DNA of 64,000 bases from Loktanella sp. PT4BL (GTDB lineage: Bacteria; Pseudomonadota; Alphaproteobacteria; Rhodobacterales; Rhodobacteraceae), in NCBI RefSeq assembly GCF_003201935.1, contig NZ_QJJL01000003.1:434001-498000 (forward strand), read 5' to 3'. The translations under genes and the position numbers were made by a program. The notes beneath the pieces were generated by a model. That model was not told the DNA's origin. It did no database searches and saw only the letters and a list, made by a program, of their open reading frames with translations. Shown in pieces: positions 1 through 64,000 of the stretch. Position 1 is the first letter of the stretch, and every line of letters starts with the position of its first letter.

Positions 1-58
1 GAGTTAACCTTTAATTAATCACAATGAATGAGGACTAAAGCTGCGCCTTCTTTGGTTA

Positions 59-1348
59 ATGGCGCTTAGCAACGGTTTTCGTGTGATGCCAGTATCGGGA
101 TTAGCAAGGTTGGCAGGCAAAGGCGCCGCAGGGTCCATGGGCCTGAGGATAGGCATCGTTGGTGTCAATTTCCTTGTCATGCTGGGCCTTGCCGCTTGGC
201 TGGGGCTTGAGGCCTTCGGCAGGCTGGCGGCACTTTGGGGCACGGGGCTTGTCGTCGGCACGCTGGTGTCTGTGGGTGGTCCTGTCATCTTGCTGCGGGT
301 GCTTACAGACGGGCGGGGGTTGCGCAGGGCAGATATTTTTCGGGTCGCTGTGCTTTATCCGGCAATGCTCGCGCTGGTCGCTTGGGGATTTGGGGCGCTG
401 ATCTGGCCAGCGCTGCCATGGCTGGCCATCATGAGTGTCGGTTTCTGCGTCAATCTGCTGGGCTGTCTTGCCAGCATCATGCGGGCGCTGGGCAGTGTGC
501 ATCTGTCAATGGCCTTGCGCGATGCGGGGCCGCAGGTGGCGCTTGGTGTCGCGGGACTTGTGCTGCCTGAAGCAGGCGTTGCAGGCATCCTTTTGCTGTG
601 TGCACTGGTGATGGCGGGTTTCGCCACGGTCGGCGTGCTTTGGGCGATCCCGCGGATGCAAGGGGCGCAAGTTCTGGCGCGGCGGTACCGGCCATATCTG
701 AGCCTGTCGCTCTGGGCGACATCGGTCACGGGCATGGTCGTGGCGCAGATTGATCTGATTGTCGGCGGTGCGGTGATTTCCGGTGAGGCTTTGGGCGTTT
801 ACGCCGTGCTGCGCCGCGTCGCCAACCTTGTGGCGCTGCCTGTCAGCGTGGCGACATGGGTCAGCGGGCCTGCGGTGTCGGCTGCAAAGGGTGCCGGTGA
901 CATGGCCGCACTTGCCCGTGCAAGCGCGCAGGGCAGCCAGATTGCGGCTTGGCCGGGGCTTGCGCTGTTTGGCATGGCGGTTCTGGCATTGCCGGTTTTA
1001 CCTTACTTGTTTGCGCAAACCGTAGGTGCGGCACCGGGGTTGGTTCTTGTCGTCCTGTTGCTCGGGGCGCTGGGGCAGGTGGTGCTGGCATCAAGCTTCA
1101 CTGTCGCAACGCTGTGTGGATTGCAGCGGTGCGCACTGGCCGCACGGCTGTTGATGACAGGGCTTTATCTGGCGTGGTTTGCGTGGTGGGGCGCTGAACT
1201 GACAGCGCTGACCAACGCGCTGGGCTATGTCGGCGCACTGTCGTTGGGCGGTTTTGCCCTGTGGTGGGCGGTCTGGCGGAAACTGGGCATTGATACATCG
1301 GCCACTGTCCTTTGGCGGGGAAAGGAGGGGCAGTGGAGAACCTCCTGA
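59..1348 (+). CDS. Polysaccharide flippase (Wzx/MATE-like)
   Basis: A 429-residue protein that is hydrophobic almost throughout, with roughly 12 predicted membrane helices. This fits the polysaccharide transporter family that flips lipid-linked oligosaccharide units across the inner membrane. There is no soluble domain. The next gene looks like a Wzy-type polymerase and four more polysaccharide genes follow with overlapping ends, which supports the role. ATG at 59 gives the longest frame, but no good Shine-Dalgarno precedes it and starts at 83 or 86 are possible. Substrate is unknown; a related drug/Na+ antiporter of the MATE superfamily is less likely in this context. Confidence 0.75.
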   Translation: MALSNGFRVMPVSGLARLAGKGAAGSMGLRIGIVGVNFLVMLGLAAWLGLEAFGRLAALWGTGLVVGTLVSVGGPVILLRVLTDGRGLRRADIFRVAVLYPAMLALVAWGFGALIWPALPWLAIMSVGFCVNLLGCLASIMRALGSVHLSMALRDAGPQVALGVAGLVLPEAGVAGILLLCALVMAGFATVGVLWAIPRMQGAQVLARRYRPYLSLSLWATSVTGMVVAQIDLIVGGAVISGEALGVYAVLRRVANLVALPVSVATWVSGPAVSAAKGAGDMAALARASAQGSQIAAWPGLALFGMAVLALPVLPYLFAQTVGAAPGLVLVVLLLGALGQVVLASSFTVATLCGLQRCALAARLLMTGLYLAWFAWWGAELTALTNALGYVGALSLGGFALWWAVWRKLGIDTSATVLWRGKEGQWRTS

Positions 1349-2667
1349 TCATCCTTTTGGCGCTGACGTGCACCATCGTCCCGTTCTGGATGGGTGAACG
1401 CTATGGGCTGGTGCCACTTGTCTCGCCGATGCATCTGCTGGCCTATTTCTGCGCCTTCGGGTTCCTGATCAAGGTCGCGGTTTACAGCGCGGACCCTGCC
1501 TTGGCCTTTTTTGACCAATACGTTGATACCGCAGGGGCAATGCCGCGCGGGGCAGTCTATCTAGCGGCCTTTGTGACACTGATGTGCCTCGGCTATCGTC
1601 TGGCGCTGCGGCGCAGTGATCCGCGACTGGCGATCCGCGAGGCACGCCTGATCGCGGGCGGTTTGGTGCGTCAGGGCTGGCTGTTTGTTGCGGCCTTTGG
1701 TGTGGCGGGTTTGACCTTTGCGCTGATCCTGCATGCCCGTGGGCTGTCGCTCTTTTCCGCTGATCTTCTGACCGCGTTCAATCAGGACAAGCAGATCAAT
1801 GTGAACCGTGAGGGCGTGGGCGCGACGCTTGCAGGGATCAAGATGCTGTTTGTCGTGCCCAAATGCGCCTTTGTGATGCTTCTGGCGCAGGGGCTGGCGC
1901 TGCGTGCGCCGTGGCTGTTGCTGCAAGCGGGTGTTCTGGCGGTCTTGCTGATGATGATTGCGCTGGTCTCGGGGGACCGGTTCGAGCTGGTCGAATTGCT
2001 GGTTTTCGCCTGTGCCACCTACCTGATTGTTGGAGGGGCAATAGGCCTGCGGTCCATGCTTTGGATGATGGCGGGGGCGGCGGGCGTGTTTGCCATGGCC
2101 GCCTATATGACCGCCCTGCGCGGGGTTGATGCGGGCCTGTGGGAACAGATCGTCAGATCGACCTATTTTCTGGATATCAATGCCGCCGTCATGGTCACCG
2201 ATCAGGTCAGGCCGGATACCTATTTGCTGGGCGAAAGCTATGGCTGGTGGACCTTCGGCTGGCTGCCCCGTGCGCTTTGGCTGGACAAGCCTGCGATTGA
2301 TCTGGGTGTGTTTTTCAAACGCGATGTGATGGGTGTTGCGACGGGCGGAGCATTCAATGTGACCGGTCCCGGCGAGGCGTTCATGAATTTCGGCTGGGCG
2401 GGGGGCTTAGTCGGGTTTGTGCTGGGCTGGCTGTACCGGCGCGCAGAGGTGGTCTTGCTTGCACCGCGTCACTGCCTGCGCTTTGGGTCGTTCTATCTTT
2501 ATCCCTTGCTGCTTTACCCTTTCGTACAGGCCACGCTGCATTCATCATTCAGCGGCTTTATCGTCGCTGCGGTCGTACAGGCCGTGCTGATCATGGCCAT
2601 GATTGTGGTCTTTGTGCCGCGTTTGCGCGCGCGCCCTGTCAGGTACGCGGGGGTGGCGCATGTTTAG
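1333..2667 (+). CDS. O-antigen/exopolysaccharide polymerase (Wzy-like)
   Basis: A 444-residue multi-spanning membrane protein with about 10-12 hydrophobic segments and a large periplasmic-type loop in the C-terminal half (around residues 250-340). That topology fits Wzy polymerases, which join repeat units in the periplasm. Sequence identity in this family is low, so the call rests on topology and neighbours. GTG at 1333 is preferred because AAAGGAGG lies 5-12 bases upstream; a TTG at 1312 would ignore that site. It overlaps the flippase by 16 bases. Confidence 0.65.
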   Translation: MENLLIILLALTCTIVPFWMGERYGLVPLVSPMHLLAYFCAFGFLIKVAVYSADPALAFFDQYVDTAGAMPRGAVYLAAFVTLMCLGYRLALRRSDPRLAIREARLIAGGLVRQGWLFVAAFGVAGLTFALILHARGLSLFSADLLTAFNQDKQINVNREGVGATLAGIKMLFVVPKCAFVMLLAQGLALRAPWLLLQAGVLAVLLMMIALVSGDRFELVELLVFACATYLIVGGAIGLRSMLWMMAGAAGVFAMAAYMTALRGVDAGLWEQIVRSTYFLDINAAVMVTDQVRPDTYLLGESYGWWTFGWLPRALWLDKPAIDLGVFFKRDVMGVATGGAFNVTGPGEAFMNFGWAGGLVGFVLGWLYRRAEVVLLAPRHCLRFGSFYLYPLLLYPFVQATLHSSFSGFIVAAVVQAVLIMAMIVVFVPRLRARPVRYAGVAHV

Positions 2668-3229
2668 GGTGCTGTTCTGGGTCTTGCGCGTCGCGGCCGC
2701 TTTGATGCGCCGCGCGGGCGCTATGCTGGCGACACGGCTGCACCGTGCCAGCCTTGCGAAAACCGGTGCCGGCACGCGGTTTCAGGCGGGGGTCCGGTTC
2801 GACAGCCCCGCGCAGGTTGAGCTGGGTGCGGCGTGCTATTTCTGGCGCGGTGTCGGCGTGTCGGGCAGGGGGGCGGATGCCAGCCTGCGGGTCGGGGACC
2901 GCGTAGAGGTCAACCAGTTTGCCCATCTGGACATGGAGGGCGGGCTGACCATCCACGACGACGTGCTGGTGTCCGAGCACGCACTGATTTTCACCCATGA
3001 TCACGGGCTTGATCCCCATAGTCTGGCCCGCCCTGCACCCAAGGTCATCGGTGCGCGTGTCTGGATCGGCGCGCGCGCGGTGATCCTGCCGTCCTGTGCG
3101 CAGATCGGGGCGGATGCGGTCATCGGTGCCGGCGCGATTGTCACCCGGAACGTGCCAGCCGGGGCCGTCGTGGCAGGTAATCCGGCGCGCATCATCGGCC
3201 AGCGCAGCACCAAGGAGGTTGCCGCATGA
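2660..3229 (+). CDS. Hexapeptide-repeat acyltransferase (WbbJ/WcaF-like)
   Basis: A 189-residue left-handed beta-helix acyltransferase, typically an O-acetyltransferase acting on sugars of a surface polysaccharide with acetyl-CoA as donor. The C-terminal half shows imperfect hexapeptide repeats (V/I-G-A patterns such as VIGAGAIV) and ends in the family hallmark GAVVAGNPARIIG. A histidine-rich stretch, THDHGLDPHS, near residue 112 is in the usual active-site area. ATG at 2660 overlaps the polymerase stop; the frame could extend to 2603, but that part is inside the polymerase and lacks homology-like features. Confidence 0.8.
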   Translation: MFRVLFWVLRVAAALMRRAGAMLATRLHRASLAKTGAGTRFQAGVRFDSPAQVELGAACYFWRGVGVSGRGADASLRVGDRVEVNQFAHLDMEGGLTIHDDVLVSEHALIFTHDHGLDPHSLARPAPKVIGARVWIGARAVILPSCAQIGADAVIGAGAIVTRNVPAGAVVAGNPARIIGQRSTKEVAA

Positions 3230-4362
3230 AGATTTTGCACATTGTTCCCGCGTTCTATCCTGCGACCTATTGGGGCGGACCGATCTGGTCCACCAAGGCG
3301 ATTTGTGACGGGGTTTCCGCCTTGGATGGGGTCCAATTGCGGGTCCTGACGGCTGATGCGGCAGGCCCTGCCATTGCGGATCGTGTGGTGCCGGTGTCGC
3401 TGGACTATCCTGTACATTATGCGCGGCGCATCGTGGGACATTGTATCGCGCCGGGGCTCTTGGCGCGGATGCCTGCAGCGATCCACTGGGCGGATGTCGT
3501 GCATGTGACAGGCACCTACAACATGCCGACTTTGCCAGCCTTTGTGCTGGCCCGCGCAATGGGCAAGCCTGTGGTCTGGTCGCCCCGTGGCGGATTGCAG
3601 GCCACTGCGGATTGGCCAGACGCGCCAAAGCGGCGCATCAAACACGTGTTCGAGTATCTTGCCAATCTGTTGCGCCCCAAGGGGGCTGTCCTGCATGTCA
3701 CTTCGGCGCAGGAAGCATCGCGCGGCACGGTCCGATTGGGGCAGATTGCCCGCGCCATTATTCCCAATGCGGTGGATGTCCCTGCGGAATTGCCGCCCCG
3801 CCGCCCGAGTGACGGGCAGTGCCGCTTGCTCTTTCTCAGCCGTCTGCACCCCAAGAAGGGCGTTGAGGCGCTTTTCGTGGCGATGACGCGCCTGCCAGCG
3901 CATTTCACGCTGGATATCTACGGGGCAGGGGATGCCGAATATGTGCGTATGCTACAGATGCGCGCGAACCTGTCGGCTGGCCGTATCCGGCTGCATGGCC
4001 ATGTGGAGGGGGCGGCCAAGGCGGCGGCCTTTGCGCAGGCCGATCTTTTCGTGCTGCCGTCACATTCGGAAAACTTCGGGATCGTCGTAGCCGAGGCGCT
4101 GGCCCATGGTGTGCCGGTTCTGACGACCCAGAACACGCCCTGGCAAGATCTTGCGCGGCAGGGCTGCGGCCGTTGCATTGACTTGCCGCGCAGCAATCTG
4201 GCGGCAGAGATATTGACCCTGTCAACGCAGGACCTGGTGCAGATGGGCGCAGGGGGTCGCGCATGGATGCGCCGTGATTTTTCGACGGCGGCGATGGTGG
4301 ACGCTTTTGCCGATCTTTATCGCGGGCTGGCGCAGGACGCCTTTGACGGGGTGATGGCATGA
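3226..4362 (+). CDS. Glycosyltransferase family 4
   Basis: A 378-residue GT-B fold glycosyltransferase, likely cytoplasmic or membrane-associated, transferring a sugar from a nucleotide donor to the growing lipid-linked repeat unit. The C-terminal Rossmann half begins near residue 200 with FLSRLHPKKG. It carries the GT4 nucleotide-binding signature around residues 275-295 (LPSHSENFGIVVAEAL, the E-x7-E motif). The start overlaps the acetyltransferase stop as ATGA, indicating translational coupling. Donor and acceptor cannot be told from sequence. Confidence 0.85.
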   Translation: MKILHIVPAFYPATYWGGPIWSTKAICDGVSALDGVQLRVLTADAAGPAIADRVVPVSLDYPVHYARRIVGHCIAPGLLARMPAAIHWADVVHVTGTYNMPTLPAFVLARAMGKPVVWSPRGGLQATADWPDAPKRRIKHVFEYLANLLRPKGAVLHVTSAQEASRGTVRLGQIARAIIPNAVDVPAELPPRRPSDGQCRLLFLSRLHPKKGVEALFVAMTRLPAHFTLDIYGAGDAEYVRMLQMRANLSAGRIRLHGHVEGAAKAAAFAQADLFVLPSHSENFGIVVAEALAHGVPVLTTQNTPWQDLARQGCGRCIDLPRSNLAAEILTLSTQDLVQMGAGGRAWMRRDFSTAAMVDAFADLYRGLAQDAFDGVMA

Positions 4363-5279
4363 CACAGCTGACAGTGATCATCCTGACCTGCAACGAGGCG
4401 ATGCATATCGCCCGCGCAATCCTTTCGGTCCGTGATGTGGCGGACCGCATCTTGGTGGTCGATAGCGGCTCGACCGACGGCACTGTGCAGATCGCTGCAC
4501 GTCACGGTGCCAAGGTGCTGCGGCATGGTTGGGTCAATCACGCGGTCCAATTCAACTGGGCACTGGACCAGATCACGGACACCCCTGGCTGGGTGCTGCG
4601 ACTGGATGCAGACGAGGTCATGACCCAGACCCTTGCCGATGAGATCAGGGCGGGCCTGCCGGAAGATGTGGACGGGTATTACATCGGGCGCGGGATCAAA
4701 TTCATGGGCCAGCTTGTGAGGCATGGCGGCATTTGCCGGACGCCGACGCTGCGCCTGTTCCGCAACGGGCGCGGGCGGTGCGAGGCGCTGTGGATGGATG
4801 AACATATCGTGGTCTCCGGTCCGACCGGTCATTTGCGCGGTCAGGTGATTGATGACAACCGCCATCCGCTGGATTGGTGGGTGCAGAAACACAACGGCTA
4901 TGCCAGTCGCGAGGTTGTGGATGTTCTGAACGCGGAGTTCGGGTTTCTGCCCTGTGCCGGGGTCCTGCCCGGGCATGGCCGCGCAGCCGCCAAGCGCTGG
5001 GTGAAACGGCACATTTACGCCCGTTTGCCTGCGGGTCTGCGGGCGGGGGGTTATTTCTTTTACCGCTACGTCCTGCGGTTGGGGTTTCTCGATGGCAGGC
5101 GGGCGCGGTCCTTTCATGTGTTGCAGGGGTTCTGGTACCGCTATCTGGTCGACGCCAAGCTGGGCGAGGTGCGCCGCTATATGGCGGCCAACGGTGCATC
5201 ACCGGTCACGGCGATCAAGGATGTTCTGGGCATCGACGTCATCGTGACCATGCCCGCACAGAAGGTGTTGGTCGCATGA
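4359..5279 (+). CDS. Glycosyltransferase family 2 (WaaE/KdtX-like)
   Basis: A 306-residue GT-A protein. The N-terminus has the GT2 pattern LTVIILTCNEA, then VVDSGSTDGT near residues 31-40 and a metal-binding LDADE near residue 82. The arrangement resembles the WaaE/KdtX subgroup of lipopolysaccharide-core glycosyltransferases. The C-terminal 90 residues are basic and aromatic, consistent with membrane association. It overlaps the previous gene by 4 bases (ATGA), part of the same polysaccharide operon. Confidence 0.82.
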   Translation: MTQLTVIILTCNEAMHIARAILSVRDVADRILVVDSGSTDGTVQIAARHGAKVLRHGWVNHAVQFNWALDQITDTPGWVLRLDADEVMTQTLADEIRAGLPEDVDGYYIGRGIKFMGQLVRHGGICRTPTLRLFRNGRGRCEALWMDEHIVVSGPTGHLRGQVIDDNRHPLDWWVQKHNGYASREVVDVLNAEFGFLPCAGVLPGHGRAAAKRWVKRHIYARLPAGLRAGGYFFYRYVLRLGFLDGRRARSFHVLQGFWYRYLVDAKLGEVRRYMAANGASPVTAIKDVLGIDVIVTMPAQKVLVA

Positions 5280-6031
5280 AGATTTCCGTTGTGACCGCCG
5301 TGATGAACGGCTGCGCGACCCTGCCTGCGATGCTGGAAAGCCTTTCGGCCCAAGGCCATCTGGATGTGGAACATATCGTGCAGGATGGTGGGTCGACCGA
5401 CGGGACGCTTGCCTATTTGCAGGCGCATGGACACCGCAACATGGTGCTGGAATCCTGCCCTGACACCGGCATTTATGATGCGATCAATCATGGCATCCAG
5501 CGCACGACGGGCGATGTGATCGGGCTCTTGCATGCGGATGACCTTTTGGTCGATGCGGATGTGCTGACATGGGTCGCCGAGGCTTTGTCCAATCCTGCGA
5601 TTGATGGCGTCTACGGGGACCTGCAATATGTCGCGCGAAATGATCCCAACCGTGTCATCCGCTATTGGAAGGCGGGGGCCTATTCGGCGGCCTTGTTGCG
5701 GCGGGGGTGGATGCCGCCGCATCCGACGCTTTATCTGAAGCGCGAGGTTTTTATCCGCGCAGGGCTCTATGATACGAGCTTTCGCATCGCGGGGGACTAC
5801 GACGGGATGTTGCGGTTCCTGACCCAGGGACAGGTGCGGCTGGCCTATATTCCAAAGGTGATGGTGCGCATGAAAATAGGCGGTGCGAGCAATAAATCCT
5901 TCGCCCATATGATCCGTAAAAGCCGTGAGGACTACCGCGCGATCCGCCGTCACGGGGTGGGCGGGATCAGGACGCTGGTCGCAAAGAACCTGTCAAAGCT
6001 GCCGCAGTTCATCGGGCGGGGTCAGGTGTAG
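5276..6031 (+). CDS. Glycosyltransferase family 2 (WcaA/WcaE-like)
   Basis: A 251-residue GT2 enzyme with KISVVTAVMNG at the N-terminus, QDGGSTDGT near residue 40 and SCPDTGIYDAINHGI followed by LLHADD at about residues 60-85, a pattern seen in colanic-acid type GT2 proteins. ATG at 5276 overlaps the preceding stop (ATGA); the frame is open further upstream, but only as a shadow of that gene. It is the last gene of the polysaccharide operon and ends 10 bases inside the convergent CdsA-like gene. Confidence 0.82.
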   Translation: MKISVVTAVMNGCATLPAMLESLSAQGHLDVEHIVQDGGSTDGTLAYLQAHGHRNMVLESCPDTGIYDAINHGIQRTTGDVIGLLHADDLLVDADVLTWVAEALSNPAIDGVYGDLQYVARNDPNRVIRYWKAGAYSAALLRRGWMPPHPTLYLKREVFIRAGLYDTSFRIAGDYDGMLRFLTQGQVRLAYIPKVMVRMKIGGASNKSFAHMIRKSREDYRAIRRHGVGGIRTLVAKNLSKLPQFIGRGQV

Positions 6032-6963
6032 AAATATTTGGTCAGCTGATAGAAGATCGGTGCGGCAAAGATCACGCTGTCGAGCTGGTCGACAAAACCG
6101 CCTTGGCCCGGGATCAGGTGCGACCAGTCCTTGACGCCACGGTCGCGCTTGATTGCGGCGACCACGAGGTTGCCGAACATGCCGACAAGTGACGCAATGC
6201 CCGCCATAAGTGCTGCGCCCCAAAAGCCGAAGGGTGTGATCCAGCTGAGCATGGCGCCGATGACCATGGCACTCAGCACACCGCAGACCAGCCCTTCCCA
6301 CGTCTTGGGTGACAGGCCGGGGGCGATTTTGGTGCGGCCGATCCGGCGGCCAAAGAAGAAATCCAAGAGGTCTCCCAATTGCACGACCATCACGAGGAAG
6401 GCGATCAGCAGGACAGAGCGTTCGCCATAGCCTGCAATGTCGAGTGACATCAGAGCGGGCACGTGGCTCACACAAAAGACCGCGATCATCAGCGCCCATT
6501 GGGTTTCCGCGACCCGCACAAGAAAGCGTTGCGGATTGCCCCGCAGGGCCGAGATCATGGGCAGGAAAAGAAAGGCGTAGACGGGGATGAAGACGGTATA
6601 AAGGCCGGTCCAGCCGAAGCCGACAAAGACATATTGCAGGGGCAGAACCGCAAAGAAGGCCAGCGCCAGCGACAGATGGTCGGCCTGTGTCTTGGTGGTC
6701 AGCGTCAGAAATTCCCGCAGGGCTGCGAAAGAGGCGAAAGCAAACAGCGTCATGATCCCCGGTTTGCCCAGCAAGAGCGCCAAACCAATGAATGTGACCA
6801 TGCCCCACCAGCTTTGGACGCGGGTCATATAGGTATCGAGCATCGGGTTGGGATCATGGACGGGCTGGCGCGCGCGCAGGATTTCACCCAGCACAGTCAG
6901 GGCAATCAGGATGCCGAAACTGCCAAAGGCCAAGAGCAGGATATCCGCTGTTGTGCTGGTCAT
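6022..6963 (-). CDS. Phosphatidate cytidylyltransferase-family protein (CdsA-like)
   Basis: A 313-residue integral membrane protein with about 8 helices. Near the C-terminus it has IKRDRGVKDWSHLIPGQGG followed by a D-x3-D pair, the CDP-diglyceride synthetase signature, which supports synthesis of CDP-diacylglycerol from CTP and phosphatidate. It is coupled (ATGA overlap) to an upstream PlsC-like acyltransferase gene, so the pair could supply successive steps of phospholipid synthesis. The context away from frr/uppS suggests it may be a paralogue (YnbB-like) rather than the housekeeping CdsA. Confidence 0.8.
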   Translation of the reverse strand: MTSTTADILLLAFGSFGILIALTVLGEILRARQPVHDPNPMLDTYMTRVQSWWGMVTFIGLALLLGKPGIMTLFAFASFAALREFLTLTTKTQADHLSLALAFFAVLPLQYVFVGFGWTGLYTVFIPVYAFLFLPMISALRGNPQRFLVRVAETQWALMIAVFCVSHVPALMSLDIAGYGERSVLLIAFLVMVVQLGDLLDFFFGRRIGRTKIAPGLSPKTWEGLVCGVLSAMVIGAMLSWITPFGFWGAALMAGIASLVGMFGNLVVAAIKRDRGVKDWSHLIPGQGGFVDQLDSVIFAAPIFYQLTKYFYT

Positions 6964-7601
6964 TGGCGGGCCTCGGGGCGTTGGGCCAAAAGCGCCTCGG
7001 AGGCACGTTTGAGGAAATCATCCTTGCTTTCGCCTTCGCGTACATGGATCGGTTCGCCGAAGGTGACTGTGCAGATCAGGGGCAGGGGGATGACTTCGCC
7101 TTTGGGCATGATTTCGGTCAGGTTGGCGACCCAGGTGGGCACCAGATCGACATCGGGCCGCGCGACGCCCATGTTGTAAAGCCCCGCCTTGAAGGGCAGC
7201 AACGGGTCCTCGGTCATGTTGCGGTTGCCTTCGGGAAAGATGATCAGGGATGATCCTTCGTCAAGCGCTGCGATGATCTTGTCCATCGGTTTGTCCTGTA
7301 CCTCGGGGCGGCGATCCACGAGGACACAGTTGAAAACCTCTGGCCCGACAAAAGCGCGCAGTTTGTTTTTCAGCCAGTAATCGGCGGCGGCCACTGGGCG
7401 CACTGTGCGGCGCAATGCGGGCGGCAGGACCGACCAGATCATCGGCATGTCGGCGTTGCTGGTGTGGTTGGCGAAATAGACGCGCTGGCGGGGCACGGGT
7501 TCGATGCCCTTCCACTCGGCCCGCACGGCAGTGATCGCACGGGCAAAGATGCGAATGGACTGTCCAACGATACGTGCTGCGAACTGGCGTAAGAATTTCA
7601 T
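6960..7601 (-). CDS. Lysophospholipid acyltransferase (PlsC-like)
   Basis: A 213-residue membrane-associated acyltransferase expected to acylate a lysophospholipid such as 1-acyl-glycerol-3-phosphate. The catalytic NHxxxxD block is visible as NHTSNAD (residues 45-51), and the second signature FPEGNRN lies near residue 120. The N-terminus is amphipathic and basic. It is the upstream partner of the CdsA-like gene with a 4-base overlap. Ornithine-lipid or other lyso-lipid substrates remain possible. Confidence 0.82.
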   Translation of the reverse strand: MKFLRQFAARIVGQSIRIFARAITAVRAEWKGIEPVPRQRVYFANHTSNADMPMIWSVLPPALRRTVRPVAAADYWLKNKLRAFVGPEVFNCVLVDRRPEVQDKPMDKIIAALDEGSSLIIFPEGNRNMTEDPLLPFKAGLYNMGVARPDVDLVPTWVANLTEIMPKGEVIPLPLICTVTFGEPIHVREGESKDDFLKRASEALLAQRPEARQ

Positions 7602-7644
7602 GGATTTGACTTTGGCGCAGGGCTTAGGTTTTGAAAAGAGGAAA

Positions 7645-7671
7645 GCCCTGTCCCCACAGAAGGGACAGGGC
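7645..7671 (-). terminator. Intrinsic terminator after the YiaA/B-like gene
   Basis: A 10-base-pair GC-rich hairpin (GCCCTGTCCC pairing with GGGACAGGGC, 7-base loop) lies just downstream of the gene ending at 7680. On the minus strand it is followed by the T-rich CTTTCCTCTTTTC. This separates the TetR/PspA unit from the phospholipid genes. Confidence 0.75.
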
Positions 7672-7679
7672 GGCAGTGA

Positions 7680-7958
7680 TCAGCGGCTTTCGCTCACGTA
7701 GTCTTCCAGCAGTTTTTCGTTGCGGGCGTCTTCGATGCGCTGGATCCGGTCTTCGGCCATGCGTTCGTCGAAGCGGTATTTGACAAAGTTCACCAGCGAG
7801 AGTGTCAGCATCATGACCGAGATGGCCCAGAAACCTTTGGTCGAGAGCGGCACATCGGTTGAAAGCCACAGCGAGATGCCCAGCATGCCGTAGGCGATCA
7901 CCACGCCCAGCAGGTTGACTGTCATGATCAGGCCGTTGTCCGAGTTGTTCTTAAGCAT
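7680..7958 (-). CDS. Small membrane protein, YiaA/YiaB two-helix type
   Basis: A 92-residue protein with two hydrophobic segments (about residues 10-30 and 41-60) separated by a short loop, LSTKGFW, followed by a charged C-terminal tail. The pattern, including LSTKGF between the helices and basic residues after helix 2, resembles the YiaA/YiaB two-helix family of unknown function. AAGGA sits 8 bases before the ATG. It lies 35 bases downstream of the PspA-like gene and probably shares its TetR-controlled transcript, suggesting a membrane-stress role. Confidence 0.65.
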   Translation of the reverse strand: MLKNNSDNGLIMTVNLLGVVIAYGMLGISLWLSTDVPLSTKGFWAISVMMLTLSLVNFVKYRFDERMAEDRIQRIEDARNEKLLEDYVSESR

Positions 7959-7993
7959 TTGTCTGTCCTTTTTTGTGAATTGAGGGGTTTGGT

Positions 7994-8674
7994 TTACTTC
8001 TTGGATGACTTGAGGCGCGCGAGCACATCATCGGCTGTGGCGCGTGTGGCGCTGCCGAAACCTGCGTCGGCCATGCGGTCGGTGAGGTTGCCGCCTTCAA
8101 GATCGCGGTTGATGTCGGCAAGGATTTCGCTCCGTTCGAACGGGTCGTCGCGGCCCAGGACGCGGGCGATCAGTTCTTCGGCCTCTTCCACGCTGCCATT
8201 CTGAACGCCTGTTTTTGTCATCTGCATCTGGATGTTCTGCTCGCGACGGACCGCGCGGGCCTGAATGGCCCCTTGCTTGAGGTCAATGATCCGGCGGTGC
8301 CCGCTTTCGATCGAGGTGCGCAGGCGGACAACCTTTTGATCCAGACGATCAAGGGTTTCGCTGCGGACGGCCAATTCGTTTTCCATATTGGCAATCGCGC
8401 GGGCCGCCTCTGTGGCCAGATCTTCGCGGTCGTTGTCCAATGCTTCCCTGGCGCGTTTGGTCAGGTCATTGATGCGGTTTTTCAGGCCGGCGTGTTGCTT
8501 TTCCTCGGAGCGCTGGCGCTGGATCAGGCTGGCAAGCGTGGCTTTGGCTGCGCGCAGACTGGCTTCGCTTTCGCGGATTTTTTGGTCGATCAGCTCGATC
8601 GCAAAGGCATCACGGACGCGATCTTCGGCGCGGGCGTTCTGGCCGTTGATGAGTGTGGCAAGTGTCTTGAACAT
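7994..8674 (-). CDS. PspA/IM30 family protein
   Basis: A 226-residue, highly charged, almost wholly alpha-helical coiled-coil protein of the PspA/IM30 (ESCRT-III-like) family, which binds the inner-membrane surface and protects against proton leakage. The N-terminal amphipathic stretch, the family-like DRVRDAFAIELIDQKIRESE and long heptad-type segments with Lys/Arg/Glu are visible. Length matches E. coli PspA (222). GGAGA precedes the ATG. No PspF or PspB/C neighbour is seen; control is more likely by the upstream TetR protein through the palindrome at 8701-8713. Confidence 0.82.
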   Translation of the reverse strand: MFKTLATLINGQNARAEDRVRDAFAIELIDQKIRESEASLRAAKATLASLIQRQRSEEKQHAGLKNRINDLTKRAREALDNDREDLATEAARAIANMENELAVRSETLDRLDQKVVRLRTSIESGHRRIIDLKQGAIQARAVRREQNIQMQMTKTGVQNGSVEEAEELIARVLGRDDPFERSEILADINRDLEGGNLTDRMADAGFGSATRATADDVLARLKSSKK

Positions 8675-8700
8675 CTGTCTCTCCGTTTCGTTTCAGTGCG

Positions 8701-8713
8701 TGAACACTGTTCA
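8701..8713. promoter_or_regulatory. TetR operator copy 1
   Basis: Perfect inverted repeat TGAAC-ACT-GTTCA, 27 bases upstream of the PspA-like start codon. The same arms occur at 8759-8771 and 9389-9401, all flanking the adjacent tetR gene, so this is a predicted repressor site for the pspA-like transcript. Confidence 0.75.
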
Positions 8714-8758
8714 TAAAGCAGAGATAGTGAGTCGGTCCTGTGGTTGCAAGATAAAAAA

Positions 8759-8771
8759 TGAACATCGTTCA
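8759..8771. promoter_or_regulatory. TetR operator copy 2
   Basis: Perfect inverted repeat TGAAC-ATC-GTTCA, ending 2 bases beyond the tetR stop codon and centred 58 bases from copy 1. Two copies in the intergenic region suggest cooperative binding over the pspA-like promoter. Confidence 0.72.
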
Positions 8772-8773
8772 AA

Positions 8774-9373
8774 TTATTTTCGGGAGGCGGTGAATTGCCG
8801 TAGAACAAGGGCGATCATGTGGTCGATCTTGTCCGTCGATACGCCTGCGCTTGCCTCGTCCAACCCCAAGAGCACGATCCCATGGACCGAGGAGAAGAGC
8901 GCGCGGGTCAAAAGAGCAAGTTCCTCAGCCTCCCGTTCCGGAAAAATCACGGCAAGCGGATCAGAGATATAGGTGAAAAGCTGCCCCATTTCGGCAAGGT
9001 ACCAATCGGGTGCTGCTTCGCCCGCAGGGCGTTCGACATCAAAGAGCGCGCGCCAGCTTAAGTGATTGCTTGCTGCAAAGTGGTGATAGGCCTGCGCCAT
9101 GACGACCAGTTGCTCGACAGGGTCCTCGGGGGCCGCGGCCAAGGCTTCGGCCACATCCGCGCCAAGGCGGTGAAAGGTGCGGGCATTGACGGCGAGTGTC
9201 AGGTCCGTGAGATCACCAAAGACGTTGTAGATCGCCCCCACAGCGCAGCCTGCCTCGCCCGCCAGATCACGGGCACGCAAGGCGGACAGGCCGTTTTGCG
9301 CGATGGTGCGTTCGGCGATCACGATCAGCTTGTCGCGGAGTTCCTGTCTGCGGATTTCTGTTTTCGTTGCCAT
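8774..9373 (-). CDS. TetR/AcrR family regulator
   Basis: A 199-residue TetR-type repressor. The N-terminal helix-turn-helix (about residues 10-55) reads as the family pattern: AERTIAQNGLSALRARDLA then GCAVGAIYNVFGDLTDL. The C-terminal two-thirds is a helical ligand-binding domain. ATG at 9373 is chosen because the domain starts directly after it; the frame runs open to 9469 without domain content. A TGAAC-N3-GTTCA palindrome lies 15 bases before the start and two more follow the gene, predicting autoregulation and control of the downstream pspA-like and yiaA-like genes. Ligand unknown. Confidence 0.85.
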   Translation of the reverse strand: MATKTEIRRQELRDKLIVIAERTIAQNGLSALRARDLAGEAGCAVGAIYNVFGDLTDLTLAVNARTFHRLGADVAEALAAAPEDPVEQLVVMAQAYHHFAASNHLSWRALFDVERPAGEAAPDWYLAEMGQLFTYISDPLAVIFPEREAEELALLTRALFSSVHGIVLLGLDEASAGVSTDKIDHMIALVLRQFTASRK

Positions 9374-9388
9374 GGGATCCCACCTTGA

Positions 9389-9401
9389 TGAACGCAGTTC
9401 A
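9389..9401. promoter_or_regulatory. TetR operator copy 3 (autoregulatory)
   Basis: Perfect inverted repeat TGAAC-GCA-GTTCA located 15 bases upstream of the tetR start codon. It has the same arms as the two sites in front of the pspA-like gene. Confidence 0.75.
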
Positions 9402-9468
9402 ATGATAGGCGAGGGGCCGCGTTTTGAAAAGGGGCTGACTGTTGTTCGGGATGGCTGCAGGCACGCCA

Positions 9469-9482
9469 TTGATTTTAATCAA
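9469..9482. promoter_or_regulatory. FNR/FnrL-type anaerobox
   Basis: TTGATTTTAATCAA matches the FNR consensus TTGAT-N4-ATCAA exactly. It lies 68 bases upstream of the cytochrome c start codon at 9551, a workable distance for activation at low oxygen, and in the opposite direction about 95 bases upstream of the tetR start. Confidence 0.75.
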
Positions 9483-9550
9483 TCGGCTTGGCGCCCGGAC
9501 GCCTAAAACCCTAGGGCGACTGTTTACAAGGTTAATTTGTGGAGGAGACT

Positions 9551-9952
9551 ATGAAACATTCCAAGACTGCGGTGATCTTTGCTTTCGCGGCCTTGCTGCA
9601 TCCCGGCTTGGCGATGGCTGACGACATCGGGCAGGCAGAGTATATGAACACCTGCGCGACGTGTCACGGCGCGAGCGGCGAAGGAGATGGGCCTTTCGTC
9701 GAATTGATGTCTGTGCCGGTGCCTGCATTGACCGGATTGTCAGCAGCCAATGACGGCAAATTCCCGATGCTTGATGTCATCTATACCATTGATGGCCGTC
9801 AGGGGACACGAGGACATGGGTTTCCGATGCCTGTCTGGGGAGCACGGTTCAAATCCGAGACGGGCGTCGACAGTGATATGAGCAGCGAAATGCTGGTGCG
9901 TGCACGGATTCTTTCGCTGGCGCTCTACCTGGAGTCGATCCAGCAAGAGTAA
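9551..9952 (+). CDS. Small class I cytochrome c
   Basis: A 133-residue periplasmic c-type cytochrome. It has a signal peptide (residues 1-23, ending AMA), a single haem-binding CATCH motif (C35-x2-C38-H39) followed by GASGEGDG, and a probable Met ligand in the GFPMPVWG segment near residue 96. GGAGGAG is 4 bases before ATG 9551, so this start is preferred over 9539. The perfect FNR box upstream suggests induction under low oxygen. The electron-transfer partner is not evident from neighbours. Confidence 0.85.
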   Translation: MKHSKTAVIFAFAALLHPGLAMADDIGQAEYMNTCATCHGASGEGDGPFVELMSVPVPALTGLSAANDGKFPMLDVIYTIDGRQGTRGHGFPMPVWGARFKSETGVDSDMSSEMLVRARILSLALYLESIQQE

Positions 9953-9967
9953 TGGTGGCTCTGTTGC

Positions 9968-11197
9968 CTATCGTTTGACAGGGGCGCCTCCGCCAAAATT
10001 GTTGACCCCGTGATACCCGATTGGGTCTTCCTGCATTTGCAGGTGCAGCCCGTCGCCGTCATAGGGGTGCGCGCGGGCGAGGTCTTCGTCAAAATCGATG
10101 CCGAGGCCGGGGGCCGTGGGGACGGGGATATAGCCGTCCTCAACGCGCAAGCTGCCTTTGATAAGGTCGTTGTGGAACGGGGTCTCGATCGTCTCTGCCA
10201 TCAGGATATTCGGGATTGATGCGCCAAGTTGGATGTTGGCGGCCCATACCACGGGGCCTGCGTAAAGGTGCGGGGCGATCTGCGCGTTATAGACCTCGGC
10301 CATGGCGGCGATCTTTTTGGTTTCCCAAATCCCGCCCGCGCGGCCCAGTGCCGGTTGCAGGATTGACGCGGCACCTGCCCGCAGCACGGGGGCGAATTCG
10401 GCCTTGGTGGTCAGGCGCTCACCGGTGGCGACAGGGATGCTGGTGGCGCCGGCGACGCGGGCCATCTGGTTGATGTTATCAGGCGGGACAGGTTCTTCGT
10501 ACCAAAGGGGACTATATGGTTCGATGGCTTTTGCCAGACGGATCGCGCCACCGGTGCTGAACTGGCCATGCGTGCCGAACAAAAGGTCCGCGCGGTCGCC
10601 CACCGCCTCGCGGATTGCTTTGCAAAAGGCCACCGAGAGTGAAATATCGTACATCGAGGGCATATGCCCGCCGCGGATCGTATAGGGGCCTGCAGGGTCG
10701 AATTTGACCGCCGTATACCCCTTTTCGACCATATCAAATGCGGCTTCAGCGGCCATTGCGGGGCTGGACCAGAATTCAGGCAGCGGATGGTCGGGGCGGG
10801 GGTAGAGGTAGGTATAGGCGCGGATGCGGTCATTCATCCGCCCGCCGATCAGCGCGTGAACGGGGCGGTCGCGGTCTTTGCCAAGGATATCCCAGCAGGC
10901 CATTTCAAGCCCGGACCATGCGCCGATAACGGTCAGGTCCGGGCGTTGGGTAAAGCCCGCCGAATAGACGCGGCGGAACATCAGTTCGATGTTTTCGGGG
11001 TTCTCGCCTGCCATGTGGCGGGAAAAGACGTCTGTGATAACGGCCTTCATCGCCTCGGGCCCGACGGAGGATGCATAGCATTCGCCGTAGCCGACAACGC
11101 CAGTATCCGTCGTCACCTTCGGGATGATCCAGTAGCGGCCACCCCAGCCCGGGGCAGGCGGCGCCGTGACAATCACATCGAGATCGGCGAGTTTCAT
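9968..11197 (-). CDS. Enolase-superfamily dehydratase (mandelate racemase/muconate lactonizing type)
   Basis: A 409-residue enzyme with an N-terminal capping domain and a C-terminal barrel. Visible barrel elements are YTAVKFDPAGP (strand with the catalytic lysine region), FGTHGQF and WYEEPVPPDN (metal-ligand acids), ATGERLTT, and HLYAGPVVWAAN near the C-terminus. This fits acid-sugar dehydratases such as galactonate or mannonate dehydratase relatives. The usual K-x-K is not evident, which favours the dehydratase-type branches. The exact sugar acid cannot be assigned. The neighbouring genes do not form a clear sugar pathway. Confidence 0.78.
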   Translation of the reverse strand: MKLADLDVIVTAPPAPGWGGRYWIIPKVTTDTGVVGYGECYASSVGPEAMKAVITDVFSRHMAGENPENIELMFRRVYSAGFTQRPDLTVIGAWSGLEMACWDILGKDRDRPVHALIGGRMNDRIRAYTYLYPRPDHPLPEFWSSPAMAAEAAFDMVEKGYTAVKFDPAGPYTIRGGHMPSMYDISLSVAFCKAIREAVGDRADLLFGTHGQFSTGGAIRLAKAIEPYSPLWYEEPVPPDNINQMARVAGATSIPVATGERLTTKAEFAPVLRAGAASILQPALGRAGGIWETKKIAAMAEVYNAQIAPHLYAGPVVWAANIQLGASIPNILMAETIETPFHNDLIKGSLRVEDGYIPVPTAPGLGIDFDEDLARAHPYDGDGLHLQMQEDPIGYHGVNNFGGGAPVKR

Positions 11198-11225
11198 GCG
11201 GCAACTTTCAGAATGAGGTCATCTT

Positions 11226-11666
11226 ATGCGCGAGACAATCACGCTTCGCCGTTTGGGTCCAGAGGATCTGGATGTGTTGATGGCCGTTGAAGAGGGTTTG
11301 TTCGATAATGCGATCCTGCCGGATCAGGCCGAGGCAATCTTGAACGACGGGCGGCATGAAATGGTGTTGGCCTTTGATGGGGGCGATGCTGTCGGGATGG
11401 CAAGCGGGCAGGTGTTGCTGCATCCGGACAAGGCACCGGCGTTTTTCATCAACGAGGTCGGGGTGCGCGAAAGCCATCAACGGCGCGGGATCGCCACGGC
11501 GCTTTGTAACCGCCTGATCGGCGTCGCCCGCGCACGTGGCTGCGAAGGGATATGGCTCGCGACCGAAGGTGACAACGGTCCGGCGCGCGGGCTCTACCGC
11601 GCGATGGGTGCGCGCGAGACTGCGGATATCGTTGTCTATGACTGGGATGGAGCGATGGACGGGTAG
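11226..11666 (+). CDS. GNAT family N-acetyltransferase
   Basis: A 146-residue GNAT protein with the acetyl-CoA binding motif VRESHQRRGIATALCNRLI (about residues 79-98; Q/R-x2-G-x-G/A) and a C-terminal GPARGLYRAMGARET motif typical of the family. Aminoglycoside acetyltransferase-like members share this layout, but there is no basis for a substrate. It is transcribed divergently from the enolase-superfamily gene 28 bases away. Confidence 0.8.
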   Translation: MRETITLRRLGPEDLDVLMAVEEGLFDNAILPDQAEAILNDGRHEMVLAFDGGDAVGMASGQVLLHPDKAPAFFINEVGVRESHQRRGIATALCNRLIGVARARGCEGIWLATEGDNGPARGLYRAMGARETADIVVYDWDGAMDG

Positions 11667-12024
11667 AAGAATGTCGGCTTGGAGCCCTCATAGTTCGCCA
11701 CAGGCGCTATCTGACCATCGTCCGAGCTGAAGGGGTTTGAGGCATCAATGGTATGGGGTCGCGCGTCACAGACTTGGTTGGATACCTTTGAAAGCGTTGC
11801 AAAATGGTTCTCCGAGGAGAGGTTGGGCGATGCCGACCGGTGAGAAGCAAAGGGACTTTTAGATTCATTTCGTAGGGTAGCAAACTCCGGATAGGTGGCT
11901 TTCATGCAGACCGCAGCCGATGTCCGCTTTCGTCCTAGAACAAGGCGCTGCAGTTCAGACCATCGCTGCAACCTGAGTAGATGTCTGCTTTGGCATTGCA
12001 CGCAATGAAGACCCAAAAATGAAA
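11667..12024. other. Non-coding or decayed intergenic stretch
   Basis: About 360 bases without a convincing gene. A minus-strand frame (11636-12100, 154 residues) is open, but it runs through the FKBP terminator, has no start-proximal ribosome site and has no recognisable domain. The plus strand contains two related phrases, GATGTCCGCTTTCG near 11918 and GATGTCTGCTTTGG near 11981. This may be a remnant of a dispersed intergenic repeat, which cannot be tested within this window. Confidence 0.4.
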
Positions 12025-12057
12025 AAAGCGCACCCCGTTTGCCACAGGGTGCGCTTT
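12025..12057 (-). terminator. Intrinsic terminator after the FKBP gene
   Basis: An 11-base-pair stem AAAGCGCACCC / GGGTGCGCTTT with an 11-base loop, followed on the minus strand by a T-run (CGCTTTTTTC). It lies 21 bases downstream of the FKBP stop codon. Confidence 0.85.
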
Positions 12058-12077
12058 GCGTTGTTAGACCCGCCTGC

Positions 12078-12512
12078 TTAGGCCGCTTTGATCTCGACAA
12101 CCTCGATTTCGAAGTTCAGGTCCTGACCGGCCAGCGGGTGGTTGGCGTCCAGCGTCACTTCGGCCTCGGTGACTTCGGCCACTGTCACGGGCACAACCTG
12201 CCCCTGCGGTGTCTGCATCTGCAACTGCGTGCCGATCTCCAGCGGGATTTCGGCAGGGATCTGTTCGCGTGGCACGGCTTGGCGCGCGTCCGGGTTCGCG
12301 TGGCCGTAGGCCTGATCACATGGCACGTTCACGGTCTTTTTGTCGCCCACGGTCATGCCGGGGATCGCGCTGTCCAACCCTTTGATGATCTGACCGGAGC
12401 CGACAACAAACTCCAACGGATCACGGCCTTCGGAACTGTCGAACATCTGCCCGTCGTTGAGTGTGCCGACATAGTTGATCTTTACGGTATCGCCTGTTTT
12501 TGCTTCGGTCAT
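12078..12512 (-). CDS. FKBP-type peptidyl-prolyl isomerase (SlyD-like)
   Basis: A 144-residue protein with VKINYVGTLNDGQMFDSS at the N-terminus and the SlyD-type ending NHPLAGQDLNFEIEVVEI. Between them is an insert-in-flap segment (about residues 65-125), as in SlyD chaperone/isomerases that assist proline-limited folding in the cytoplasm. The His/Cys-rich metal-binding tail of E. coli SlyD is missing. It is monocistronic with its own terminator. Confidence 0.88.
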   Translation of the reverse strand: MTEAKTGDTVKINYVGTLNDGQMFDSSEGRDPLEFVVGSGQIIKGLDSAIPGMTVGDKKTVNVPCDQAYGHANPDARQAVPREQIPAEIPLEIGTQLQMQTPQGQVVPVTVAEVTEAEVTLDANHPLAGQDLNFEIEVVEIKAA

Positions 12513-12644
12513 GGTCTCGCTTTCTCATCCTTTTCAAAATTTGAACGCGCACCCTATGCAATCATAGCAGGGGATGCAAACGCATTGCCCCTTTTCGTGG
12601 ACGGGCGGGCGTGCCACGATGGATTTCACCCAATGGAGACCCCC

Positions 12645-13322
12645 ATGCCCATCACCACTGCCGTCTTTGATGCCTATGGCACGCTCTTCGATGTCAACGC
12701 CGCCGCGATGCAGGCCGCCCAAGACCCCGCGCACGCGGGGCTCGCCGCTGTCTGGCCTGCGCTGGCGCGCGATTGGCGGCGCAAGCAGCTCGAATATTCA
12801 TGGCTGCGCGCAGTGGCCGACAGGCATTGCGATTTCTGGAAAGTCACGCAGGATGGTCTGGACTGGGCGCTTGAGGCCCACGGCCTTGCCGATCCCGCCA
12901 CGCGCACCCGCCTGCTGGAGCTTTACTGGGAACTCAGCCCCTATCCGGAAGTCCCCGCCATGTTGCGCAGCCTCAAGGAACACGGCATCGCCACGGCAAT
13001 CCTGTCGAACGGGTCCCCCGACATGTTGCAGGCGGCGGTGAACTCTGCGGATATCGGCGACCTGCTGGATGCGCTGCTGAGCGTCGAAGACGTGGGCGTC
13101 TTCAAACCCCAGACCCGCGTTTATGACATGATCGGCGCGCGTTTCGGCTGTGCCAAGGATGAAGTCCTCTTCGTGTCGTCCAACGGCTGGGACGCCGCCG
13201 GTGCTGCCGGTTACGGGTTTCAGACCGCATGGGTGAACCGCGCGGGCGAACCGGTCGACAGACTCTATGCCACACCGCACCACGTGCTTTCCGACCTTAC
13301 CGCAATACCGGAGCATTTGTGA
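12645..13322 (+). CDS. (S)-2-haloacid dehalogenase, HAD type II
   Basis: A 225-residue HAD hydrolase. Motif I is FDAYGTLFDV with nucleophile Asp9; motif II is ILSNGSPDML (about residue 118); late motif VSSNGWDAAGA carries the conserved Asn/Asp pair of haloacid dehalogenases. Such enzymes convert L-2-haloalkanoates to D-2-hydroxy acids. GGAG lies 6 bases before ATG 12645; the frame is open to 12039 but overlaps the opposite-strand FKBP gene. Its stop overlaps the start of the next hydrolase by one base. Confidence 0.85.
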   Translation: MPITTAVFDAYGTLFDVNAAAMQAAQDPAHAGLAAVWPALARDWRRKQLEYSWLRAVADRHCDFWKVTQDGLDWALEAHGLADPATRTRLLELYWELSPYPEVPAMLRSLKEHGIATAILSNGSPDMLQAAVNSADIGDLLDALLSVEDVGVFKPQTRVYDMIGARFGCAKDEVLFVSSNGWDAAGAAGYGFQTAWVNRAGEPVDRLYATPHHVLSDLTAIPEHL

Positions 13323-14140
13323 TGCCGAGCTACATCTCTACCGACGGGCTGCGCCTGCATTACACGGACGAAGGCACCGGCTTGCCGGTCATTGCACTGG
13401 CCGGCCTGACCCGCAACGGCGCTGATTTCGACCATGTCGCGCCCCACCTGCCTGTCCGCCTGATCCGCCCCGATTATCGCGGGCGCGGCCAATCGGACTG
13501 GGCCGATCCCACCACCTACACGATCCCGCAAGAGGCCGCAGATACGCTGGCGCTGATGGATCATCTTGGGCTGGAACAGGCGGCGATCCTTGGCACCTCG
13601 CGCGGCGGGTTGATCGCGATGCTGCTGGCGGCGACGGCCAAAGAGCGTTTATCGGGCGTCGCACTCAACGACATTGGGCCTGAAATTGCGCCAAAGGGCC
13701 TTGATGTCATCAAGGACTACATCGGGCGCAACCCTGCCCAAAAAACCTATGCCGAAGCCGCCGAGGTCCGCGCAAAGCTCTGGACCCATTTCACCGATGT
13801 CCCGATGGACCGCTGGCTTGCGGAAGTGCGGGCCCACTATCAGGAAACCCCCGACGGCCTGATCATCCGCTATGATCCGAAACTGCGGGACGCAGTGCTG
13901 GCCAGCGGCGCGCAACCCACCCCCGATCTGTGGCCGCTGTTTGACGCGCTGGCGGGATTGCCGCTGGCACTCATTCGCGGCGCAAACTCGGATTTGCTGA
14001 CCCAAGCGACCGCAGATGAAATGCAACACCGCCGCCCCGATATGATCCGCGCCGACATTGCAGGCCGCGGGCATGTGCCCTTCCTTGACGAACCTGATGC
14101 CGTGGCTACCCTGCACCGCTGGCTGGAGACACTACAATGA
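13322..14140 (+). CDS. Alpha/beta hydrolase
   Basis: A 272-residue alpha/beta-fold hydrolase. The nucleophile elbow is GTSRGG (Ser93), an oxyanion/DYRGRGQSDW block lies at residues 51-60, and a C-terminal GRGHVPFLDEP supplies the catalytic His. It starts at the last base of the dehalogenase stop codon (TGATG) and itself overlaps the dehydratase gene, so the three form one operon. Substrate unknown; esterase or lactonase activity is plausible. Confidence 0.82.
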   Translation: MPSYISTDGLRLHYTDEGTGLPVIALAGLTRNGADFDHVAPHLPVRLIRPDYRGRGQSDWADPTTYTIPQEAADTLALMDHLGLEQAAILGTSRGGLIAMLLAATAKERLSGVALNDIGPEIAPKGLDVIKDYIGRNPAQKTYAEAAEVRAKLWTHFTDVPMDRWLAEVRAHYQETPDGLIIRYDPKLRDAVLASGAQPTPDLWPLFDALAGLPLALIRGANSDLLTQATADEMQHRRPDMIRADIAGRGHVPFLDEPDAVATLHRWLETLQ

Positions 14141-15108
14141 ACATCGACATGATCCGCGCCGCCGCCGACCGCATCAAAGGCCATGCACGGCGCACCCCGA
14201 TCCTGACCTCTCCCTTTCTCGACGATATCGCGGGCAGACGGGTTTTTGTGAAAGCCGAGTGCCTGCAACACACCGGGTCTTTCAAGTTCCGCGGTGGCTG
14301 GGCGTCGGTCTCGGCCCTCTCGGACAATGCGCTGAAAACCGGCGTCATCGCCTTTTCCAGCGGTAACCATGCCCAAGGCGTCGCACTTGCCGCCCGTGAA
14401 CACGGCGCGCCTGCTGTCATCATCATGCCCGCCGATGCGCCCGCCGTAAAAATCGAGAACACCCGCGCGCTCGGGGCCGAAGTGATCCTTTACGACCGCG
14501 AAACCGAGGACCGCGACGAAATCGGCGAACGGCTGTCGACAGAACGCAACCTGACCCTGATCAAGCCATTCGATGCGGAAATGACGATCGCAGGCCAGGG
14601 CACAGTCGGCCTCGAGATTGCAGAAGATATGACCGCACTGGGCGTGACCGAGGCCGATGTCATGGTCTGTTGCGGCGGCGGTGGTCTGACCTCGGGCATC
14701 GCCCTCGCCCTCGCCGCAGACGCGCCCGGCTTGCGCGCACGGCCCGCCGAACCGGAAGGCTTTGACGACGTCACGCGCTCACTTCAAAGCGGTAAGATCG
14801 AACGCAACGCGCGCCTGAGCGGGTCGCTTTGCGATGCGATCATCACCCCGCAACCGGGCAATCTGACCTTCCCGATCATGCAAAAACTCTGCGGCCCCGG
14901 TGTGGTGGTGACCGAGGATGAATGCCTGCGCGCCATGGCCCTCGCCTTTGAACGCCTGCGCATTGTCGTGGAACCGGGCGGGGCAGCTGCGCTTGCCGCC
15001 GCACTGTTTCACCCCGACGCTTTCGAAGGCGATGCCGTGATCGCGGTGGCCACAGGTGGCAACGTCGATGCCTCCGTCTTTGCAAAAGCGCTGGAGACGC
15101 TGGCGTGA
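14137..15108 (+). CDS. Serine/threonine dehydratase (PLP-dependent)
   Basis: A 323-residue fold-type II PLP enzyme that deaminates serine or threonine to pyruvate or 2-oxobutyrate. The Schiff-base lysine is in TGSFKFRG (Lys50), the asparagine loop is FSSGNHAQG, and the phosphate-binding glycine loop CGGGGLTSG lies near residue 180. No C-terminal ACT domain is present, so it is of the catabolic, short type. It overlaps the upstream hydrolase by 4 bases. Hydroxyaspartate dehydratase or serine racemase activity are alternatives. Confidence 0.85.
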   Translation: MNIDMIRAAADRIKGHARRTPILTSPFLDDIAGRRVFVKAECLQHTGSFKFRGGWASVSALSDNALKTGVIAFSSGNHAQGVALAAREHGAPAVIIMPADAPAVKIENTRALGAEVILYDRETEDRDEIGERLSTERNLTLIKPFDAEMTIAGQGTVGLEIAEDMTALGVTEADVMVCCGGGGLTSGIALALAADAPGLRARPAEPEGFDDVTRSLQSGKIERNARLSGSLCDAIITPQPGNLTFPIMQKLCGPGVVVTEDECLRAMALAFERLRIVVEPGGAAALAAALFHPDAFEGDAVIAVATGGNVDASVFAKALETLA

Positions 15109-15143
15109 CGCCAAAAACCTGATCGAAGCGGAAAGATACGACA

Positions 15144-15947
15144 ATGCAAGAGCAGATGATCACACGGCCAGACGGTACCGGCATTTTCGCCCAAATGACG
15201 GGTCCTGAAAATGGACCAACGGTGGTGTTCTCAAACTCCTTGGGCACCACCCTGCACCTGTGGGACGCGATCCTGCCTTTGCTGCCCGAGGGCTTGCGCA
15301 TTCTGCGCTATGATATGCGCGGGCACGGGCGATCCGATGCGCCTGAGGGACCATATAGCATGGGCCAATTGATCAGCGACGCCGAAGCTGTCTGCGATGC
15401 CTTTGATATCAAAGATGCGATGTTCGTCGGCCTGTCCGTCGGTGGAATGATCGCGCAAGGGCTCGCCGTGAAGCGGCCCGATCTGATCCGCGCAATGGTC
15501 CTGTCAAACACGGCCGCCAAAATCGGCAACTCCAAACTCTGGCAGGACAGGATCAGCTTTATCACGGCCAACGGACTGGCGGCTGCCTCGGACGAAATCA
15601 TGCGCCGCTGGTTCGGGCGCGATTTTTACGGAACGCCGGACATGACCCCGTGGAAAGCAATGGTAGAGGCCACTTCGGTCGCGGGCTATACCGGCGTTTG
15701 TGCAGCCATCGCAGGCACCGATTTCTACACGCCGACCAGCGGGCTGCGCATACCTGCTTTGGGCATTGCCGGAAGCGAAGACGGCTCAACACCGCCCGAT
15801 CTGGTGCGTGAAACCACCGACCTGATCCCAGGCTCCAAATTCGTGCTGATCCGCAAGGCCGGCCATCTGCCCTGTGTCGAACAACCGGCGGAATTCGCGC
15901 AGCACCTTTGTGACTTTTTATCAGCAACGGGGCATTTGCGCGCCTAG
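15144..15947 (+). CDS. pcaD: 3-oxoadipate enol-lactonase-like hydrolase
   Basis: A 267-residue alpha/beta hydrolase closely matching the PcaD pattern: SNSLGTTLHLWD near residue 30, RYDMRGHGRSD, nucleophile elbow GLSVGG (Ser98) and KAGHLPCVEQP with the catalytic His. PcaD hydrolyses 3-oxoadipate enol-lactone in the beta-ketoadipate pathway. No other pca genes are nearby, so the pathway assignment is from sequence only. Confidence 0.75.
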   Translation: MQEQMITRPDGTGIFAQMTGPENGPTVVFSNSLGTTLHLWDAILPLLPEGLRILRYDMRGHGRSDAPEGPYSMGQLISDAEAVCDAFDIKDAMFVGLSVGGMIAQGLAVKRPDLIRAMVLSNTAAKIGNSKLWQDRISFITANGLAAASDEIMRRWFGRDFYGTPDMTPWKAMVEATSVAGYTGVCAAIAGTDFYTPTSGLRIPALGIAGSEDGSTPPDLVRETTDLIPGSKFVLIRKAGHLPCVEQPAEFAQHLCDFLSATGHLRA

Positions 15948-15996
15948 CCCATTGAACGCGCTTGCAAAACCGACCGCGCAGACTAATCCTGCGCGG

Positions 15997-17214
15997 ATGA
16001 ACAAACGCCTCGCCGTCATCTTTATCTTCATATCGGTCATGCTCGACAGTATGGGGATCGGTCTGATCATGCCGGTGATGCCCGACCTGATCCAAGAGGT
16101 CGAAGGCCAAGGCATCGGCGGTGCGGCCGTTTGGGGCGGTATTCTCGCAACGATTTTCGCGGCGATGCAGTTCCTTTTCGGCCCGACCCTGGGCAGCCTG
16201 TCGGACCGCTACGGCCGCAGGCCTATCCTGATCATCTCGCTGGTGATCATGGCTTTCAACTATGTTTTGATGGCACTGGCTTTCACAATCTGGCTGCTGA
16301 TCATTGCGCGGGTGATCGGCGGGATCACGGCGGCAACGCAATCAACCTCGGCCGCCTATATGGCCGATATTTCCGCGCCCGAGGAAAAAGCCGCCAACTT
16401 CGGCCTGATCGGTGCGGCTTTTGGCGTCGGCTTTGTGCTGGGCCCTCTCATGGGCGGGGCGCTGGCGGAATTCGGCACGCGCGCCCCGTTTTGGGCAGCG
16501 GCATTTCTGGCAATGACCAACGCAGTCTTCGGCTACTATGTCCTGCCCGAGAGCGTGACCGACCGGATCCGCCGCCCCTTTGAGTGGCGGCGCGCCAACC
16601 CGCTGGGTGCGTTCCGAAACATCGGGGGCCTGCCCGGGGTGAAGCGGCTGCTTCTGATCAGCTTTGTCTACACCATCGCCTTTTTCGTCTACCCCGGCGT
16701 CTGGGCCTATTTCGGCGCGGAACGCTTTGGCTGGGGGCCGGGTATGATCGGCCTGTCGCTGGGCATCTTCGGCATCGGCATCGCCGTGGTGCAGGGCTTG
16801 CTCATCCGCCCGATCCTGAACCGTATCGGCGAACGCAAGGCCGTGATCCTTGGCCTGTCGGTTGACGTGCTGGCTTTTGTCGCGCTGGGTTTCGTGACGA
16901 ACGGATGGGTCGCACTGGCACTGACGCCGCTCACCGCATTGGGCTCGATCGCGGGGCCTGCGCTGCAAGGGATCATGTCGCGCACTGCGGCAGATAACCA
17001 ACAAGGCGAATTGCAGGGCACGGTCAGTTCCATCAACGCGGTGGCCACAATTGTCGCCCCGCTGATGGTCACGCAGACCTTCTGGTTTTTCACCGACGGC
17101 CACGGCCCGGTCTACGCACCGGGCGCGCCCTTCATTTTGTCGGCGATCCTGACCATCGGCTGTATTCTGGTTTTTGTCCAAACCCCCCGGCCAAAGCGCC
17201 CCCGCGGCACATAA
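15997..17214 (+). CDS. MFS efflux transporter (TetA-like)
   Basis: A 405-residue 12-helix major facilitator. Helix 1 carries LDSMGIGLIMPVMPDL, matching the tetracycline-antiporter group, and the helix 2-3 loop has the motif A sequence GSLSDRYGRRP. These proteins export small molecules in exchange for protons. ATG 15997 begins the first helix; the frame is open upstream only inside pcaD. Despite similarity to TetA, an environmental chromosomal copy need not confer tetracycline resistance. Confidence 0.82.
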   Translation: MNKRLAVIFIFISVMLDSMGIGLIMPVMPDLIQEVEGQGIGGAAVWGGILATIFAAMQFLFGPTLGSLSDRYGRRPILIISLVIMAFNYVLMALAFTIWLLIIARVIGGITAATQSTSAAYMADISAPEEKAANFGLIGAAFGVGFVLGPLMGGALAEFGTRAPFWAAAFLAMTNAVFGYYVLPESVTDRIRRPFEWRRANPLGAFRNIGGLPGVKRLLLISFVYTIAFFVYPGVWAYFGAERFGWGPGMIGLSLGIFGIGIAVVQGLLIRPILNRIGERKAVILGLSVDVLAFVALGFVTNGWVALALTPLTALGSIAGPALQGIMSRTAADNQQGELQGTVSSINAVATIVAPLMVTQTFWFFTDGHGPVYAPGAPFILSAILTIGCILVFVQTPRPKRPRGT

Positions 17215-17286
17215 CGTCGCGATCAGACTTGCAAGACGCATCCGACCAAAGCAGGGTCAGCGCACAACATTCCAAGGATGAACCCC

Positions 17287-18366
17287 ATGCCACAGATCAA
17301 AGCCGCCGTTTGCCGCCAGTTCGGCGCCCCGCTCACCATTGAAACGGTCACGCTTGCCGCCCCCGAAATGGGCGAGGTTGAGGTCACACTCAAGGCCTGC
17401 GCGATCTGCCATTCCGACATCTCCTATATCGACGGCGGATGGGGCGGCACCCTGCCTGCGGTCTACGGCCATGAGGCCGCAGGGCACGTCAGTGCAGTCG
17501 GTGCGGGCGTGCGCGGTATCGCGGTCGGCGATCCTGTGGTCGTGACGCTGATCCGCGCCTGTGGCACCTGCCCGTCCTGCGCGGGCGGCAAACCGGTGGC
17601 CTGTGAAAGCGACATGGCCAGCGGTCCGCTGACCGACGCAACGGGTGCTGCGCTACATCAGGCGATGAACACGGGCGGCTTTGCCGAACGGGTGGTCGTC
17701 GATCAAAGCCAGGTGGTGAAACTGTCTGAAGGGATTGCGATGGAAGCGGCATCGCTGCTCGCCTGTGGCGTCATCACGGGCGTGGGGGCTGTGGTAAACG
17801 CAGCGGGTCTGCGCGCCGGACAGGACGTGGTTGTGATTGGCGCAGGTGGCGTGGGTCTGAACGCGATCCAAGGCGCGCGCATCGCAGGCGCACGTCGGAT
17901 CATCGCAGTGGATATGTCGGAAGAAAAGCTCGCCATTGCCAAGGAATTCGGCGCAACCGACGGGGTGCTTGCGACCTCCGAAAAACCGTGGCGTGCCGCG
18001 AAAAAGGCCATCGGGCGCGGGGCCGATGCGGTCTTTGTCACAGTGGGTGCAATACCGGCCTATGACACTGCCCCGCAATACCTCGCCAATGGCGGCAAGG
18101 TGATCATGGTCGGCATGCCCCATTCGGGTGCGATGTCCACCTATGAGCCGGTGATGCTGGCAGCTACCGGCCAAGGCATGGTGGGATCGAAGATGGGCGA
18201 TGTGGTCATCGCGCGCGATATTCCGTGGATGGTCGATCTCTACGAACAGGGGCGGCTGAAACTGGATGAGCTGATCTCGGGGCGCTGGTCGCTGGAGCAA
18301 ATCAACGAGGCGATTGCGGATACCAAGACAGGCAGCGCCAAGCGCAACGTGATCGTGTTTGAGTGA
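17287..18366 (+). CDS. Zinc-dependent alcohol dehydrogenase
   Basis: A 359-residue medium-chain dehydrogenase. It has catalytic zinc ligands in CAICHSD and GHEAAGHV, a four-cysteine structural zinc loop CGTCPSCAGGKPVAC near residues 93-107, and an NAD-binding GAGGVGLNAIQGA near residue 186. ATG 17287 is preferred because AAGGA ends 8 bases before it; the ATG at 17278 overlaps that ribosome site. It is likely an aryl/alkyl alcohol or formaldehyde-type dehydrogenase; substrate unknown. Confidence 0.85.
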   Translation: MPQIKAAVCRQFGAPLTIETVTLAAPEMGEVEVTLKACAICHSDISYIDGGWGGTLPAVYGHEAAGHVSAVGAGVRGIAVGDPVVVTLIRACGTCPSCAGGKPVACESDMASGPLTDATGAALHQAMNTGGFAERVVVDQSQVVKLSEGIAMEAASLLACGVITGVGAVVNAAGLRAGQDVVVIGAGGVGLNAIQGARIAGARRIIAVDMSEEKLAIAKEFGATDGVLATSEKPWRAAKKAIGRGADAVFVTVGAIPAYDTAPQYLANGGKVIMVGMPHSGAMSTYEPVMLAATGQGMVGSKMGDVVIARDIPWMVDLYEQGRLKLDELISGRWSLEQINEAIADTKTGSAKRNVIVFE

Positions 18367-18529
18367 GTGACGGGGCAAGGCGTGCAGGCAGGGCGGCCCT
18401 CGAGCGGATGATGCGATGTCCGTTTCGCGGGACAAAGCGGAAACCAGGCGATCTTTAATAAATGGCTCTTGTTTGCATGCTCAGTTCAAGGCGAAACGCC
18501 AATTAGGCAGATAAAACCTTACGACGCAG

Positions 18530-19165
18530 GTGCCGGTTGGCTGCGGCCATTTGGGCGTGATGGGCTTGCAAATAGAGGAACTCAATGTCTCAGTATTCGG
18601 ATGTATCGGACTGAATGAGCTTCCATTGGCAAGTGACAGGAAAAAGAACGTCGATGTAATCACACAACCAAACGGTTCTGTTGTCATCACGATGTTGGCG
18701 CGCAACATGGTTATTGCAACCTTAGTGACGCTGGTTGGCGGCCTGCCTGCCTTCGGATGTTTACTGATAGCCCTGATCGGGATCGCTGAGGGTCAATTAG
18801 ACACGGCGCTTATATTCGTAGGAGCCTGTGCTTGCCTGTCGTGGGTAGTCTGGCGCTTTGGTTGGCGAAAAAAGCGCTATGAGATATGCTTTGACGACGT
18901 AAGTATCCATTTTGGTGTGAATACGGTTGCGTATGCTGAATTCTCTGAAATCGTTGTCGATTTCAATGGTGGTGCACCATATGATCCTGGCTCAATGCCA
19001 GTCCCTCGCAATGGGACACCAGGGTACCATGTCGCAATCAAAGCACGTGGGCAGTTGATACCAATCACAGCAACAATGAGCCGCACGGAAGCATTTGCAG
19101 TGCGTGATGCCAGCATAGCGGTCTGGGAGCACTTCACTTCCTCGCTTCTGAAAGACCATTTTTGA
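18530..19165 (+). CDS. Hypothetical membrane protein
   Basis: A 211-residue protein that I do not recognise. It has two hydrophobic segments (about residues 65-90 and 92-113), a basic RFGWRKKRYE border after the second, and a soluble C-terminal half of about 95 residues. Base composition is visibly lower in GC than its neighbours. No clear ribosome site precedes 18530; an ATG at 18560 is an alternative, and residues 1-50 may not be translated. It stands alone between a dehydrogenase and the fab cluster, consistent with an acquired accessory gene. Confidence 0.5.
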   Translation: MPVGCGHLGVMGLQIEELNVSVFGCIGLNELPLASDRKKNVDVITQPNGSVVITMLARNMVIATLVTLVGGLPAFGCLLIALIGIAEGQLDTALIFVGACACLSWVVWRFGWRKKRYEICFDDVSIHFGVNTVAYAEFSEIVVDFNGGAPYDPGSMPVPRNGTPGYHVAIKARGQLIPITATMSRTEAFAVRDASIAVWEHFTSSLLKDHF

Positions 19166-19501
19166 ATTGCCAAAAGCTGATGCAACCACAAACCTGCGGC
19201 AATCAGCGCTGTTTTCCGCAGGTTTGGGTCGGGATCTGTCCGACTCATTGGGGGTTACCCTTAACAGCACCCAGCGGTGCTGCGGAATTGCGAAGCTTTG
19301 GGCGCTAGGCTGCCGTTCCCTGCGTAATCCACGAGGGTTTGCTCTGAACCGATAGAACCGGCCCGCCCGGCGGTATCAGACGCAAGCAAACTCCTACAAT
19401 GCAGACAGCCGACCCAAATACTTGAATGCCCACCCATACGCCTCGCGCCCAACGGCGCAAAACGCCAGCAGGCGGGTGAATTCAAAGACGGGGTATTGTC
19501 C
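19166..19501. other. Intergenic region with one inverted repeat
   Basis: No credible gene is seen in these 336 bases. A 10-base-pair inverted repeat (AAACCTGCGG at 19190-19199, CCGCAGGTTT at 19216-19225, 16-base loop) follows the hypothetical membrane protein. It lacks a T-run, so it is at best a weak terminator. The rest shows no further structure that I can support. Confidence 0.5.
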
Positions 19502-20290
19502 CTACAGATTGTCCGCCTGCGGCATCCCCAGCACGTGGTAGCCGCCGTCGACGCGTATGATCTCGCCCGTGGTGCAGGCCCCCGCATCGGATGCAAGGTA
19601 AACGGCCGTGCCGCCCACAGCTTCAAGCGTGGCGTTGCTGCGTAAGGGGGCGTTCTGGTCGGTGTGTTTGTAGGTCTTGCGCGCGCCACCGATAGCCGCC
19701 CCTGCGAGGGTCTTCATCGGGCCGGGGCTGATCGCGTTGACGCGGATCCCTTGGGGGCCAAGGTCATTGGCAAGGTAGCGCGTTGCGGATTCCAGCGCCG
19801 CTTTCGCCACGCCCATGACGTTGTAGAATGGGGTCACGCGGTTGGAACCCTGGTAGGTCAGCGTCAGCAATGTCCCGCCATCGGGCATCATCTCGGACGC
19901 CCGCTTGGCCACGTCGATGAAGGAATAGCACGAAATCGCCAGCGAGTTTTTAAAGTTGTCGCGGCTGGTGTTGATGAAGCGGCCTGTCAGCTCGTTCTTG
20001 TCGGAAAATGCAATCGCGTGGACCACGAAATCAAGCGAGCCCCAGCGGTCTTTGAGCGTCTGGAACGCCAGATCCATGCTGGCATCGTCGTTCACATCCA
20101 CATCGACCATGATGTCGGACCCGACAGAGGCGGCAAGCGGTTCAAGCCGTTTGCCGAAAGCCTCGCCCTGATATGTAAAGGCCAGTTCGGCGCCTGCGTC
20201 GGCCATGGCTTTGGCGATGCCCCAGGCGATGGAGCGTTCATTCGCCACGCCCATGATCAGCCCGCGTTTGCCCTGCATGGAAATTGTCAT
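19502..20290 (-). CDS. fabI: Enoyl-[acyl-carrier-protein] reductase (NADH)
   Basis: A 262-residue short-chain-dehydrogenase fold enzyme with the FabI pattern: GKRGLIMGVANERSIAWGIA at the N-terminus, TYQGSNRVTPFYNVMGVAKAAL (Tyr/Lys catalytic pair, about residues 146-163) and NAISPGPMKTLAG. It reduces trans-2-enoyl-ACP in the last step of each elongation cycle. It is third in the fabA-fabB-fabI block, 4 bases after fabB. Confidence 0.93.
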   Translation of the reverse strand: MTISMQGKRGLIMGVANERSIAWGIAKAMADAGAELAFTYQGEAFGKRLEPLAASVGSDIMVDVDVNDDASMDLAFQTLKDRWGSLDFVVHAIAFSDKNELTGRFINTSRDNFKNSLAISCYSFIDVAKRASEMMPDGGTLLTLTYQGSNRVTPFYNVMGVAKAALESATRYLANDLGPQGIRVNAISPGPMKTLAGAAIGGARKTYKHTDQNAPLRSNATLEAVGGTAVYLASDAGACTTGEIIRVDGGYHVLGMPQADNL

Positions 20291-20294
20291 TGGC

Positions 20295-21530
20295 CTATCC
20301 TTTGAATTTGGAAAGCAGCATGGAACCGTTGGTACCGCCGAACCCGAAAGAGTTGGTCATCACCGTATCAAGACCTGCGTTTTCGACGAGCGCGGTCGCA
20401 ATTTCCGCCGGATCAAGCGCGGGGTCGAGGGTTTCGACATTGATCGAGGGCGCGATAAAGTCGTGCTCGAGCATCAGGAGGCAATAGACGGCCTCTTGTG
20501 CCCCTGTGGCGCCTTGGCTGTGACCGGTCATGGATTTGGTGGAGCTGATCGGTGGCGTGGTGCCTTTGCCAAAGACGCGGCGCACGGCCTCGACTTCGCC
20601 TACGTCGCCCACAGGGGTCGATGTGCCGTGTGCGTTGATGTAGCTGACCTTGCGGCCCTCGGGCAGCGTGACCAAAGCGCCGCGCATCGCGCGTTCGCCG
20701 CCTTCGCCCGAAGGGGCCACCATATCGGCCCCGTCTGATGTGGCAGCAAAGCCTGTCACTTCGGCATAGATTTTTGCGCCGCGTGCCTGCGCGCTTTCCA
20801 GCGTTTCCAGCACGACCATGGCACCGCCGCCCGCGATTACGAAACCGTCGCGGTCGGCGTCAAAGGCGCGGCTCGCGCGCTCGGGGGTGTCGTTATATTT
20901 CGAGGACATCGCGCCCATCGCATCAAAGAGGCAGGACAGCGTCCAGTCCAGTTCCTCGCCGCCGCCTGCGAACATGATGTCCTGCGTGCCGAGTGCCACC
21001 TGCTGCGCGGCCATGCCGATGCAGTGCAGCGAGGTGGAACAGGCAGAGGTGATCGAAAAATTCATGCCCTTGATTTTATAGGCTGTCGCGAGGTTCGCGC
21101 TGACCGTCGAGGACATGGCCTTTGGCACCGCGAACGGCCCGATGCGCTTGGTCGAGCCTGTCTCTTTGACGACCTCATGTGCCTTGAGAATGGCCGAGGT
21201 CGATGGCCCGCCCGATCCTGCAATCAGGCCCGTCATCGGGTTGACGACCTGCTCTTCGGTCAATCCCGCGTCGAAAATCGCCTGTCCCATGGCGATGTGC
21301 GCATAGGCCGCACCCGGACCCATGAAGCGCAGGGTGCGCTTGTCGACATGGTCGGTGATGTCGAGCTTGAGCGTACCCGCGATCTGGCTGCGAAACCCGT
21401 GCTCGGCCATTTCGGGCGATGCCTCGATCCCGGACTTTCCGGCCTTGAGCGCGGCAAGCACTTCTTCGGCATTGTTTCCGATCGGTGATACGATCCCGAG
21501 ACCTGTGACAACAACGCGGCGCATGGGCAC
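20295..21530 (-). CDS. fabB: 3-oxoacyl-[acyl-carrier-protein] synthase I
   Basis: A 411-residue condensing enzyme with active-site cysteine in ITSACSTSLHC (about residue 162) and the two catalytic histidines in NAHGTSTPVGD and KSMTGHSQGATG. Pairing with fabA identifies it as KAS I, the condensing enzyme needed for unsaturated fatty acids, rather than KAS II. It lies 45 bases downstream of fabA. Confidence 0.93.
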   Translation of the reverse strand: MPMRRVVVTGLGIVSPIGNNAEEVLAALKAGKSGIEASPEMAEHGFRSQIAGTLKLDITDHVDKRTLRFMGPGAAYAHIAMGQAIFDAGLTEEQVVNPMTGLIAGSGGPSTSAILKAHEVVKETGSTKRIGPFAVPKAMSSTVSANLATAYKIKGMNFSITSACSTSLHCIGMAAQQVALGTQDIMFAGGGEELDWTLSCLFDAMGAMSSKYNDTPERASRAFDADRDGFVIAGGGAMVVLETLESAQARGAKIYAEVTGFAATSDGADMVAPSGEGGERAMRGALVTLPEGRKVSYINAHGTSTPVGDVGEVEAVRRVFGKGTTPPISSTKSMTGHSQGATGAQEAVYCLLMLEHDFIAPSINVETLDPALDPAEIATALVENAGLDTVMTNSFGFGGTNGSMLLSKFKG

Positions 21531-21575
21531 CTCTCCTTTTGAACGGTAATGGATGTGCGAGGGCGAAGCTCTCGA

Positions 21576-22085
21576 CTAGCTTTCAGACAGGGCGACTTTC
21601 ATGTCGGTGACTTGATAGATGACCTCGCCATCCGCCTCAACAATTCCGTTGGCCACGCCCATGGTGAGGCGGCGGGTCTGGATGGCTTTGGTGAAATCTA
21701 CCTTGTATGTCAGCATCTTGCGGTCGGGCCGGACCATGCCGGTCAGTTTGACCTCGCCCACACCCAGCGCGTAACCGCGCCCTTGCCAGCCGCGCCAGCC
21801 AAGGTTGAAACCGGTCAATTGCCACAGCCCGTCAAGCCCGAGGCAGCCTGGCATGATCGGGTTTCCGGGGAAATGGCAGTCAAAGAACCAAAGATCAGGC
21901 GTGATATCGAATTCAGCCACAACATGGCCTTTCCCGTGTGCGCCGCCATCACCCGAAATCTCGGTGATCCGGTCCATCATCAGCATGGGAGGCGCTGGAA
22001 GCTGGGCGTTGCCTTCGCCGAAAAGCTCGCCACGGGCGCAAGCCAGCAGGGCGTCTTTGTCAAAATAAGTCGGGTAATCGGCCAT
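21576..22085 (-). CDS. fabA: 3-hydroxydecanoyl-ACP dehydratase/isomerase
   Basis: A 169-residue hotdog-fold enzyme, matching E. coli FabA in length (172). The active-site stretch [20 protein letters not shown] (about residues 70-89) is intact. It introduces the cis double bond in unsaturated fatty-acid synthesis. It is the first gene of fabA-fabB-fabI and is divergent from irr, an arrangement recalled from Rhodobacterales. Confidence 0.93.
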
Positions 22086-22177
22086 ATCTTTGGTCTCGTT
22101 CTTCTTTACTGCGTCGCAAGACCTCTATCACTCAGCGGTTTATGAGAGCAAGTCTGCGCTTTTCTGACGGTTTTCAT

Positions 22178-22222
22178 TTGATCCGGGGGATATTCTTCCC
22201 ATATACTTGAGAATAATTGTCA
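22178..22222 (+). promoter_or_regulatory. Putative irr promoter with TGA-N9-TCA iron box
   Basis: TTGATC (22178-22183) and TATACT (22202-22207), 18 bases apart, form a plausible sigma-70 promoter. The sequence 22208-22222, TGAGAATAATTGTCA, fits TGA-N9-TCA, the Iron-Rhodo-box consensus of RirA/IscR-type regulators, and would sit over the transcription start. Iron control of irr is inferred. Confidence 0.45.
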
Positions 22223-22234
22223 TAAAGGGCGATC

Positions 22235-22651
22235 ATGTCAGATATAGCGACACAGCGCAGCACAAACTGGTTGGCGGGTGCGGGGCTCCGGCCGACGCGT
22301 CAGCGCGTAACCTTGGCGTCTTTGCTGGTGGGCGACGGGCAGGACCGCCATGTGACAGCCGAAAGCCTTTTCGAAGCAGCCTCTGATGCAGATGAAAAAG
22401 TGTCTCTGGCGACTGTCTATAATACATTGCGCGCGTTCTGCGATGCGGGCCTCGTCCGCGAGATTACAGTGGACGGATCGAAAAGCTACTTCGACACGAA
22501 TATGACAGACCATCCGCATTTCTATTGGGAAGACAGCGCGACCTTGACAGACGCGCCTGCGGACGAGCTGGAAATCCGCAACTTGCCCGACGCGCCTGCC
22601 GGGGCAGAAATCGCGTCAGTGGATGTTGTCATCCGGTTGCGCCGTAAGTGA
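22235..22651 (+). CDS. irr: Iron response regulator, Fur family
   Basis: A 138-residue Fur-superfamily DNA-binding protein. The N-terminal winged helix includes GLRPTRQRVTLASLL and VSLATVYNTLRAF, and the metal/haem-sensing segment DHPHFYWED carries the HxH characteristic of Irr. It lacks the C-terminal CxxC zinc sites of Fur. In Alphaproteobacteria Irr controls haem synthesis and iron storage under iron limitation. The divergent fabA neighbour is consistent with Irr synteny. Confidence 0.88.
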   Translation: MSDIATQRSTNWLAGAGLRPTRQRVTLASLLVGDGQDRHVTAESLFEAASDADEKVSLATVYNTLRAFCDAGLVREITVDGSKSYFDTNMTDHPHFYWEDSATLTDAPADELEIRNLPDAPAGAEIASVDVVIRLRRK

Positions 22652-22654
22652 CGG

Positions 22655-22680
22655 GTAAGATGGATCGTGATCCACCTTAC
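22655..22680. repeat. REP-like palindrome copy 1
   Basis: A 26-base element with arms GTAAGATGGATC and GATCCACCTTAC around a 2-base centre (one mismatch), directly after the irr stop and 51 bases before the RAYT-like gene. It is followed by GGTTTGCA, a tail also seen, as AGTTTGCA, after copy 3. Confidence 0.8.
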
Positions 22681-22730
22681 GGTTTGCATAGTTTCATAAA
22701 TAATTAACCGATATTTGAGACAGTCGTCGC

Positions 22731-23261
22731 ATGTCTCATTACCGTCGTCTTTACGTGCCGGGTGGCACCTATTTCTTTACCGTCCGCTTGCAGGATCACC
22801 GGTCCGATCTCTTGGTGTCGCAGATTGACCTGTTACGTGACGCGATGCGTCTTTGCCGCAAGCGCTGGCCGTTTGAGATTGAGGCCGCAGTGATCCTTCC
22901 CAACAAGCTGCATATGATCTGGACGTTGCCGGACGGGGATGCCGATTTTTCCAAACGCTGGCTGCTGATTAAATCAAGTTTTTCGCGCCATGCACCTGCG
23001 CCTGCCTATATTCCAGAGAGCCACCGCAAAGGCGGCGAAAAGGGCATTTGGCAGCGCCGGTTCTGGGAACATCTGATCCGCGACGCGGATGATTTGGCGC
23101 TGCATATGCACTTGATCCGGTCAGCGCCAATCCATGCCGGTTTGGTCAAAAGACCAAGCGATTGGCCTTATTCATCACTGCATTATCCAAAGAAGCAGTT
23201 TAGAACCACTGCCCCGGTTCCATCAGCCCCAAATCCAGAAGCTGTTGTGAGTGCCAGCTGA
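22731..23261 (+). CDS. REP-associated tyrosine transposase (RAYT) relative, catalytic residues altered
   Basis: A 176-residue Y1/RAYT-family protein: YRRLYVPGGTYFFTVRL at the N-terminus, LPNKLHMIWTLPDGDADFS, RWLLIKSSFSR, GIWQRRFWEHLIRD and DWPYSSLH all match E. coli TnpA-REP block for block. RAYTs cleave and join single-stranded REP hairpins through an HUH motif and one tyrosine. Here the first HUH histidine is Lys59 (NKLH) and the position of the catalytic tyrosine is Leu128 (HMHLIRSAP), so strand cleavage looks unlikely. A REP-like palindrome lies just upstream. The 3' end overlaps the convergent gene by 62 bases. Confidence 0.82.
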   Translation: MSHYRRLYVPGGTYFFTVRLQDHRSDLLVSQIDLLRDAMRLCRKRWPFEIEAAVILPNKLHMIWTLPDGDADFSKRWLLIKSSFSRHAPAPAYIPESHRKGGEKGIWQRRFWEHLIRDADDLALHMHLIRSAPIHAGLVKRPSDWPYSSLHYPKKQFRTTAPVPSAPNPEAVVSAS

Positions 23262-24063
23262 AACGCTGGGACTGTGGCCAGTGAAAGGTTGTGATGGCTG
23301 ACCGGCTGCCCGGGTTGCGCCGCAGGGCCTTGGCCGTCCGGAACGAGCCGATCGCGGCAGAAAGATTATTGTGCCACGGGCAGGAATAGGTGTTGTATTC
23401 AGCGATATTGAATCCCCGATCCGCCAGCATTTCCAGACCGGGCTGCGCGCGGAAAAATGAAATCCTGTCGGTCCGTTGGCGCAGTTTCGGGATATGCTCT
23501 TCGAACCGCCACCGCAGCCCGCCAAAGACATTGACCTGCCGCTCGAGTGTTTCGCCATCATCATCTGCGCGGGCGAGCGCATAGTAGCCGGATTTGTCGA
23601 AATGGGCGCCGTCGTGATCAACACCGTCAGGATGGGTCGTCAGGTCTTTGGCATAGAGATCGACGACAGAACTCATCACTGTGTCGCGCCGTTCCTCGCG
23701 CATGAATGTCAGCATCTCGCCTACGCTGCGGGTCTCGCAGAACGGGTAGAAAAGATATTCCGCATTATAACAATAATAGAGCCACTGGTCCGGCAGCGCC
23801 TTGATCATCGCATTGACGATCACTTGCAAAGCGTCCTCAGCGCTGACGTCAAAATCGACACGGTCCACGGTGTCGGGCAGGTCGGTTGGCAACGTCTGCC
23901 GGGGCGCACAAAAGGCGAGAATGCGGGCGAAACCTGCGTTGGTATGGTGGGCAATCGTGCGTGCAACCGCAACATCATCCTCGATCAGGATCAAGGCAAC
24001 AGGGCCTTTGGGCGGGCTGCGTCGAAGATCGCCCGAGAGTGCGGAAATGGATGGGTAATGCAT
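23200..24063 (-). CDS. Glycosyltransferase-like protein of unknown specificity
   Basis: A 287-residue soluble protein. The N-terminal part (ALILIEDDVAVARTIAHHTNAGF, residues 23-45) resembles the start of GT2-like proteins in which a Rossmann strand is followed by a stretch reading movement or position data. YYCYNAEYLFYPF near residue 95 and SYYALARADD-like segments occur in family members annotated as glycosyltransferase 2. No clear DxD is visible, so the call is tentative. Its C-terminus overlaps the RAYT gene tail-to-tail. Confidence 0.5.
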   Translation of the reverse strand: MHYPSISALSGDLRRSPPKGPVALILIEDDVAVARTIAHHTNAGFARILAFCAPRQTLPTDLPDTVDRVDFDVSAEDALQVIVNAMIKALPDQWLYYCYNAEYLFYPFCETRSVGEMLTFMREERRDTVMSSVVDLYAKDLTTHPDGVDHDGAHFDKSGYYALARADDDGETLERQVNVFGGLRWRFEEHIPKLRQRTDRISFFRAQPGLEMLADRGFNIAEYNTYSCPWHNNLSAAIGSFRTAKALRRNPGSRSAITTFHWPQSQRFSWHSQQLLDLGLMEPGQWF

Positions 24064-24176
24064 AAAACTCGCTTCGTCGAAAGGCAGGGTGCAAAATCGG
24101 TGATATCGGGCCGCATTGCAAGCATTCCGCCAAGTCGTTAGAAGGCCCGAGTTATCCTAACCCGAGAGCAGCCCCC

Positions 24177-25484
24177 ATGTCCGCGCCAAAGAAGCTTTAT
24201 ATCAAGACCTATGGTTGTCAGATGAACGTCTATGACAGCGAACGCATGGCCGAGGCGCTGGGCGGTAAGGGCTATGTGGAAACAACCACACCGGATGACG
24301 CGGATATGATTCTGCTCAATACCTGCCACATTCGCGAAAAGGCCGCCGAAAAGGTCTATTCCGAACTGGGCCGGTTCAAAGGGCTGAAGGCTGCAAACCC
24401 CGATCTGAAAATCGGTGTCGCGGGTTGTGTGGCACAGGCCGAGGGTGAAGAGATCATCCGCCGCCAGCCGATGGTTGATCTGGTGGTGGGCCCGCAAAGC
24501 TATCACCGTTTGCCAGCGATGGAAGAGGCGGTGCAGAGCGGGGCCAAGGCGCTGGACACCGATTTTCCTGACGATGACAAGTTTGATACGCTGAAAACAC
24601 GCGCCAAGGCCAAGCGCGGGCCGACCGCTTTCCTGACCGTGCAGGAAGGTTGCGACAAATTCTGCGCGTTTTGTGTCGTGCCCTATACGCGCGGTGCCGA
24701 GGTGTCGCGTCCGGCGGATCGGATCATTCGCGAGGCGCAGGAACTGGTGGAAAGCGGTGTGAAGGAAATCACGCTCCTGGGCCAGAATGTGAACGCCTAT
24801 CACGGGCATGAGGGTGGCTTGGCAGGGCTGATCTGGGCGCTGGACAAGGTGGACGGGTTGGAGCGTATCCGTTTCACCACTTCCCACCCCAATGACATGG
24901 ATGATGCGTTGATCGAAGCGCATGGCACTTGCGATAAACTGATGCCTTATCTGCATTTGCCGGTGCAATCAGGGTCGGACCGGATTTTGAAGGCGATGAA
25001 CCGCAAGCATACCGCCGAGAGTTATCTGGCGTTGATCGCACGTATTCGCGCGGCGCGGCCTGACCTGCTGTTGTCGGGTGATTTCATTGTGGGCTTCCCC
25101 GGTGAGACGGAGCAGGATTTTGAAGACACCATGCAGCTGGTGCGCGATGTCCACTATGGGCAAGCCTATTCGTTCAAATACTCTACCCGTCCGGGCACGC
25201 CTGCCGCTGAAAAGCCGCAGCTGCCCGAGGATGTGATGCATGACCGTTTGCAGCGCTTGCAGGCGCTCTTGCGTGAACAACAGCAGGCGACGCAGGCTGC
25301 CATGGTCGGCCGCGACGTGAAGGTCTTGTTTGAAAAGGCAGGGCGTGAAGCGGGCCAGATGATCGGCAAGTCCGAGTATCTGCATGCGGTTTATGCCGAT
25401 GCGCCAGCGGATGTGCTGGGGCAGGTGCGCGCGGTGCGGATTATCGAGGACAGCCCGAATTCGCTCAAAGGTATTTTGGTGTAA
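24177..25484 (+). CDS. miaB: tRNA-2-methylthio-N6-dimethylallyladenosine synthase
   Basis: A 435-residue radical-SAM methylthiotransferase that modifies A37 of tRNAs reading UNN codons. The N-terminal MTTase domain has cluster cysteines Cys14, Cys50 and Cys84. The radical-SAM motif CDKFCAFC occupies residues 159-166 and a TRAM domain forms the C-terminus. Length fits MiaB. The stop codon is embedded in a REP-like palindrome shared with the convergent transporter gene. Confidence 0.95.
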
Positions 25485-25506
25485 GGTGGATTGAGATCCA
25501 CCTTAC
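25481..25506. repeat. REP-like palindrome copy 2, between convergent stops
   Basis: A 26-base element, arms GTAAGGTGGAT and ATCCACCTTAC around a short centre. The TAA at 25482-25484 is the miaB stop and the TTA at 25503-25505 is the stop of the opposite gene, so both genes end inside the palindrome. It would form a hairpin in either transcript. Confidence 0.85.
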
Positions 25507-26483
25507 GTGCGGAACAGTCCCAGCTTGCGGAAAAGCAGGACCAAAAGGCCGGCAAGGCCGGCAATCAGCAAACAGACGGCCCAGAATGCCCGCGGATCAT
25601 CCACACCGGGCATGCCGCCCACATTGATGCCCAGCAATCCGGTCAACAGCCCCAAGGGCAGGAAGATCGCCGAGACGATCGAGAGCAGCAGCATGCGCTG
25701 GTTCATCGCTTCGGCGCGGTTGTCCATGATCTGGTCATGCACGATCTGCGCTCGGTCACGGATCGCATCGAGTTCCTCGCCAAAGCGCTGCACCCGTTCC
25801 GCCGCCTCGCGCAGGCGCGCGCGATCATGGTTGTCCAGCCAGCCGATATCTTCGATTTCCAGCGTGGTCAGCGCGTCGCGTTGCGGCACGAAATAGCGGC
25901 GCAACACGATGGCTTTGCGCCGCAAGCCGCCAAGGCGCGCGCGTGACACACGGGCCTTCGGGTCAATGACCGCCTCTTCCAGCGTGTCGATTTCCTCGTT
26001 CAGGGTTGCCACGACCGGTTCGGCCCGATCTGTCAGACGCAATGCCAGTTTCGCCACGAAATCGCCGGGTGATCGCGGGGCCTCGCCGCGTGTCACCGTC
26101 TCGGCCAGATCCTGCACTGCAAAAAGAGGACGCCCCCAAACCCCGATCACGCGCTGATGTTCCAGCCAGAGCCGCACCGACACCATGTCTTCTGGTTCTG
26201 CATCAGGGTTCAGGTTCACACCGCGCAGGTTCAAGAGCACGCCGTTGCCGTGCACGGTGCAGCGCGGGCGGGTTTCGTCAGCGGTCAGGGCGGCGATTAC
26301 AAAGTGATCCAGCCCTGCCTCGGCCAGTAACGCGGGCGTCGCTGCGTCCGCTCTGTTCAGGTGCAGCCACCCAAAGCCGGGTGGGGCGAGCGTCGCGATG
26401 GTTGCGACGAATTCTGCGGGGGTGACGGGCGTGCCGCTGCCTGATCCGGAGAAGACAAAGCTTATCGAATCTCTCTCCACCAT
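25503..26483 (-). CDS. CorA/ZntB-like divalent metal transporter
   Basis: A 326-residue CorA-superfamily protein. The large cytoplasmic N-terminal domain (1-260) contains long helices, and two C-terminal membrane helices follow (about 265-285 and 298-318). The selectivity loop between them reads GINVGGMPGVDD, in place of the CorA YGMNF motif, which favours the ZntB-type zinc branch. ATG 26483 is preceded by GAGGAGAG; the frame extends upstream to 26927 without meaning. It is divergent from phoH. Confidence 0.82.
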   Translation of the reverse strand: MVERDSISFVFSGSGSGTPVTPAEFVATIATLAPPGFGWLHLNRADAATPALLAEAGLDHFVIAALTADETRPRCTVHGNGVLLNLRGVNLNPDAEPEDMVSVRLWLEHQRVIGVWGRPLFAVQDLAETVTRGEAPRSPGDFVAKLALRLTDRAEPVVATLNEEIDTLEEAVIDPKARVSRARLGGLRRKAIVLRRYFVPQRDALTTLEIEDIGWLDNHDRARLREAAERVQRFGEELDAIRDRAQIVHDQIMDNRAEAMNQRMLLLSIVSAIFLPLGLLTGLLGINVGGMPGVDDPRAFWAVCLLIAGLAGLLVLLFRKLGLFRT

Positions 26484-26677
26484 TGCTGTGCTCTCCTCTT
26501 GGGGCAGATCCACCTGTCCGGCTGTGGTTCTGGCCCTTCTTGCAGCAGTTTGCGCAAGTTTATAGCATTTGGCAATTTGCGTCTCGGGCAGGGTGTTTTG
26601 TCGGGGTATCAAAGGTTTAAGGTGGCAGAACGCCGCGCCGCACCTACATCGTGTCGCACAGGGCGCAATCAAAAACA

Positions 26678-26695
26678 GCTCTTTGCGCAAAGAGC
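26678..26695. other. Perfect 18-base palindrome in the zntB-like/phoH divergent region
   Basis: GCTCTTTGCGCAAAGAGC is self-complementary over all 18 bases and lies 60 bases before the phoH start codon and 195 bases before the transporter start. It could be an operator or a short hairpin; no regulator is known to me for it. Confidence 0.5.
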
Positions 26696-26754
26696 CTTGC
26701 GCCTTGTGTCTGCACTTGCCACGATACCTACATATAGACGAAGAGGAGAGCTGA

Positions 26755-27768
26755 TTGGCCACCGGTGCCCTGACCCCACCCGCTGACGTTGCGACAGAAT
26801 CCCTGTTGGAATTCCCTGACAACTTTTTGCTGATCGATCTTTGCGGCGAATATGACCGCAACCTGACCACCATCGAAGACAGACTTGGCGTGCAGATTCT
26901 GCGTCGTGGCAACCAGTTGGCTGTCATCGGGGACCATGATGCGCGCGTCGAGGCGACGCAGGTGCTGGGCGCGCTTTACAGCCGGCTCGAGGCGGGCCGT
27001 TCGCTGGAGCCGGGTGATCTGGACCGCGAATTGCGCATGGGGGCCGAGCCGATGTTCGATCCTGTCCGCAGTGGTGACCAGATCGAGCTGTTCAAGGGTG
27101 AGACAGAGCGGGTCGAGATCAAGACACGCAAGAAGCTGGTCGAGCCGCGCACCGATGCGCAAAAGGCCTATGTAAAGGCGCTTTTTGCCAATGAGCTTGC
27201 CTTTGGTATCGGGCCTGCGGGAACCGGTAAGACCTATCTGGCCGTGGCCGTTGGCGTGAATATGTTGATCAGCGGGCATGTGGACAAGATTATCCTGTCG
27301 CGCCCTGCGGTCGAGGCGGGCGAGAAACTTGGCTATCTGCCCGGTGACATGAAGGACAAGGTCGATCCTTATATGCAGCCGCTTTATGATGCGCTGAACG
27401 ATTTTCTGCCGGGCAAACAATCGGCCAAAATGATCGAGGAAAAGGTGATCGAGATCGCGCCTTTGGCCTTTATGCGGGGGCGGACCCTGTCCAATGCCTT
27501 TGTGGTACTGGACGAGGCGCAGAACGCGACCACAATGCAGATGAAGATGTTCCTGACCCGTCTGGGCGAGGGGTCGCGCATGGTGATCACCGGTGACCGC
27601 ACGCAGATCGATTTGCCCCGCGGTGTAAATTCGGGGCTGTGGGATGCGGAACGTTTGCTCAAGAATATTCCCAAGATAAGCTTTGACTACTTCACGGCCA
27701 AAGATGTCGTACGCCATCCGCTGGTTGCTGCGATCATCGAGGCCTATGAGGCGGATGACCCAAGGTGA
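26755..27768 (+). CDS. phoH: PhoH family ATPase
   Basis: A 337-residue PhoH/YbeZ-type P-loop ATPase. Walker A is GPAGTGKT at residues 153-160 and Walker B is VVLDEAQNAT near residue 250, within a helicase-like core after an N-terminal region of about 120 residues. TTG at 26755 is the start because AGAGGAG lies 6 bases upstream and no ATG fits. It is the first of phoH-ybeY-corC-lnt and overlaps ybeY by 4 bases. It is linked to RNA metabolism together with YbeY. Confidence 0.92.
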   Translation: MATGALTPPADVATESLLEFPDNFLLIDLCGEYDRNLTTIEDRLGVQILRRGNQLAVIGDHDARVEATQVLGALYSRLEAGRSLEPGDLDRELRMGAEPMFDPVRSGDQIELFKGETERVEIKTRKKLVEPRTDAQKAYVKALFANELAFGIGPAGTGKTYLAVAVGVNMLISGHVDKIILSRPAVEAGEKLGYLPGDMKDKVDPYMQPLYDALNDFLPGKQSAKMIEEKVIEIAPLAFMRGRTLSNAFVVLDEAQNATTMQMKMFLTRLGEGSRMVITGDRTQIDLPRGVNSGLWDAERLLKNIPKISFDYFTAKDVVRHPLVAAIIEAYEADDPR

Positions 27769-28253
27769 GCGTCGACTGCGTTGTTGAAGATGACCGCTGG
27801 GGCGATATCGACGCGCTGGCGCAATTGGCCTGCGATGCGGCACTTGAACGGCTGGGGTTGGAGCCTTCGGTGTTTGAAATCAGCGTGCTGGCTTGTGATG
27901 ACGCGCGGATCACGGCGTTGAACGCCGATTTCCGCGACAAACCCGCGCCCACCAATGTGCTGAGCTGGCCGTCAGAGGAGCGCGGTGCCGCGATAGATGG
28001 TGAAATGCCTCTGCCGCCGCAGCCCGTGCCGGACCCTGAACTGGGTGATATTGCGATTGCCTATGACACCTGTGCGCGCGAAGCAGCCGAGGCAGGCAAG
28101 TCTTTGCGCGATCACACGCTTCATTTACTTGTTCATGGCACCCTGCATTTATTGGGTTTCGATCACGAACGTGACCGCGACGCCACCTTAATGGAGGGCT
28201 TGGAGATAGAGATACTTGGCAAACTGGGTGTTCCTGACCCATATAGGGAGTAA
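27765..28253 (+). CDS. ybeY: Endoribonuclease YbeY
   Basis: A 162-residue UPF0054 metallo-RNase needed for 16S rRNA 3' end maturation and late-stage 70S quality control. The zinc-binding H-x3-H-x5-H is HGTLHLLGFDH (His124, His128, His134). A conserved Asn-Val-Leu-Ser-like NVLSWP is at residues 65-70. GTG at 27765 overlaps the phoH stop as GTGA. Confidence 0.94.
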   Translation: MSVDCVVEDDRWGDIDALAQLACDAALERLGLEPSVFEISVLACDDARITALNADFRDKPAPTNVLSWPSEERGAAIDGEMPLPPQPVPDPELGDIAIAYDTCAREAAEAGKSLRDHTLHLLVHGTLHLLGFDHERDRDATLMEGLEIEILGKLGVPDPYRE

Positions 28254-28286
28254 TCGGGTCGTTTGACCCACATAGGTAAGGATAAA

Positions 28287-29174
28287 ATGGGCGACACAGA
28301 CGAAGGACCGTCTAGCGCTGCGCAAAGCGCGCAGCAGGATGAGACGGAGACCTCTCCAGGGCTTTTTTCACGTTTGGTGAACGTGTTTACTGGGCCCGCG
28401 ACATCAGAAGAAAACCATGAGGCACCACGTGAAAACGTGAATGCAGCAGGCGCGATGTTGGGGATGCTGAATTTGCGCCGGATGCGTGTCGAGGACGTGT
28501 CGATCCCCAAGCCTGATATTGTGGCTGTTCCTGTCACCATTACAAAGGATGAACTGGTTGAGGTGTTCCGGACCAGCGGCCTGACCCGTTTGCCGGTGTA
28601 TGACGGCACGCTGGATACGCCCATCGGGATTGCCAACCTCAAGGATTTTGCGCTGCGCCACGGGTTCAACGGCAATCGTCAGGAACTGGACCTGCGCGAG
28701 ATGGTGCGGCCCTTGATCTTTGTTCCCCCGTCGATGCCACTGGGTGTGTTGCTGCAAAAGATGCAGGCCGAGCGTATCCACATGGCACTGGTCATTGATG
28801 AATACGGAGGGACTGACGGGCTGGTCACGATCGAGGACGTCATCGAACAGGTCGTCGGCGAGATCGAGGACGAACACGATATCGAAGAGGCCAAGAGCTG
28901 GGTGCTTGAAAAACCCGGTTGTTATCTGGCCCAGGCCCGCACCGATCTGGATGATTTCGAGGCCGAGATCGGTTTGAACCTGACCGAGGCCGAGGAAATC
29001 GACGAGGAAGAAATCGACACGCTGGGCGGGTTGGTGACTATGCTTGCTGGCCATCTGCCTGCGCGCGGCGAGGTCATCGTGCACCCCGCCGGTCCCGAAT
29101 TCGAAGTTGTGGATGCAGACCCGCGCCGGATCAAACGGTTGCGCGTCCGCCTGACACCGGCCAGCAATGGCTAA
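28287..29174 (+). CDS. corC: CorC/HlyC-type CBS-domain protein
   Basis: A 295-residue cytoplasmic protein with two CBS domains (about residues 75-135 and 140-200) followed by a CorC_HlyC transporter-associated domain (about 215-290). The second CBS has the hallmark [20 protein letters not shown]. No membrane DUF21 domain is present. It is placed in the conserved ybeY-corC-lnt order and links to Mg2+/Co2+ efflux in E. coli. ATG 28287 has AAGGA 4 bases before it; a TTG at 28263 is less likely. Confidence 0.88.
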
Positions 29175-30666
29175 CATTGGCGTGCAGTTTGCTGCGCGCG
29201 GGGCGTTGTTGCGGCTTGTCGCGTTTGCGGCTTTAGGGGCCGTGGCGGGATTGGGCCAAGCGCCTTTTGACCTGTGGCCACTGACGATCCTTGCGCTGGG
29301 CGTGGTGTTTGCCGTCTATCTGCAGGCGCTTTCGCGCCGTCAGACTGTGTTTCATGCATGGGCTTTCGGGTTCGGCTATTTTGCCTTCAGCCTGCGCTGG
29401 ATTGTCGAGCCATTCCTCGTTGATATTGAGCGCCACGGATGGATGGCCCCTTTTGCGCTGTTTTTGATGGCGGCAGGGGCTGCAATTTTCTGGGCGCTGG
29501 CGGCCTGGGTGGCATCAAGGCTCGCGCCGCGCAGTCCGGTTATGTTTGCCCTCGCGCTGGTCGGCGCCGAGGTGTTGCGTTCCCTGATCCTGACAGGGTT
29601 CCCTTGGGCTTTGCTGGGCCATGTCTGGGTGACAACAGGGCTGGCGCAGGTCGTGGCCTATGGCGGCCCCCACTTGCTCACGCTTCTCACGGTGCTTTGC
29701 GGGCTGGCTGTCGCGGCCCTGATGGGGCCCGCGCGTATTGTGGGGCTTGTGGTTCTGGGGCTGGTGCTGGCGTTGTCCTTTGTCCTGCGCCCCGGACCGG
29801 CGGGACAGCCGTCCGGTGATCTGCCAATCGTGCGTCTGGTGCAGCCCAATGCCCCGCAAGAGCAGAAATGGGACCCTGCCTTCACGGATGTTTTCCTGCG
29901 CCGCCTGACCACCTATAGCGCCGAAGGCCCTGTGCCTGATCTGGTTGTCTGGCCTGAAACGGCCGTTCCCTACCTGTTGAACCATATTGATGATGATCTG
30001 GGCTTTCTGGCCGATTCCGCGCGCGGTGCACCGCTTGTTTTCGGTATCCAGCGGCGCGATGCCGCAGCACGGGCCTATAACAGTCTGGTCGTTGTAGGCC
30101 CTGGCGGGGCGGTGCAAAGCATCTATGACAAGCGCCATCTTGTGCCCTTTGGTGAATATATGCCGGGTGCCCGGCTCTTGGGACAGGTGGGCGCGACAGG
30201 GCTTGCCCGCAATCTTGGCGTCGGCTTTACGCCGGGTGCGACGCCCGGGCCGGTTGATTTGCCCGGAATTGGCGCTGCGGTGCCGCTGATTTGCTATGAA
30301 GGAATTTTTGCCGAGGAAATCACCTATGGCGATACCCGCCCGCGGTTGTTGTTGCTGATCACGAATGATGCATGGTTCGGTGAGGCCGCAGGCCCGCACC
30401 AGCATTTGGCCCAGGCGCGGCTGCGTGCGATCGAGCAGGGTTTGCCGATGGTGCGCGTTGCCAACACCGGCATCAGCGCGATGATTGATCCCAAAGGGCG
30501 CATTACTGCCGCATTGCCGCTGGGTGTTGATGGCGCGATTGATGCGCCTTTACCTGCGGCGCTTGCAGCGACACCTTATAGCAGATGGGGCGATCTGCCG
30601 GTTGTCCTGATGGTGCTTTTGTTCATCTTTGGCGGTTATTTCAGGGCCAGACGCGATAGCGATTGA
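29167..30666 (+). CDS. lnt: Apolipoprotein N-acyltransferase
   Basis: A 499-residue inner-membrane enzyme that N-acylates the lipid-modified cysteine of lipoproteins. Six or more N-terminal helices precede a nitrilase-like periplasmic domain. The catalytic triad is visible as Glu264 (WPETAVPY), Lys322 ([12 protein letters not shown]) and Cys376 (ICYEG). It overlaps corC by 8 bases. The C-terminal hydrophobic segment ends just before the metK leader. Confidence 0.94.
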
Positions 30667-30704
30667 CCTAGCAGCGGGCACACCATATCGGGGTGTTCGA
30701 TTCT

Positions 30705-30747
30705 GTCACAACGGCTTCCTGACGTGGCGGTATAACTTAATGGAGCA
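30705..30747 (+). promoter_or_regulatory. SAM/SAH riboswitch before metK
   Basis: GTCACAACGGCTTCC at 30705-30719 and TGGAGCA at 30741-30747 match the SAM-SAH riboswitch class described upstream of metK in Rhodobacterales. P1 forms from GTCAC (30705-30709) and GTGGC (30724-30728); the pseudoknot pairs GGCTTCC with GGAGC. The GGAG in the pseudoknot is the metK Shine-Dalgarno, 9 bases before ATG 30755. Ligand binding would therefore close translation, feedback-inhibiting SAM synthesis. Confidence 0.9.
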
Positions 30748-30754
30748 CATCCCG

Positions 30755-31936
30755 ATGACGCGTAACAATTACATCTTCACCTCTGAATCCGTTTCAGAGG
30801 GGCATCCTGATAAGGTCTGCGACCGCATTTCCGACAGTATTCTGGACGCATTCCTGACCGAAGAACCTGAAGCGCGTGTCGCTTGTGAGACCTTTGCCAC
30901 GACAAACCGCGTGGTGATCGGCGGCGAAGTGGGGCTGTCTGACCAGTCGAAGCTGAAGGACCATATGGCGCGGATCGAGGATATTGCGCGCGCCTGCATC
31001 AAGGACATCGGATACGAGCAGGACAAGTTCCATCACGCGACCTGCGAGATTACGAACCTGCTGCATGAACAGTCCGCGCATATTGCCCAAGGTGTGAATG
31101 CATCCGACACCAAAGAAGAAGGTGCGGGCGATCAGGGGATCATGTTCGGCTATGCCACAACGGAAACCGATGCGCTTATGCCGGCCCCGATCCAATATGC
31201 CCACGCGATCCTGCGCCGTCTGGCAGAGGTGCGCAAATCCGGCGAAGAACCGACGCTCCGCCCTGATGCCAAAAGCCAGGTGTCGCTGCGGTATGAAAAC
31301 GGCAAACCGGTTGAGGCCATGTCTATCGTGCTGTCGACCCAGCACAGTGATGAAAACCAGACGAGCGCGGATATCCGTGCGATTGTAGAGCCTTATATTC
31401 GCGAGGTGATGCCTGAGGGCTTGATTACCGCGCGGACCGAATGGTGGGTGAACCCGACAGGCACATTCGTCATCGGTGGTCCTGACGGCGATGCCGGTCT
31501 GACGGGCCGCAAGATTATCGTAGATACCTACGGTGGTGCGGCCCCGCATGGTGGTGGGGCCTTCTCTGGCAAAGACCCGACCAAGGTGGACCGGTCTGCG
31601 GCCTATGCATCGCGCTATCTGGCCAAGAACGTAGTGGCCGCTGGCATGGCGGAGCGCTGCACGATCCAGTTGAGCTATGCAATCGGTGTGGCCAAGCCTT
31701 TGTCGATCTATGCCGATACCCATGGCACAGGCGAGGTCGATCCGGCGGCGATCGAGCGTGCAATTGCACAGGTCATGGATCTGACGCCGCGCGGTATCCG
31801 TGAGCATCTGGGCCTGAACAAGCCGATTTATGAGCGCACAGCGGCTTACGGTCACTTTGGTCGTGCGCCGGATGCGGATGGCGGGTTCAGCTGGGAGCGG
31901 ACCGATCTTGTTGAGGCGCTCAAGCGCGCTGTCTGA
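30755..31936 (+). CDS. metK: S-adenosylmethionine synthetase
   Basis: A 393-residue enzyme making SAM from methionine and ATP. Hallmarks include [16 protein letters not shown] at the N-terminus, [12 protein letters not shown] near residue 125 and [19 protein letters not shown] near residue 267. ATG 30755 is chosen over 30740 because the GGAG of the riboswitch lies 9 bases before it. The leader contains the SAM/SAH riboswitch; two REP-like palindromes follow the stop. Confidence 0.96.
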
Positions 31937-31941
31937 TCAAG

Positions 31942-31967
31942 GTAGGGTGGGTCAAGACCCACCTTAC
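31942..31967. repeat. REP-like palindrome copy 3
   Basis: A 26-base element with arms GTAGGGTGGGTC and GACCCACCTTAC around AA, starting 5 bases after the metK stop. It may act as a transcript-end hairpin. Confidence 0.82.
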
Positions 31968-31981
31968 AGTTTGCACGGTGC

Positions 31982-32007
31982 GTAGGGTGGATCTCGATCC
32001 ACCCTGC
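31982..32007. repeat. REP-like palindrome copy 4
   Basis: A 26-base element with arms GTAGGGTGGATC and GATCCACCCTGC, 14 bases after copy 3, giving a two-unit BIME-like array between metK and trmB. Confidence 0.82.
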
Positions 32008-32046
32008 TGATTGCGAAAGCTGCGCACCCTTGCTAAAGCCCCGCCT

Positions 32047-32760
32047 ATGAGCAAAACCAATCATCCCTCGGGCGCCCCGTGGCGCAATTTCTATGGCCGC
32101 TTTCGTGGCAAGACGATCCGTGCCGCCCAGCACGATTATCTTGAGAACGATCTTGCGCCGCTTTCGCCCGGACCGATCAGTTGGGAAGAAAATCCCGACC
32201 GGACGCCGCTTGCGCTGGATGGTGTTTTTGGTGGCAAGGACATCTGGTTGGAAATCGGCTTTGGCGGCGGGGAGCATCTGGTGCATATGGCACAGACCTA
32301 TCCCGACATTGGTCTGATCGGCTGTGAGCCGTTTATCAACGGTGTCGCCATGCTTCTGGGCAAGATCCGCAAGGCTGATGTGGACAATCTGCGGGTTCAC
32401 CCCGGCGATGTGCGTGATCTGTTCGACGTCTTGCCTGATGCGACGCTGTCAAAGGTGTTTCTGAACTACCCCGATCCCTGGCCCAAGAAGCGCCACCACC
32501 GCCGCCGGTTTGTCACCCCGGAGCATCTTGCCCCTTTGCACCGTGTGATGAAACCGGGAGCTGAGTTGCGCGTGGCGACCGACATCAAGGACTATGTCCG
32601 CCAGACGCTGGAGCAGGTGCCTTCGCATGGGTTTGAATGGCTGGCCGAGGGGCCTGACGATTGGCGCGCGCCATGGGCGGACTGGGTGTCGACACGCTAT
32701 GAGCAGAAGGCGCTCCGTGAAGGCCGGACACCGCATTATCTGACCTTCCGTCGGGTGTGA
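32047..32760 (+). CDS. trmB: tRNA (guanine-N7-)-methyltransferase
   Basis: A 237-residue class I SAM methyltransferase for m7G46 in tRNA. SAM-binding motif I is LEIGFGGGEHL near residue 66, and the family signature NYPDPWPKKRHHRRR lies around residue 140. ATG 32047 is the first Met after the REP pair and has no obvious Shine-Dalgarno; the frame is open to 32011. It likely uses its own promoter or read-through from metK. Confidence 0.92.
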   Translation: MSKTNHPSGAPWRNFYGRFRGKTIRAAQHDYLENDLAPLSPGPISWEENPDRTPLALDGVFGGKDIWLEIGFGGGEHLVHMAQTYPDIGLIGCEPFINGVAMLLGKIRKADVDNLRVHPGDVRDLFDVLPDATLSKVFLNYPDPWPKKRHHRRRFVTPEHLAPLHRVMKPGAELRVATDIKDYVRQTLEQVPSHGFEWLAEGPDDWRAPWADWVSTRYEQKALREGRTPHYLTFRRV

Positions 32761-32868
32761 GCGTCGGACCCTCCGGGGGGAGTATTTCCGGCAAGATGAT
32801 AAGACAGGTGATAGACCCGGCGAACGCGCTGCGCTATCAACCGCCCGAGTTAAGAAGGAAGATTGCCA

Positions 32869-34221
32869 ATGTCCGGTCACGGCACCCCGATCCCCATGAT
32901 ATCGCACCCCTGTGGCCCCTTGGTGGGCGAGGCGCATGTGCCGGGTGACAAGTCGATTTCGCACCGGTCGCTGATTTTGGGGGCGATGTGTATTGGCGAG
33001 ACGCGGATCACCGGTCTTCTGGAAGGTGAGGACGTGCTGGATACCGCCAAGGCGATGCAGGCCTTCGGGGCGACGGTGACCAATTATGGTGACGGTGCGT
33101 GGACTGTCAGTGGCGTGGGTGTTGGCGGGTTTGCCGAGCCTGATTGCGTGATTGATTGCGGCAATTCCGGTACGGGTGTGCGCCTGATCATGGGGGCTGC
33201 GGCGACCTCGCCCATTACCGTGACCTATACCGGTGATGCGTCGCTGAACGGGCGGCCGATGGGGCGGGTGACTGATCCGCTGGCGCTTTTCGGGGCGCAG
33301 GCCGTGGGGCGTGCCGGTGGGCGTTTGCCGATGACCATTGTGGGTGCGCGCGCCCCTGTGCCAGTGCGCTATGTCGTGCCGGTTCCGTCGGCGCAGGTCA
33401 AATCGGCCGTTTTGCTGGCGGGTCTGAATGCCCCGGGGCAGACCGTTGTGATCGAAAAAGAAGCGACGCGGGATCATACAGAACGGATGCTGCAGGGCTT
33501 TGGTGCGACGTTAAGTGTTGAAGAAACTGACGAAGGCCGGGTGATTACCCTTGATGGACAGCCCGAATTGATCCCGCAGACGATTGTTGTGCCGCGTGAT
33601 CCGTCATCGGCGGCCTTTCCGGTCTGTGCGGCAATTATTACGCCGGGTTCGGATGTTCTGGTGCCCAATATCGGGTTGAACCCGACGCGGGCGGGGCTGT
33701 TCACCACATTGCAGGAAATGGGGGCTGATCTGGTCTATGAGAATATGCGCGAGGAGGGGGGCGAGCCTGTTGCCGACCTGCGGGCGAAATTCTCGCCTGA
33801 TTTGCGGGGTATCGCTGTGCCGCCCGCGCGCGCGGCGAGCATGATTGATGAATATCCGGTGCTGTCGGTCGTCGCGGCTTTTGCGCAAGGCGTCACGGAT
33901 ATGCAGGGCGTCAAGGAATTGCGCGTCAAGGAAAGCGACCGGATTGATGCGATGGCCAAGGGCCTGCGTGCGGCCGGTGTGACAGTAGATGAAGGCCCTG
34001 ATTGGTGGAAAGTTACAGGCTTGGGTCACGGCAACGTACCGGGTGGTGTGACTGTGGCCAGCCAGCTGGATCACCGCATCGCGATGGCGTTCATGGTTAT
34101 GGGCATGGCCACGCAAAAGCCGATGCGCGTGAATGATGGCAGCCCGATTGCCACCTCTTTCCCGATATTCGAGGACCTGATGGGTGCGCTGGGCGCGCAG
34201 ATTGTACGTGCCGAGGCATGA
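32869..34221 (+). CDS. aroA: 3-phosphoshikimate 1-carboxyvinyltransferase (EPSP synthase)
   Basis: A 450-residue two-domain enzyme of the shikimate pathway. Visible signatures are [12 protein letters not shown] near residue 24, [10 protein letters not shown] near residue 101 and RVKESDRI near residue 347. This fits the class II type of alphaproteobacteria (450 residues, GDKSISHR). AAGGAAG lies 7 bases before ATG 32869. It is coupled to cmk by a 4-base overlap, a common order followed by rpsA in this lineage. Confidence 0.94.
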
Positions 34222-34826
34222 GCTTTATCGTCGCCATTGATGGTCCTGCCGCGGCGGGCAAGGGCACGATTTCCAAGGCGGTTGCGGCGCATTTCGGTTT
34301 TGCGCATCTTGATACGGGGCTGCTCTATCGTGCGGTTGGCGCCAAAGTGATTGCAGGGGCGGAACCGGTTGCCGCCGCCCGCACGCTTGATCCTGTTGAT
34401 CTTGAGAATGACAGCCTGCGGACAGCCGCCGTTGCGCAAGCGGCCAGCGAGGTGGCGGTGATCCCCGACGTGCGTGCCGCACTCGTGGCGTTCCAGCGCA
34501 GCTTTGCAGGGCGTGACGGTGGTGCGGTGCTGGACGGGCGTGATATCGGGACGGTCATTTGTCCTGCTGCGGATGTGAAGCTTTTTGTCACCGCCAGTCC
34601 CGAATGCCGTGCCGAACGGCGCTTTCAGGAGCTTTCGGGTAAAGGGACAGACACCACCTTTGAGACGGTGCTGGCGGATGTGAAAGAACGTGACGCACGG
34701 GATCAGAACCGTGCGACGGCCCCCCTGGTCCCTGCGGATGACGCGGTGCTGCTGGACACGTCAGAGCTGACTGCCGCACAGGCGATTGCCGCTGCGATCA
34801 AGGTCGTCGAGGCGGCGCGCAGCTAA
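34218..34826 (+). CDS. cmk: Cytidylate kinase
   Basis: A 202-residue CMP/dCMP kinase. The P-loop is [13 protein letters not shown] (residues 7-19), [20 protein letters not shown] lies mid-protein, and a basic lid segment ERDARDQNR near residue 157 closes on the substrate. It overlaps aroA as ATGA. The cmk-rpsA pairing is conserved, although two genes intervene here. Confidence 0.93.
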
Positions 34827-34913
34827 GACGGCACCATGTTTCAATGGTTCACCAATGGTTGCTTTGCCGGTTTGTGAAAGGGTGGTCTAGGCTCATGGGA
34901 TAAGGAGTTGCCC

Positions 34914-35432
34914 ATGATCCGTTTGCTCGTCGTTATCGCTTTTTTTCTGCCCGCATCGGTGAATGCGCAAGAAGCTGAACCGCCTATGACATTGCCGCGC
35001 ATGGCCGAGATTGTGCTTGCGCTGGACCCCGAAGCAGAACTTGTGGGGGCGGGCTTTTCGTTGACCATTGATGATATTCCCGTCCTGATTGTCACGGATG
35101 TCGGCGCTAACCGGATGCGTGCGATGGTCCCGATACGGTCGGCCGAGACAATGACGCCCGAGGAGATGCGCCGCGTCATGCAGGCCAATTTCGATAGCGC
35201 GCTTGATGCCCGTTACGCCGTGGCCGGCGGGCAGCTATGGGGCGTGTTCCTGCATCCGTTCAGGGAATTGGAGCGCAATCAGTTTATTTCTGGTGTGGCG
35301 CAGACCGTGAATGTGGCCAAGACCTATGGTTCACTCTACAGCAGTGGGGCCGGACAGTTCGGGGCCGGTGACAGCGGTGATCTGCAACGTGAACTGATCG
35401 AAAGACTGCTGGAGAAAGGTCAGGACATCTGA
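34914..35432 (+). CDS. Exported protein of unknown function
   Basis: A 172-residue protein with a signal peptide (about residues 1-18, ending SVNA-Q) and a compact globular remainder: alternating strands around residues 45-70 (SLTIDDIPVLIVTDV) followed by helices. The arrangement vaguely recalls YbjN/secretion-chaperone folds, but I cannot assign it. AAGGAG is 6 bases before ATG 34914. It lies between cmk and the CAT-like gene, possibly with its own promoter. Confidence 0.7.
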   Translation: MIRLLVVIAFFLPASVNAQEAEPPMTLPRMAEIVLALDPEAELVGAGFSLTIDDIPVLIVTDVGANRMRAMVPIRSAETMTPEEMRRVMQANFDSALDARYAVAGGQLWGVFLHPFRELERNQFISGVAQTVNVAKTYGSLYSSGAGQFGAGDSGDLQRELIERLLEKGQDI

Positions 35433-35445
35433 CAACACTTGGCGT

Positions 35446-36072
35446 ATGACCTATACGCTTGTTGATCTTCAGACCTGGCCCCGCGCCGCGCAGTTCCGGC
35501 TTTTCCGGACCTACCGGCAGCCACATTATGCGACGACCACGCGCATGGATGTGACACATCTGATGCAGCGCAAGGCCGATGGGATTTCACCCTACCGTGC
35601 AAGTCTTTATGCAATCGGGGCAGGTTTGCACGCTGTACCGGAACTATGCATGCGTTTCCGCGGTGATACTGTGGTTGCCCATGATATGGTGACGTTATCC
35701 ATGACCGTGCCGACGGATGCGGGCAGTTTCGGCTATGCCTATGTGCCCTATGTTGCCGATTTTGACACGTTTGAGACGCAGGCGGCGGCGTTGATCGGAG
35801 AGGTGGCGAAGGGCGGTGTGCTGCAAGCCAACAGCGGAGAGCGCGATGATCTTGCCTATCTGTCTTGCATGCCGTGGCTGGATTACACGGCGATCAACAA
35901 CGCGCTGCCCGGGCCGGATGACTGCATTCCGCGGGTGACATGGGGCAAATTTGTTGAGCGGGACGGACGCTGGGATATGGCCATGACGCTTGAGGTGCAC
36001 CACGCGCTGGTGGATGGCGCGCAGGTGGGCGCGTTTTTTGCGGCGGTGCAGGGGGCATTGACGACGCTTTAG
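35446..36072 (+). CDS. Chloramphenicol acetyltransferase-like protein (CatA type)
   Basis: A 208-residue protein matching type A CATs in length (about 213) and layout. The catalytic HHxxxDG appears as HHALVDG (His185, His186, Asp190), and YLSCMPWLDYTAI near residue 141 matches the CAT substrate-pocket block. These enzymes transfer acetyl from CoA to a 3-hydroxyl; chloramphenicol is the known substrate of clinical members. The chromosomal setting beside rpsA, without mobile-element signs, suggests a native acyltransferase. It begins 13 bases after the previous stop. Confidence 0.8.
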   Translation: MTYTLVDLQTWPRAAQFRLFRTYRQPHYATTTRMDVTHLMQRKADGISPYRASLYAIGAGLHAVPELCMRFRGDTVVAHDMVTLSMTVPTDAGSFGYAYVPYVADFDTFETQAAALIGEVAKGGVLQANSGERDDLAYLSCMPWLDYTAINNALPGPDDCIPRVTWGKFVERDGRWDMAMTLEVHHALVDGAQVGAFFAAVQGALTTL

Positions 36073-36110
36073 AGCGTTCGACAGCAGCCGTCTTGTCAGC
36101 GGAAAATCCC

Positions 36111-36139
36111 TTGCAAACTTGAAAAAACCCGCCTATACG
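36111..36139 (+). promoter_or_regulatory. Promoter for rpsA
   Basis: TTGCAA (36111-36116) and TATACG (36134-36139) separated by 17 bases fit the alphaproteobacterial housekeeping consensus. The transcript would carry a leader of about 170 bases before the rpsA ATG at 36316. Confidence 0.6.
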
Positions 36140-36186
36140 CCGCCCTGTCGAAGTGTCGAAACAGGCGCGGACGTGAGACTTGAGCG

Positions 36187-36206
36187 GGGTCGGTAGTAAC
36201 CGGCCC
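36187..36206 (+). other. Hairpin in the rpsA leader
   Basis: GGGTCGGT pairs with ACCGGCCC (one G-U) around a 4-base loop, followed by TGTTGTTTTA. It sits mid-leader and could serve S1 autoregulation or premature termination; function is inferred. Confidence 0.5.
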
Positions 36207-36315
36207 TGTTGTTTTATGTTCCGCAAAGGATGCAAGTGACCAACCGAAACCCAAAAGACCGGCGGAGACAACCGCACGGCCCGTATAAAACCAAACGTTA
36301 GGAAAACGACGCCAC

Positions 36316-37989
36316 ATGGCTAATTCAATGGAAGAGTTTGAAGCACTCTTGAACGAAAGCTTCGAAATGGACACGCCGGCCGAAGGGTCTGTTGTCAAAG
36401 GCAAAGTCATCGCAATCGAAGCGGGCCAAGCCATCATCGACGTAGGCTACAAGATGGAAGGCCGCGTTGATCTGAAAGAATTCGCAAACCCCGGTGAAGA
36501 GGCTGAACTGGCCGTTGGTGACACTGTTGAAGTGTTCCTGCGTCAGGTCGAGAACGCCCGTGGCGAAGCTGTTATCTCCCGCGAGATGGCGCGCCGCGAA
36601 GAAGCCTGGGATCGTCTGGAAAAAGCCTATGCTGACGAAGAGCGCGTTGATGGCGCGATCTTTGGCCGCGTAAAGGGTGGTTTCACTGTGGACCTTGGCG
36701 GCGCTGTTGCGTTCCTGCCCGGCTCTCAGGTTGATGTCCGCCCCGTGCGTGACGCAGGCCCGTTGATGGGTCTCAAGCAGCCATTCCAGATCCTGAAAAT
36801 GGACCGCCGTCGTGGCAACATCGTTGTATCGCGTCGCGCGATCCTTGAAGAATCACGTGCCGAGCAGCGCGCCGAAGTTATCGGCAACCTGACCGAAGGC
36901 CAGGAAGTTGACGGCGTCGTCAAGAACATCACCGAATACGGTGCGTTCGTTGATCTGGGCGGTGTTGACGGTCTGTTGCACGTCACAGACATGGCATGGC
37001 GCCGTGTGAACCACCCCTCCGAGATCCTCACAATCGGTGAGACGATCAAGGTGCAGGTTATCAAGATCAACAAAGACACCCACCGTATCAGCCTTGGCAT
37101 GAAGCAGCTGCAGGATGATCCATGGGATGCGGTTGAAGCCAAGTTCTCATTGGGTTCCGTGCATCAGGGTCGTGTGACCAACATCACCGATTACGGCGCA
37201 TTTGTTGAGCTGGAAGCCGGTGTTGAGGGTCTGGTTCACGTCTCTGAAATGTCCTGGACAAAGAAGAACGTACACCCCGGCAAGATCGTGTCCACTTCTC
37301 AGGAAGTCGAAGTCATGGTTCTGGAAATCGACAGCGCCAAGCGCCGCGTTTCCCTTGGCCTCAAGCAGACACAGCGCAACCCATGGGAAGTCTTTGCCGA
37401 GACACATCCTGAGGGCACCGAAGTGGAAGGCGAAGTCAAGAACATCACCGAATTCGGTCTGTTCATTGGCCTTGAAGGCGACATTGACGGCATGGTTCAC
37501 CTGTCCGACCTGACATGGGAAGGCCGTGGCGAAGACGTGATCGGTGATTTCCGCAAGGGTGACATTGTCAAAGCCAAGGTTGCTGAAGTCGACGTCGAGA
37601 AAGAGCGCATTTCGCTCTCGATCAAGGCGCTCGACGGTGATCCCTTCGCAGAGGCTGTTGGCGGCGTGAAGCGTGGTTCGGTCATCACTGTTGAAGTGAC
37701 CAAGATCGAAGACGGCGGCATCGAAGTTGACTATGAAGGTGCGAAATCCTTCATCCGTCGTTCCGATCTGTCCCGTGACCGTGCCGAGCAGCGCCCTGAG
37801 CGCTTCCAGGTTGGCGACAAGGTTGACGTGCGTGTGACCAACATCGACAGCAAGACCCGCAAGCTGGGTCTGTCGATCAAGGCACGTGAGATCGCGGAAG
37901 AGAAAGAAGCAGTCGAGCAGTATGGTTCATCTGATTCCGGTGCATCCTTGGGTGATATCCTTGGTGCGGCTCTGAAGGGCGACGAATAA
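36316..37989 (+). CDS. rpsA: 30S ribosomal protein S1
   Basis: A 557-residue protein of six S1 RNA-binding repeats, matching E. coli S1 in length. Repeated G-x-V-x3-T/I-x-Y/F-G-A-F-V blocks are visible (for example NITEYGAFVDLGG, NITDYGAFVELEA, NITEFGLFIGLEG). S1 unwinds mRNA leaders for 30S loading. Codon choice is strongly biased, as expected for a highly expressed gene. It is flanked by a promoter with a long leader and a strong terminator. Confidence 0.96.
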   Translation: MANSMEEFEALLNESFEMDTPAEGSVVKGKVIAIEAGQAIIDVGYKMEGRVDLKEFANPGEEAELAVGDTVEVFLRQVENARGEAVISREMARREEAWDRLEKAYADEERVDGAIFGRVKGGFTVDLGGAVAFLPGSQVDVRPVRDAGPLMGLKQPFQILKMDRRRGNIVVSRRAILEESRAEQRAEVIGNLTEGQEVDGVVKNITEYGAFVDLGGVDGLLHVTDMAWRRVNHPSEILTIGETIKVQVIKINKDTHRISLGMKQLQDDPWDAVEAKFSLGSVHQGRVTNITDYGAFVELEAGVEGLVHVSEMSWTKKNVHPGKIVSTSQEVEVMVLEIDSAKRRVSLGLKQTQRNPWEVFAETHPEGTEVEGEVKNITEFGLFIGLEGDIDGMVHLSDLTWEGRGEDVIGDFRKGDIVKAKVAEVDVEKERISLSIKALDGDPFAEAVGGVKRGSVITVEVTKIEDGGIEVDYEGAKSFIRRSDLSRDRAEQRPERFQVGDKVDVRVTNIDSKTRKLGLSIKAREIAEEKEAVEQYGSSDSGASLGDILGAALKGDE

Positions 37990-38019
37990 GCCTCAGGCAT
38001 TTGCCGACGATTGAATTGA

Positions 38020-38052
38020 CCCCCGCCGCAGGAGACTGCGGCGGGGGTTTTT
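38020..38052 (+). terminator. Intrinsic terminator after rpsA
   Basis: An 11-base-pair GC-rich stem, CCCCCGCCGCA with TGCGGCGGGGG, 6-base loop, immediately followed by TTTTT. It starts 30 bases past the rpsA stop. Confidence 0.92.
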
Positions 38053-38129
38053 GTATTGTTTGCGCCCGCTGGACATCCTGCGCCTATCGCGCGTATGCCG
38101 TTGGAGCGCATGTACGGCAGAGGTTTGAT

Positions 38130-38897
38130 ATGCCCACCACACTCGTTGTTCTCGCACATCCTGATCGCCGCTCGTTCAACGCAGCCTGGGCTGATGCAAC
38201 GGTGCAGGCGTCAAAGGATGCTGGCCATAAGGTGCTGTGGTCGGACCTTTATGTATTGGGTTTTGATCCGGTCGAGGCTCCATACCACTACGCGGACTGG
38301 CCTGAGGACGTCCAGTTTGATCCGCTCAAGGCGCAGGAACGGTCAGCCGCCCGAGGTGTGCTGCCCAAGGACGTGCAGGACGAGGTTGCGAAAATCCGGC
38401 AGGCGGACCGTATCATCTTTCACTTTCCGATCTGGTGGTTCTCACCGCCTGCGATCCTGAAAGGCTGGTTCGAGAGGGTTTTGGTCCATGGTGCGTTGCA
38501 TCGTGTCGATGCGCGGTTTGATGCGGGGCTTTGCACGGATAAGACGGCGTTGTTCTGCGTCACGACCGGCGCGAAAGAGGCTGAATGTGGCTTTGATGGG
38601 AAAGAGGGTGATCTTGCGCTTTTGCTGTGGCCCGCAGCCTATACGCTGCGCTATCTTGGCTTCTCTGTGTTGGAGCCTGTCACAGTAAACGGCGTGCATG
38701 GTTACCATAGTGGTCAGGGTGCTGATGATCTGCAAGGTCGTCTACGGTCTGTGCTGGCAGATCAGGCCGCTGTGATTGCGGGGTTCGATGCGCGTCCTCG
38801 TCTGGCCTTTAACGCTGATCGCGACTTTGACGAGAACGGGCGTCTGCGCGTTGACCGGCCTTCGTATACGCCGTTCATCCGGCACCATAAGGGGTGA
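38130..38897 (+). CDS. Flavodoxin-fold NAD(P)H:quinone reductase (MdaB/KefF-like)
   Basis: A 255-residue flavoprotein. The N-terminal TTLVVLAHPDRRSFN and central FHFPIWWFSPPAILKGWFERV (FMN/quinone pocket, near residue 92) match the NAD(P)H dehydrogenase (quinone) family that carries out two-electron quinone reduction. The C-terminal 50 residues are an extension relative to MdaB. ATG 38130 is selected by the domain start; upstream codons run through the rpsA terminator. Confidence 0.82.
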   Translation: MPTTLVVLAHPDRRSFNAAWADATVQASKDAGHKVLWSDLYVLGFDPVEAPYHYADWPEDVQFDPLKAQERSAARGVLPKDVQDEVAKIRQADRIIFHFPIWWFSPPAILKGWFERVLVHGALHRVDARFDAGLCTDKTALFCVTTGAKEAECGFDGKEGDLALLLWPAAYTLRYLGFSVLEPVTVNGVHGYHSGQGADDLQGRLRSVLADQAAVIAGFDARPRLAFNADRDFDENGRLRVDRPSYTPFIRHHKG

Positions 38898-39136
38898 AAA
38901 CAGCCGGATCACATGCGAATCGGTGGGTTCGCGATGATGGGCCAATGTTATGCCGCGGCGAAAGAGCCGGGCAGAATGGCCGCAAATCTAGGTGCCTCGC
39001 GCGGTCTTGGCGCCGTAAATAGGCTAAAACGCCGCAATCGCGGTATTTCGTCGACGCCACAAAATGCCTATAGTCTTTTGAAAAGCGGGGACAAACCTGC
39101 TGCCATGTGTTCGCTTACTGGTTGGGAGGCCATACT

Positions 39137-39418
39137 ATGATCCGTTCCGAACTGATCCAGAAACTCGCCGACGAGAACCCGCATCTTTATCAACGCGATG
39201 TCGAAAAGATTGTGAATACGATTTTTGAAGAGATCATCGAAGCGATGGCGCGTGGTGACCGGGTTGAGCTGCGCGGGTTCGGCGCATTTTCTGTCAAGAA
39301 ACGTGATCAGCGGATCGGTCGCAATCCCCGGACCGGTGAAGCGGTGGAAGTCGAAGAAAAGCACGTGCCCTTTTTCAAGACAGGCAAGCTGCTACGCGAC
39401 CGGCTGAACGGCAACTAG
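39137..39418 (+). CDS. ihfB: Integration host factor subunit beta
   Basis: A 93-residue HU/IHF-family protein. [27 protein letters not shown] core ([14 protein letters not shown]) and the DNA-intercalating arm IGRNPRTGE are all present. IHF bends DNA in recombination and transcription control. GGGAGG lies 6-11 bases before ATG 39137; the frame extends to 39107 without support. It is monocistronic, with lapA-like gene 84 bases downstream. Confidence 0.94.
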
Positions 39419-39502
39419 ACCTTCACAACGCTTTTACAGAATTGAAACGCGTGGCGCGGAATTGCAGTTCACCGCGCCGCTGAACTGCGGTATGCTTTCG
39501 AC

Positions 39503-39859
39503 ATGAAAACCATTCGCTATGCATTCTGGGCCATCGTTGGCCTTTGTCTTATCCTGATCGGGCTTGCCAATCGTGATGTCGTCACCCTGCGCGCCATGCC
39601 AGAGGCGGTCGGTGACCTGCTGGGTCTGGAACCTGATATCCAGCTGCCTTTGTTCGTCGTGATCTTCATCGCAGTCGGTGCCGGTCTGATGATCGGGTTC
39701 CTGTGGGAATGGGTGCGCGAACATCGCATCAGGTCCGATGCGCGCGGCAAAGCGCGTGAAGTCGAAGCGCTCAAGCGTGAGGTGGCTCAGCTGCGCGGCG
39801 CTGCGGGAACGGGCAAAGACGGCGATGACGTTCTGGCATTGCTTGAAAAGACAGGCTGA
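39503..39859 (+). CDS. lapA: LapA-domain membrane protein
   Basis: A 118-residue protein with two membrane helices (about residues 4-21 and 46-70) and a C-terminal coiled-coil (about 76-110), the arrangement of the LapA (DUF1049) family. In E. coli LapA partners LapB in lipopolysaccharide assembly; no lapB is adjacent here. It directly overlaps trpF by one base, so the two are probably co-transcribed. Confidence 0.8.
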
Positions 39860-40506
39860 TGCCGCGCCAGACACGGGTCAAGATCTGCGGGCTTCGTGAT
39901 GTTGCCGCGGTCAAAGCGGCTGTTGATGCTGGGGCTGCCTATGTCGGGCTCGTGTTCTTTCCGAAATCACCACGCAATGTGACGATCGCAGAGGCAGCGA
40001 CACTTGCGCTGGCTGTGCCGCCCGGTGTGGCCAAGGTCGCGCTGGTGGTCGATGCCGATAACGCGCTGCTTGATGAGATCACGGCAAATGTCCCGCTGGA
40101 CATCCTGCAACTGCATGGACATGAAACACCCGAGCGGGTGTCCGAAATCCGGGCCCGTTATGGACTGCCTGTGATGAAAGCGGTCGGTGTCGCCGATGAA
40201 AGCGATCTCGCGGAATTGGACAGCTATGCCCGTGTTGCGGATCAGATCCTTGTCGATGCCAAGCCGCCCAAAGATGCGGATCTGCCGGGCGGGAACGGTT
40301 TGTCCTTTGATTGGCGTTTGATTGCGGGCCGCCGCTGGCCTGTGCCATGGATGCTGGCCGGTGGCCTGACACCGGACACTGTGGGTGAGGCGATTGCGCT
40401 GACAGGGGCCACGCAGGTTGATGTCTCCTCTGGCGTCGAATCCGCGCCCGGCGTCAAGGATGCTGCGTTGATTGCAGCGTTTTGTGCCGCGGCGCAGGCT
40501 GATTAA
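39859..40506 (+). CDS. trpF: Phosphoribosylanthranilate isomerase
   Basis: A 215-residue TIM-barrel enzyme in tryptophan synthesis. The catalytic Cys is in RVKICGLRD (Cys10), the FFPKSPRNV loop is near residue 35, and a late [14 protein letters not shown] phosphate-binding segment is present. Start at 39859 overlaps the lapA-like stop (TGATG). Confidence 0.93.
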
Positions 40507-40540
40507 GGCGGCGTTTACCTTCTCAGTGGATGCTGTCGGT

Positions 40541-40774
40541 ATGCAGCACGCGATTCTTCCGCTCTCGCCCGAAGCATGGTTTCGGCATCTATTTTCGTCA
40601 CAATCGGCGCGCGATGGTGGCGTGGTCCGGCGCAAGGTGCGCGATATGGAACGGATGGTGGGGCGCGACGCGTTCGCAGCGGAAATAAGACGTCGTGGAT
40701 ACTCTGCCGTTGAAAACGCAGGACAGATTATCGTGTTCTGCAATGCCGAACCTGTGAAAGTTGCGGTTGGATAG
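40541..40774 (+). CDS. Conserved small protein between trpF and trpB
   Basis: A 77-residue, highly basic protein that I do not recognise in function. The C-terminal half (FAAEIRRRGYSAVENAGQIIVFCNAEPVKVAV) looks like a folded alpha/beta element. I recall similar small ORFs at this position in related genomes, hence conserved rather than random. ATG 40541 is chosen; the frame extends to 40472 within trpF. It ends just before the hairpin chain. Confidence 0.6.
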   Translation: MQHAILPLSPEAWFRHLFSSQSARDGGVVRRKVRDMERMVGRDAFAAEIRRRGYSAVENAGQIIVFCNAEPVKVAVG

Positions 40775-40775
40775 C

Positions 40776-40881
40776 CAATTCCTGTGTCAGGAATTGTGGG
40801 CAAATCCTCATCAAGGATTTGTTTTCAGACTTTCCATGAAAGTCTGCGACCTGATGGTCGCTTTACCATTCTGACAAGAAT
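40776..40881 (+). other. Chain of five consecutive hairpins in the trpB leader
   Basis: Perfect stems follow one another with almost no spacing. H1 is CAATTCCTG/CAGGAATTG (40776-40796). H2 is CAAATCCT/AGGATTTG (40801-40821). H3 is CAGACTTTC/GAAAGTCTG (40826-40846). H4 is GCGACC/GGTCGC (40846-40861), followed by TTT. A weaker H5 is ATTCT/AGAAT (40868-40881). Loops are 3-5 bases. H1-H3 all open CA and close TG, suggesting related units. It lies between the small gene stop and trpB; the role is unknown, with attenuation or mRNA stability possible. Confidence 0.75.
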
Positions 40882-40918
40882 CGTTAGGTCTGGCGGGCAC
40901 AAATAAAGCAGGTGTCCT

Positions 40919-42145
40919 ATGGCCAACGATCTTTTCAACAGCTTCATGACCGGTCCCGACGAAAAGGGCCGTTTCGGCGATTTTGGCGGACGTTTCGTGT
41001 CCGAGACGCTGATGCCGCTGATCCTCGAATTGGAAGAGCAGTACGAGCATGCCAAAACCGATGAGACGTTCTGGGCCGAGATGCATGATCTCTGGACCCA
41101 CTATGTTGGTCGTCCCAGCCCGCTTTACCACGCCGAGCGCCTGACTGCGCATCTGGGTGGTGCCAAGATCTACATGAAGCGCGACGAGTTGAACCACACG
41201 GGCGCGCATAAGATCAACAACGTGCTGGGCCAGATCATTCTGGCCCGCCGCATGGGCAAGACCCGCATTATTGCCGAAACCGGTGCAGGGCAGCACGGTG
41301 TTGCAACGGCGACGGTTTGTGCGAAATTCGGTCTCAAATGTGTGGTCTATATGGGCGCACATGATGTCGAGCGTCAGGCCCCTAACGTGTTCCGTATGCG
41401 CCTTCTTGGTGCAGAGGTGGTTGCGGTGACCTCTGGCCGTGGCACCCTGAAGGATGCAATGAACGATGCGCTGCGCGACTGGGTGACCAACGTGCGTGAC
41501 ACGTTCTATTGCATCGGCACCGTGGCTGGTCCGCACCCATATCCTGCGATGGTGCGTGATTTTCAGGCTATCATTGGTCAGGAGACCAAAGAACAGATGC
41601 AGGCTGCCGAGGGCCGGTTGCCCGATACGCTGATTGCGGCGATCGGGGGCGGCTCGAACGCGATGGGTCTGTTTTACCCGTTCCTTGATGACAAAGAGGT
41701 CAACATCATCGGCGTCGAGGCCGGTGGTAAAGGTGTGAATGCCAAGATGGAGCACTGCGCCTCTTTGACGGGCGGCCGCCCGGGCGTCTTGCACGGCAAC
41801 CGCACCTATCTGTTACAGGATGATGTGGGGCAAATCCTTGAGGGCTTCAGTATCTCTGCCGGTCTTGATTACCCCGGCATCGGTCCGGAACATGCCTGGT
41901 TGCATGATATTGGCCGCGCGCAATATGTGGCCATCACTGATACCGAGGCATTGGAGGCGTTCCAGCTCTGCTGTGCGCTGGAAGGCATCATTCCGGCGCT
42001 GGAACCATCCCACGCTCTTGCCCATGTGATGAAGATTGCACCCGACCTGCCCAAAGACCACCTGCTGGTGATGAATATGTGCGGACGCGGGGACAAAGAC
42101 ATCTTTACCGTGGCCAAACATCTTGGGTTTGACATGAAGGCCTAG
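40919..42145 (+). CDS. trpB: Tryptophan synthase beta chain
   Basis: A 408-residue PLP enzyme that condenses indole with serine. The Schiff-base lysine is in HTGAHKINN (about residue 96), the catalytic ETGAGQHG follows, and a phosphate loop GGGSNAMG is near residue 243. Length is normal. trpA is not adjacent but lies at 49735-50526 on the other strand. The leader holds five tandem hairpins, and an inverted repeat (42153-42176) after the stop lacks a T-run. Confidence 0.96.
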
Positions 42146-42355
42146 GTGCGAGGCGCCTAAACTTTGGTTTAGGCGCGCTGTGCAATGGCTCCCTTGATCA
42201 AAGTAAACTGATTATCAATAGGCCCGACTCGCTTTAATGGGCATATTGAGCAGGTCAGGCAGCGTTCCAATGTTGGATATGCGCCAGTGATCGATGGTGA
42301 GGTTATCAATGTCGCACGAACAAGAGATGCTCGCATTTGAATGGGAGGCTTCCGC

Positions 42356-42787
<432 letters not shown>

Positions 42788-42812
42788 TCCGCTCTGACCA
42801 GAGGAAGCCCAT

Positions 42813-43292
42813 TTGTTAAAAGGTCAGTTGGCCATTGTCGTAATTGTTGTGGTGCAGTTCCTCTGCGCGATCTTCTTTGTGTCGCGCATTCTTGCATCGA
42901 TCCTCGGGATCAGTCCGCTGAGTTGGCAACTTTATGAGTTGGTGGAACTCGGCGCGGCACTTGGCCTTTTGCTCGGGGTCGGTTTTGGTTGGTTCACTTT
43001 GCGGCGGACGATGGTGCGCAATGCTGTTGTTGAAGATCAGCTTCGTTTGGCGTCGGGCGCCTTTATGGATGTTCTGGAAGAACGCTTTAGCGCGTGGGAA
43101 TTGACCCCGGCGGAACGGGATGTGGCGCTGTTTGCCCTGAAGGGCATGTCGACCCAAGAGATCGCAGGCCTGCGCGAGGTTAGCGAAGGCACCATCAAGG
43201 CCCAGACAAATGCGATTTACCGCAAAGCCGGTGTCAGCGGGCGCACACAGCTTATGAGCCTTTTTATTGATGACCTGATGGCTAAGGCCTGA
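42813..43292 (+). CDS. Membrane-anchored LuxR-type regulator
   Basis: A 159-residue protein with two N-terminal membrane helices (about residues 5-27 and 40-62) and a C-terminal LuxR/GerE HTH (about 95-155: LTPAERDVALFALKGMSTQEIAGLREVSEGTIKAQTNAIYRKAGV). TTG at 42813 has AGAGGAAG 5 bases upstream and no ATG fits. Such one-component membrane regulators can bind DNA from the membrane; the sensed signal may relate to the upstream poly-Asp protein. Confidence 0.8.
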   Translation: MLKGQLAIVVIVVVQFLCAIFFVSRILASILGISPLSWQLYELVELGAALGLLLGVGFGWFTLRRTMVRNAVVEDQLRLASGAFMDVLEERFSAWELTPAERDVALFALKGMSTQEIAGLREVSEGTIKAQTNAIYRKAGVSGRTQLMSLFIDDLMAKA

Positions 43293-43676
43293 TCAGTTTT
43301 CAGGATCGGGCGCTGCATGCATGTGCAAGACGTCGATCGGCACGATTTCTAGTGCCCGCACATGGGTCGCATGCAGGTTCACTTGTGGCGCGCAGCCTTC
43401 TTCGTGGGCTTGTAGAAAGCGGCTTGCACAAAGGCACCACCCGTCCCCTGCCTTCAGCCCCGGAAAACCGAACTCTGGCCGCGGTGTGCTGAGGTCGTTG
43501 CCGACGTATTTGGAAAACGCGAGGAACTCATCCGTCATGACGGCGCAAACCGTGTGGCTGCCGTGATCGGCGGCGCAGGTATCGCAGGCCCCGTTGCGAA
43601 AGAACCCGGTCATAGGGTCGGTCGAGCAAGGGGCAAGGGTACTGCCGAGAACGTTGAAGGAGGGGTCTTTTTCCAT
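43293..43676 (-). CDS. DUF2237 family protein
   Basis: A 127-residue protein matching DUF2237: NVLGSTLAPCSTDPMTGFFRNGACDT, HTVCAVMTDEFLAFSKYVGNDLSTP and GLKAGDGWCLCASRF. The conserved Cys residues suggest a metal or redox role, but the family is uncharacterised. ATG 43676 begins the domain; the frame extends to 43718 upstream. Confidence 0.82.
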   Translation of the reverse strand: MEKDPSFNVLGSTLAPCSTDPMTGFFRNGACDTCAADHGSHTVCAVMTDEFLAFSKYVGNDLSTPRPEFGFPGLKAGDGWCLCASRFLQAHEEGCAPQVNLHATHVRALEIVPIDVLHMHAAPDPEN

Positions 43677-43745
43677 GGTTACTCTGCCTTTCGGTTCGCC
43701 ATTCTTATGTAGTGTCACTTGCGGGATTTGCCATGGGGTGCGGCG

Positions 43746-44777
43746 TCAGCTTGCGGTCCACTCCACCCAGCGTCCGTGAAAATCGGCGCGGCCAAGGTGA
43801 AGCGTCACATCACCGGGCCAAAGCCGCAGTGTCAGCGCTGCACCCTTTGTGCCGCCGTCGTTTTCCATGCTGAACCATGCCAAAGGCGTGTTTTTGGTCG
43901 CCGTGGCGCCGGCCGCTGCGATCAGATCGGTGCCGAGGGCCTGTTTTTCGGCAGGAAAGTACTGCCATGCGACCGTGCTATAGATCAGGTGGGTCTGACC
44001 GGGCACATGGGCAAGGCGCGGTGCAAGCCAGTCAATCGCGTCCCCTTCATCGACTGGGGTCTGTGCCGCGCCGATCGCAGCGCGTGTGAGTTCCAACCGC
44101 TCTGGCTGGTCCGCCCAGAGATAGGCCTGCAGACGTAACGCATCTGCCGGACAGTGCGGATCAAGCGGGTTGATATCGACGCCGCCGCGTGAAGTGACAT
44201 GTGGTTTTGCCGCAGGCGGAAGTGGCCCGTCCCAGTCCGGTGAAAGCGTCAGCGCAGGGGCATCCGCACCGAATTTCTGATCCCGAATTGCGAGCGCGTA
44301 GGCATCCCAATGTAGGTTCAACCCGCCGCTTGCCCCCAGTTCCGAGGTGCGCAGTGGCAAACCGAAACGCTCTGCCAGAAGTTGACCGACGGCAATCAGC
44401 GTTGCCGCGCGCCGCACCTCGTTGGTTTGTGGCGCGCCATCTAGCCATGTGTTGATATGCGCGGCCTCGGACACCAGCGCAGACCTGACGGCACCCCAAA
44501 GGGCGGCATCGGAGGCGTCTTGCGGCGGGTAAGCCGCACCAAGCCCAGCGTGCCCCTGCAAATGCAGCGCGTGCAGCGCACCGGCAAGACGCAGTGGTAC
44601 GGATTGCCCGCGCGGGCTGATATCACCCTGCCATGCGAAAATGCGGTCGGTGACCACACCTGCGGGCCAGTCCATTGCTGCACACAGCGCCATCAGCCGC
44701 CCCATGAAGGGTGAGCCGAGGCTGATGCAGGCCTTTGACTGATATAGAAATGCCTCCTGGATCGCGGCGGGTGTCAC
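43746..44777 (-). CDS. DUF2332 family protein
   Basis: A 343-residue soluble protein of the DUF2332 family. Typical blocks are FLYQSKACISLGSPFMGRLM at the N-terminus, SELGASGGLNLHWDAYAL near residue 145 and TVAWQYFP near residue 275, in an arrangement that recalls SAM-methyltransferase-like folds. Function unknown. It overlaps pth by 4 bases (ATGA) and may be co-transcribed with it. Confidence 0.75.
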   Translation of the reverse strand: MTPAAIQEAFLYQSKACISLGSPFMGRLMALCAAMDWPAGVVTDRIFAWQGDISPRGQSVPLRLAGALHALHLQGHAGLGAAYPPQDASDAALWGAVRSALVSEAAHINTWLDGAPQTNEVRRAATLIAVGQLLAERFGLPLRTSELGASGGLNLHWDAYALAIRDQKFGADAPALTLSPDWDGPLPPAAKPHVTSRGGVDINPLDPHCPADALRLQAYLWADQPERLELTRAAIGAAQTPVDEGDAIDWLAPRLAHVPGQTHLIYSTVAWQYFPAEKQALGTDLIAAAGATATKNTPLAWFSMENDGGTKGAALTLRLWPGDVTLHLGRADFHGRWVEWTAS

Positions 44778-45448
44778 CGAAAGCGATCCACAAGCTTTTG
44801 CATGGCCGAGCGGTTGTCGGGTGCGGGCTCTGGTGCGGGGTCGGGCTTGGCCGCCTTTGGTGTCGATTTCGAGGATCGCGGCGGGGCAACACGCAAGGCG
44901 ATGGCATTGAGGAACTTGCCTCCGTCACCCGCGATCAAATCCGCGATCCCGTCACTGATCCCGCGCAATTCATCATCAAGCCATTCTGCATCGGACTTGG
45001 GGAAATCACGTAGCACATAGCCGGCCACGGCGTCTTTATGTCCCGGATGCCCGATGCCCATGCGCACACGGTCATAGTCCGGTCCGATATGGCCGTGGAT
45101 CGACCGCAGGCCGTTGTGCCCCGCATGGCCTCCACCGGTTTTCAACCGAACCTTGCCGGGGGCCAGATCGAGTTCGTCGTGAAAGACGATAATGTCATCG
45201 GGGGCGAGTTTGAGATAGCGCATCGCCTCGCCCACGGATTGCCCCGAAAGGTTCATGAATGTCTCGGGCTTGAGCAGCGTGACCTTTTCAGACCCAATGC
45301 GCCCTTCGCAGGTCTGGCCCTGAAATTTCGACCGCCAGCTGCTGAACCCGTGATCGGCGGCAATGCGGTCCATCGCCATAAACCCGATGTTATGACGGTT
45401 TTGCGCGTATTTCGCGCCGGGGTTGCCAAGGCCAACAAGTAATTTCAT
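44774..45448 (-). CDS. pth: Peptidyl-tRNA hydrolase
   Basis: A 224-residue enzyme that recycles tRNA from peptidyl-tRNA. The catalytic His is in NRHNIGFM (His19), KPETFMNLSGQSVGEAM and HDELDL signatures follow, and GGGHAGHNGLRS is near residue 110. A charged C-terminal tail of about 35 residues exceeds the E. coli length (194). It is followed by DUF2332 with a 4-base overlap. Confidence 0.95.
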   Translation of the reverse strand: MKLLVGLGNPGAKYAQNRHNIGFMAMDRIAADHGFSSWRSKFQGQTCEGRIGSEKVTLLKPETFMNLSGQSVGEAMRYLKLAPDDIIVFHDELDLAPGKVRLKTGGGHAGHNGLRSIHGHIGPDYDRVRMGIGHPGHKDAVAGYVLRDFPKSDAEWLDDELRGISDGIADLIAGDGGKFLNAIALRVAPPRSSKSTPKAAKPDPAPEPAPDNRSAMQKLVDRFR

Positions 45449-45522
45449 GGCGTCAGCGTATCTTATGCCGCAGTGCGGCGCCAGAGTGTCTTTGCATTCC
45501 GATCCTTGGGGGAAGAACGAAA

Positions 45523-45548
45523 AAGGGCACCCTGATCAGGATGCCCTT
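45523..45548 (-). terminator. Intrinsic terminator after rplY
   Basis: AAGGGCA and TGCCCTT arms with an inner CCTGATCAGG form an extended hairpin. On the minus strand it is followed by TTTTCG. It lies 28 bases downstream of the rplY stop. Confidence 0.85.
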
Positions 45549-45575
45549 GTCGCCTTGGCGGTTGAACGCTGCGGC

Positions 45576-46220
45576 TTATGCGTCGTCGCCAGTTGTTGGC
45601 ACTTCGTCCGCGGCAACATCGTCGTCGCCATCGTCTTCAGCCAGCAGCGCGCGCGGTGCTGATACGTTGGCAATCACAAAGTCGCGGTCTGTAATTGCAG
45701 GTGTTGCACCTTCAGGCAGTGTCACACTGCTGATCGAAATGGTGTCACCGATTTGTACGTTGGCCAGATCGACTGTGATGTGCTCTGGAATGTCGCCAGC
45801 CAGAACGTCAAGTTCGACTTCGTTGCGGACAACGGTCAGAACGCCACCTTTTTTCACGCCGGGGCATGTATCCGCGTTGATGAACTCGACAGGGATAAAG
45901 ATCTTCACACGGCTTGTGCGCTTGAGGCGCATCAGGTCGATGTGTGTTGGCAGGTCTTTCACGACGTCGCGCTGAACGCCACGGCAAATGACGCGCACGT
46001 CGTCCTGACCCTCAATCTTGAGGTTGTGCAGCGTGGACATGAAGCCACCCTTGCGCAGTTTTGTCAGAAGGTAGTTGAAAGGGATGCTGATGGACTGGGG
46101 CTCTGCGCCACCACCATAAACAATGCCAGGTACGTCGCCATCACGGCGAGCTTGGCGGGCGGCCCCCTTGCCTGTCCCCGCGCGTACCTTGGCGTTAAGA
46201 TCCTGGACCTTAGCAGCCAT
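45576..46220 (-). CDS. rplY: 50S ribosomal protein L25 (Ctc type)
   Basis: A 214-residue L25/Ctc protein with an N-terminal 5S-rRNA-binding domain ([23 protein letters not shown] near the start, residues 16-37) and a C-terminal Ctc domain. The last 25 residues are acidic ([12 protein letters not shown]). The longer Ctc form is typical of Alphaproteobacteria; the gene precedes pth, a conserved pairing. It stops 127 bases before pth with a strong terminator between. Confidence 0.95.
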
Positions 46221-46378
46221 AGTAATTCTCCAATAATATAGGGGCCCGCCTCCAAGGGTGTCCGAGCCCGATGAAGCCCGCCGTATAGGGGGGATTCGCC
46301 CGTTTGGAAAGGTACTTTTTGCACGCGTGGCTACTTTGAAACTTGCTTTGGTTTCTTTTGCGATGCAGGCATGGCGCC

Positions 46379-47518
46379 ATGTCGATTTTGAACGCCCTGT
46401 CCCTGTCTCGCCGCCCTGCCACTGCCTTTGTCGTTATCGGCATGTTCTGGGGCTGTTTTGCCGCCTATGTCCCAGTCATTAAAGCGCAGTTGGGGGCGTC
46501 GGATGCGCTTTTCGGTGCTTTGCTTTTGGGCTCGGCCACGGGGCTGGTGTCCTCGATGTGGCTGGCCCCGCGTGCGGACAGGATCCTGGGGTCGCGCGCC
46601 ATGCAGGTGGGGGCGGCCCTGTTGGCCTTTGCATGGCTTTTCCCGGGTCAGATCACGGTGCCATTGGTGTTTGCGCTTTCGATGGCGCTGGTTGGTTTGG
46701 CCTCGGGGCTGCTCGATGTGGTCATGAACGCGCGGGTGAGCGAACTCGAGGCGCGCTATAACCGGCCCTTGATGAATGCGAACCATGCGATGTTTTCGGT
46801 GGCTTATGCAATGGGCGCATTGATCGTGGGCGCGACCCGTGAAGCGGGGTTGCCGCCGGCGCCGGTTTTTGCAGGGTTTGGCGCGATTGCCATCCTTCTG
46901 CTGCCGATGATGCGCATGGATGTGACCTATGTGGACGCCGAAGATGGCTATGTCGGGGCCTATCCGCTCTGGCCGATCCTGCTATGCGGCGCAATTGTGC
47001 TGGTGGCCTTCATGTCCGAGGCCACGGTTGAGGCGTGGTCGGCCCTGCATGTTGAACGCACGCTGGGTGGTGGTGCAGCCGAAGGCGCATTGGGTCCTGC
47101 GATGTTGGGGATCACCATGGCGATTGGCCGGTTTTCCGGGCAAGCCGTGGCCGAGCGGTTGCGCGAAATTCCGGTTGTGATCGGTGCGTCTGTCATCTCG
47201 GCCTTTGGCGCTGTTGTCGCGGCTTTGGCACCGACGCCGTTCGTGGCCTATATCGGCTTTGGTGTTCTGGGCCTTGGCGTATCTGTGATCGGGCCGATGG
47301 GGCTGGCTTTGGTGGGTAAACTGGTGGCCCCGCATCTGCGCACCGAAGCAATCAGCCGGACAGCCGTGATCGGGTTTTCGGGGTTTTTCTTTGCGCCCAT
47401 GCTGATGGGGCTGCTCTCTGATGCCTTTGGGCTGCGGATGGCCTTCCTAGCAGTTTCAGTTTTGCTGCTATCTGTGGTCCCCATCGCGATCTCTGCCAAA
47501 AGGCTTCCGGTCAGGTGA
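46379..47518 (+). CDS. MFS transporter
   Basis: A 379-residue 12-helix major facilitator. The helix 2-3 loop has [11 protein letters not shown], a degenerate motif A. Sequence resembles the YbjJ-type MFS group ([21 protein letters not shown] at the N-terminus). Substrate unknown. ATG 46379 begins before the first helix; the frame opens at 46343. Confidence 0.8.
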
Positions 47519-47563
47519 TTGTAATCGTTTGGAAGCCTTTGACAGCTACCTAAAAATAAAACA

Positions 47564-47591
47564 GGCCGGCATCCTATCAGGAGTGCCGGCC
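47564..47591 (-). terminator. Hairpin terminator between convergent genes
   Basis: GGCCGGCA pairs with TGCCGGCC around a 12-base segment that itself pairs partly. On the minus strand it is followed by TGTTTTATTTTTAG, so it should end the transcript of the small membrane protein at 47658-47903; it may also serve the MFS gene. Confidence 0.75.
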
Positions 47592-47657
47592 GTTTATGGC
47601 TATCTTTACGCGCTTGCGGCGTCGGACAGCATGGTCATCCTGCACAGGGTGCAGGCA

Positions 47658-47903
47658 TCACCCTGGCTGCTGCGGTTGTTTTTCCGGTGTGAGTTCTTCC
47701 TCACTGTCATCATCGTCAATCGTCGCGGCGATCAAAAGCAACGCAACCACGCCCAACACAATATAGGTCGGGCTAATAGAAGCCGCGGCTGGCGCCGGTT
47801 CGGCAGGTGCCGCTTCGATAATTTCGGGTGAGAGGCCGCCTGCAAGAGCCGTGGAGGCGCAGAGGGCTGTTGCAGCTGCGAGAGCTGTCATTTTCTTTAA
47901 CAT
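47658..47903 (-). CDS. Small acidic-tailed membrane protein
   Basis: An 81-residue protein with a signal peptide (residues 1-22, ALA-GG), an Ala/Pro-rich linker and one membrane helix (about 47-61), followed by an acidic tail IDDDDSEEE. Function unknown. A broken paralogue lies 93 bases upstream on the same strand (47996-48276), indicating tandem duplication. Confidence 0.7.
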   Translation of the reverse strand: MLKKMTALAAATALCASTALAGGLSPEIIEAAPAEPAPAAASISPTYIVLGVVALLLIAATIDDDDSEEELTPEKQPQQPG

Positions 47904-47995
47904 CAGGTGTTCCTAACTCGTTAACACTTCATAGCGCAGCAAAATACGACACGCCGCTGCGCTTGCGAGACGCTAGCACCGCGCATAACCGAATC

Positions 47996-48276
47996 CTAGG
48001 TGTCTGGTGGGGAATTTCTCTGATCTGGCATGATTTGAAGTTGGCCGTTACCGCAAAGCGGGCGCTGCCAGTGAGCGCCTTCTCGGCCAACGGCGGCTGC
48101 AATCAGAAGCGCGGCCAGAATACCACCGGCCACATAGGTAGTGTTGCCCCGCGCTTCAGCGACGACGGCCTCTTCCACGACGGGTGCTTCGACAAGATGG
48201 TAGGAGAGACCACCTGCGAACGCAGATCACGCCAAGACTGCAATGACTGCGGCAATCGCTGTTGTTTTTTAGGCAT
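47996..48276 (-). pseudogene. Decayed paralogue of the small membrane protein
   Basis: Reading from ATG 48276, MPKK is followed by a one-base loss within the run of A that shifts the frame. In the restored frame the sequence is TAIAAVIAVLA, an in-frame TGA, then SAFAGGLSYHLVEAP and GGILAALLIAAAV, parallel to signal peptide, AGGLS and membrane helix of the 81-residue neighbour. The end at 47996 is a TAG in the restored frame. Two lesions mark it as a pseudogene. Confidence 0.75.
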
Positions 48277-48486
48277 GACGCTGTGCTTCACTGACGCATG
48301 TTTCCAATTTCAGCCAGTACCTGACACCACGTCTGTGCGGTGGAAAGGTTTCCAGGAAGTGTTGCCGCGCTCACACACTGGGGGTTTCATGCTCACAATA
48401 GATAATATGTCCAATGGGTTGTGACATATTTCACCTGGTTGGACACAAGGTCTTCCCATACGTGAATTCCTGTTAACGTCATCCCC
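48277..48486. other. Intergenic region with CRP-like site
   Basis: No gene. TGTGA-CATATT-TCACC at 48420-48435 resembles a CRP half-site pair (one mismatch at the last position). It is enclosed by a longer inverted repeat (TGTCCAA 48408-48414 and TTGGACA 48439-48445). It would face the pseudogene on the minus strand. Confidence 0.35.
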
Positions 48487-49650
48487 TTACTGCCAACGCC
48501 CTTCAAAGCCCTGTGGGATCAGCAGGATATCCTTGTCGAGCGTATTCACATCGCGCCGCCCGCAAAGCGCCATCGTCAGATCAAGCTCTTTGTGAATTAC
48601 CTCCAGCGCGCTGGTCACACCTTTTTCGCCCATCGCTCCAAGCCCGTTGACGAAGGCGCGCCCGATGTAGGTGCCCTTGGCCCCCATCGCGAGCGCTTTG
48701 AGCACGTCCTGTCCTGACCGGATGCCGCTATCAAGGTGGACCTCCACTTTATCGCCCACAGCGTCCATGATTGCGGGCAGGGCGCGGATTGACGACAGTG
48801 TGCCATCCAGCTGACGACCGCCATGATTGGAAACAATGATGGCGTCTGCGCCTAACTCTGCTGCTTTTCGTGCATCATCGGCATCCATGATCCCTTTGAG
48901 AATCACGGGACCGTCCCACATCTTCATCAACTGCGCGACCCGGTCCCAGTCCAATGCGTGATCAAACGCCTCTGCAATCCACGATGCCAGCGATGAGGGG
49001 TCCGTGACCCCTTGGGCGTGACCCACGATGTTGCCAAAGAAGCGGCGTTTGGTCTGCAGCATCTCAATGCCCCAGCCCCATTTCGTGGCTAGGTCTGCGA
49101 TACTGGCCGCGGTGAATTTTGGTGGTGCCGACAGCCCGTTTTTGAGATCCTTGTGCCTTTGCCCCATAATCTGCAGGTCCAGCGTAATGACGATAGCCGA
49201 ACATTTGGCGGCACGCGCGCGGTCAAACAGGCGCTTCATGAAGTCATCGTCTTTGAGCGTATAGACCTGAAACCAGAAGGGGTTGGTGGTGTTCTCGGCC
49301 ACATCCTCGATCGAGCAGATCGACATTGTGGACAGTGTGAACGGCACGCCGAACTTTTCGGCCGCGCGGGCGGCTTTGATCTCGCCGTCAGCGCATTGCA
49401 TGCCCGTAAGACCGACAGGGGCGAGGGCCACAGGCATCGCCACATTCTGGCCAATCATCTGGCTGGCGGTGTTGCGGTTGGTCATGTCCACCGCGACCCG
49501 TTGCTTGAACCTGATCTGGTCGAAATCGGATGTGTTTTCGCGGAACGTCTGTTCGGTCCAACTGCCGCTTTCGGCATAGTCGTAGAACATCTTGGGGGTG
49601 CGACGCTTATGCAGCCGCTTGAGGTCCGCGATTGTTGTGATGACAGGCAT
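48487..49650 (-). CDS. lldD: L-lactate dehydrogenase (FMN-dependent)
   Basis: A 387-residue alpha-hydroxyacid dehydrogenase that oxidises L-lactate to pyruvate and feeds electrons to the quinone pool. Hallmarks are PVALAPVGLTGMQ (FMN), the catalytic IVSNHGGRQLDG (active His, about residue 274) and DSGIRSGQDVLKALAMGA. AAGGA lies 7 bases before ATG 49650. An imperfect GGTAA-N7-TTACC repeat at 49668-49684 could be a GntR-type operator. Confidence 0.92.
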   Translation of the reverse strand: MPVITTIADLKRLHKRRTPKMFYDYAESGSWTEQTFRENTSDFDQIRFKQRVAVDMTNRNTASQMIGQNVAMPVALAPVGLTGMQCADGEIKAARAAEKFGVPFTLSTMSICSIEDVAENTTNPFWFQVYTLKDDDFMKRLFDRARAAKCSAIVITLDLQIMGQRHKDLKNGLSAPPKFTAASIADLATKWGWGIEMLQTKRRFFGNIVGHAQGVTDPSSLASWIAEAFDHALDWDRVAQLMKMWDGPVILKGIMDADDARKAAELGADAIIVSNHGGRQLDGTLSSIRALPAIMDAVGDKVEVHLDSGIRSGQDVLKALAMGAKGTYIGRAFVNGLGAMGEKGVTSALEVIHKELDLTMALCGRRDVNTLDKDILLIPQGFEGRWQ

Positions 49651-49667
49651 GCCGAATTCCTTAAATT

Positions 49668-49684
49668 GGTAATTATTTGTTACC
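49668..49684. promoter_or_regulatory. Possible GntR-family operator before lldD
   Basis: GGTAA-N7-TTACC is an inverted repeat located 18-34 bases upstream of lldD. Lactate-utilisation genes are often controlled by GntR-family LldR at GGT...ACC sites; no such regulator is seen in the window. Confidence 0.35.
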
Positions 49685-49734
49685 GATTTAAGGCGTTCAC
49701 GCAAGAGGCTACGTTGATGTGGATCAAAGCGCGC

Positions 49735-50526
49735 CTAACCGCGGTGCGCGCCATCCGCCAGCGATTTCACAAAGGCCAGAACGTCAGCCATGCTTTCACC
49801 CGCCGCGATCTTTTCAACGATGGCTGAGCCGACAACGGCGCCATCCGCGATGCTGGCGATGGCCTCGGCAGCGTCTGGCGTTTTGATGCCAAAGCCCACG
49901 ATCACGGGTAGATCGGTTTGGGATTTAATGCGCGCAACCTCGGGGCCGACTTCATCGGCCTGTGCGGCGGCGGCGCCGGTAATGCCTGTGACAGAAACGT
50001 AGTAGACAAAGCCCGAGGTATTCTCGAGCACCTTGGGCAGGCGTTTGTCATCGGTTGTTGGGGTGGCCAGACGGATGAAGTTGATCCCCATCTTTTGCGC
50101 GGGGATGCAGAGTTCGTCATCTTCTTCGGGTGGCAGATCAACGATGATCAGCCCGTCAATGCCGGCGGCCTTGGCGTCCGCCAGGAACGTATCAACACCG
50201 CGCGAATAGATCGGGTTGTAGTAACCCATCATCACAATCGGAGTTGTGTCGTCTGTCTTGCGCAGTTCACGGGCGTATTGCAGCGTTTTCTCAAGGGTCT
50301 GCCCGCCCTCAAGCGCGCGCTGGCCTGCCAGCTGGATCGTAGGGCCATCGGCCATCGGATCGGTAAAGGGCATGCCCAGCTCGATGATATCGACACCCGC
50401 GCCGGGCAGGCCTTTGACGACCTCAAGGCCGGTGTCATAGTCAGGATCACCCGCCATCACATAAGCCACGAAAGCTTTTTTGTTCTCTGCGCGCAACTGC
50501 GCGAATTTGGCGTCGATTCTGCTCAT
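49735..50526 (-). CDS. trpA: Tryptophan synthase alpha chain
   Basis: A 263-residue TIM-barrel that cleaves indole-3-glycerol phosphate. Catalytic Glu49 and Asp60 are in [14 protein letters not shown], the phosphate site is [13 protein letters not shown] near residue 212, and length is standard. ATG 50526 is used; the frame is open to 51504 only in the shadow of ychF. It is unlinked from trpB (9 kb away). Confidence 0.95.
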
Positions 50527-50664
50527 CTTTGTCCCCGGTCTGCAAACTTGGCTTGGTTTGCTTGATGGGGGGCGGAAAATCAATGGCTGAGTGACGATCC
50601 CATGTGGCTTGCACAGAGGACGCGCGCCGCCTAGAAGCGCCGTAACGTTCAAAGGAGAGCCGTG

Positions 50665-51762
50665 ATGGGTTTCAAGATGGGTATTGTGGGTTTGCCGAAT
50701 GTGGGCAAATCGACCTTGTTTAATGCGCTGACCAAGACGGCGGCGGCGCAGGCGGCCAATTTCCCGTTCTGTACGATTGAACCCAATGTCGGCGATGTGG
50801 CGGTGCCTGATGCGCGGCTGGACAAGCTGGCGGCGATTGCCTCGTCCAAGCAGATCATTCCAACGCGCATGACATTCGTGGATATCGCGGGTCTGGTGAA
50901 AGGTGCCAGCAAGGGCGAGGGTCTGGGCAACCAGTTTCTGGCCAATATCCGTGAGTGCGATGCCATCGCCCATGTGCTGCGCTGTTTCGAGGACGACGAT
51001 ATCACCCATGTCGAGGGCCGCGTTGACCCTGTCGAAGATGCCGAAGTGATCGAGACCGAATTGATGCTGGCCGATCTGGAAAGCATTGAAAAGCGTTTGC
51101 AGAACCTCGTGCGCAAAGTACGTGGCGGCGACAAAGAGGCGGTCCAGCAGGTGCGCCTGCTGGAAATGGCGCAGGCGGCGTTGGAAGACGGCAAACCCGC
51201 CCGCACCGTTGATGTGGACCCCGATGACGCCAAGCAATGGAAAATGCTGCAACTGCTGACGACCAAGCCGGTGCTTTATGTCTGCAACGTCGAAGAAGAC
51301 AGCGCAGGCAAAGGCAACAGCCAGTCCGCCCGCGTCGCTGAAATGGCCGCAGCACAGGGCAATTCCCATGTGGTGATCTCGGCCCGTATCGAGGAAGAGA
51401 TCAGCCAGCTGGACCCCGAAGAGGCCGCCATGTTCCTTGAGGAAATGGGGCTGGAAGAGGCCGGTCTCGACCGGTTGATCCGCGCAGGCTATGAACTCTT
51501 GCACCTGCAGACCTATTTCACCGTTGGCCCCAAAGAGGCACGCGCTTGGACGATCAAGGAAGGCACCTCAGCCCCGCAAGCCGCCGGTGTGATCCATGGC
51601 GACTTTGAACGCGGCTTTATCCGTGCCGAAACCATCGCCTATGATGATTTTGTGACGTTGGGTGGTGAACAGGCGGCCAAAGAGGCGGGCAAGATGCGCG
51701 CCGAGGGCAAGGCCTATATCGTCAAGGACGGCGATGTGATGCACTTCCTGTTCAACACCTAA
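50665..51762 (+). CDS. ychF: Redox-regulated ATPase/GTPase YchF
   Basis: A 365-residue OBG-family P-loop protein. G1 is GLPNVGKST (Gly9-Thr17), switch [20 protein letters not shown] is near residue 72, and a C-terminal TGS domain is present. YchF (OLA1) prefers ATP and associates with ribosomes. ATG 50665 is used in place of the GTG at 50662, with AGGAG upstream. Its 3' end overlaps the convergent DUF4130 gene by 4 bases. Confidence 0.95.
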
Positions 51763-52589
51763 TCCCTGCCGCGCAACTGCCGTTTGATCTTGGCCACCCG
51801 TTCGGGCGGCAAGGTGGGCGCGGCATCGCGCATCTGCTGCACTTTCGCTTCTGCCCCTGCGATCAGGTCGTGGATATGCTGCGCTTCGGGCAGGTTTTTC
51901 CAGTATTTCCTGGGCATCTCTGATGTCATCGCGCTGACCTTCAGGCGTGCGGGATTGAAGATATTGCAGAAATACGTCCCCCAGAGCGCCTCGGTCGCAT
52001 CCTCGGGCAGGTCCGGTTTGGGTTGGCCGGGGTGAAAGGTCAGGTTGCCGTCAATGAACTGCGCGGTCACGTCGGGTGTGGCGATCATCCAGTCCATATC
52101 GGCAAAGCGGCGTGCGAAGAACGGCGCTGTCGGTTCCACCGTATGGTGGGTGGGTTCAAACCACGCGGCAAAGCTGCGCCGCGCGCCGCCCTGACGCAGA
52201 TCGCGAAAGCGCACAAACGCCTTCATCTTGTGTTTGCAGCGATGCACGCCCTTTTCCATCTGGCGCAATTTGGCCAAGTCTGCATCGGCGCGATCCTGCA
52301 TGAGGCCCGGCTGATGGCGCAGCCGCCACAGCATCGCATAGAGCCGTGCGAAACGCTGGGGGTCTTTGTGCCAGACCACCCAGTTGGCCATTTCCACAAA
52401 GCTTTGCGGGGCCTTGATCCGCCGTGTCACGGGCGGCAGAGGCGTGTCGATGGCAAATAGCTCACCCATTTCGTTGTCGAAATCCCACAGTATATCCTCG
52501 GGCGACACGCCCGCGCCAATCAGGCGTTTGGCGGCGTCGCGCCAAGCAATATCTGTGCCGATGCGGGGCAGGGGAACGGTATACATCAA
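51759..52589 (-). CDS. DUF4130 protein partnered with radical SAM (TIGR03915 type)
   Basis: A 276-residue protein of the DUF4130 family, normally found alone or fused to UdgX uracil-DNA glycosylase. Recognisable blocks are [16 protein letters not shown] (residues about 115-130), [27 protein letters not shown] and [19 protein letters not shown]. Partner genes of this family are radical-SAM proteins annotated as putative DNA repair. No UDG domain is fused here. It overlaps the upstream radical-SAM gene by 4 bases, so the two are translationally coupled. Confidence 0.82.
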
Positions 52590-53821
52590 AAAAGGCTCAA
52601 CTGTTCGGGGGGTGGGGCAAAACGGGCGCGCAGGTCTGCGCTGTCGGTCAGGCCGCCCGGTGTCCAGTCCTGGGCGACAATAAAGGCTTGCGCCTTTTTC
52701 AGCGATGCCCCCATGCGCAACAGATCATCATAACGCAGCCTGCGGTGCCTCCGGGTGGAAAGGATGCGCCCCACAGTGCGGGTACCGAAGCCCGGTACGC
52801 GGAGCAGCATTTCCTTGCTGGCGCGGTTCACATCCACCGGAAACAGCGCGCGGTTCTGCAAGGCCCAGGCGAGCTTGGGGTCAATGTCCAGATCAAGGTT
52901 GCCATCGGGGCGGGCGGCAGTGATCTCATCCACGCCAAAGCCGTAAAACCGCAGGAGCCAATCGGCCTGATAAAGCCGGTGTTCGCGCGCCAAAGGCGGT
53001 TTGATCAAGGGCAGTTTCGCGGTGGCATCAGGGATCGGCGAAAAGGCGGAATAATAGACGCGCTTCAGTTTGTAATCGCCATATAGCATCGTTGACTGCC
53101 CGAGGATCGTGGCATCAGTGGAGCCGTCCGCGCCGACGATCATTTGCGTGGACTGGCCCGCTGGCACAAAGCGTTTGCCACGTTTGCCGGTATAGCTGCG
53201 CTCGCTTGCCACATCCTTGCGCGATTTCACATCGCCCATCGCCTTGCGGATCGTCGCGGGGTTTTTCTCGGGCGCATAGGCTTTGACGCTTTGGTCCGTG
53301 GGCAATTCGACGTTGATTGACAGACGGTCGGCGTATAGCCCTGCCTCTTCGATCAGTTCGGGGGCGGCATCGGGAATGGTTTTCAGGTGGATATAGCCGC
53401 GAAAATTCTCGACCTCACGCAGGCGTTTGGCGATGCGCAGCATGTCGTCCATGGTTTTATCCGGCGACTGTATGATGCCCGAGGACAGGAACAGCCCTTC
53501 GATATAATTGCGGCGATAGAATTCGATGGTCAGTTGCACCACCTCGTCAGGTGAAAACCGCGCCCGCTGGACGTTGGATGACACCCGATTGACGCAATAG
53601 GCGCAATCATAGATGCAGAAATTCGTCATCAGGATTTTCAGCAAACTGATGCAGCGCCCGTCGGGGGCGTAGGCATGACAGATGCCCGACCCTTCGGTTG
53701 AGCCTAACCCTTTGCCATCACGGCTATCACGGCGCGTGGTTCCGCTGGACGCGCAAGAGGCGTCATAGCGGGCGGCGTCACTGAGAATCGCAAGCTTTTG
53801 TGAGAGATCAAGACGGGACAT
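52586..53821 (-). CDS. Putative DNA modification/repair radical SAM protein (TIGR03916 type)
   Basis: A 411-residue radical-SAM enzyme. The 4Fe-4S motif is CIYDCAYC (Cys69-x3-Cys73-x2-Cys76). A helix-hairpin-helix-like segment VNRASKEMLLRVPGFGTRTVGRIL in the C-terminal part (about residues 333-355) suggests DNA binding. The start is unusual: no Shine-Dalgarno is present, and a LexA-type GTTC-N7-GTTC box lies only 2 bases upstream of the ATG. It is operonic with the DUF4130 gene. Confidence 0.85.
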   Translation of the reverse strand: MSRLDLSQKLAILSDAARYDASCASSGTTRRDSRDGKGLGSTEGSGICHAYAPDGRCISLLKILMTNFCIYDCAYCVNRVSSNVQRARFSPDEVVQLTIEFYRRNYIEGLFLSSGIIQSPDKTMDDMLRIAKRLREVENFRGYIHLKTIPDAAPELIEEAGLYADRLSINVELPTDQSVKAYAPEKNPATIRKAMGDVKSRKDVASERSYTGKRGKRFVPAGQSTQMIVGADGSTDATILGQSTMLYGDYKLKRVYYSAFSPIPDATAKLPLIKPPLAREHRLYQADWLLRFYGFGVDEITAARPDGNLDLDIDPKLAWALQNRALFPVDVNRASKEMLLRVPGFGTRTVGRILSTRRHRRLRYDDLLRMGASLKKAQAFIVAQDWTPGGLTDSADLRARFAPPPEQLSLF

Positions 53822-53823
53822 AT

Positions 53824-53838
53824 GTTCATGTTATGTTC
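53824..53838. promoter_or_regulatory. LexA (SOS) box, GTTC-N7-GTTC
   Basis: GTTCATGTTATGTTC matches the direct-repeat LexA consensus of Alphaproteobacteria exactly. It abuts the start of the radical-SAM gene, a position where LexA would block initiation, so the operon is predicted to be DNA-damage inducible. Confidence 0.75.
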
Positions 53839-53887
53839 TCAATTTCACGCAGACAAGGGCAATGTCACTAGCGCGGCACTTTGGCTT

Positions 53888-54811
53888 TCAGGCAAAGCGG
53901 GCGCGCAGGCTTTCAGTGTCATGAATGCCATGGCGCGCCAGAAACGCCACAGCGCTGTCGTCCGCAACAGGCTGTGCCTCGATCAAAGCGGCACCACGCA
54001 AAATCGCCGCCTTGCGCTCTTCATGCGCAGTACCCGCGACATCTGGGCCATTAATCTTAGCCTCCATATCTTGCTTTGAACCCAGATAGTAATGGTTCAG
54101 TTGAATAACATCGTGGCGGACAAAATCACCGGTGCGTGCCTTGGCTGGGCAAAGCATGTTCAGGGTATTTGATGTGATACTGCCATGGGAACGGGTGTCA
54201 AATCGATGCGGATGGACGCAGGTCACTTCGCTTGGGTCAACGATACACTTGAAGTTCAAAAGGCGCTCTTCACCAAAAGGTGCGCGTTCAAGGTAGGCAA
54301 ACGGAGCGGCTTCCGGCGGTGTGGCATTGTGTCCCCCGTGACCGAACATCGTCCATGGCAGCGAAATATTTGGGTGGGGCAGATTAAGCAAAGCCTCTTG
54401 CAGCGTTTTGGCTTCACGCGGAACAAGATATTCATCCACGTCGATAAAAGCCATTCGCCTGAATTGACCACCAAAAGTGCAAATAGCATGAGCATAGGCC
54501 ATGGATTGCTGGTGTAGCTTGGTGCCGGTTTTTGCATCGCTGGCGGTAAGCCTTCAGGGCACAACCTTTATGCGACAGCCCTTAAAGGCAAGGGTCTGTT
54601 CAACGGTCTTATCGGTTGATCCGTTATCATAGAGCAAAACGTCTGAAACACCTGCAAGTGCATGAAACGCGAGCCAATCCAATATTCGCGCGCTTTCATT
54701 ACGCGCAATCAGCACGATTGCGAAAGGGGCGCGGTCGGCCGCTGGATCTGGTGGTGTAACCGTGATCTTTGTTGCGATCCTGGGGACGTGTGTGCGGAAA
54801 GGCCATCTCAT
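53888..54811 (-). pseudogene. Glycosyltransferase interrupted by an in-frame TGA
   Basis: A single frame of 307 codons broken by TGA at 54554-54556. The upstream 85 residues carry FAIVLIARNESARILDWLAFHALAG and DVLLYDNGSTDKTVEQ (GT2/GT92-like start). The downstream part resumes in the same frame with FIDVDEYLVP (DxD-type motif) and a His-rich C-terminus. Read-through would give KVVP-x-RLTA; a Trp (TGG) at this place is likely. It is last in neuB-capsule-GT, overlapping the previous gene by 4 bases. A sequencing error is also possible. Confidence 0.78.
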
Positions 54812-55956
54812 CTTTTCGCCTCCGATGTGTCGAATATGAATGCAAAAGGCCCAGTGCCGTTCAATCGGTCGATGATTGTCGCAATTGCGCCCTTTGTTTC
54901 GTTTGGTTGACGTTCCGGATAATAGACCTGTGCCAGAAAGCTCATCACGGCATTGCGTATTTCAAGGTCAAACTGCCATGTATCTGCGCGCGCAATTGTT
55001 TGGTTCATTGTGTCCTGGTCAGGCGCTTTTTCCGCCATACCGGGGATCGCCCAGAAACACTGACCGCAGGCCACCACCGGTTTGTCGAAAAACACTGCTT
55101 CCAAGCCGACAGAGGAATTGATCGTGATCACGCCACGGCTTGCGGTGACTTGCGCGAAGGTGTCTGTGGTGTTGTCCAGATAAATGGGCGCATCGACGTC
55201 CCTCAAGAGATCTCCAACAAAGGCGGGCGTGCTGGGATGCTCTTTGATGCGCAAGTGCCAGCCTTCGGGCAGGTGGCCTGCCGCCTCATGCAGGGCTTTG
55301 ACGAAGCTTTCGACGGTGCGGTAATTGCCGCCAAAAAGGCGCAATTGGCTGTCGCCGGGCACCTGTAGCGGTGCGAAGATGAAGGGGTCTGTCAATGGCG
55401 GCAGTGCCCCAGTTTGAGCGGGTGGTGCGATCGGTACGCGTTGCTTGATCTTTGCACCTAAAGCGCGCCAGTCGTTTGGGTTGATATGGCTCTGGTGCAG
55501 CCAATCAAGATAAGGTGCGGGGTCACGCGGTAGGGCGTTGGCGAAATTTACGCCCTTGGGGTCCACCGTGATCCGTCCGGGAAAAGGGCCAAGTTCAAAT
55601 GACAGGGTCTTGGCACCAGCATCCTTGGCTGCATCGATGAAGACCCTGCGCGACCCGTTCAGACCGTTCCACGCCACGGCGACATGCGTTGGATATGCCT
55701 CGAAATACTGGCGCATGCCGTTATATTGCTTCTGCAAGATCCACGACCACAAGCGGCGTTTCAGCCCCTCTGCAGGAATATGCCGCGCTGCCATCAGCGC
55801 TGTCTCGGCGCGCACTTTGGTTTGCGGCCAATTGCGCAGGCGCATCTTGGGCAACCGCATCCACTGCATGGCTCCGACCGGCCCCAGCAATCGCGCGATA
55901 TCCGCGCGCTTTTGTTTGCGCGGATCAAGGCAAACAAACGTGAATGCCTCATCCAT
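54808..55956 (-). CDS. Capsular polysaccharide biosynthesis protein (KpsC/KpsS-like)
   Basis: A 382-residue protein of the capsule-synthesis (PF05159-like) family. The signatures are KEHPSTP near residue 240 and VTASRGVITINSSVGLEAVFFDKPVVACG near residue 275, found in KpsS/KpsC-type beta-Kdo glycosyltransferases and relatives. It overlaps neuB by 8 bases, suggesting that it uses or follows nonulosonic-acid synthesis. Precise linkage activity cannot be assigned. Confidence 0.78.
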   Translation of the reverse strand: MDEAFTFVCLDPRKQKRADIARLLGPVGAMQWMRLPKMRLRNWPQTKVRAETALMAARHIPAEGLKRRLWSWILQKQYNGMRQYFEAYPTHVAVAWNGLNGSRRVFIDAAKDAGAKTLSFELGPFPGRITVDPKGVNFANALPRDPAPYLDWLHQSHINPNDWRALGAKIKQRVPIAPPAQTGALPPLTDPFIFAPLQVPGDSQLRLFGGNYRTVESFVKALHEAAGHLPEGWHLRIKEHPSTPAFVGDLLRDVDAPIYLDNTTDTFAQVTASRGVITINSSVGLEAVFFDKPVVACGQCFWAIPGMAEKAPDQDTMNQTIARADTWQFDLEIRNAVMSFLAQVYYPERQPNETKGAIATIIDRLNGTGPFAFIFDTSEAKR

Positions 55957-56980
55957 CCAGATCGGTCCACTTCAGTTGCGTGTTGCGTGCAACAGCACGG
56001 GTGAGCGTTTTTCCCACGACCTTGTCGAAATCATACCCCGCAATTTCGCCTGAACCGGGGCGGCGGGCCCAGATATCAGCCTCGGTGATCACATGGCCTG
56101 CGGGCAGATCACGGTCGGCGACGACAGAGGCGCGCGCGAAGCGGTACACGTCTTCCTCGGCGCTGGTGCGCTGTTTGGGGTTATGCAGCGCGGTGTGGAT
56201 TTCGCGCGACCGGTCGATCAGATAGCGCAACTCGGCAGGGTCCATCGAGTTGATGATATCGGGGCCCTTGCGATAGCGCGTATCGGTGTAGTGCCGTTCC
56301 AGAATACAGGCCCCCAAAGCAACTGATGCCAAAGCCATATCCGGACCGATGGAATGATCCGAGAAACCGACGACGGCCTTTGGAAAAGCCTCGCGCAAGT
56401 CGGTCACACCCTGAAGCGAGACGATTTCCGGCGGTGAGGGGTAGAGGTTCGTACACTCGAGCAGCGCATATTCGATCCCTGCATTATCCAGTATCGCCAC
56501 CGAGGCGCGGATGCTTTCGATGCTTTGCATGCCGGTCGACATGATCACCGGTTTCCCCATGCGGGCGATATGGCGGATGAGCGGCAGGTTATCGGCTTCA
56601 CCCGATCCGATCTTGAAGGCAGGTACATCAAGGTCGTTCAGGAAATCCGCCGCCGCCCGCGAAAAAGGTGTCGAAATCCAGATCATCCCGAGGCTTTCGG
56701 TATAGCGCTTGAGTTCGGCTTCCTCTTCGAGCGAAAGCGCGCAGGCCTCCATGACCTCCCAGATCGACACATCGGCATTCGGGGGGAAGATCTGCTTGGC
56801 CTCTTCGGTCATTTCGTCTTCGATGATGTGGGTCTGGTGCTTGACCATCTCGCAGCCTGCACCGGCTGCAAGGCGCACCATTTCCTTGGCGACGGCCAGA
56901 TCACCACCGTGGTTGATGCCGATCTCGGCAATCACAAGGGGGGGATGTTCGGGTCCGATTTTGCGGCCTGCAATGTCCAT
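55949..56980 (-). CDS. neuB: N-acetylneuraminate/legionaminate synthase
   Basis: A 343-residue enzyme that condenses phosphoenolpyruvate with an N-acetyl-hexosamine to form a nonulosonic acid. PLVIAEIGINHGGDL near residue 15, KHQTHI, a mid barrel WISTPFSRAAADFL and a C-terminal SAF (antifreeze-like) domain from about residue 285 are visible. CAGGAG precedes ATG 56980. Legionaminic, pseudaminic or sialic acid cannot be distinguished from sequence alone. It heads the minus-strand operon with the capsule protein and the broken GT. Confidence 0.88.
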   Translation of the reverse strand: MDIAGRKIGPEHPPLVIAEIGINHGGDLAVAKEMVRLAAGAGCEMVKHQTHIIEDEMTEEAKQIFPPNADVSIWEVMEACALSLEEEAELKRYTESLGMIWISTPFSRAAADFLNDLDVPAFKIGSGEADNLPLIRHIARMGKPVIMSTGMQSIESIRASVAILDNAGIEYALLECTNLYPSPPEIVSLQGVTDLREAFPKAVVGFSDHSIGPDMALASVALGACILERHYTDTRYRKGPDIINSMDPAELRYLIDRSREIHTALHNPKQRTSAEEDVYRFARASVVADRDLPAGHVITEADIWARRPGSGEIAGYDFDKVVGKTLTRAVARNTQLKWTDLDG

Positions 56981-57111
56981 GATGCGGTCTCCTGCCTGAG
57001 TTGTTAAGGCGTGTTTATGGGGTTTCACCTTGCGGGGCAATTGGTGCGTGCCCATTGCAATATGGCTGGCCATGGTCCAAGTGACACCGCAGAACCGCAA
57101 CTGGGCCGCCT

Positions 57112-57819
57112 ATGATCCGCAAGATATTCAAAGCCTTGGACCAAAAAGAGCGCGATCTGCGCAAGTCATTCGGCCATGACATCACCGACCCGGCCGAGCG
57201 AAAGAAATCCTATTGGCACGTCCGCTGGCTGGATCATGGTATTTTGCGGACCTTCTGGCATAACTTCGATCAGGTGAGCGAAGGTGTGTACCGTTCAAAC
57301 CACCCCGATCACAAACGGTTCGAGGCCTATGCCGCCATGGGGATCAAAACGGTTCTGAACCTGCGTGGTGTCGCGAAACAGCCGCATTATCTTTTCGAGG
57401 TAGAGAGTTGCGAACGCCTCGGGCTCGAACTGGTGACGGTGCATATGTCGGCGCGGGCGGCCCCGAGCCGTGAGCGTCTTTTGGATGTCATCGCCGCATT
57501 TGAAGATATGGAGCGTCCGTTCCTGATGCACTGCAAGTCAGGTGCCGACCGGACCGGCCTTGTCGCGGCGCTTTATCTAATGGTCCATGAAGGTCAATCT
57601 GTCGCCGAAGCGCGCAGACAACTCAGCTTCCGGTATTTGCATATCCGCAAGACCTCGACCGGCATTCTGGATCACTTCTTCGATGTCTACGCGGCGCGCA
57701 ATGCGCAAGAGCCAATCGCGATCGAGGAATGGATCAGAACCGAATATGACCGCGATGCGCTGACCGAGAGCTTTGCGCAAAAGCAGGCGGCGCTCAGGTT
57801 CTGGCAGGGCTGGCGCTAG
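57112..57819 (+). CDS. Dual-specificity/tyrosine phosphatase-like protein
   Basis: A 235-residue cysteine phosphatase. The active loop is HCKSGADRTG (Cys141-x5-Arg147), with a conserved FDQVSEGVYRSNHPD near residue 57. The long, basic N-terminus is not in the core domain. It is plus-strand within an otherwise minus-strand nonulosonate locus: divergent from neuB and ending 4 bases inside the Gfo/Idh gene. Related proteins occur in surface-polysaccharide loci, where they control sugar-synthesis kinases. Confidence 0.8.
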   Translation: MIRKIFKALDQKERDLRKSFGHDITDPAERKKSYWHVRWLDHGILRTFWHNFDQVSEGVYRSNHPDHKRFEAYAAMGIKTVLNLRGVAKQPHYLFEVESCERLGLELVTVHMSARAAPSRERLLDVIAAFEDMERPFLMHCKSGADRTGLVAALYLMVHEGQSVAEARRQLSFRYLHIRKTSTGILDHFFDVYAARNAQEPIAIEEWIRTEYDRDALTESFAQKQAALRFWQGWR

Positions 57820-58748
57820 AACGCGACGTCAACCTGTCCGGTGAACTGGCGTGCCTGCCACGCGTCGGCGATTAGATCGCAACTTTCCCGCACAGTGCTC
57901 AGGCGTGGCATCAGCGGATTATCCGACGGCGGCTGTCCGGTGGCGATGGCGATGAAATCGGTCATCAGGCCCAGAAACATATCGTTGCGATCAAAATCGA
58001 ATGCTGTCGTTTGCGGACCGGCACCTGTGTCGCGTGTGTATGAAGGAGCCAGCAGGTCCAGATCAATGACCTGATCGGTGCCGCGCAATTGGCCTTTGCG
58101 CAGACTGACTGGTGAGAGGTAGTCCATCGCGACCGTGCCCAAAGGGGCGGCGAGGCTGATGCGCGTGGCGAAATCGACCTTTGCAAAATCGGGATGGTCA
58201 AGGCTTGCGGCGCCGGTCACCGTGGCCTTGGGAAAGAGGCAGTGCGCGATATCCAGTTCATGGCACAGGTCCAGAAGAACACCGCCGCCCGCCGGATCAG
58301 AGGCGTAGCTTTGCGAAAAGGACCAGTTTTCGCGCCATTGCCGCACATCATGGCCGATCTCGAAGGCGAAACTGTAGATGTCTGACAGGTCAAGACCCGC
58401 CAGCGCGCGCACGGCGGGATGATAGCGCATCATGAAGCCGACGATTGAACGGTCCGCGACAGGCGCGGCTGCCGCATAGATGTCGGCAATCTGGTCCTTG
58501 GTCCAACCAAGCGGCTTTTCAACGTAAAAGGGCAAGTCTTGTGCGGCGCAAAGCTGGATCAGCGATAGCCGGATCGGGGTGGCTGTTGCGACGATGACGC
58601 CTGCAACATCGCTGCGCCGGGCGACGGCATCGGCATCAAATTCACGGTAAGGGATCAGGTCAACCTTCTGGCCCAAGGCGGCAAGATTACGGGCGTGGCG
58701 TTGCCCGATTGATCCCGCACCGATGACCAGAAATGTATCTGCTACCAT
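57816..58748 (-). CDS. Gfo/Idh/MocA family oxidoreductase
   Basis: A 310-residue NAD(P)-dependent sugar oxidoreductase. The N-terminal Rossmann motif is VIGAGSIGQRHARNL (residues 8-22), the conserved E-K-P of the family is in YVEKPLGW near residue 95, and a C-terminal alpha/beta domain follows. Position after SDR and cytidylyltransferase genes parallels PtmF-type proteins of nonulosonate loci. It overlaps the SDR by 7 bases. Confidence 0.82.
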   Translation of the reverse strand: MVADTFLVIGAGSIGQRHARNLAALGQKVDLIPYREFDADAVARRSDVAGVIVATATPIRLSLIQLCAAQDLPFYVEKPLGWTKDQIADIYAAAAPVADRSIVGFMMRYHPAVRALAGLDLSDIYSFAFEIGHDVRQWRENWSFSQSYASDPAGGGVLLDLCHELDIAHCLFPKATVTGAASLDHPDFAKVDFATRISLAAPLGTVAMDYLSPVSLRKGQLRGTDQVIDLDLLAPSYTRDTGAGPQTTAFDFDRNDMFLGLMTDFIAIATGQPPSDNPLMPRLSTVRESCDLIADAWQARQFTGQVDVAF

Positions 58749-59533
58749 CCGCTGAAGCCGCCATCGACGTTGACCAACTGGCCGGTCATATAGCCCGACT
58801 GCGAGGAACACAGGAAAAGCATCGCATCGGCAATTTCATCCGGCGCGGCCATGCGGCCCGCCATGATCAACTCGCCCACGCGGCGCTGGAATTCATCAGA
58901 ATGGCCGTTGAACACGGCACCCGGTGCGATGGTGTTCACGGTCGCGTTGCGTTTTGCCCAATAGCCCGCAAGCCACAGGGTGAGGCCGTGAATACCCGCC
59001 TTCGTGGCCGAATAGGCCGAGAAGGATTTGAACGGCATGTCCTCGTAAATCTGGTGGTGCGGCCCGTTCAGCGCATACATCGACGCCACGTTGATCAGGG
59101 TCGCAGGATAGCGCCCCACTATATCGCGGTCCATCTGGCGGGCGATCATAAAGGCACCAGTCATATTGGTGCGCAGTGTTTTGTCCCAGTCCTCGACACT
59201 GGTGTTGGCGAAGTCGGGAAAGGCCTTGCCCGCACCCATCAGCAATTCACCGGTGATGGCGGCGTTGTTCAACACGACATTGGGCTCCCAGCCGTCACCC
59301 ATGATGCGCTGGAAGATTTCGACAACCTCGTCCTCTTGGCCCACGTCCAGATCGTAGAAGCGGAAATTCGGGTTCTCGCCATGGTTTTCCACCAAAGCAT
59401 CGGCGCGGTGCCCTTTCAGGTCCGATGCCACAACCCGCGCACCGGCCGCCAGCATCCGGCGGACATAGGTGCTGCCCAGGACGCCACCGGAACCGGTGAT
59501 GAAGATGGTCTTGTCTTTGAGTTGATCATGCAT
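58742..59533 (-). CDS. Short-chain dehydrogenase (PtmA-like)
   Basis: A 263-residue SDR. The cofactor motif is TGSGGVLG (about residues 13-20), the catalytic YxxxK is YSATK and a late PGAVFNG block follows. It matches proteins annotated as flagellin-modification PtmA. It overlaps the cytidylyltransferase by 8 bases and the Gfo/Idh gene by 7, forming a tight operon. Confidence 0.82.
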   Translation of the reverse strand: MHDQLKDKTIFITGSGGVLGSTYVRRMLAAGARVVASDLKGHRADALVENHGENPNFRFYDLDVGQEDEVVEIFQRIMGDGWEPNVVLNNAAITGELLMGAGKAFPDFANTSVEDWDKTLRTNMTGAFMIARQMDRDIVGRYPATLINVASMYALNGPHHQIYEDMPFKSFSAYSATKAGIHGLTLWLAGYWAKRNATVNTIAPGAVFNGHSDEFQRRVGELIMAGRMAAPDEIADAMLFLCSSQSGYMTGQLVNVDGGFSGW

Positions 59534-60233
59534 CGTTGCGGTCCTTCAATTGTTCGCCCATCAGGAAATCGACCAGTCGGAAATCAAAGGGGCTGTCGAT
59601 ATCGACACAGGTTTCGGGGGCCATCATGTAGGGGATGACGCGCCCTTCAAAGAGGCTGGCGGCGCGGCGCAGGTAATCGGGCGCGACGACATAGGTCGAG
59701 GCCGCGTGTTCGTAGACCGCAGGGGCCTGTTGGCGCGCGACGACACCGCCGGGCAGGGGTTTGCTGACGTGCAGCGCGCCGGTCTCATCAGGCTCGACGA
59801 GGTTGAAATAGGGGTTCTTGCGCGCCTCGCAGCAGGACATGACCATATCGGGGGTCTCGGCGAAGAACAGATCAAGCGCCTCGGGGATCGCGCTGTCGGG
59901 CCGCAGTGGCGAGGTGCAATCAAGGTCAAGGAACGCGGATGCGGGGCCGGTCTGTTTCTCGACCTCACCCAGCGCGTGTTTCCACACATCCCATTTGCCT
60001 GCCGTATCCGTGGCCAGATGTGCGGGGCGCAGACCGATGTCGAGACAGCCGCGTTTCAGGCTGTGCTCATACATTTCCACGCTATCCGTCGAGACGACCA
60101 CTTGATCCACGCGATCGCTTTCCAGCAGTTGATCGAGCGACCAGTCCAGCAGGGGCTTGCCGTGCAACATGCGAAAGTTCTTGTTCGGAACGCCCTTGCT
60201 GCCGGCGCGTGCGCCGATGTGGCCGATGATCAT
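59526..60233 (-). CDS. CMP-nonulosonate cytidylyltransferase (NeuA/PtmB-like)
   Basis: A 235-residue acylneuraminate cytidylyltransferase family enzyme. The signature is HIGARAGSKGVPNKNFR (residues 5-21, R-x-GSKG-x2-x-KN), with a conserved LDLDCTSPLR near residue 98. It activates a nonulosonic acid as the CMP derivative and fits with neuB in the locus. It begins 3 bases after metG stop, on the same strand. Confidence 0.87.
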   Translation of the reverse strand: MIIGHIGARAGSKGVPNKNFRMLHGKPLLDWSLDQLLESDRVDQVVVSTDSVEMYEHSLKRGCLDIGLRPAHLATDTAGKWDVWKHALGEVEKQTGPASAFLDLDCTSPLRPDSAIPEALDLFFAETPDMVMSCCEARKNPYFNLVEPDETGALHVSKPLPGGVVARQQAPAVYEHAASTYVVAPDYLRRAASLFEGRVIPYMMAPETCVDIDSPFDFRLVDFLMGEQLKDRNDA

Positions 60234-60236
60234 GGC

Positions 60237-61958
<1,722 letters not shown>

Positions 61959-62025
61959 GCGATGTGTCCTTCAGCGTTTGCGCCTATGTAGCGGGCCATG
62001 CGGCCAAGTGCCAGACGTTCTGCGC

Positions 62026-63243
62026 CTAGCGGTCGCGGTTACGCCCCAAAAGCCGCCCGATGCTGAACGTCGTGCGCGGCGCGTAGATATAGGGAGTGCG
62101 TTGCTTCGGGATGCGGCGCACGCGCATCCGGGCCAGACCGAAGATGATCAACAGAATATGTCCGGCGGAGATAAAGTAAAAAAGCGCACCCGGCCCATAA
62201 AGCCCGATCAGGACTGACGTCGTATAGGGCGCGGCAATGGCGCCCACGGCATAAAAGAACATCAGTGCCGCAGAAAGCTCGACCCGCTGATCCGCTGTGG
62301 CAAAGTCATGGGCGTGTGCGGTGGCCACCGAATAGATCGGAAAGGTCGTCAGGCCGAAGAGAAAGGCGGCGGTCATGATAATCGTGGTGCCCTGGCCTGA
62401 TGTGGTGACCGTGAAAGCGCAGGCGATGACAGCAGCCACCGAAAGCCAGATCATCACCCAGCGGCGGTCAAACTTATCCGCGAGCCAGCCCACCGGATAT
62501 TGTGCAATCGCCCCGCCTGCGACGAATGCCGCCAGAAAGGACCCGATCTGGTTGGGGTTGAGGCCCACTTGCTGCCCGTAAAGTGGCCCGACCATGCGGA
62601 AAGAGGCACTCGAGAGGGCCGCCACCAGAACAGCCGCCACGCCCAAAGGCGAACAGGCCCATGCGAGGGACGGGCGCAGGCGCGTGGCCCGGGGCGTTTC
62701 AGGCTGTGCAAGACGGGTCAGCGCCAAGGGCAGCAAGGATGCACAGCACAGGATCGTCAGGATGTTGTAGGCGATATAGGTCTCGACATCGGCCAGCGCG
62801 CCGATCATGAACTGCGCCACAAAGGACGCCCCCGTATCGGCCACACGGTAGCTCGCAATCGCGCGGCCGCGGGTTTCGTTGTTGACCTTGGCCTGCAACC
62901 ACGCCTCGATGATCGTATAGCAGCCAGCGACGCAAATGCCTGATCCGACGCGGAAGAGAGCCCAGAAATAAGGGTCTGCGACAATCACGTGGGCGGCAAG
63001 ACCGATCGCGCCCATCGCGGTAAAGGTCGCAAAGGCGCGGCTGTGCCCTACGCTGCCCATCAGGCGCGGCGCCCACCAGCAGCCGATGAAAAACCCCACA
63101 AAATGTGCCGACCCGAGAAAGCCGACTTCGGCCTGCGAAAACCCCAGTTCGATCCCCGTCAGCGCATCCAGTGGCCCCACGCCGCCCGAAGACAGCTGCA
63201 AAAGCACTACCGAAAAAAACAAAGCCGCAAAGGAGATAAACAT
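62026..63243 (-). CDS. MFS transporter
   Basis: A 405-residue 12-helix facilitator. The N-terminal LDALTGIELGFSQAEVGFLGSAHFVGFFIGCW and PVGWLADKFDRR (motif A, second half) fit the MFS superfamily in a subgroup similar to YcaD. Substrate unknown. It is divergent from the aldo/keto reductase; the 135-base intergenic gap has only a weak CGACA/TGTCG repeat. Confidence 0.8.
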   Translation of the reverse strand: MFISFAALFFSVVLLQLSSGGVGPLDALTGIELGFSQAEVGFLGSAHFVGFFIGCWWAPRLMGSVGHSRAFATFTAMGAIGLAAHVIVADPYFWALFRVGSGICVAGCYTIIEAWLQAKVNNETRGRAIASYRVADTGASFVAQFMIGALADVETYIAYNILTILCCASLLPLALTRLAQPETPRATRLRPSLAWACSPLGVAAVLVAALSSASFRMVGPLYGQQVGLNPNQIGSFLAAFVAGGAIAQYPVGWLADKFDRRWVMIWLSVAAVIACAFTVTTSGQGTTIIMTAAFLFGLTTFPIYSVATAHAHDFATADQRVELSAALMFFYAVGAIAAPYTTSVLIGLYGPGALFYFISAGHILLIIFGLARMRVRRIPKQRTPYIYAPRTTFSIGRLLGRNRDR

Positions 63244-63378
63244 CGCATGGTCGAGCTATGACGGCACCGCCGCTACCGGGCTTGGCCATAATCGACAGTC
63301 TATGTCGTCTTTCTACCCTTGCTCTTGCCGGTCGGGGCTTTAGGGTCCGGCACGAAACCAAGAACAAGGCGAACAGTC

Positions 63379-64000
63379 ATGAAACAACTCCCCCTTGGCC
63401 GCACCGATATTATGGTCAGCGAATGGTGTCTGGGCACCATGACCTATGGCAACCAGACACCGGAAGATGACGCGCACAAGCAGATCGACATGGCGCTGGA
63501 TGCCGGTATCAACTTTCTCGATACCGCAGAGATGTATCCTGTGAACCCGATCCGCGCCGAAACCGTCGGCCTGTCAGAACAGATCATCGGGAACTGGATC
63601 GCCAAGACCGGCCGCCGCGACGAGATTGTGGTGGCGACCAAAGTGTCGGGCAATAACCCCGGTTGGGTGCGCGAAGGGCGCGGTTATGACGGGGCAGTGA
63701 TCCGCGAGGCGGTGGATACATCGCTCAAGCGGCTGCAGACGGATGTAATTGATCTCTACCAGATGCACTGGCCGATCCGGGGCTCTTACATGTTCCGCCA
63801 GAACTGGACCTATGATCCGTCGGGCCAGAACCGCCAGCAGACAATGGACCATATGATGGACGTGCTTGAGGCGCTGGGCGATATGGTAAAAGCGGGCAAA
63901 ATCCGCAGCATCGGCATGTCGAACGAAAGCGCCTGGGGGATGACCAAGTGGATCGATCAGGCCAAGGCTGCGGGACTGCCGCGCATGGCCTCTGTCCAGA
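63379..64000 (+). CDS. Aldo/keto reductase (Tas-like), truncated by window end
   Basis: The first 207 codons of an aldo/keto reductase. The catalytic tetrad elements visible are Asp (FLDTAEMYP, with Tyr), Lys in VVATKVSG and His in DLYQMHWP. The GYD-GAVIREAVDTSLKRLQTD block fits the Tas/YajO branch, NADP-dependent. It continues beyond 64000. Confidence 0.85.
   Translation, partial: MKQLPLGRTDIMVSEWCLGTMTYGNQTPEDDAHKQIDMALDAGINFLDTAEMYPVNPIRAETVGLSEQIIGNWIAKTGRRDEIVVATKVSGNNPGWVREGRGYDGAVIREAVDTSLKRLQTDVIDLYQMHWPIRGSYMFRQNWTYDPSGQNRQQTMDHMMDVLEALGDMVKAGKIRSIGMSNESAWGMTKWIDQAKAAGLPRMASVQ

What the first reader, a model, noticed from the sequence alone, without database searches (positions are those of the whole stretch)
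51759..53838. SOS-controlled radical-SAM/DUF4130 operon
A perfect GTTC-N7-GTTC direct repeat (53824-53838) sits 2 bases from the start of a two-gene operon made of a radical-SAM enzyme (Cys69/73/76, C-terminal HhH-like segment) and a DUF4130 protein. Established: this direct repeat is the alphaproteobacterial LexA box, and these families are annotated only as putative DNA repair. Inference: the pair is an SOS-induced repair module, and the DUF4130 protein lacks the usual UDG fusion, so it may act on a different lesion.
Basis: partly seen in the sequence, partly recalled or inferred. Interest (0 to 1): 0.75.

Follow-up and report, generated by a model that had tools for sequence, protein, structure and literature searches.

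The report
SOS-box radical-SAM DNA repair pair
In this marine bacterium a two-gene unit, predicted to repair damaged DNA, carries two bases before its start codon the sequence to which the SOS repressor LexA likely binds; nearly all close relatives examined carry the same switch near the same place and many more distant ones carry their own lineage's version, so the pair is likely an old part of the bacterial DNA-damage response whose target lesion is still unknown.

Summary
GTTC-N7-GTTC (53824-53838) lies 2 nt before the ATG of a radical-SAM gene (TIGR03916) that overlaps a DUF4130 gene (TIGR03915). The bare motif is not beyond chance (2 in the window, 1.77 expected); its place is: 76 of 78 named orthologues carry it, 58 of 76 at exactly 2 nt. 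In a second, partly overlapping set, 77 of 78 alphaproteobacterial loci have the GTTC box, and 19 of 29 loci of other Pseudomonadota have the E. coli-type CTGT-N8-ACAG box instead. The same genome has such boxes before lexA, recA and mmcB. SOS control of a UDG-radical-SAM operon is already published. Three things add to it: (1) operator, -10 element and start codon form one fixed unit, which predicts a leaderless mRNA; (2) three further cysteines (23, 48, 57) are invariant in 95 of 95 aligned homologues, suggesting a second Fe-S cluster; (3) the usual fusion partner, UdgX, is missing here, in three other branches of the tree and from 16 of 29 non-alpha loci, while the gene pair remains. The core is probably radical SAM plus DUF4130. 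That it acts on a different lesion is not supported; the lesion is unknown.

The parts
52586..53821 (-). radical-SAM gene, 411 aa, TIGR03916 (rSAM_link_UDG)
51759..52586 (-). DUF4130 gene, 275 aa from ATG 52586, TIGR03915/PF13566, no UdgX domain
53824..53838 (.). predicted LexA operator GTTCATGTTATGTTC (GAACATAACATGAAC on the coding strand)
   Evidence: conserved in 76 of 78 orthologues
53851..53856 (-). predicted -35 element TTGTCT, 18 nt before the box
   Evidence: TTG at this offset in 51 of 76 orthologues against a mean of 1.47 at 57 other offsets; not flagged by the generic scan
53828..53833 (-). predicted -10 element TAACAT inside the operator, 17 nt from the -35
   Evidence: TAnnnT here in 47 of 76
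53819..53821 (-). ATG, also the predicted transcription start (leaderless mRNA); inference from spacing
52584..52588 (-). TGATG stop/start overlap of the two genes (likely translational coupling)
53594..53617 (-). CX3CX2C radical-SAM motif, Cys69/73/76
   Evidence: invariant in 95 of 95
53651..53755 (-). second invariant cysteine set Cys23/48/57 (predicted auxiliary Fe-S cluster)
   Evidence: 95 of 95
52748..52837 (-). HhH-like segment, residues 329-358 (below cut-off)

Best explanation
This is a two-gene operon, radical-SAM enzyme TIGR03916 plus DUF4130 protein TIGR03915, that is likely repressed by LexA and induced by DNA damage, and whose products would then work together as a DNA-lesion repair pair with the radical-SAM protein as the predicted catalyst. 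Predicted switch: LexA sits on the box that contains the -10 element, and when RecA triggers LexA cleavage the promoter fires with the A of the ATG as first base, giving a leaderless mRNA for both coupled genes. Predicted chemistry: the CX3CX2C cluster makes the 5'-deoxyadenosyl radical, a second cluster on Cys23/48/57 supports turnover (as in radical-SAM enzymes with auxiliary clusters), the C-terminal HhH-like part holds DNA, and DUF4130 is the usual DNA-handling partner. UdgX, a uracil/AP-site trap found with DUF4130 in most of the alphaproteobacterial loci examined, is an optional add-on that this lineage has apparently lost. Shown: gene identities, box, its conservation and spacing, the change of operator between lineages, cysteine invariance, scattered absence of UdgX. 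Inferred: LexA binding, induction, leaderless start, second cluster, DNA as substrate, direction of the UdgX changes, lesion type.
For: Families. Box in 76 of 78 named orthologues (80 fetched, 2 without upstream DNA), 2 nt from ATG in 58, 3 nt in 10, 4 nt in 3, 6 nt in 5. TTG at -18 in 51 of 76, TAnnnT in the box in 47 of 76, SD-like motif between box and start in 2 of 76. Phylum test: 84 of 398 genomes have TIGR03916 above cut-off; with the family set, 107 loci: GTTC-type box in 77 of 78 alpha and 0 of 29 others; CTGT-N8-ACAG in 19 of 29 others and 1 of 78 alpha; shuffles 25 of 7800 and 2 of 2900; reversed GTTC pattern 2 of 78 and 0 of 29, reversed CTGT pattern 0 of 107. This set shares some species with the named one. 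Boxes of the same type precede lexA, recA, an mmcB-like gene, two umuD-like genes, pdeM, a PA0069-type radical-SAM gene and an imuA-like gene, 8 of the 42 boxes whose surroundings were fetched. Six invariant Cys, 95 of 95. The UdgX-less state needs 4 changes on the tree. DUF4130 model pLDDT 94.4.
Against: No binding, expression or enzyme data were produced here. Two of 78 orthologues lack the exact box; 10 of 29 non-alpha loci lack the exact CTGT box, 5 of them with one mismatch and 5 with nothing recognisable. The 2-nt spacing is not universal: in one alpha family the box lies about 90-100 nt upstream. The generic promoter scan did not report the predicted promoter (8 of 12 by my count, its limit is 9). 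Residues 44-51 are modelled with pLDDT under 50, so cluster geometry is untested. HhH is below cut-off. Two of 55 alpha loci show no DUF4130 in the fetched stretch. Loci were found by their radical-SAM gene, so cases where UdgX or DUF4130 stayed and the radical-SAM gene was lost would not be seen; this weakens the core-versus-accessory reading.
Confidence: 0.7

Rival explanations
1. The module is at heart a uracil/AP-site repair pathway: radical SAM and DUF4130 assist UdgX, and in this lineage another UDG of the genome replaces UdgX in trans.
For: UdgX-like sequence lies in 49 of 55 alpha loci, fused to DUF4130 where checked by profile (L016, L056); the genome keeps a family-4 UDG, an Ung and a third UDG-fold protein; published work calls the COG1573-COG4277 operon a putative base excision repair system (PMC8565304).
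Against: UdgX-less pairs stand in four places of the orthologue tree and make up 16 of 29 non-alpha loci; the three UDGs found here are not UdgX above cut-off. The sampling was by radical-SAM gene, so the reverse loss would be missed.
Confidence: 0.2
2. The operon is SOS-controlled but modifies rather than repairs: it alters bases in DNA or RNA during stress (for example to allow bypass or to mark DNA).
For: Folds near the radical-SAM model include RNA-modifying MiaB and RlmN along with LIAS, HydE and biotin synthase; NCBI names the family 'putative DNA modification/repair'.
Against: Frequent co-occurrence with UdgX and an HhH-like tail point to damaged DNA. The neighbouring genes of the window were read by eye only and show no modification system to me.
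Confidence: 0.15
3. The GTTC repeat is a chance match and the operon is not under LexA.
For: The pattern is no commoner than expected in the window and rarer than its reversed control in the genome.
Against: Conservation and place in 76 of 78 orthologues and the change to the CTGT box in other classes.
Confidence: 0.03
4. The pair is an anti-phage defence system switched on by damage.
For: Patchy distribution: 26 of 149 genomes of the family above cut-off; matches in 158 plasmid records.
Against: No PADLOC or PHROGs family matched at E <= 0.001.
Confidence: 0.03

Closest known systems
COG1573-COG4277 (UDG-radical SAM) SOS operon of Bacteroidetes, reported also for Verrucomicrobia and Alphaproteobacteria (PMC8565304; passages seen)
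   Same: Same radical-SAM family (that COG4277 corresponds to TIGR03916 is recalled, no call shows it) under LexA
   Different: Here no UDG/UdgX is present; the second gene is DUF4130 alone; the operator differs from those found in Bacteroidetes
TIGR03916 / TIGR03915 / TIGR03914 (radical SAM, DUF4130, UdgX) gene set of NCBIfam
   Same: Window proteins are clear members of the first two
   Different: The third (UdgX) is missing
splB genes under LexA in Alpha- and Betaproteobacteria (PMC3323433; passages seen)
   Same: Radical-SAM gene with a LexA box; this genome has a separate boxed radical-SAM gene of PA0069 type (L127, NF033668)
   Different: A separate family; the window protein hits only TIGR03916 in NCBIfam at E <= 0.001
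Lipoyl synthase and other radical-SAM enzymes with auxiliary clusters
   Different: HydE and biotin synthase score equally; Cys spacing differs from that of lipoyl synthase (CX4CX5C, recalled)

Membership tests
TIGR03916 radical SAM | Score above curated cut-off | tested here: met
   580.5 against 343.5 bits
TIGR03916 radical SAM | CX3CX2C cluster motif | tested here: met
   Cys69/73/76, 95 of 95
TIGR03916 radical SAM | Helix-hairpin-helix DNA-binding tail | tested here: inconclusive
   PF12836 20.7 bits, cut-off 27
TIGR03916 radical SAM | Radical cleavage of SAM and activity on DNA | not testable with these tools
   needs enzyme assay
TIGR03915 / DUF4130 | Score above curated cut-off | tested here: met
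   201.3 against 112.25 bits; PF13566 129.9 against 27
UdgX (TIGR03914) | UdgX domain C-terminal to DUF4130 | tested here: not met
   no TIGR03914 match in the window protein; only a 40-residue match by tblastn at the DUF4130 end; no UdgX above cut-off among the genome's three UDG-fold proteins
LexA regulon (alphaproteobacterial) | GTTC-N7-GTTC at the promoter, conserved in orthologues | tested here: met
   76 of 78; 77 of 78 alpha loci
LexA regulon (alphaproteobacterial) | lexA and recA present and themselves boxed in the genome | tested here: met
   L129 TIGR00498, L128 TIGR02012 with boxes
LexA regulon (alphaproteobacterial) | LexA binding and induction by damage | not testable with these tools
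   needs EMSA or ChIP and RNA-seq
DHH/DHHA1 phosphoesterases (RecJ, Cdc45, NrnA) | Shared fold with DUF4130 | tested here: inconclusive
DHH/DHHA1 phosphoesterases (RecJ, Cdc45, NrnA) | DHH motif and sequence kinship | tested here: not met
   no DHH in the 275-aa sequence; hhalign against 30 RecJ proteins probability 0.4, reversed control 0.1
Radical SAM with auxiliary Fe-S cluster | Extra conserved cysteines | tested here: met
   Cys23/48/57 in 95 of 95; a distant relative (L275, Gemmatirosa, 38% identical, not shown to be TIGR03916) lacks all three together
Radical SAM with auxiliary Fe-S cluster | Cysteines brought together around a cluster | tested here: inconclusive
   residues 44-51 under pLDDT 50; coordinates not available to me
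Anti-phage defence | Match to a PADLOC model | tested here: not met
   0 families at E <= 0.001

The most novel reading that the evidence does not exclude
The radical-SAM/DUF4130 pair is the core of an unrecognised class of direct DNA-lesion repair: a two-cluster radical-SAM enzyme that works on damaged DNA with a partner of RecJ-like fold without its metal site, wired into SOS under at least two unrelated LexA operators, with UdgX only an accessory that captures by-products.
Probability: 0.22. Interest if true: 0.8.

Novelty: new member of a known kind. Interest (0 to 1): 0.45.

Why it matters
DUF4130 is a domain of unknown function, and the physiological role of UdgX is stated to be largely unknown (PMC10359453, one passage). 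The comparison separates a likely core (radical SAM plus DUF4130) from a likely accessory (UdgX) and points to natural UdgX-less strains with a clean promoter in which the core activity can be measured alone. That the operon carries different LexA boxes in different lineages makes a role in damage response very likely and tells which damage screens to run. The fused operator, -10 and start codon is a compact SOS promoter design that can be tested by mapping one transcript end.

Tried and rejected
Chance motif: rejected for place and conservation, although bare counts are not enriched. Generic promoter/terminator scan: no promoter reported at the predicted site; its three terminator-like sites are on the plus strand, 2.5 expected. 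RecJ/DHH kinship of DUF4130: the structure list is dominated by DHH proteins and several DHH names appear in the viral library, but scores lie in the range of no clear match and profile comparison found nothing; kept only as a lead. Solved structures by sequence: none at E <= 0.01 for the radical-SAM profile; for DUF4130 one ribosomal protein at E 0.28, taken as chance. Spore photoproduct lyase is not among the 50 rows shown, which does not exclude it. Xanthomonas-type box (recalled pattern): found in 0 of 107 loci. Phage carriage: 10 'phage' records matched; the annotated one looked at (L277) has glyQ and glyS beside it and is probably bacterial. Papers: the Caulobacter SOS regulon paper of 2008 and the Verrucomicrobia LexA paper of 2016 are not held, so SOS control in those groups rests on PMC8565304's statement. 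DUF4130 occurs in 1 held paper and COG4277 in 1; no functional study of the pair showed in the listings, which is not proof that none exists. PMC10776899 and PMC10359453 on UdgX: term searches for radical, operon, DUF and SOS found nothing.

Rows dropped before counts: L018 and L070 from the box test and the tree (no upstream DNA, or a partial gene); L043, L044, L088 from the UdgX counts (contig ends). L078 is a long, half-filled row of the tree; leaving it out did not change the 4 changes. A1 holds the window and 112 loci, picked by me from a list of 149 non-redundant entries out of 182 (malformed entries and some near relatives left out); A2 holds the window and all 94 non-redundant entries out of 186. 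Of the 98 genome boxes I fetched the surroundings of 42, mostly with A/T-rich spacers, besides the two in the window. The 80 named loci are the best 80 of 581 found, so they lean to close relatives.
Full report
What is there. On the minus strand, 52586-53821 encodes a 411-aa radical-SAM protein and 51759-52586 a 275-aa DUF4130 protein; stop and start overlap as TGATG. NCBIfam places them above curated cut-offs in TIGR03916 (580.5 bits) and TIGR03915 (201.3 bits); Pfam gives Radical_SAM, DUF4130 and a sub-threshold helix-hairpin-helix. The best named relative is Yoonia maricola, 95% identical in the radical-SAM protein, so the genome is taken as a Yoonia-like alphaproteobacterium; its record is unnamed. 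GTTCATGTTATGTTC at 53824-53838 ends 2 nt before the ATG.

Is the box more than chance? As a bare pattern it is not: 2 in the window, 1.77 expected, and 98 in the genome against 166 for the reversed pattern. Position and conservation decide. Of 80 named orthologue loci (the best 80 of 581), 78 have upstream DNA; 76 carry the exact box within 45 nt, read as GAAC-N7-GAAC on the coding strand, 58 at 2 nt, 10 at 3, 3 at 4 and 5 at 6 nt from the ATG. The two misses are L039 and L074 (L074 has one changed base, read). Controls: 10 of 1105 other ORFs of at least 150 aa in the same loci have a box in the same span, 9 of these 10 being the radical-SAM upstream region seen from other ORFs, and 28 of 15600 shuffles do. 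Between 19 and 40 nt before the box no position has a base above 60%, so the box is not simply carried along with unchanged DNA.

A fixed promoter. Anchored on the box, a TTG starts 18 nt upstream in 51 of 76 loci against a mean of 1.47 at 57 other offsets, and TAnnnT lies inside the box in 47 of 76. This looks like a sigma-70 promoter with a 17-nt spacer whose -10 element is the box's own spacer; the transcription start would fall on the ATG (inference). Only 2 of 76 have a Shine-Dalgarno-like motif between box and start. In the window the elements are TTGTCT (53856-53851) and TAACAT (53833-53828); the generic scan, which asks for 9 of 12 matches, did not report them. In three non-alpha loci (L228, L234, L236) a GGAG lies between box and start (read by eye).

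The LexA regulon of this genome. I fetched the surroundings of 42 of the 98 boxes, mostly A/T-rich ones. Eight precede recognisable SOS-type genes: lexA (TIGR00498), recA (TIGR02012), an mmcB-like gene (PF06319), two umuD-like genes (below NCBIfam's cut-off, Peptidase_S24 above Pfam's), pdeM (TIGR04123), a PA0069-type radical-SAM gene (NF033668) and an imuA-like gene (weak: 31.8 bits against a cut-off of 150). The other 34 were not assigned to SOS genes. The motif is the published alphaproteobacterial LexA motif (PMC8565304, passages; PMC12700426, passages).

Across the phylum. TIGR03916 is above cut-off in 26 of 149 genomes of the family and 84 of 398 of the phylum. Of the 107 distinct loci from both searches, some of them species already in the named set, 77 of 78 alpha loci have the GTTC-type box between 120 nt before and 15 nt after the start of the match, and 0 of 29 others do; 19 of 29 others have CTGT-N8-ACAG, the box type of E. 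coli and most beta- and gammaproteobacteria (PMC3323433, passages; the first half of the motif is recalled), and 1 of 78 alpha loci does. Shuffles gave 25 of 7800 and 2 of 2900; reversed patterns gave 2 of 107 (GTTC type) and 0 of 107 (CTGT type). Of the 10 misses outside Alphaproteobacteria, 5 have CTGT-N8-CCAG (read by eye) and 5 have nothing recognisable. The 2-nt spacing is common but not universal; in one alpha family the box is about 90-100 nt upstream. Two unrelated operators before the same operon are hard to explain other than by selection for SOS control.

UdgX. The usual fusion partner is UdgX (TIGR03914), not an ordinary UDG. In the 80 named loci it is present in 66, absent in 11 (8 of the Yoonia group, L047, L052, L087) and unknown in 3 at contig ends. 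On a tree of 79 radical-SAM proteins the UdgX-less state needs 4 changes (76 rows counted, 11 without UdgX); that these are losses is inferred from the prevalence of UdgX around them. The protein search shows the state mixed even near the window: of the closest 30 hits to its DUF4130 protein, 26 lack and 4 (P0023, P0024, P0029, P0030; 76-85% identical) have the UDG domain. In the phylum set 49 of 55 alpha loci have UdgX (3 lack it, 1 cut, 2 without DUF4130 nearby), but only 11 of 29 others (16 lack it, 2 cut). DUF4130 without UdgX is therefore a common form. All the loci were found by their radical-SAM gene, so loss of that gene with UdgX kept would not be seen. The genome's three UDG-fold proteins are a family-4 UDG, an Ung and a weak match; none is UdgX above cut-off. 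A KRRIH-like loop (K[RK]R[IVL]H) is present in 49 of 64 long downstream ORFs.

What was known. PMC8565304 (passages) lists a UDG-COG4277 two-gene operon in LexA networks of Bacteroidetes and says that its SOS regulation was reported in Verrucomicrobia and Alphaproteobacteria. PMC3765255 (passages) calls DUF4130 a predicted mutagenesis-related enzyme linked to SplB-like radical SAM and UDGs. Hence SOS control as such is not new. I saw no statement of the fused promoter-operator-start, the second cysteine set or the scattered absence of UdgX in the passages and listings named above; those searches are limited to open papers.

Verdict. Observation confirmed; SOS control very likely (about 0.95), a DNA-repair role likely (about 0.75), target lesion unknown. 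'A different lesion' is not supported.

Noticed in passing
L130 1528-1822 (G000:C2:872427): A box identical to the radical-SAM one lies 19 nt before an 87-aa ORF with two Cys pairs and, on the other side, 134 nt before a gene that looks like lepA by eye; a candidate small SOS protein with no family above cut-off.
   Followed up: partly
L126 1512-1526: Box GAACATTATGAGAAC 178 nt before a 109-aa ORF with no family match.
   Followed up: partly
L196, L197, L201 upstream of the radical-SAM gene: Three genomes of one genus lack the LexA boxes tested but share an inverted repeat around GTCTCATCCAATGAGAC just before the gene; a possible operator of another regulator (by eye).
   Followed up: no
L194, L199: Boxed radical-SAM genes without DUF4130 in the fetched stretch; the radical-SAM protein may work alone or with a distant partner.
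   Followed up: no
L134 1513-1527: A gene that looks like a Tad-pilus gene by eye has a GTTC-type box, in line with predicted pilus boxes in Dinoroseobacter shibae.
   Followed up: no
L138, L141 (contigs C10, C16): Two umuD-like genes with boxes 16 nt upstream on small contigs, perhaps plasmids.
   Followed up: partly
L277: Record named Acinetobacter phage MD-2021a carries the radical-SAM gene and a 'probable DNA metabolism protein' beside glyQ and glyS; probably a bacterial contig.
   Followed up: partly
window 51759-51762: The DUF4130 gene and the convergent gene (YchF-like GTPase by eye) overlap by 4 nt at their ends, so no room is left for a UdgX domain; in Y. maricola other ORFs lie between.
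   Followed up: partly
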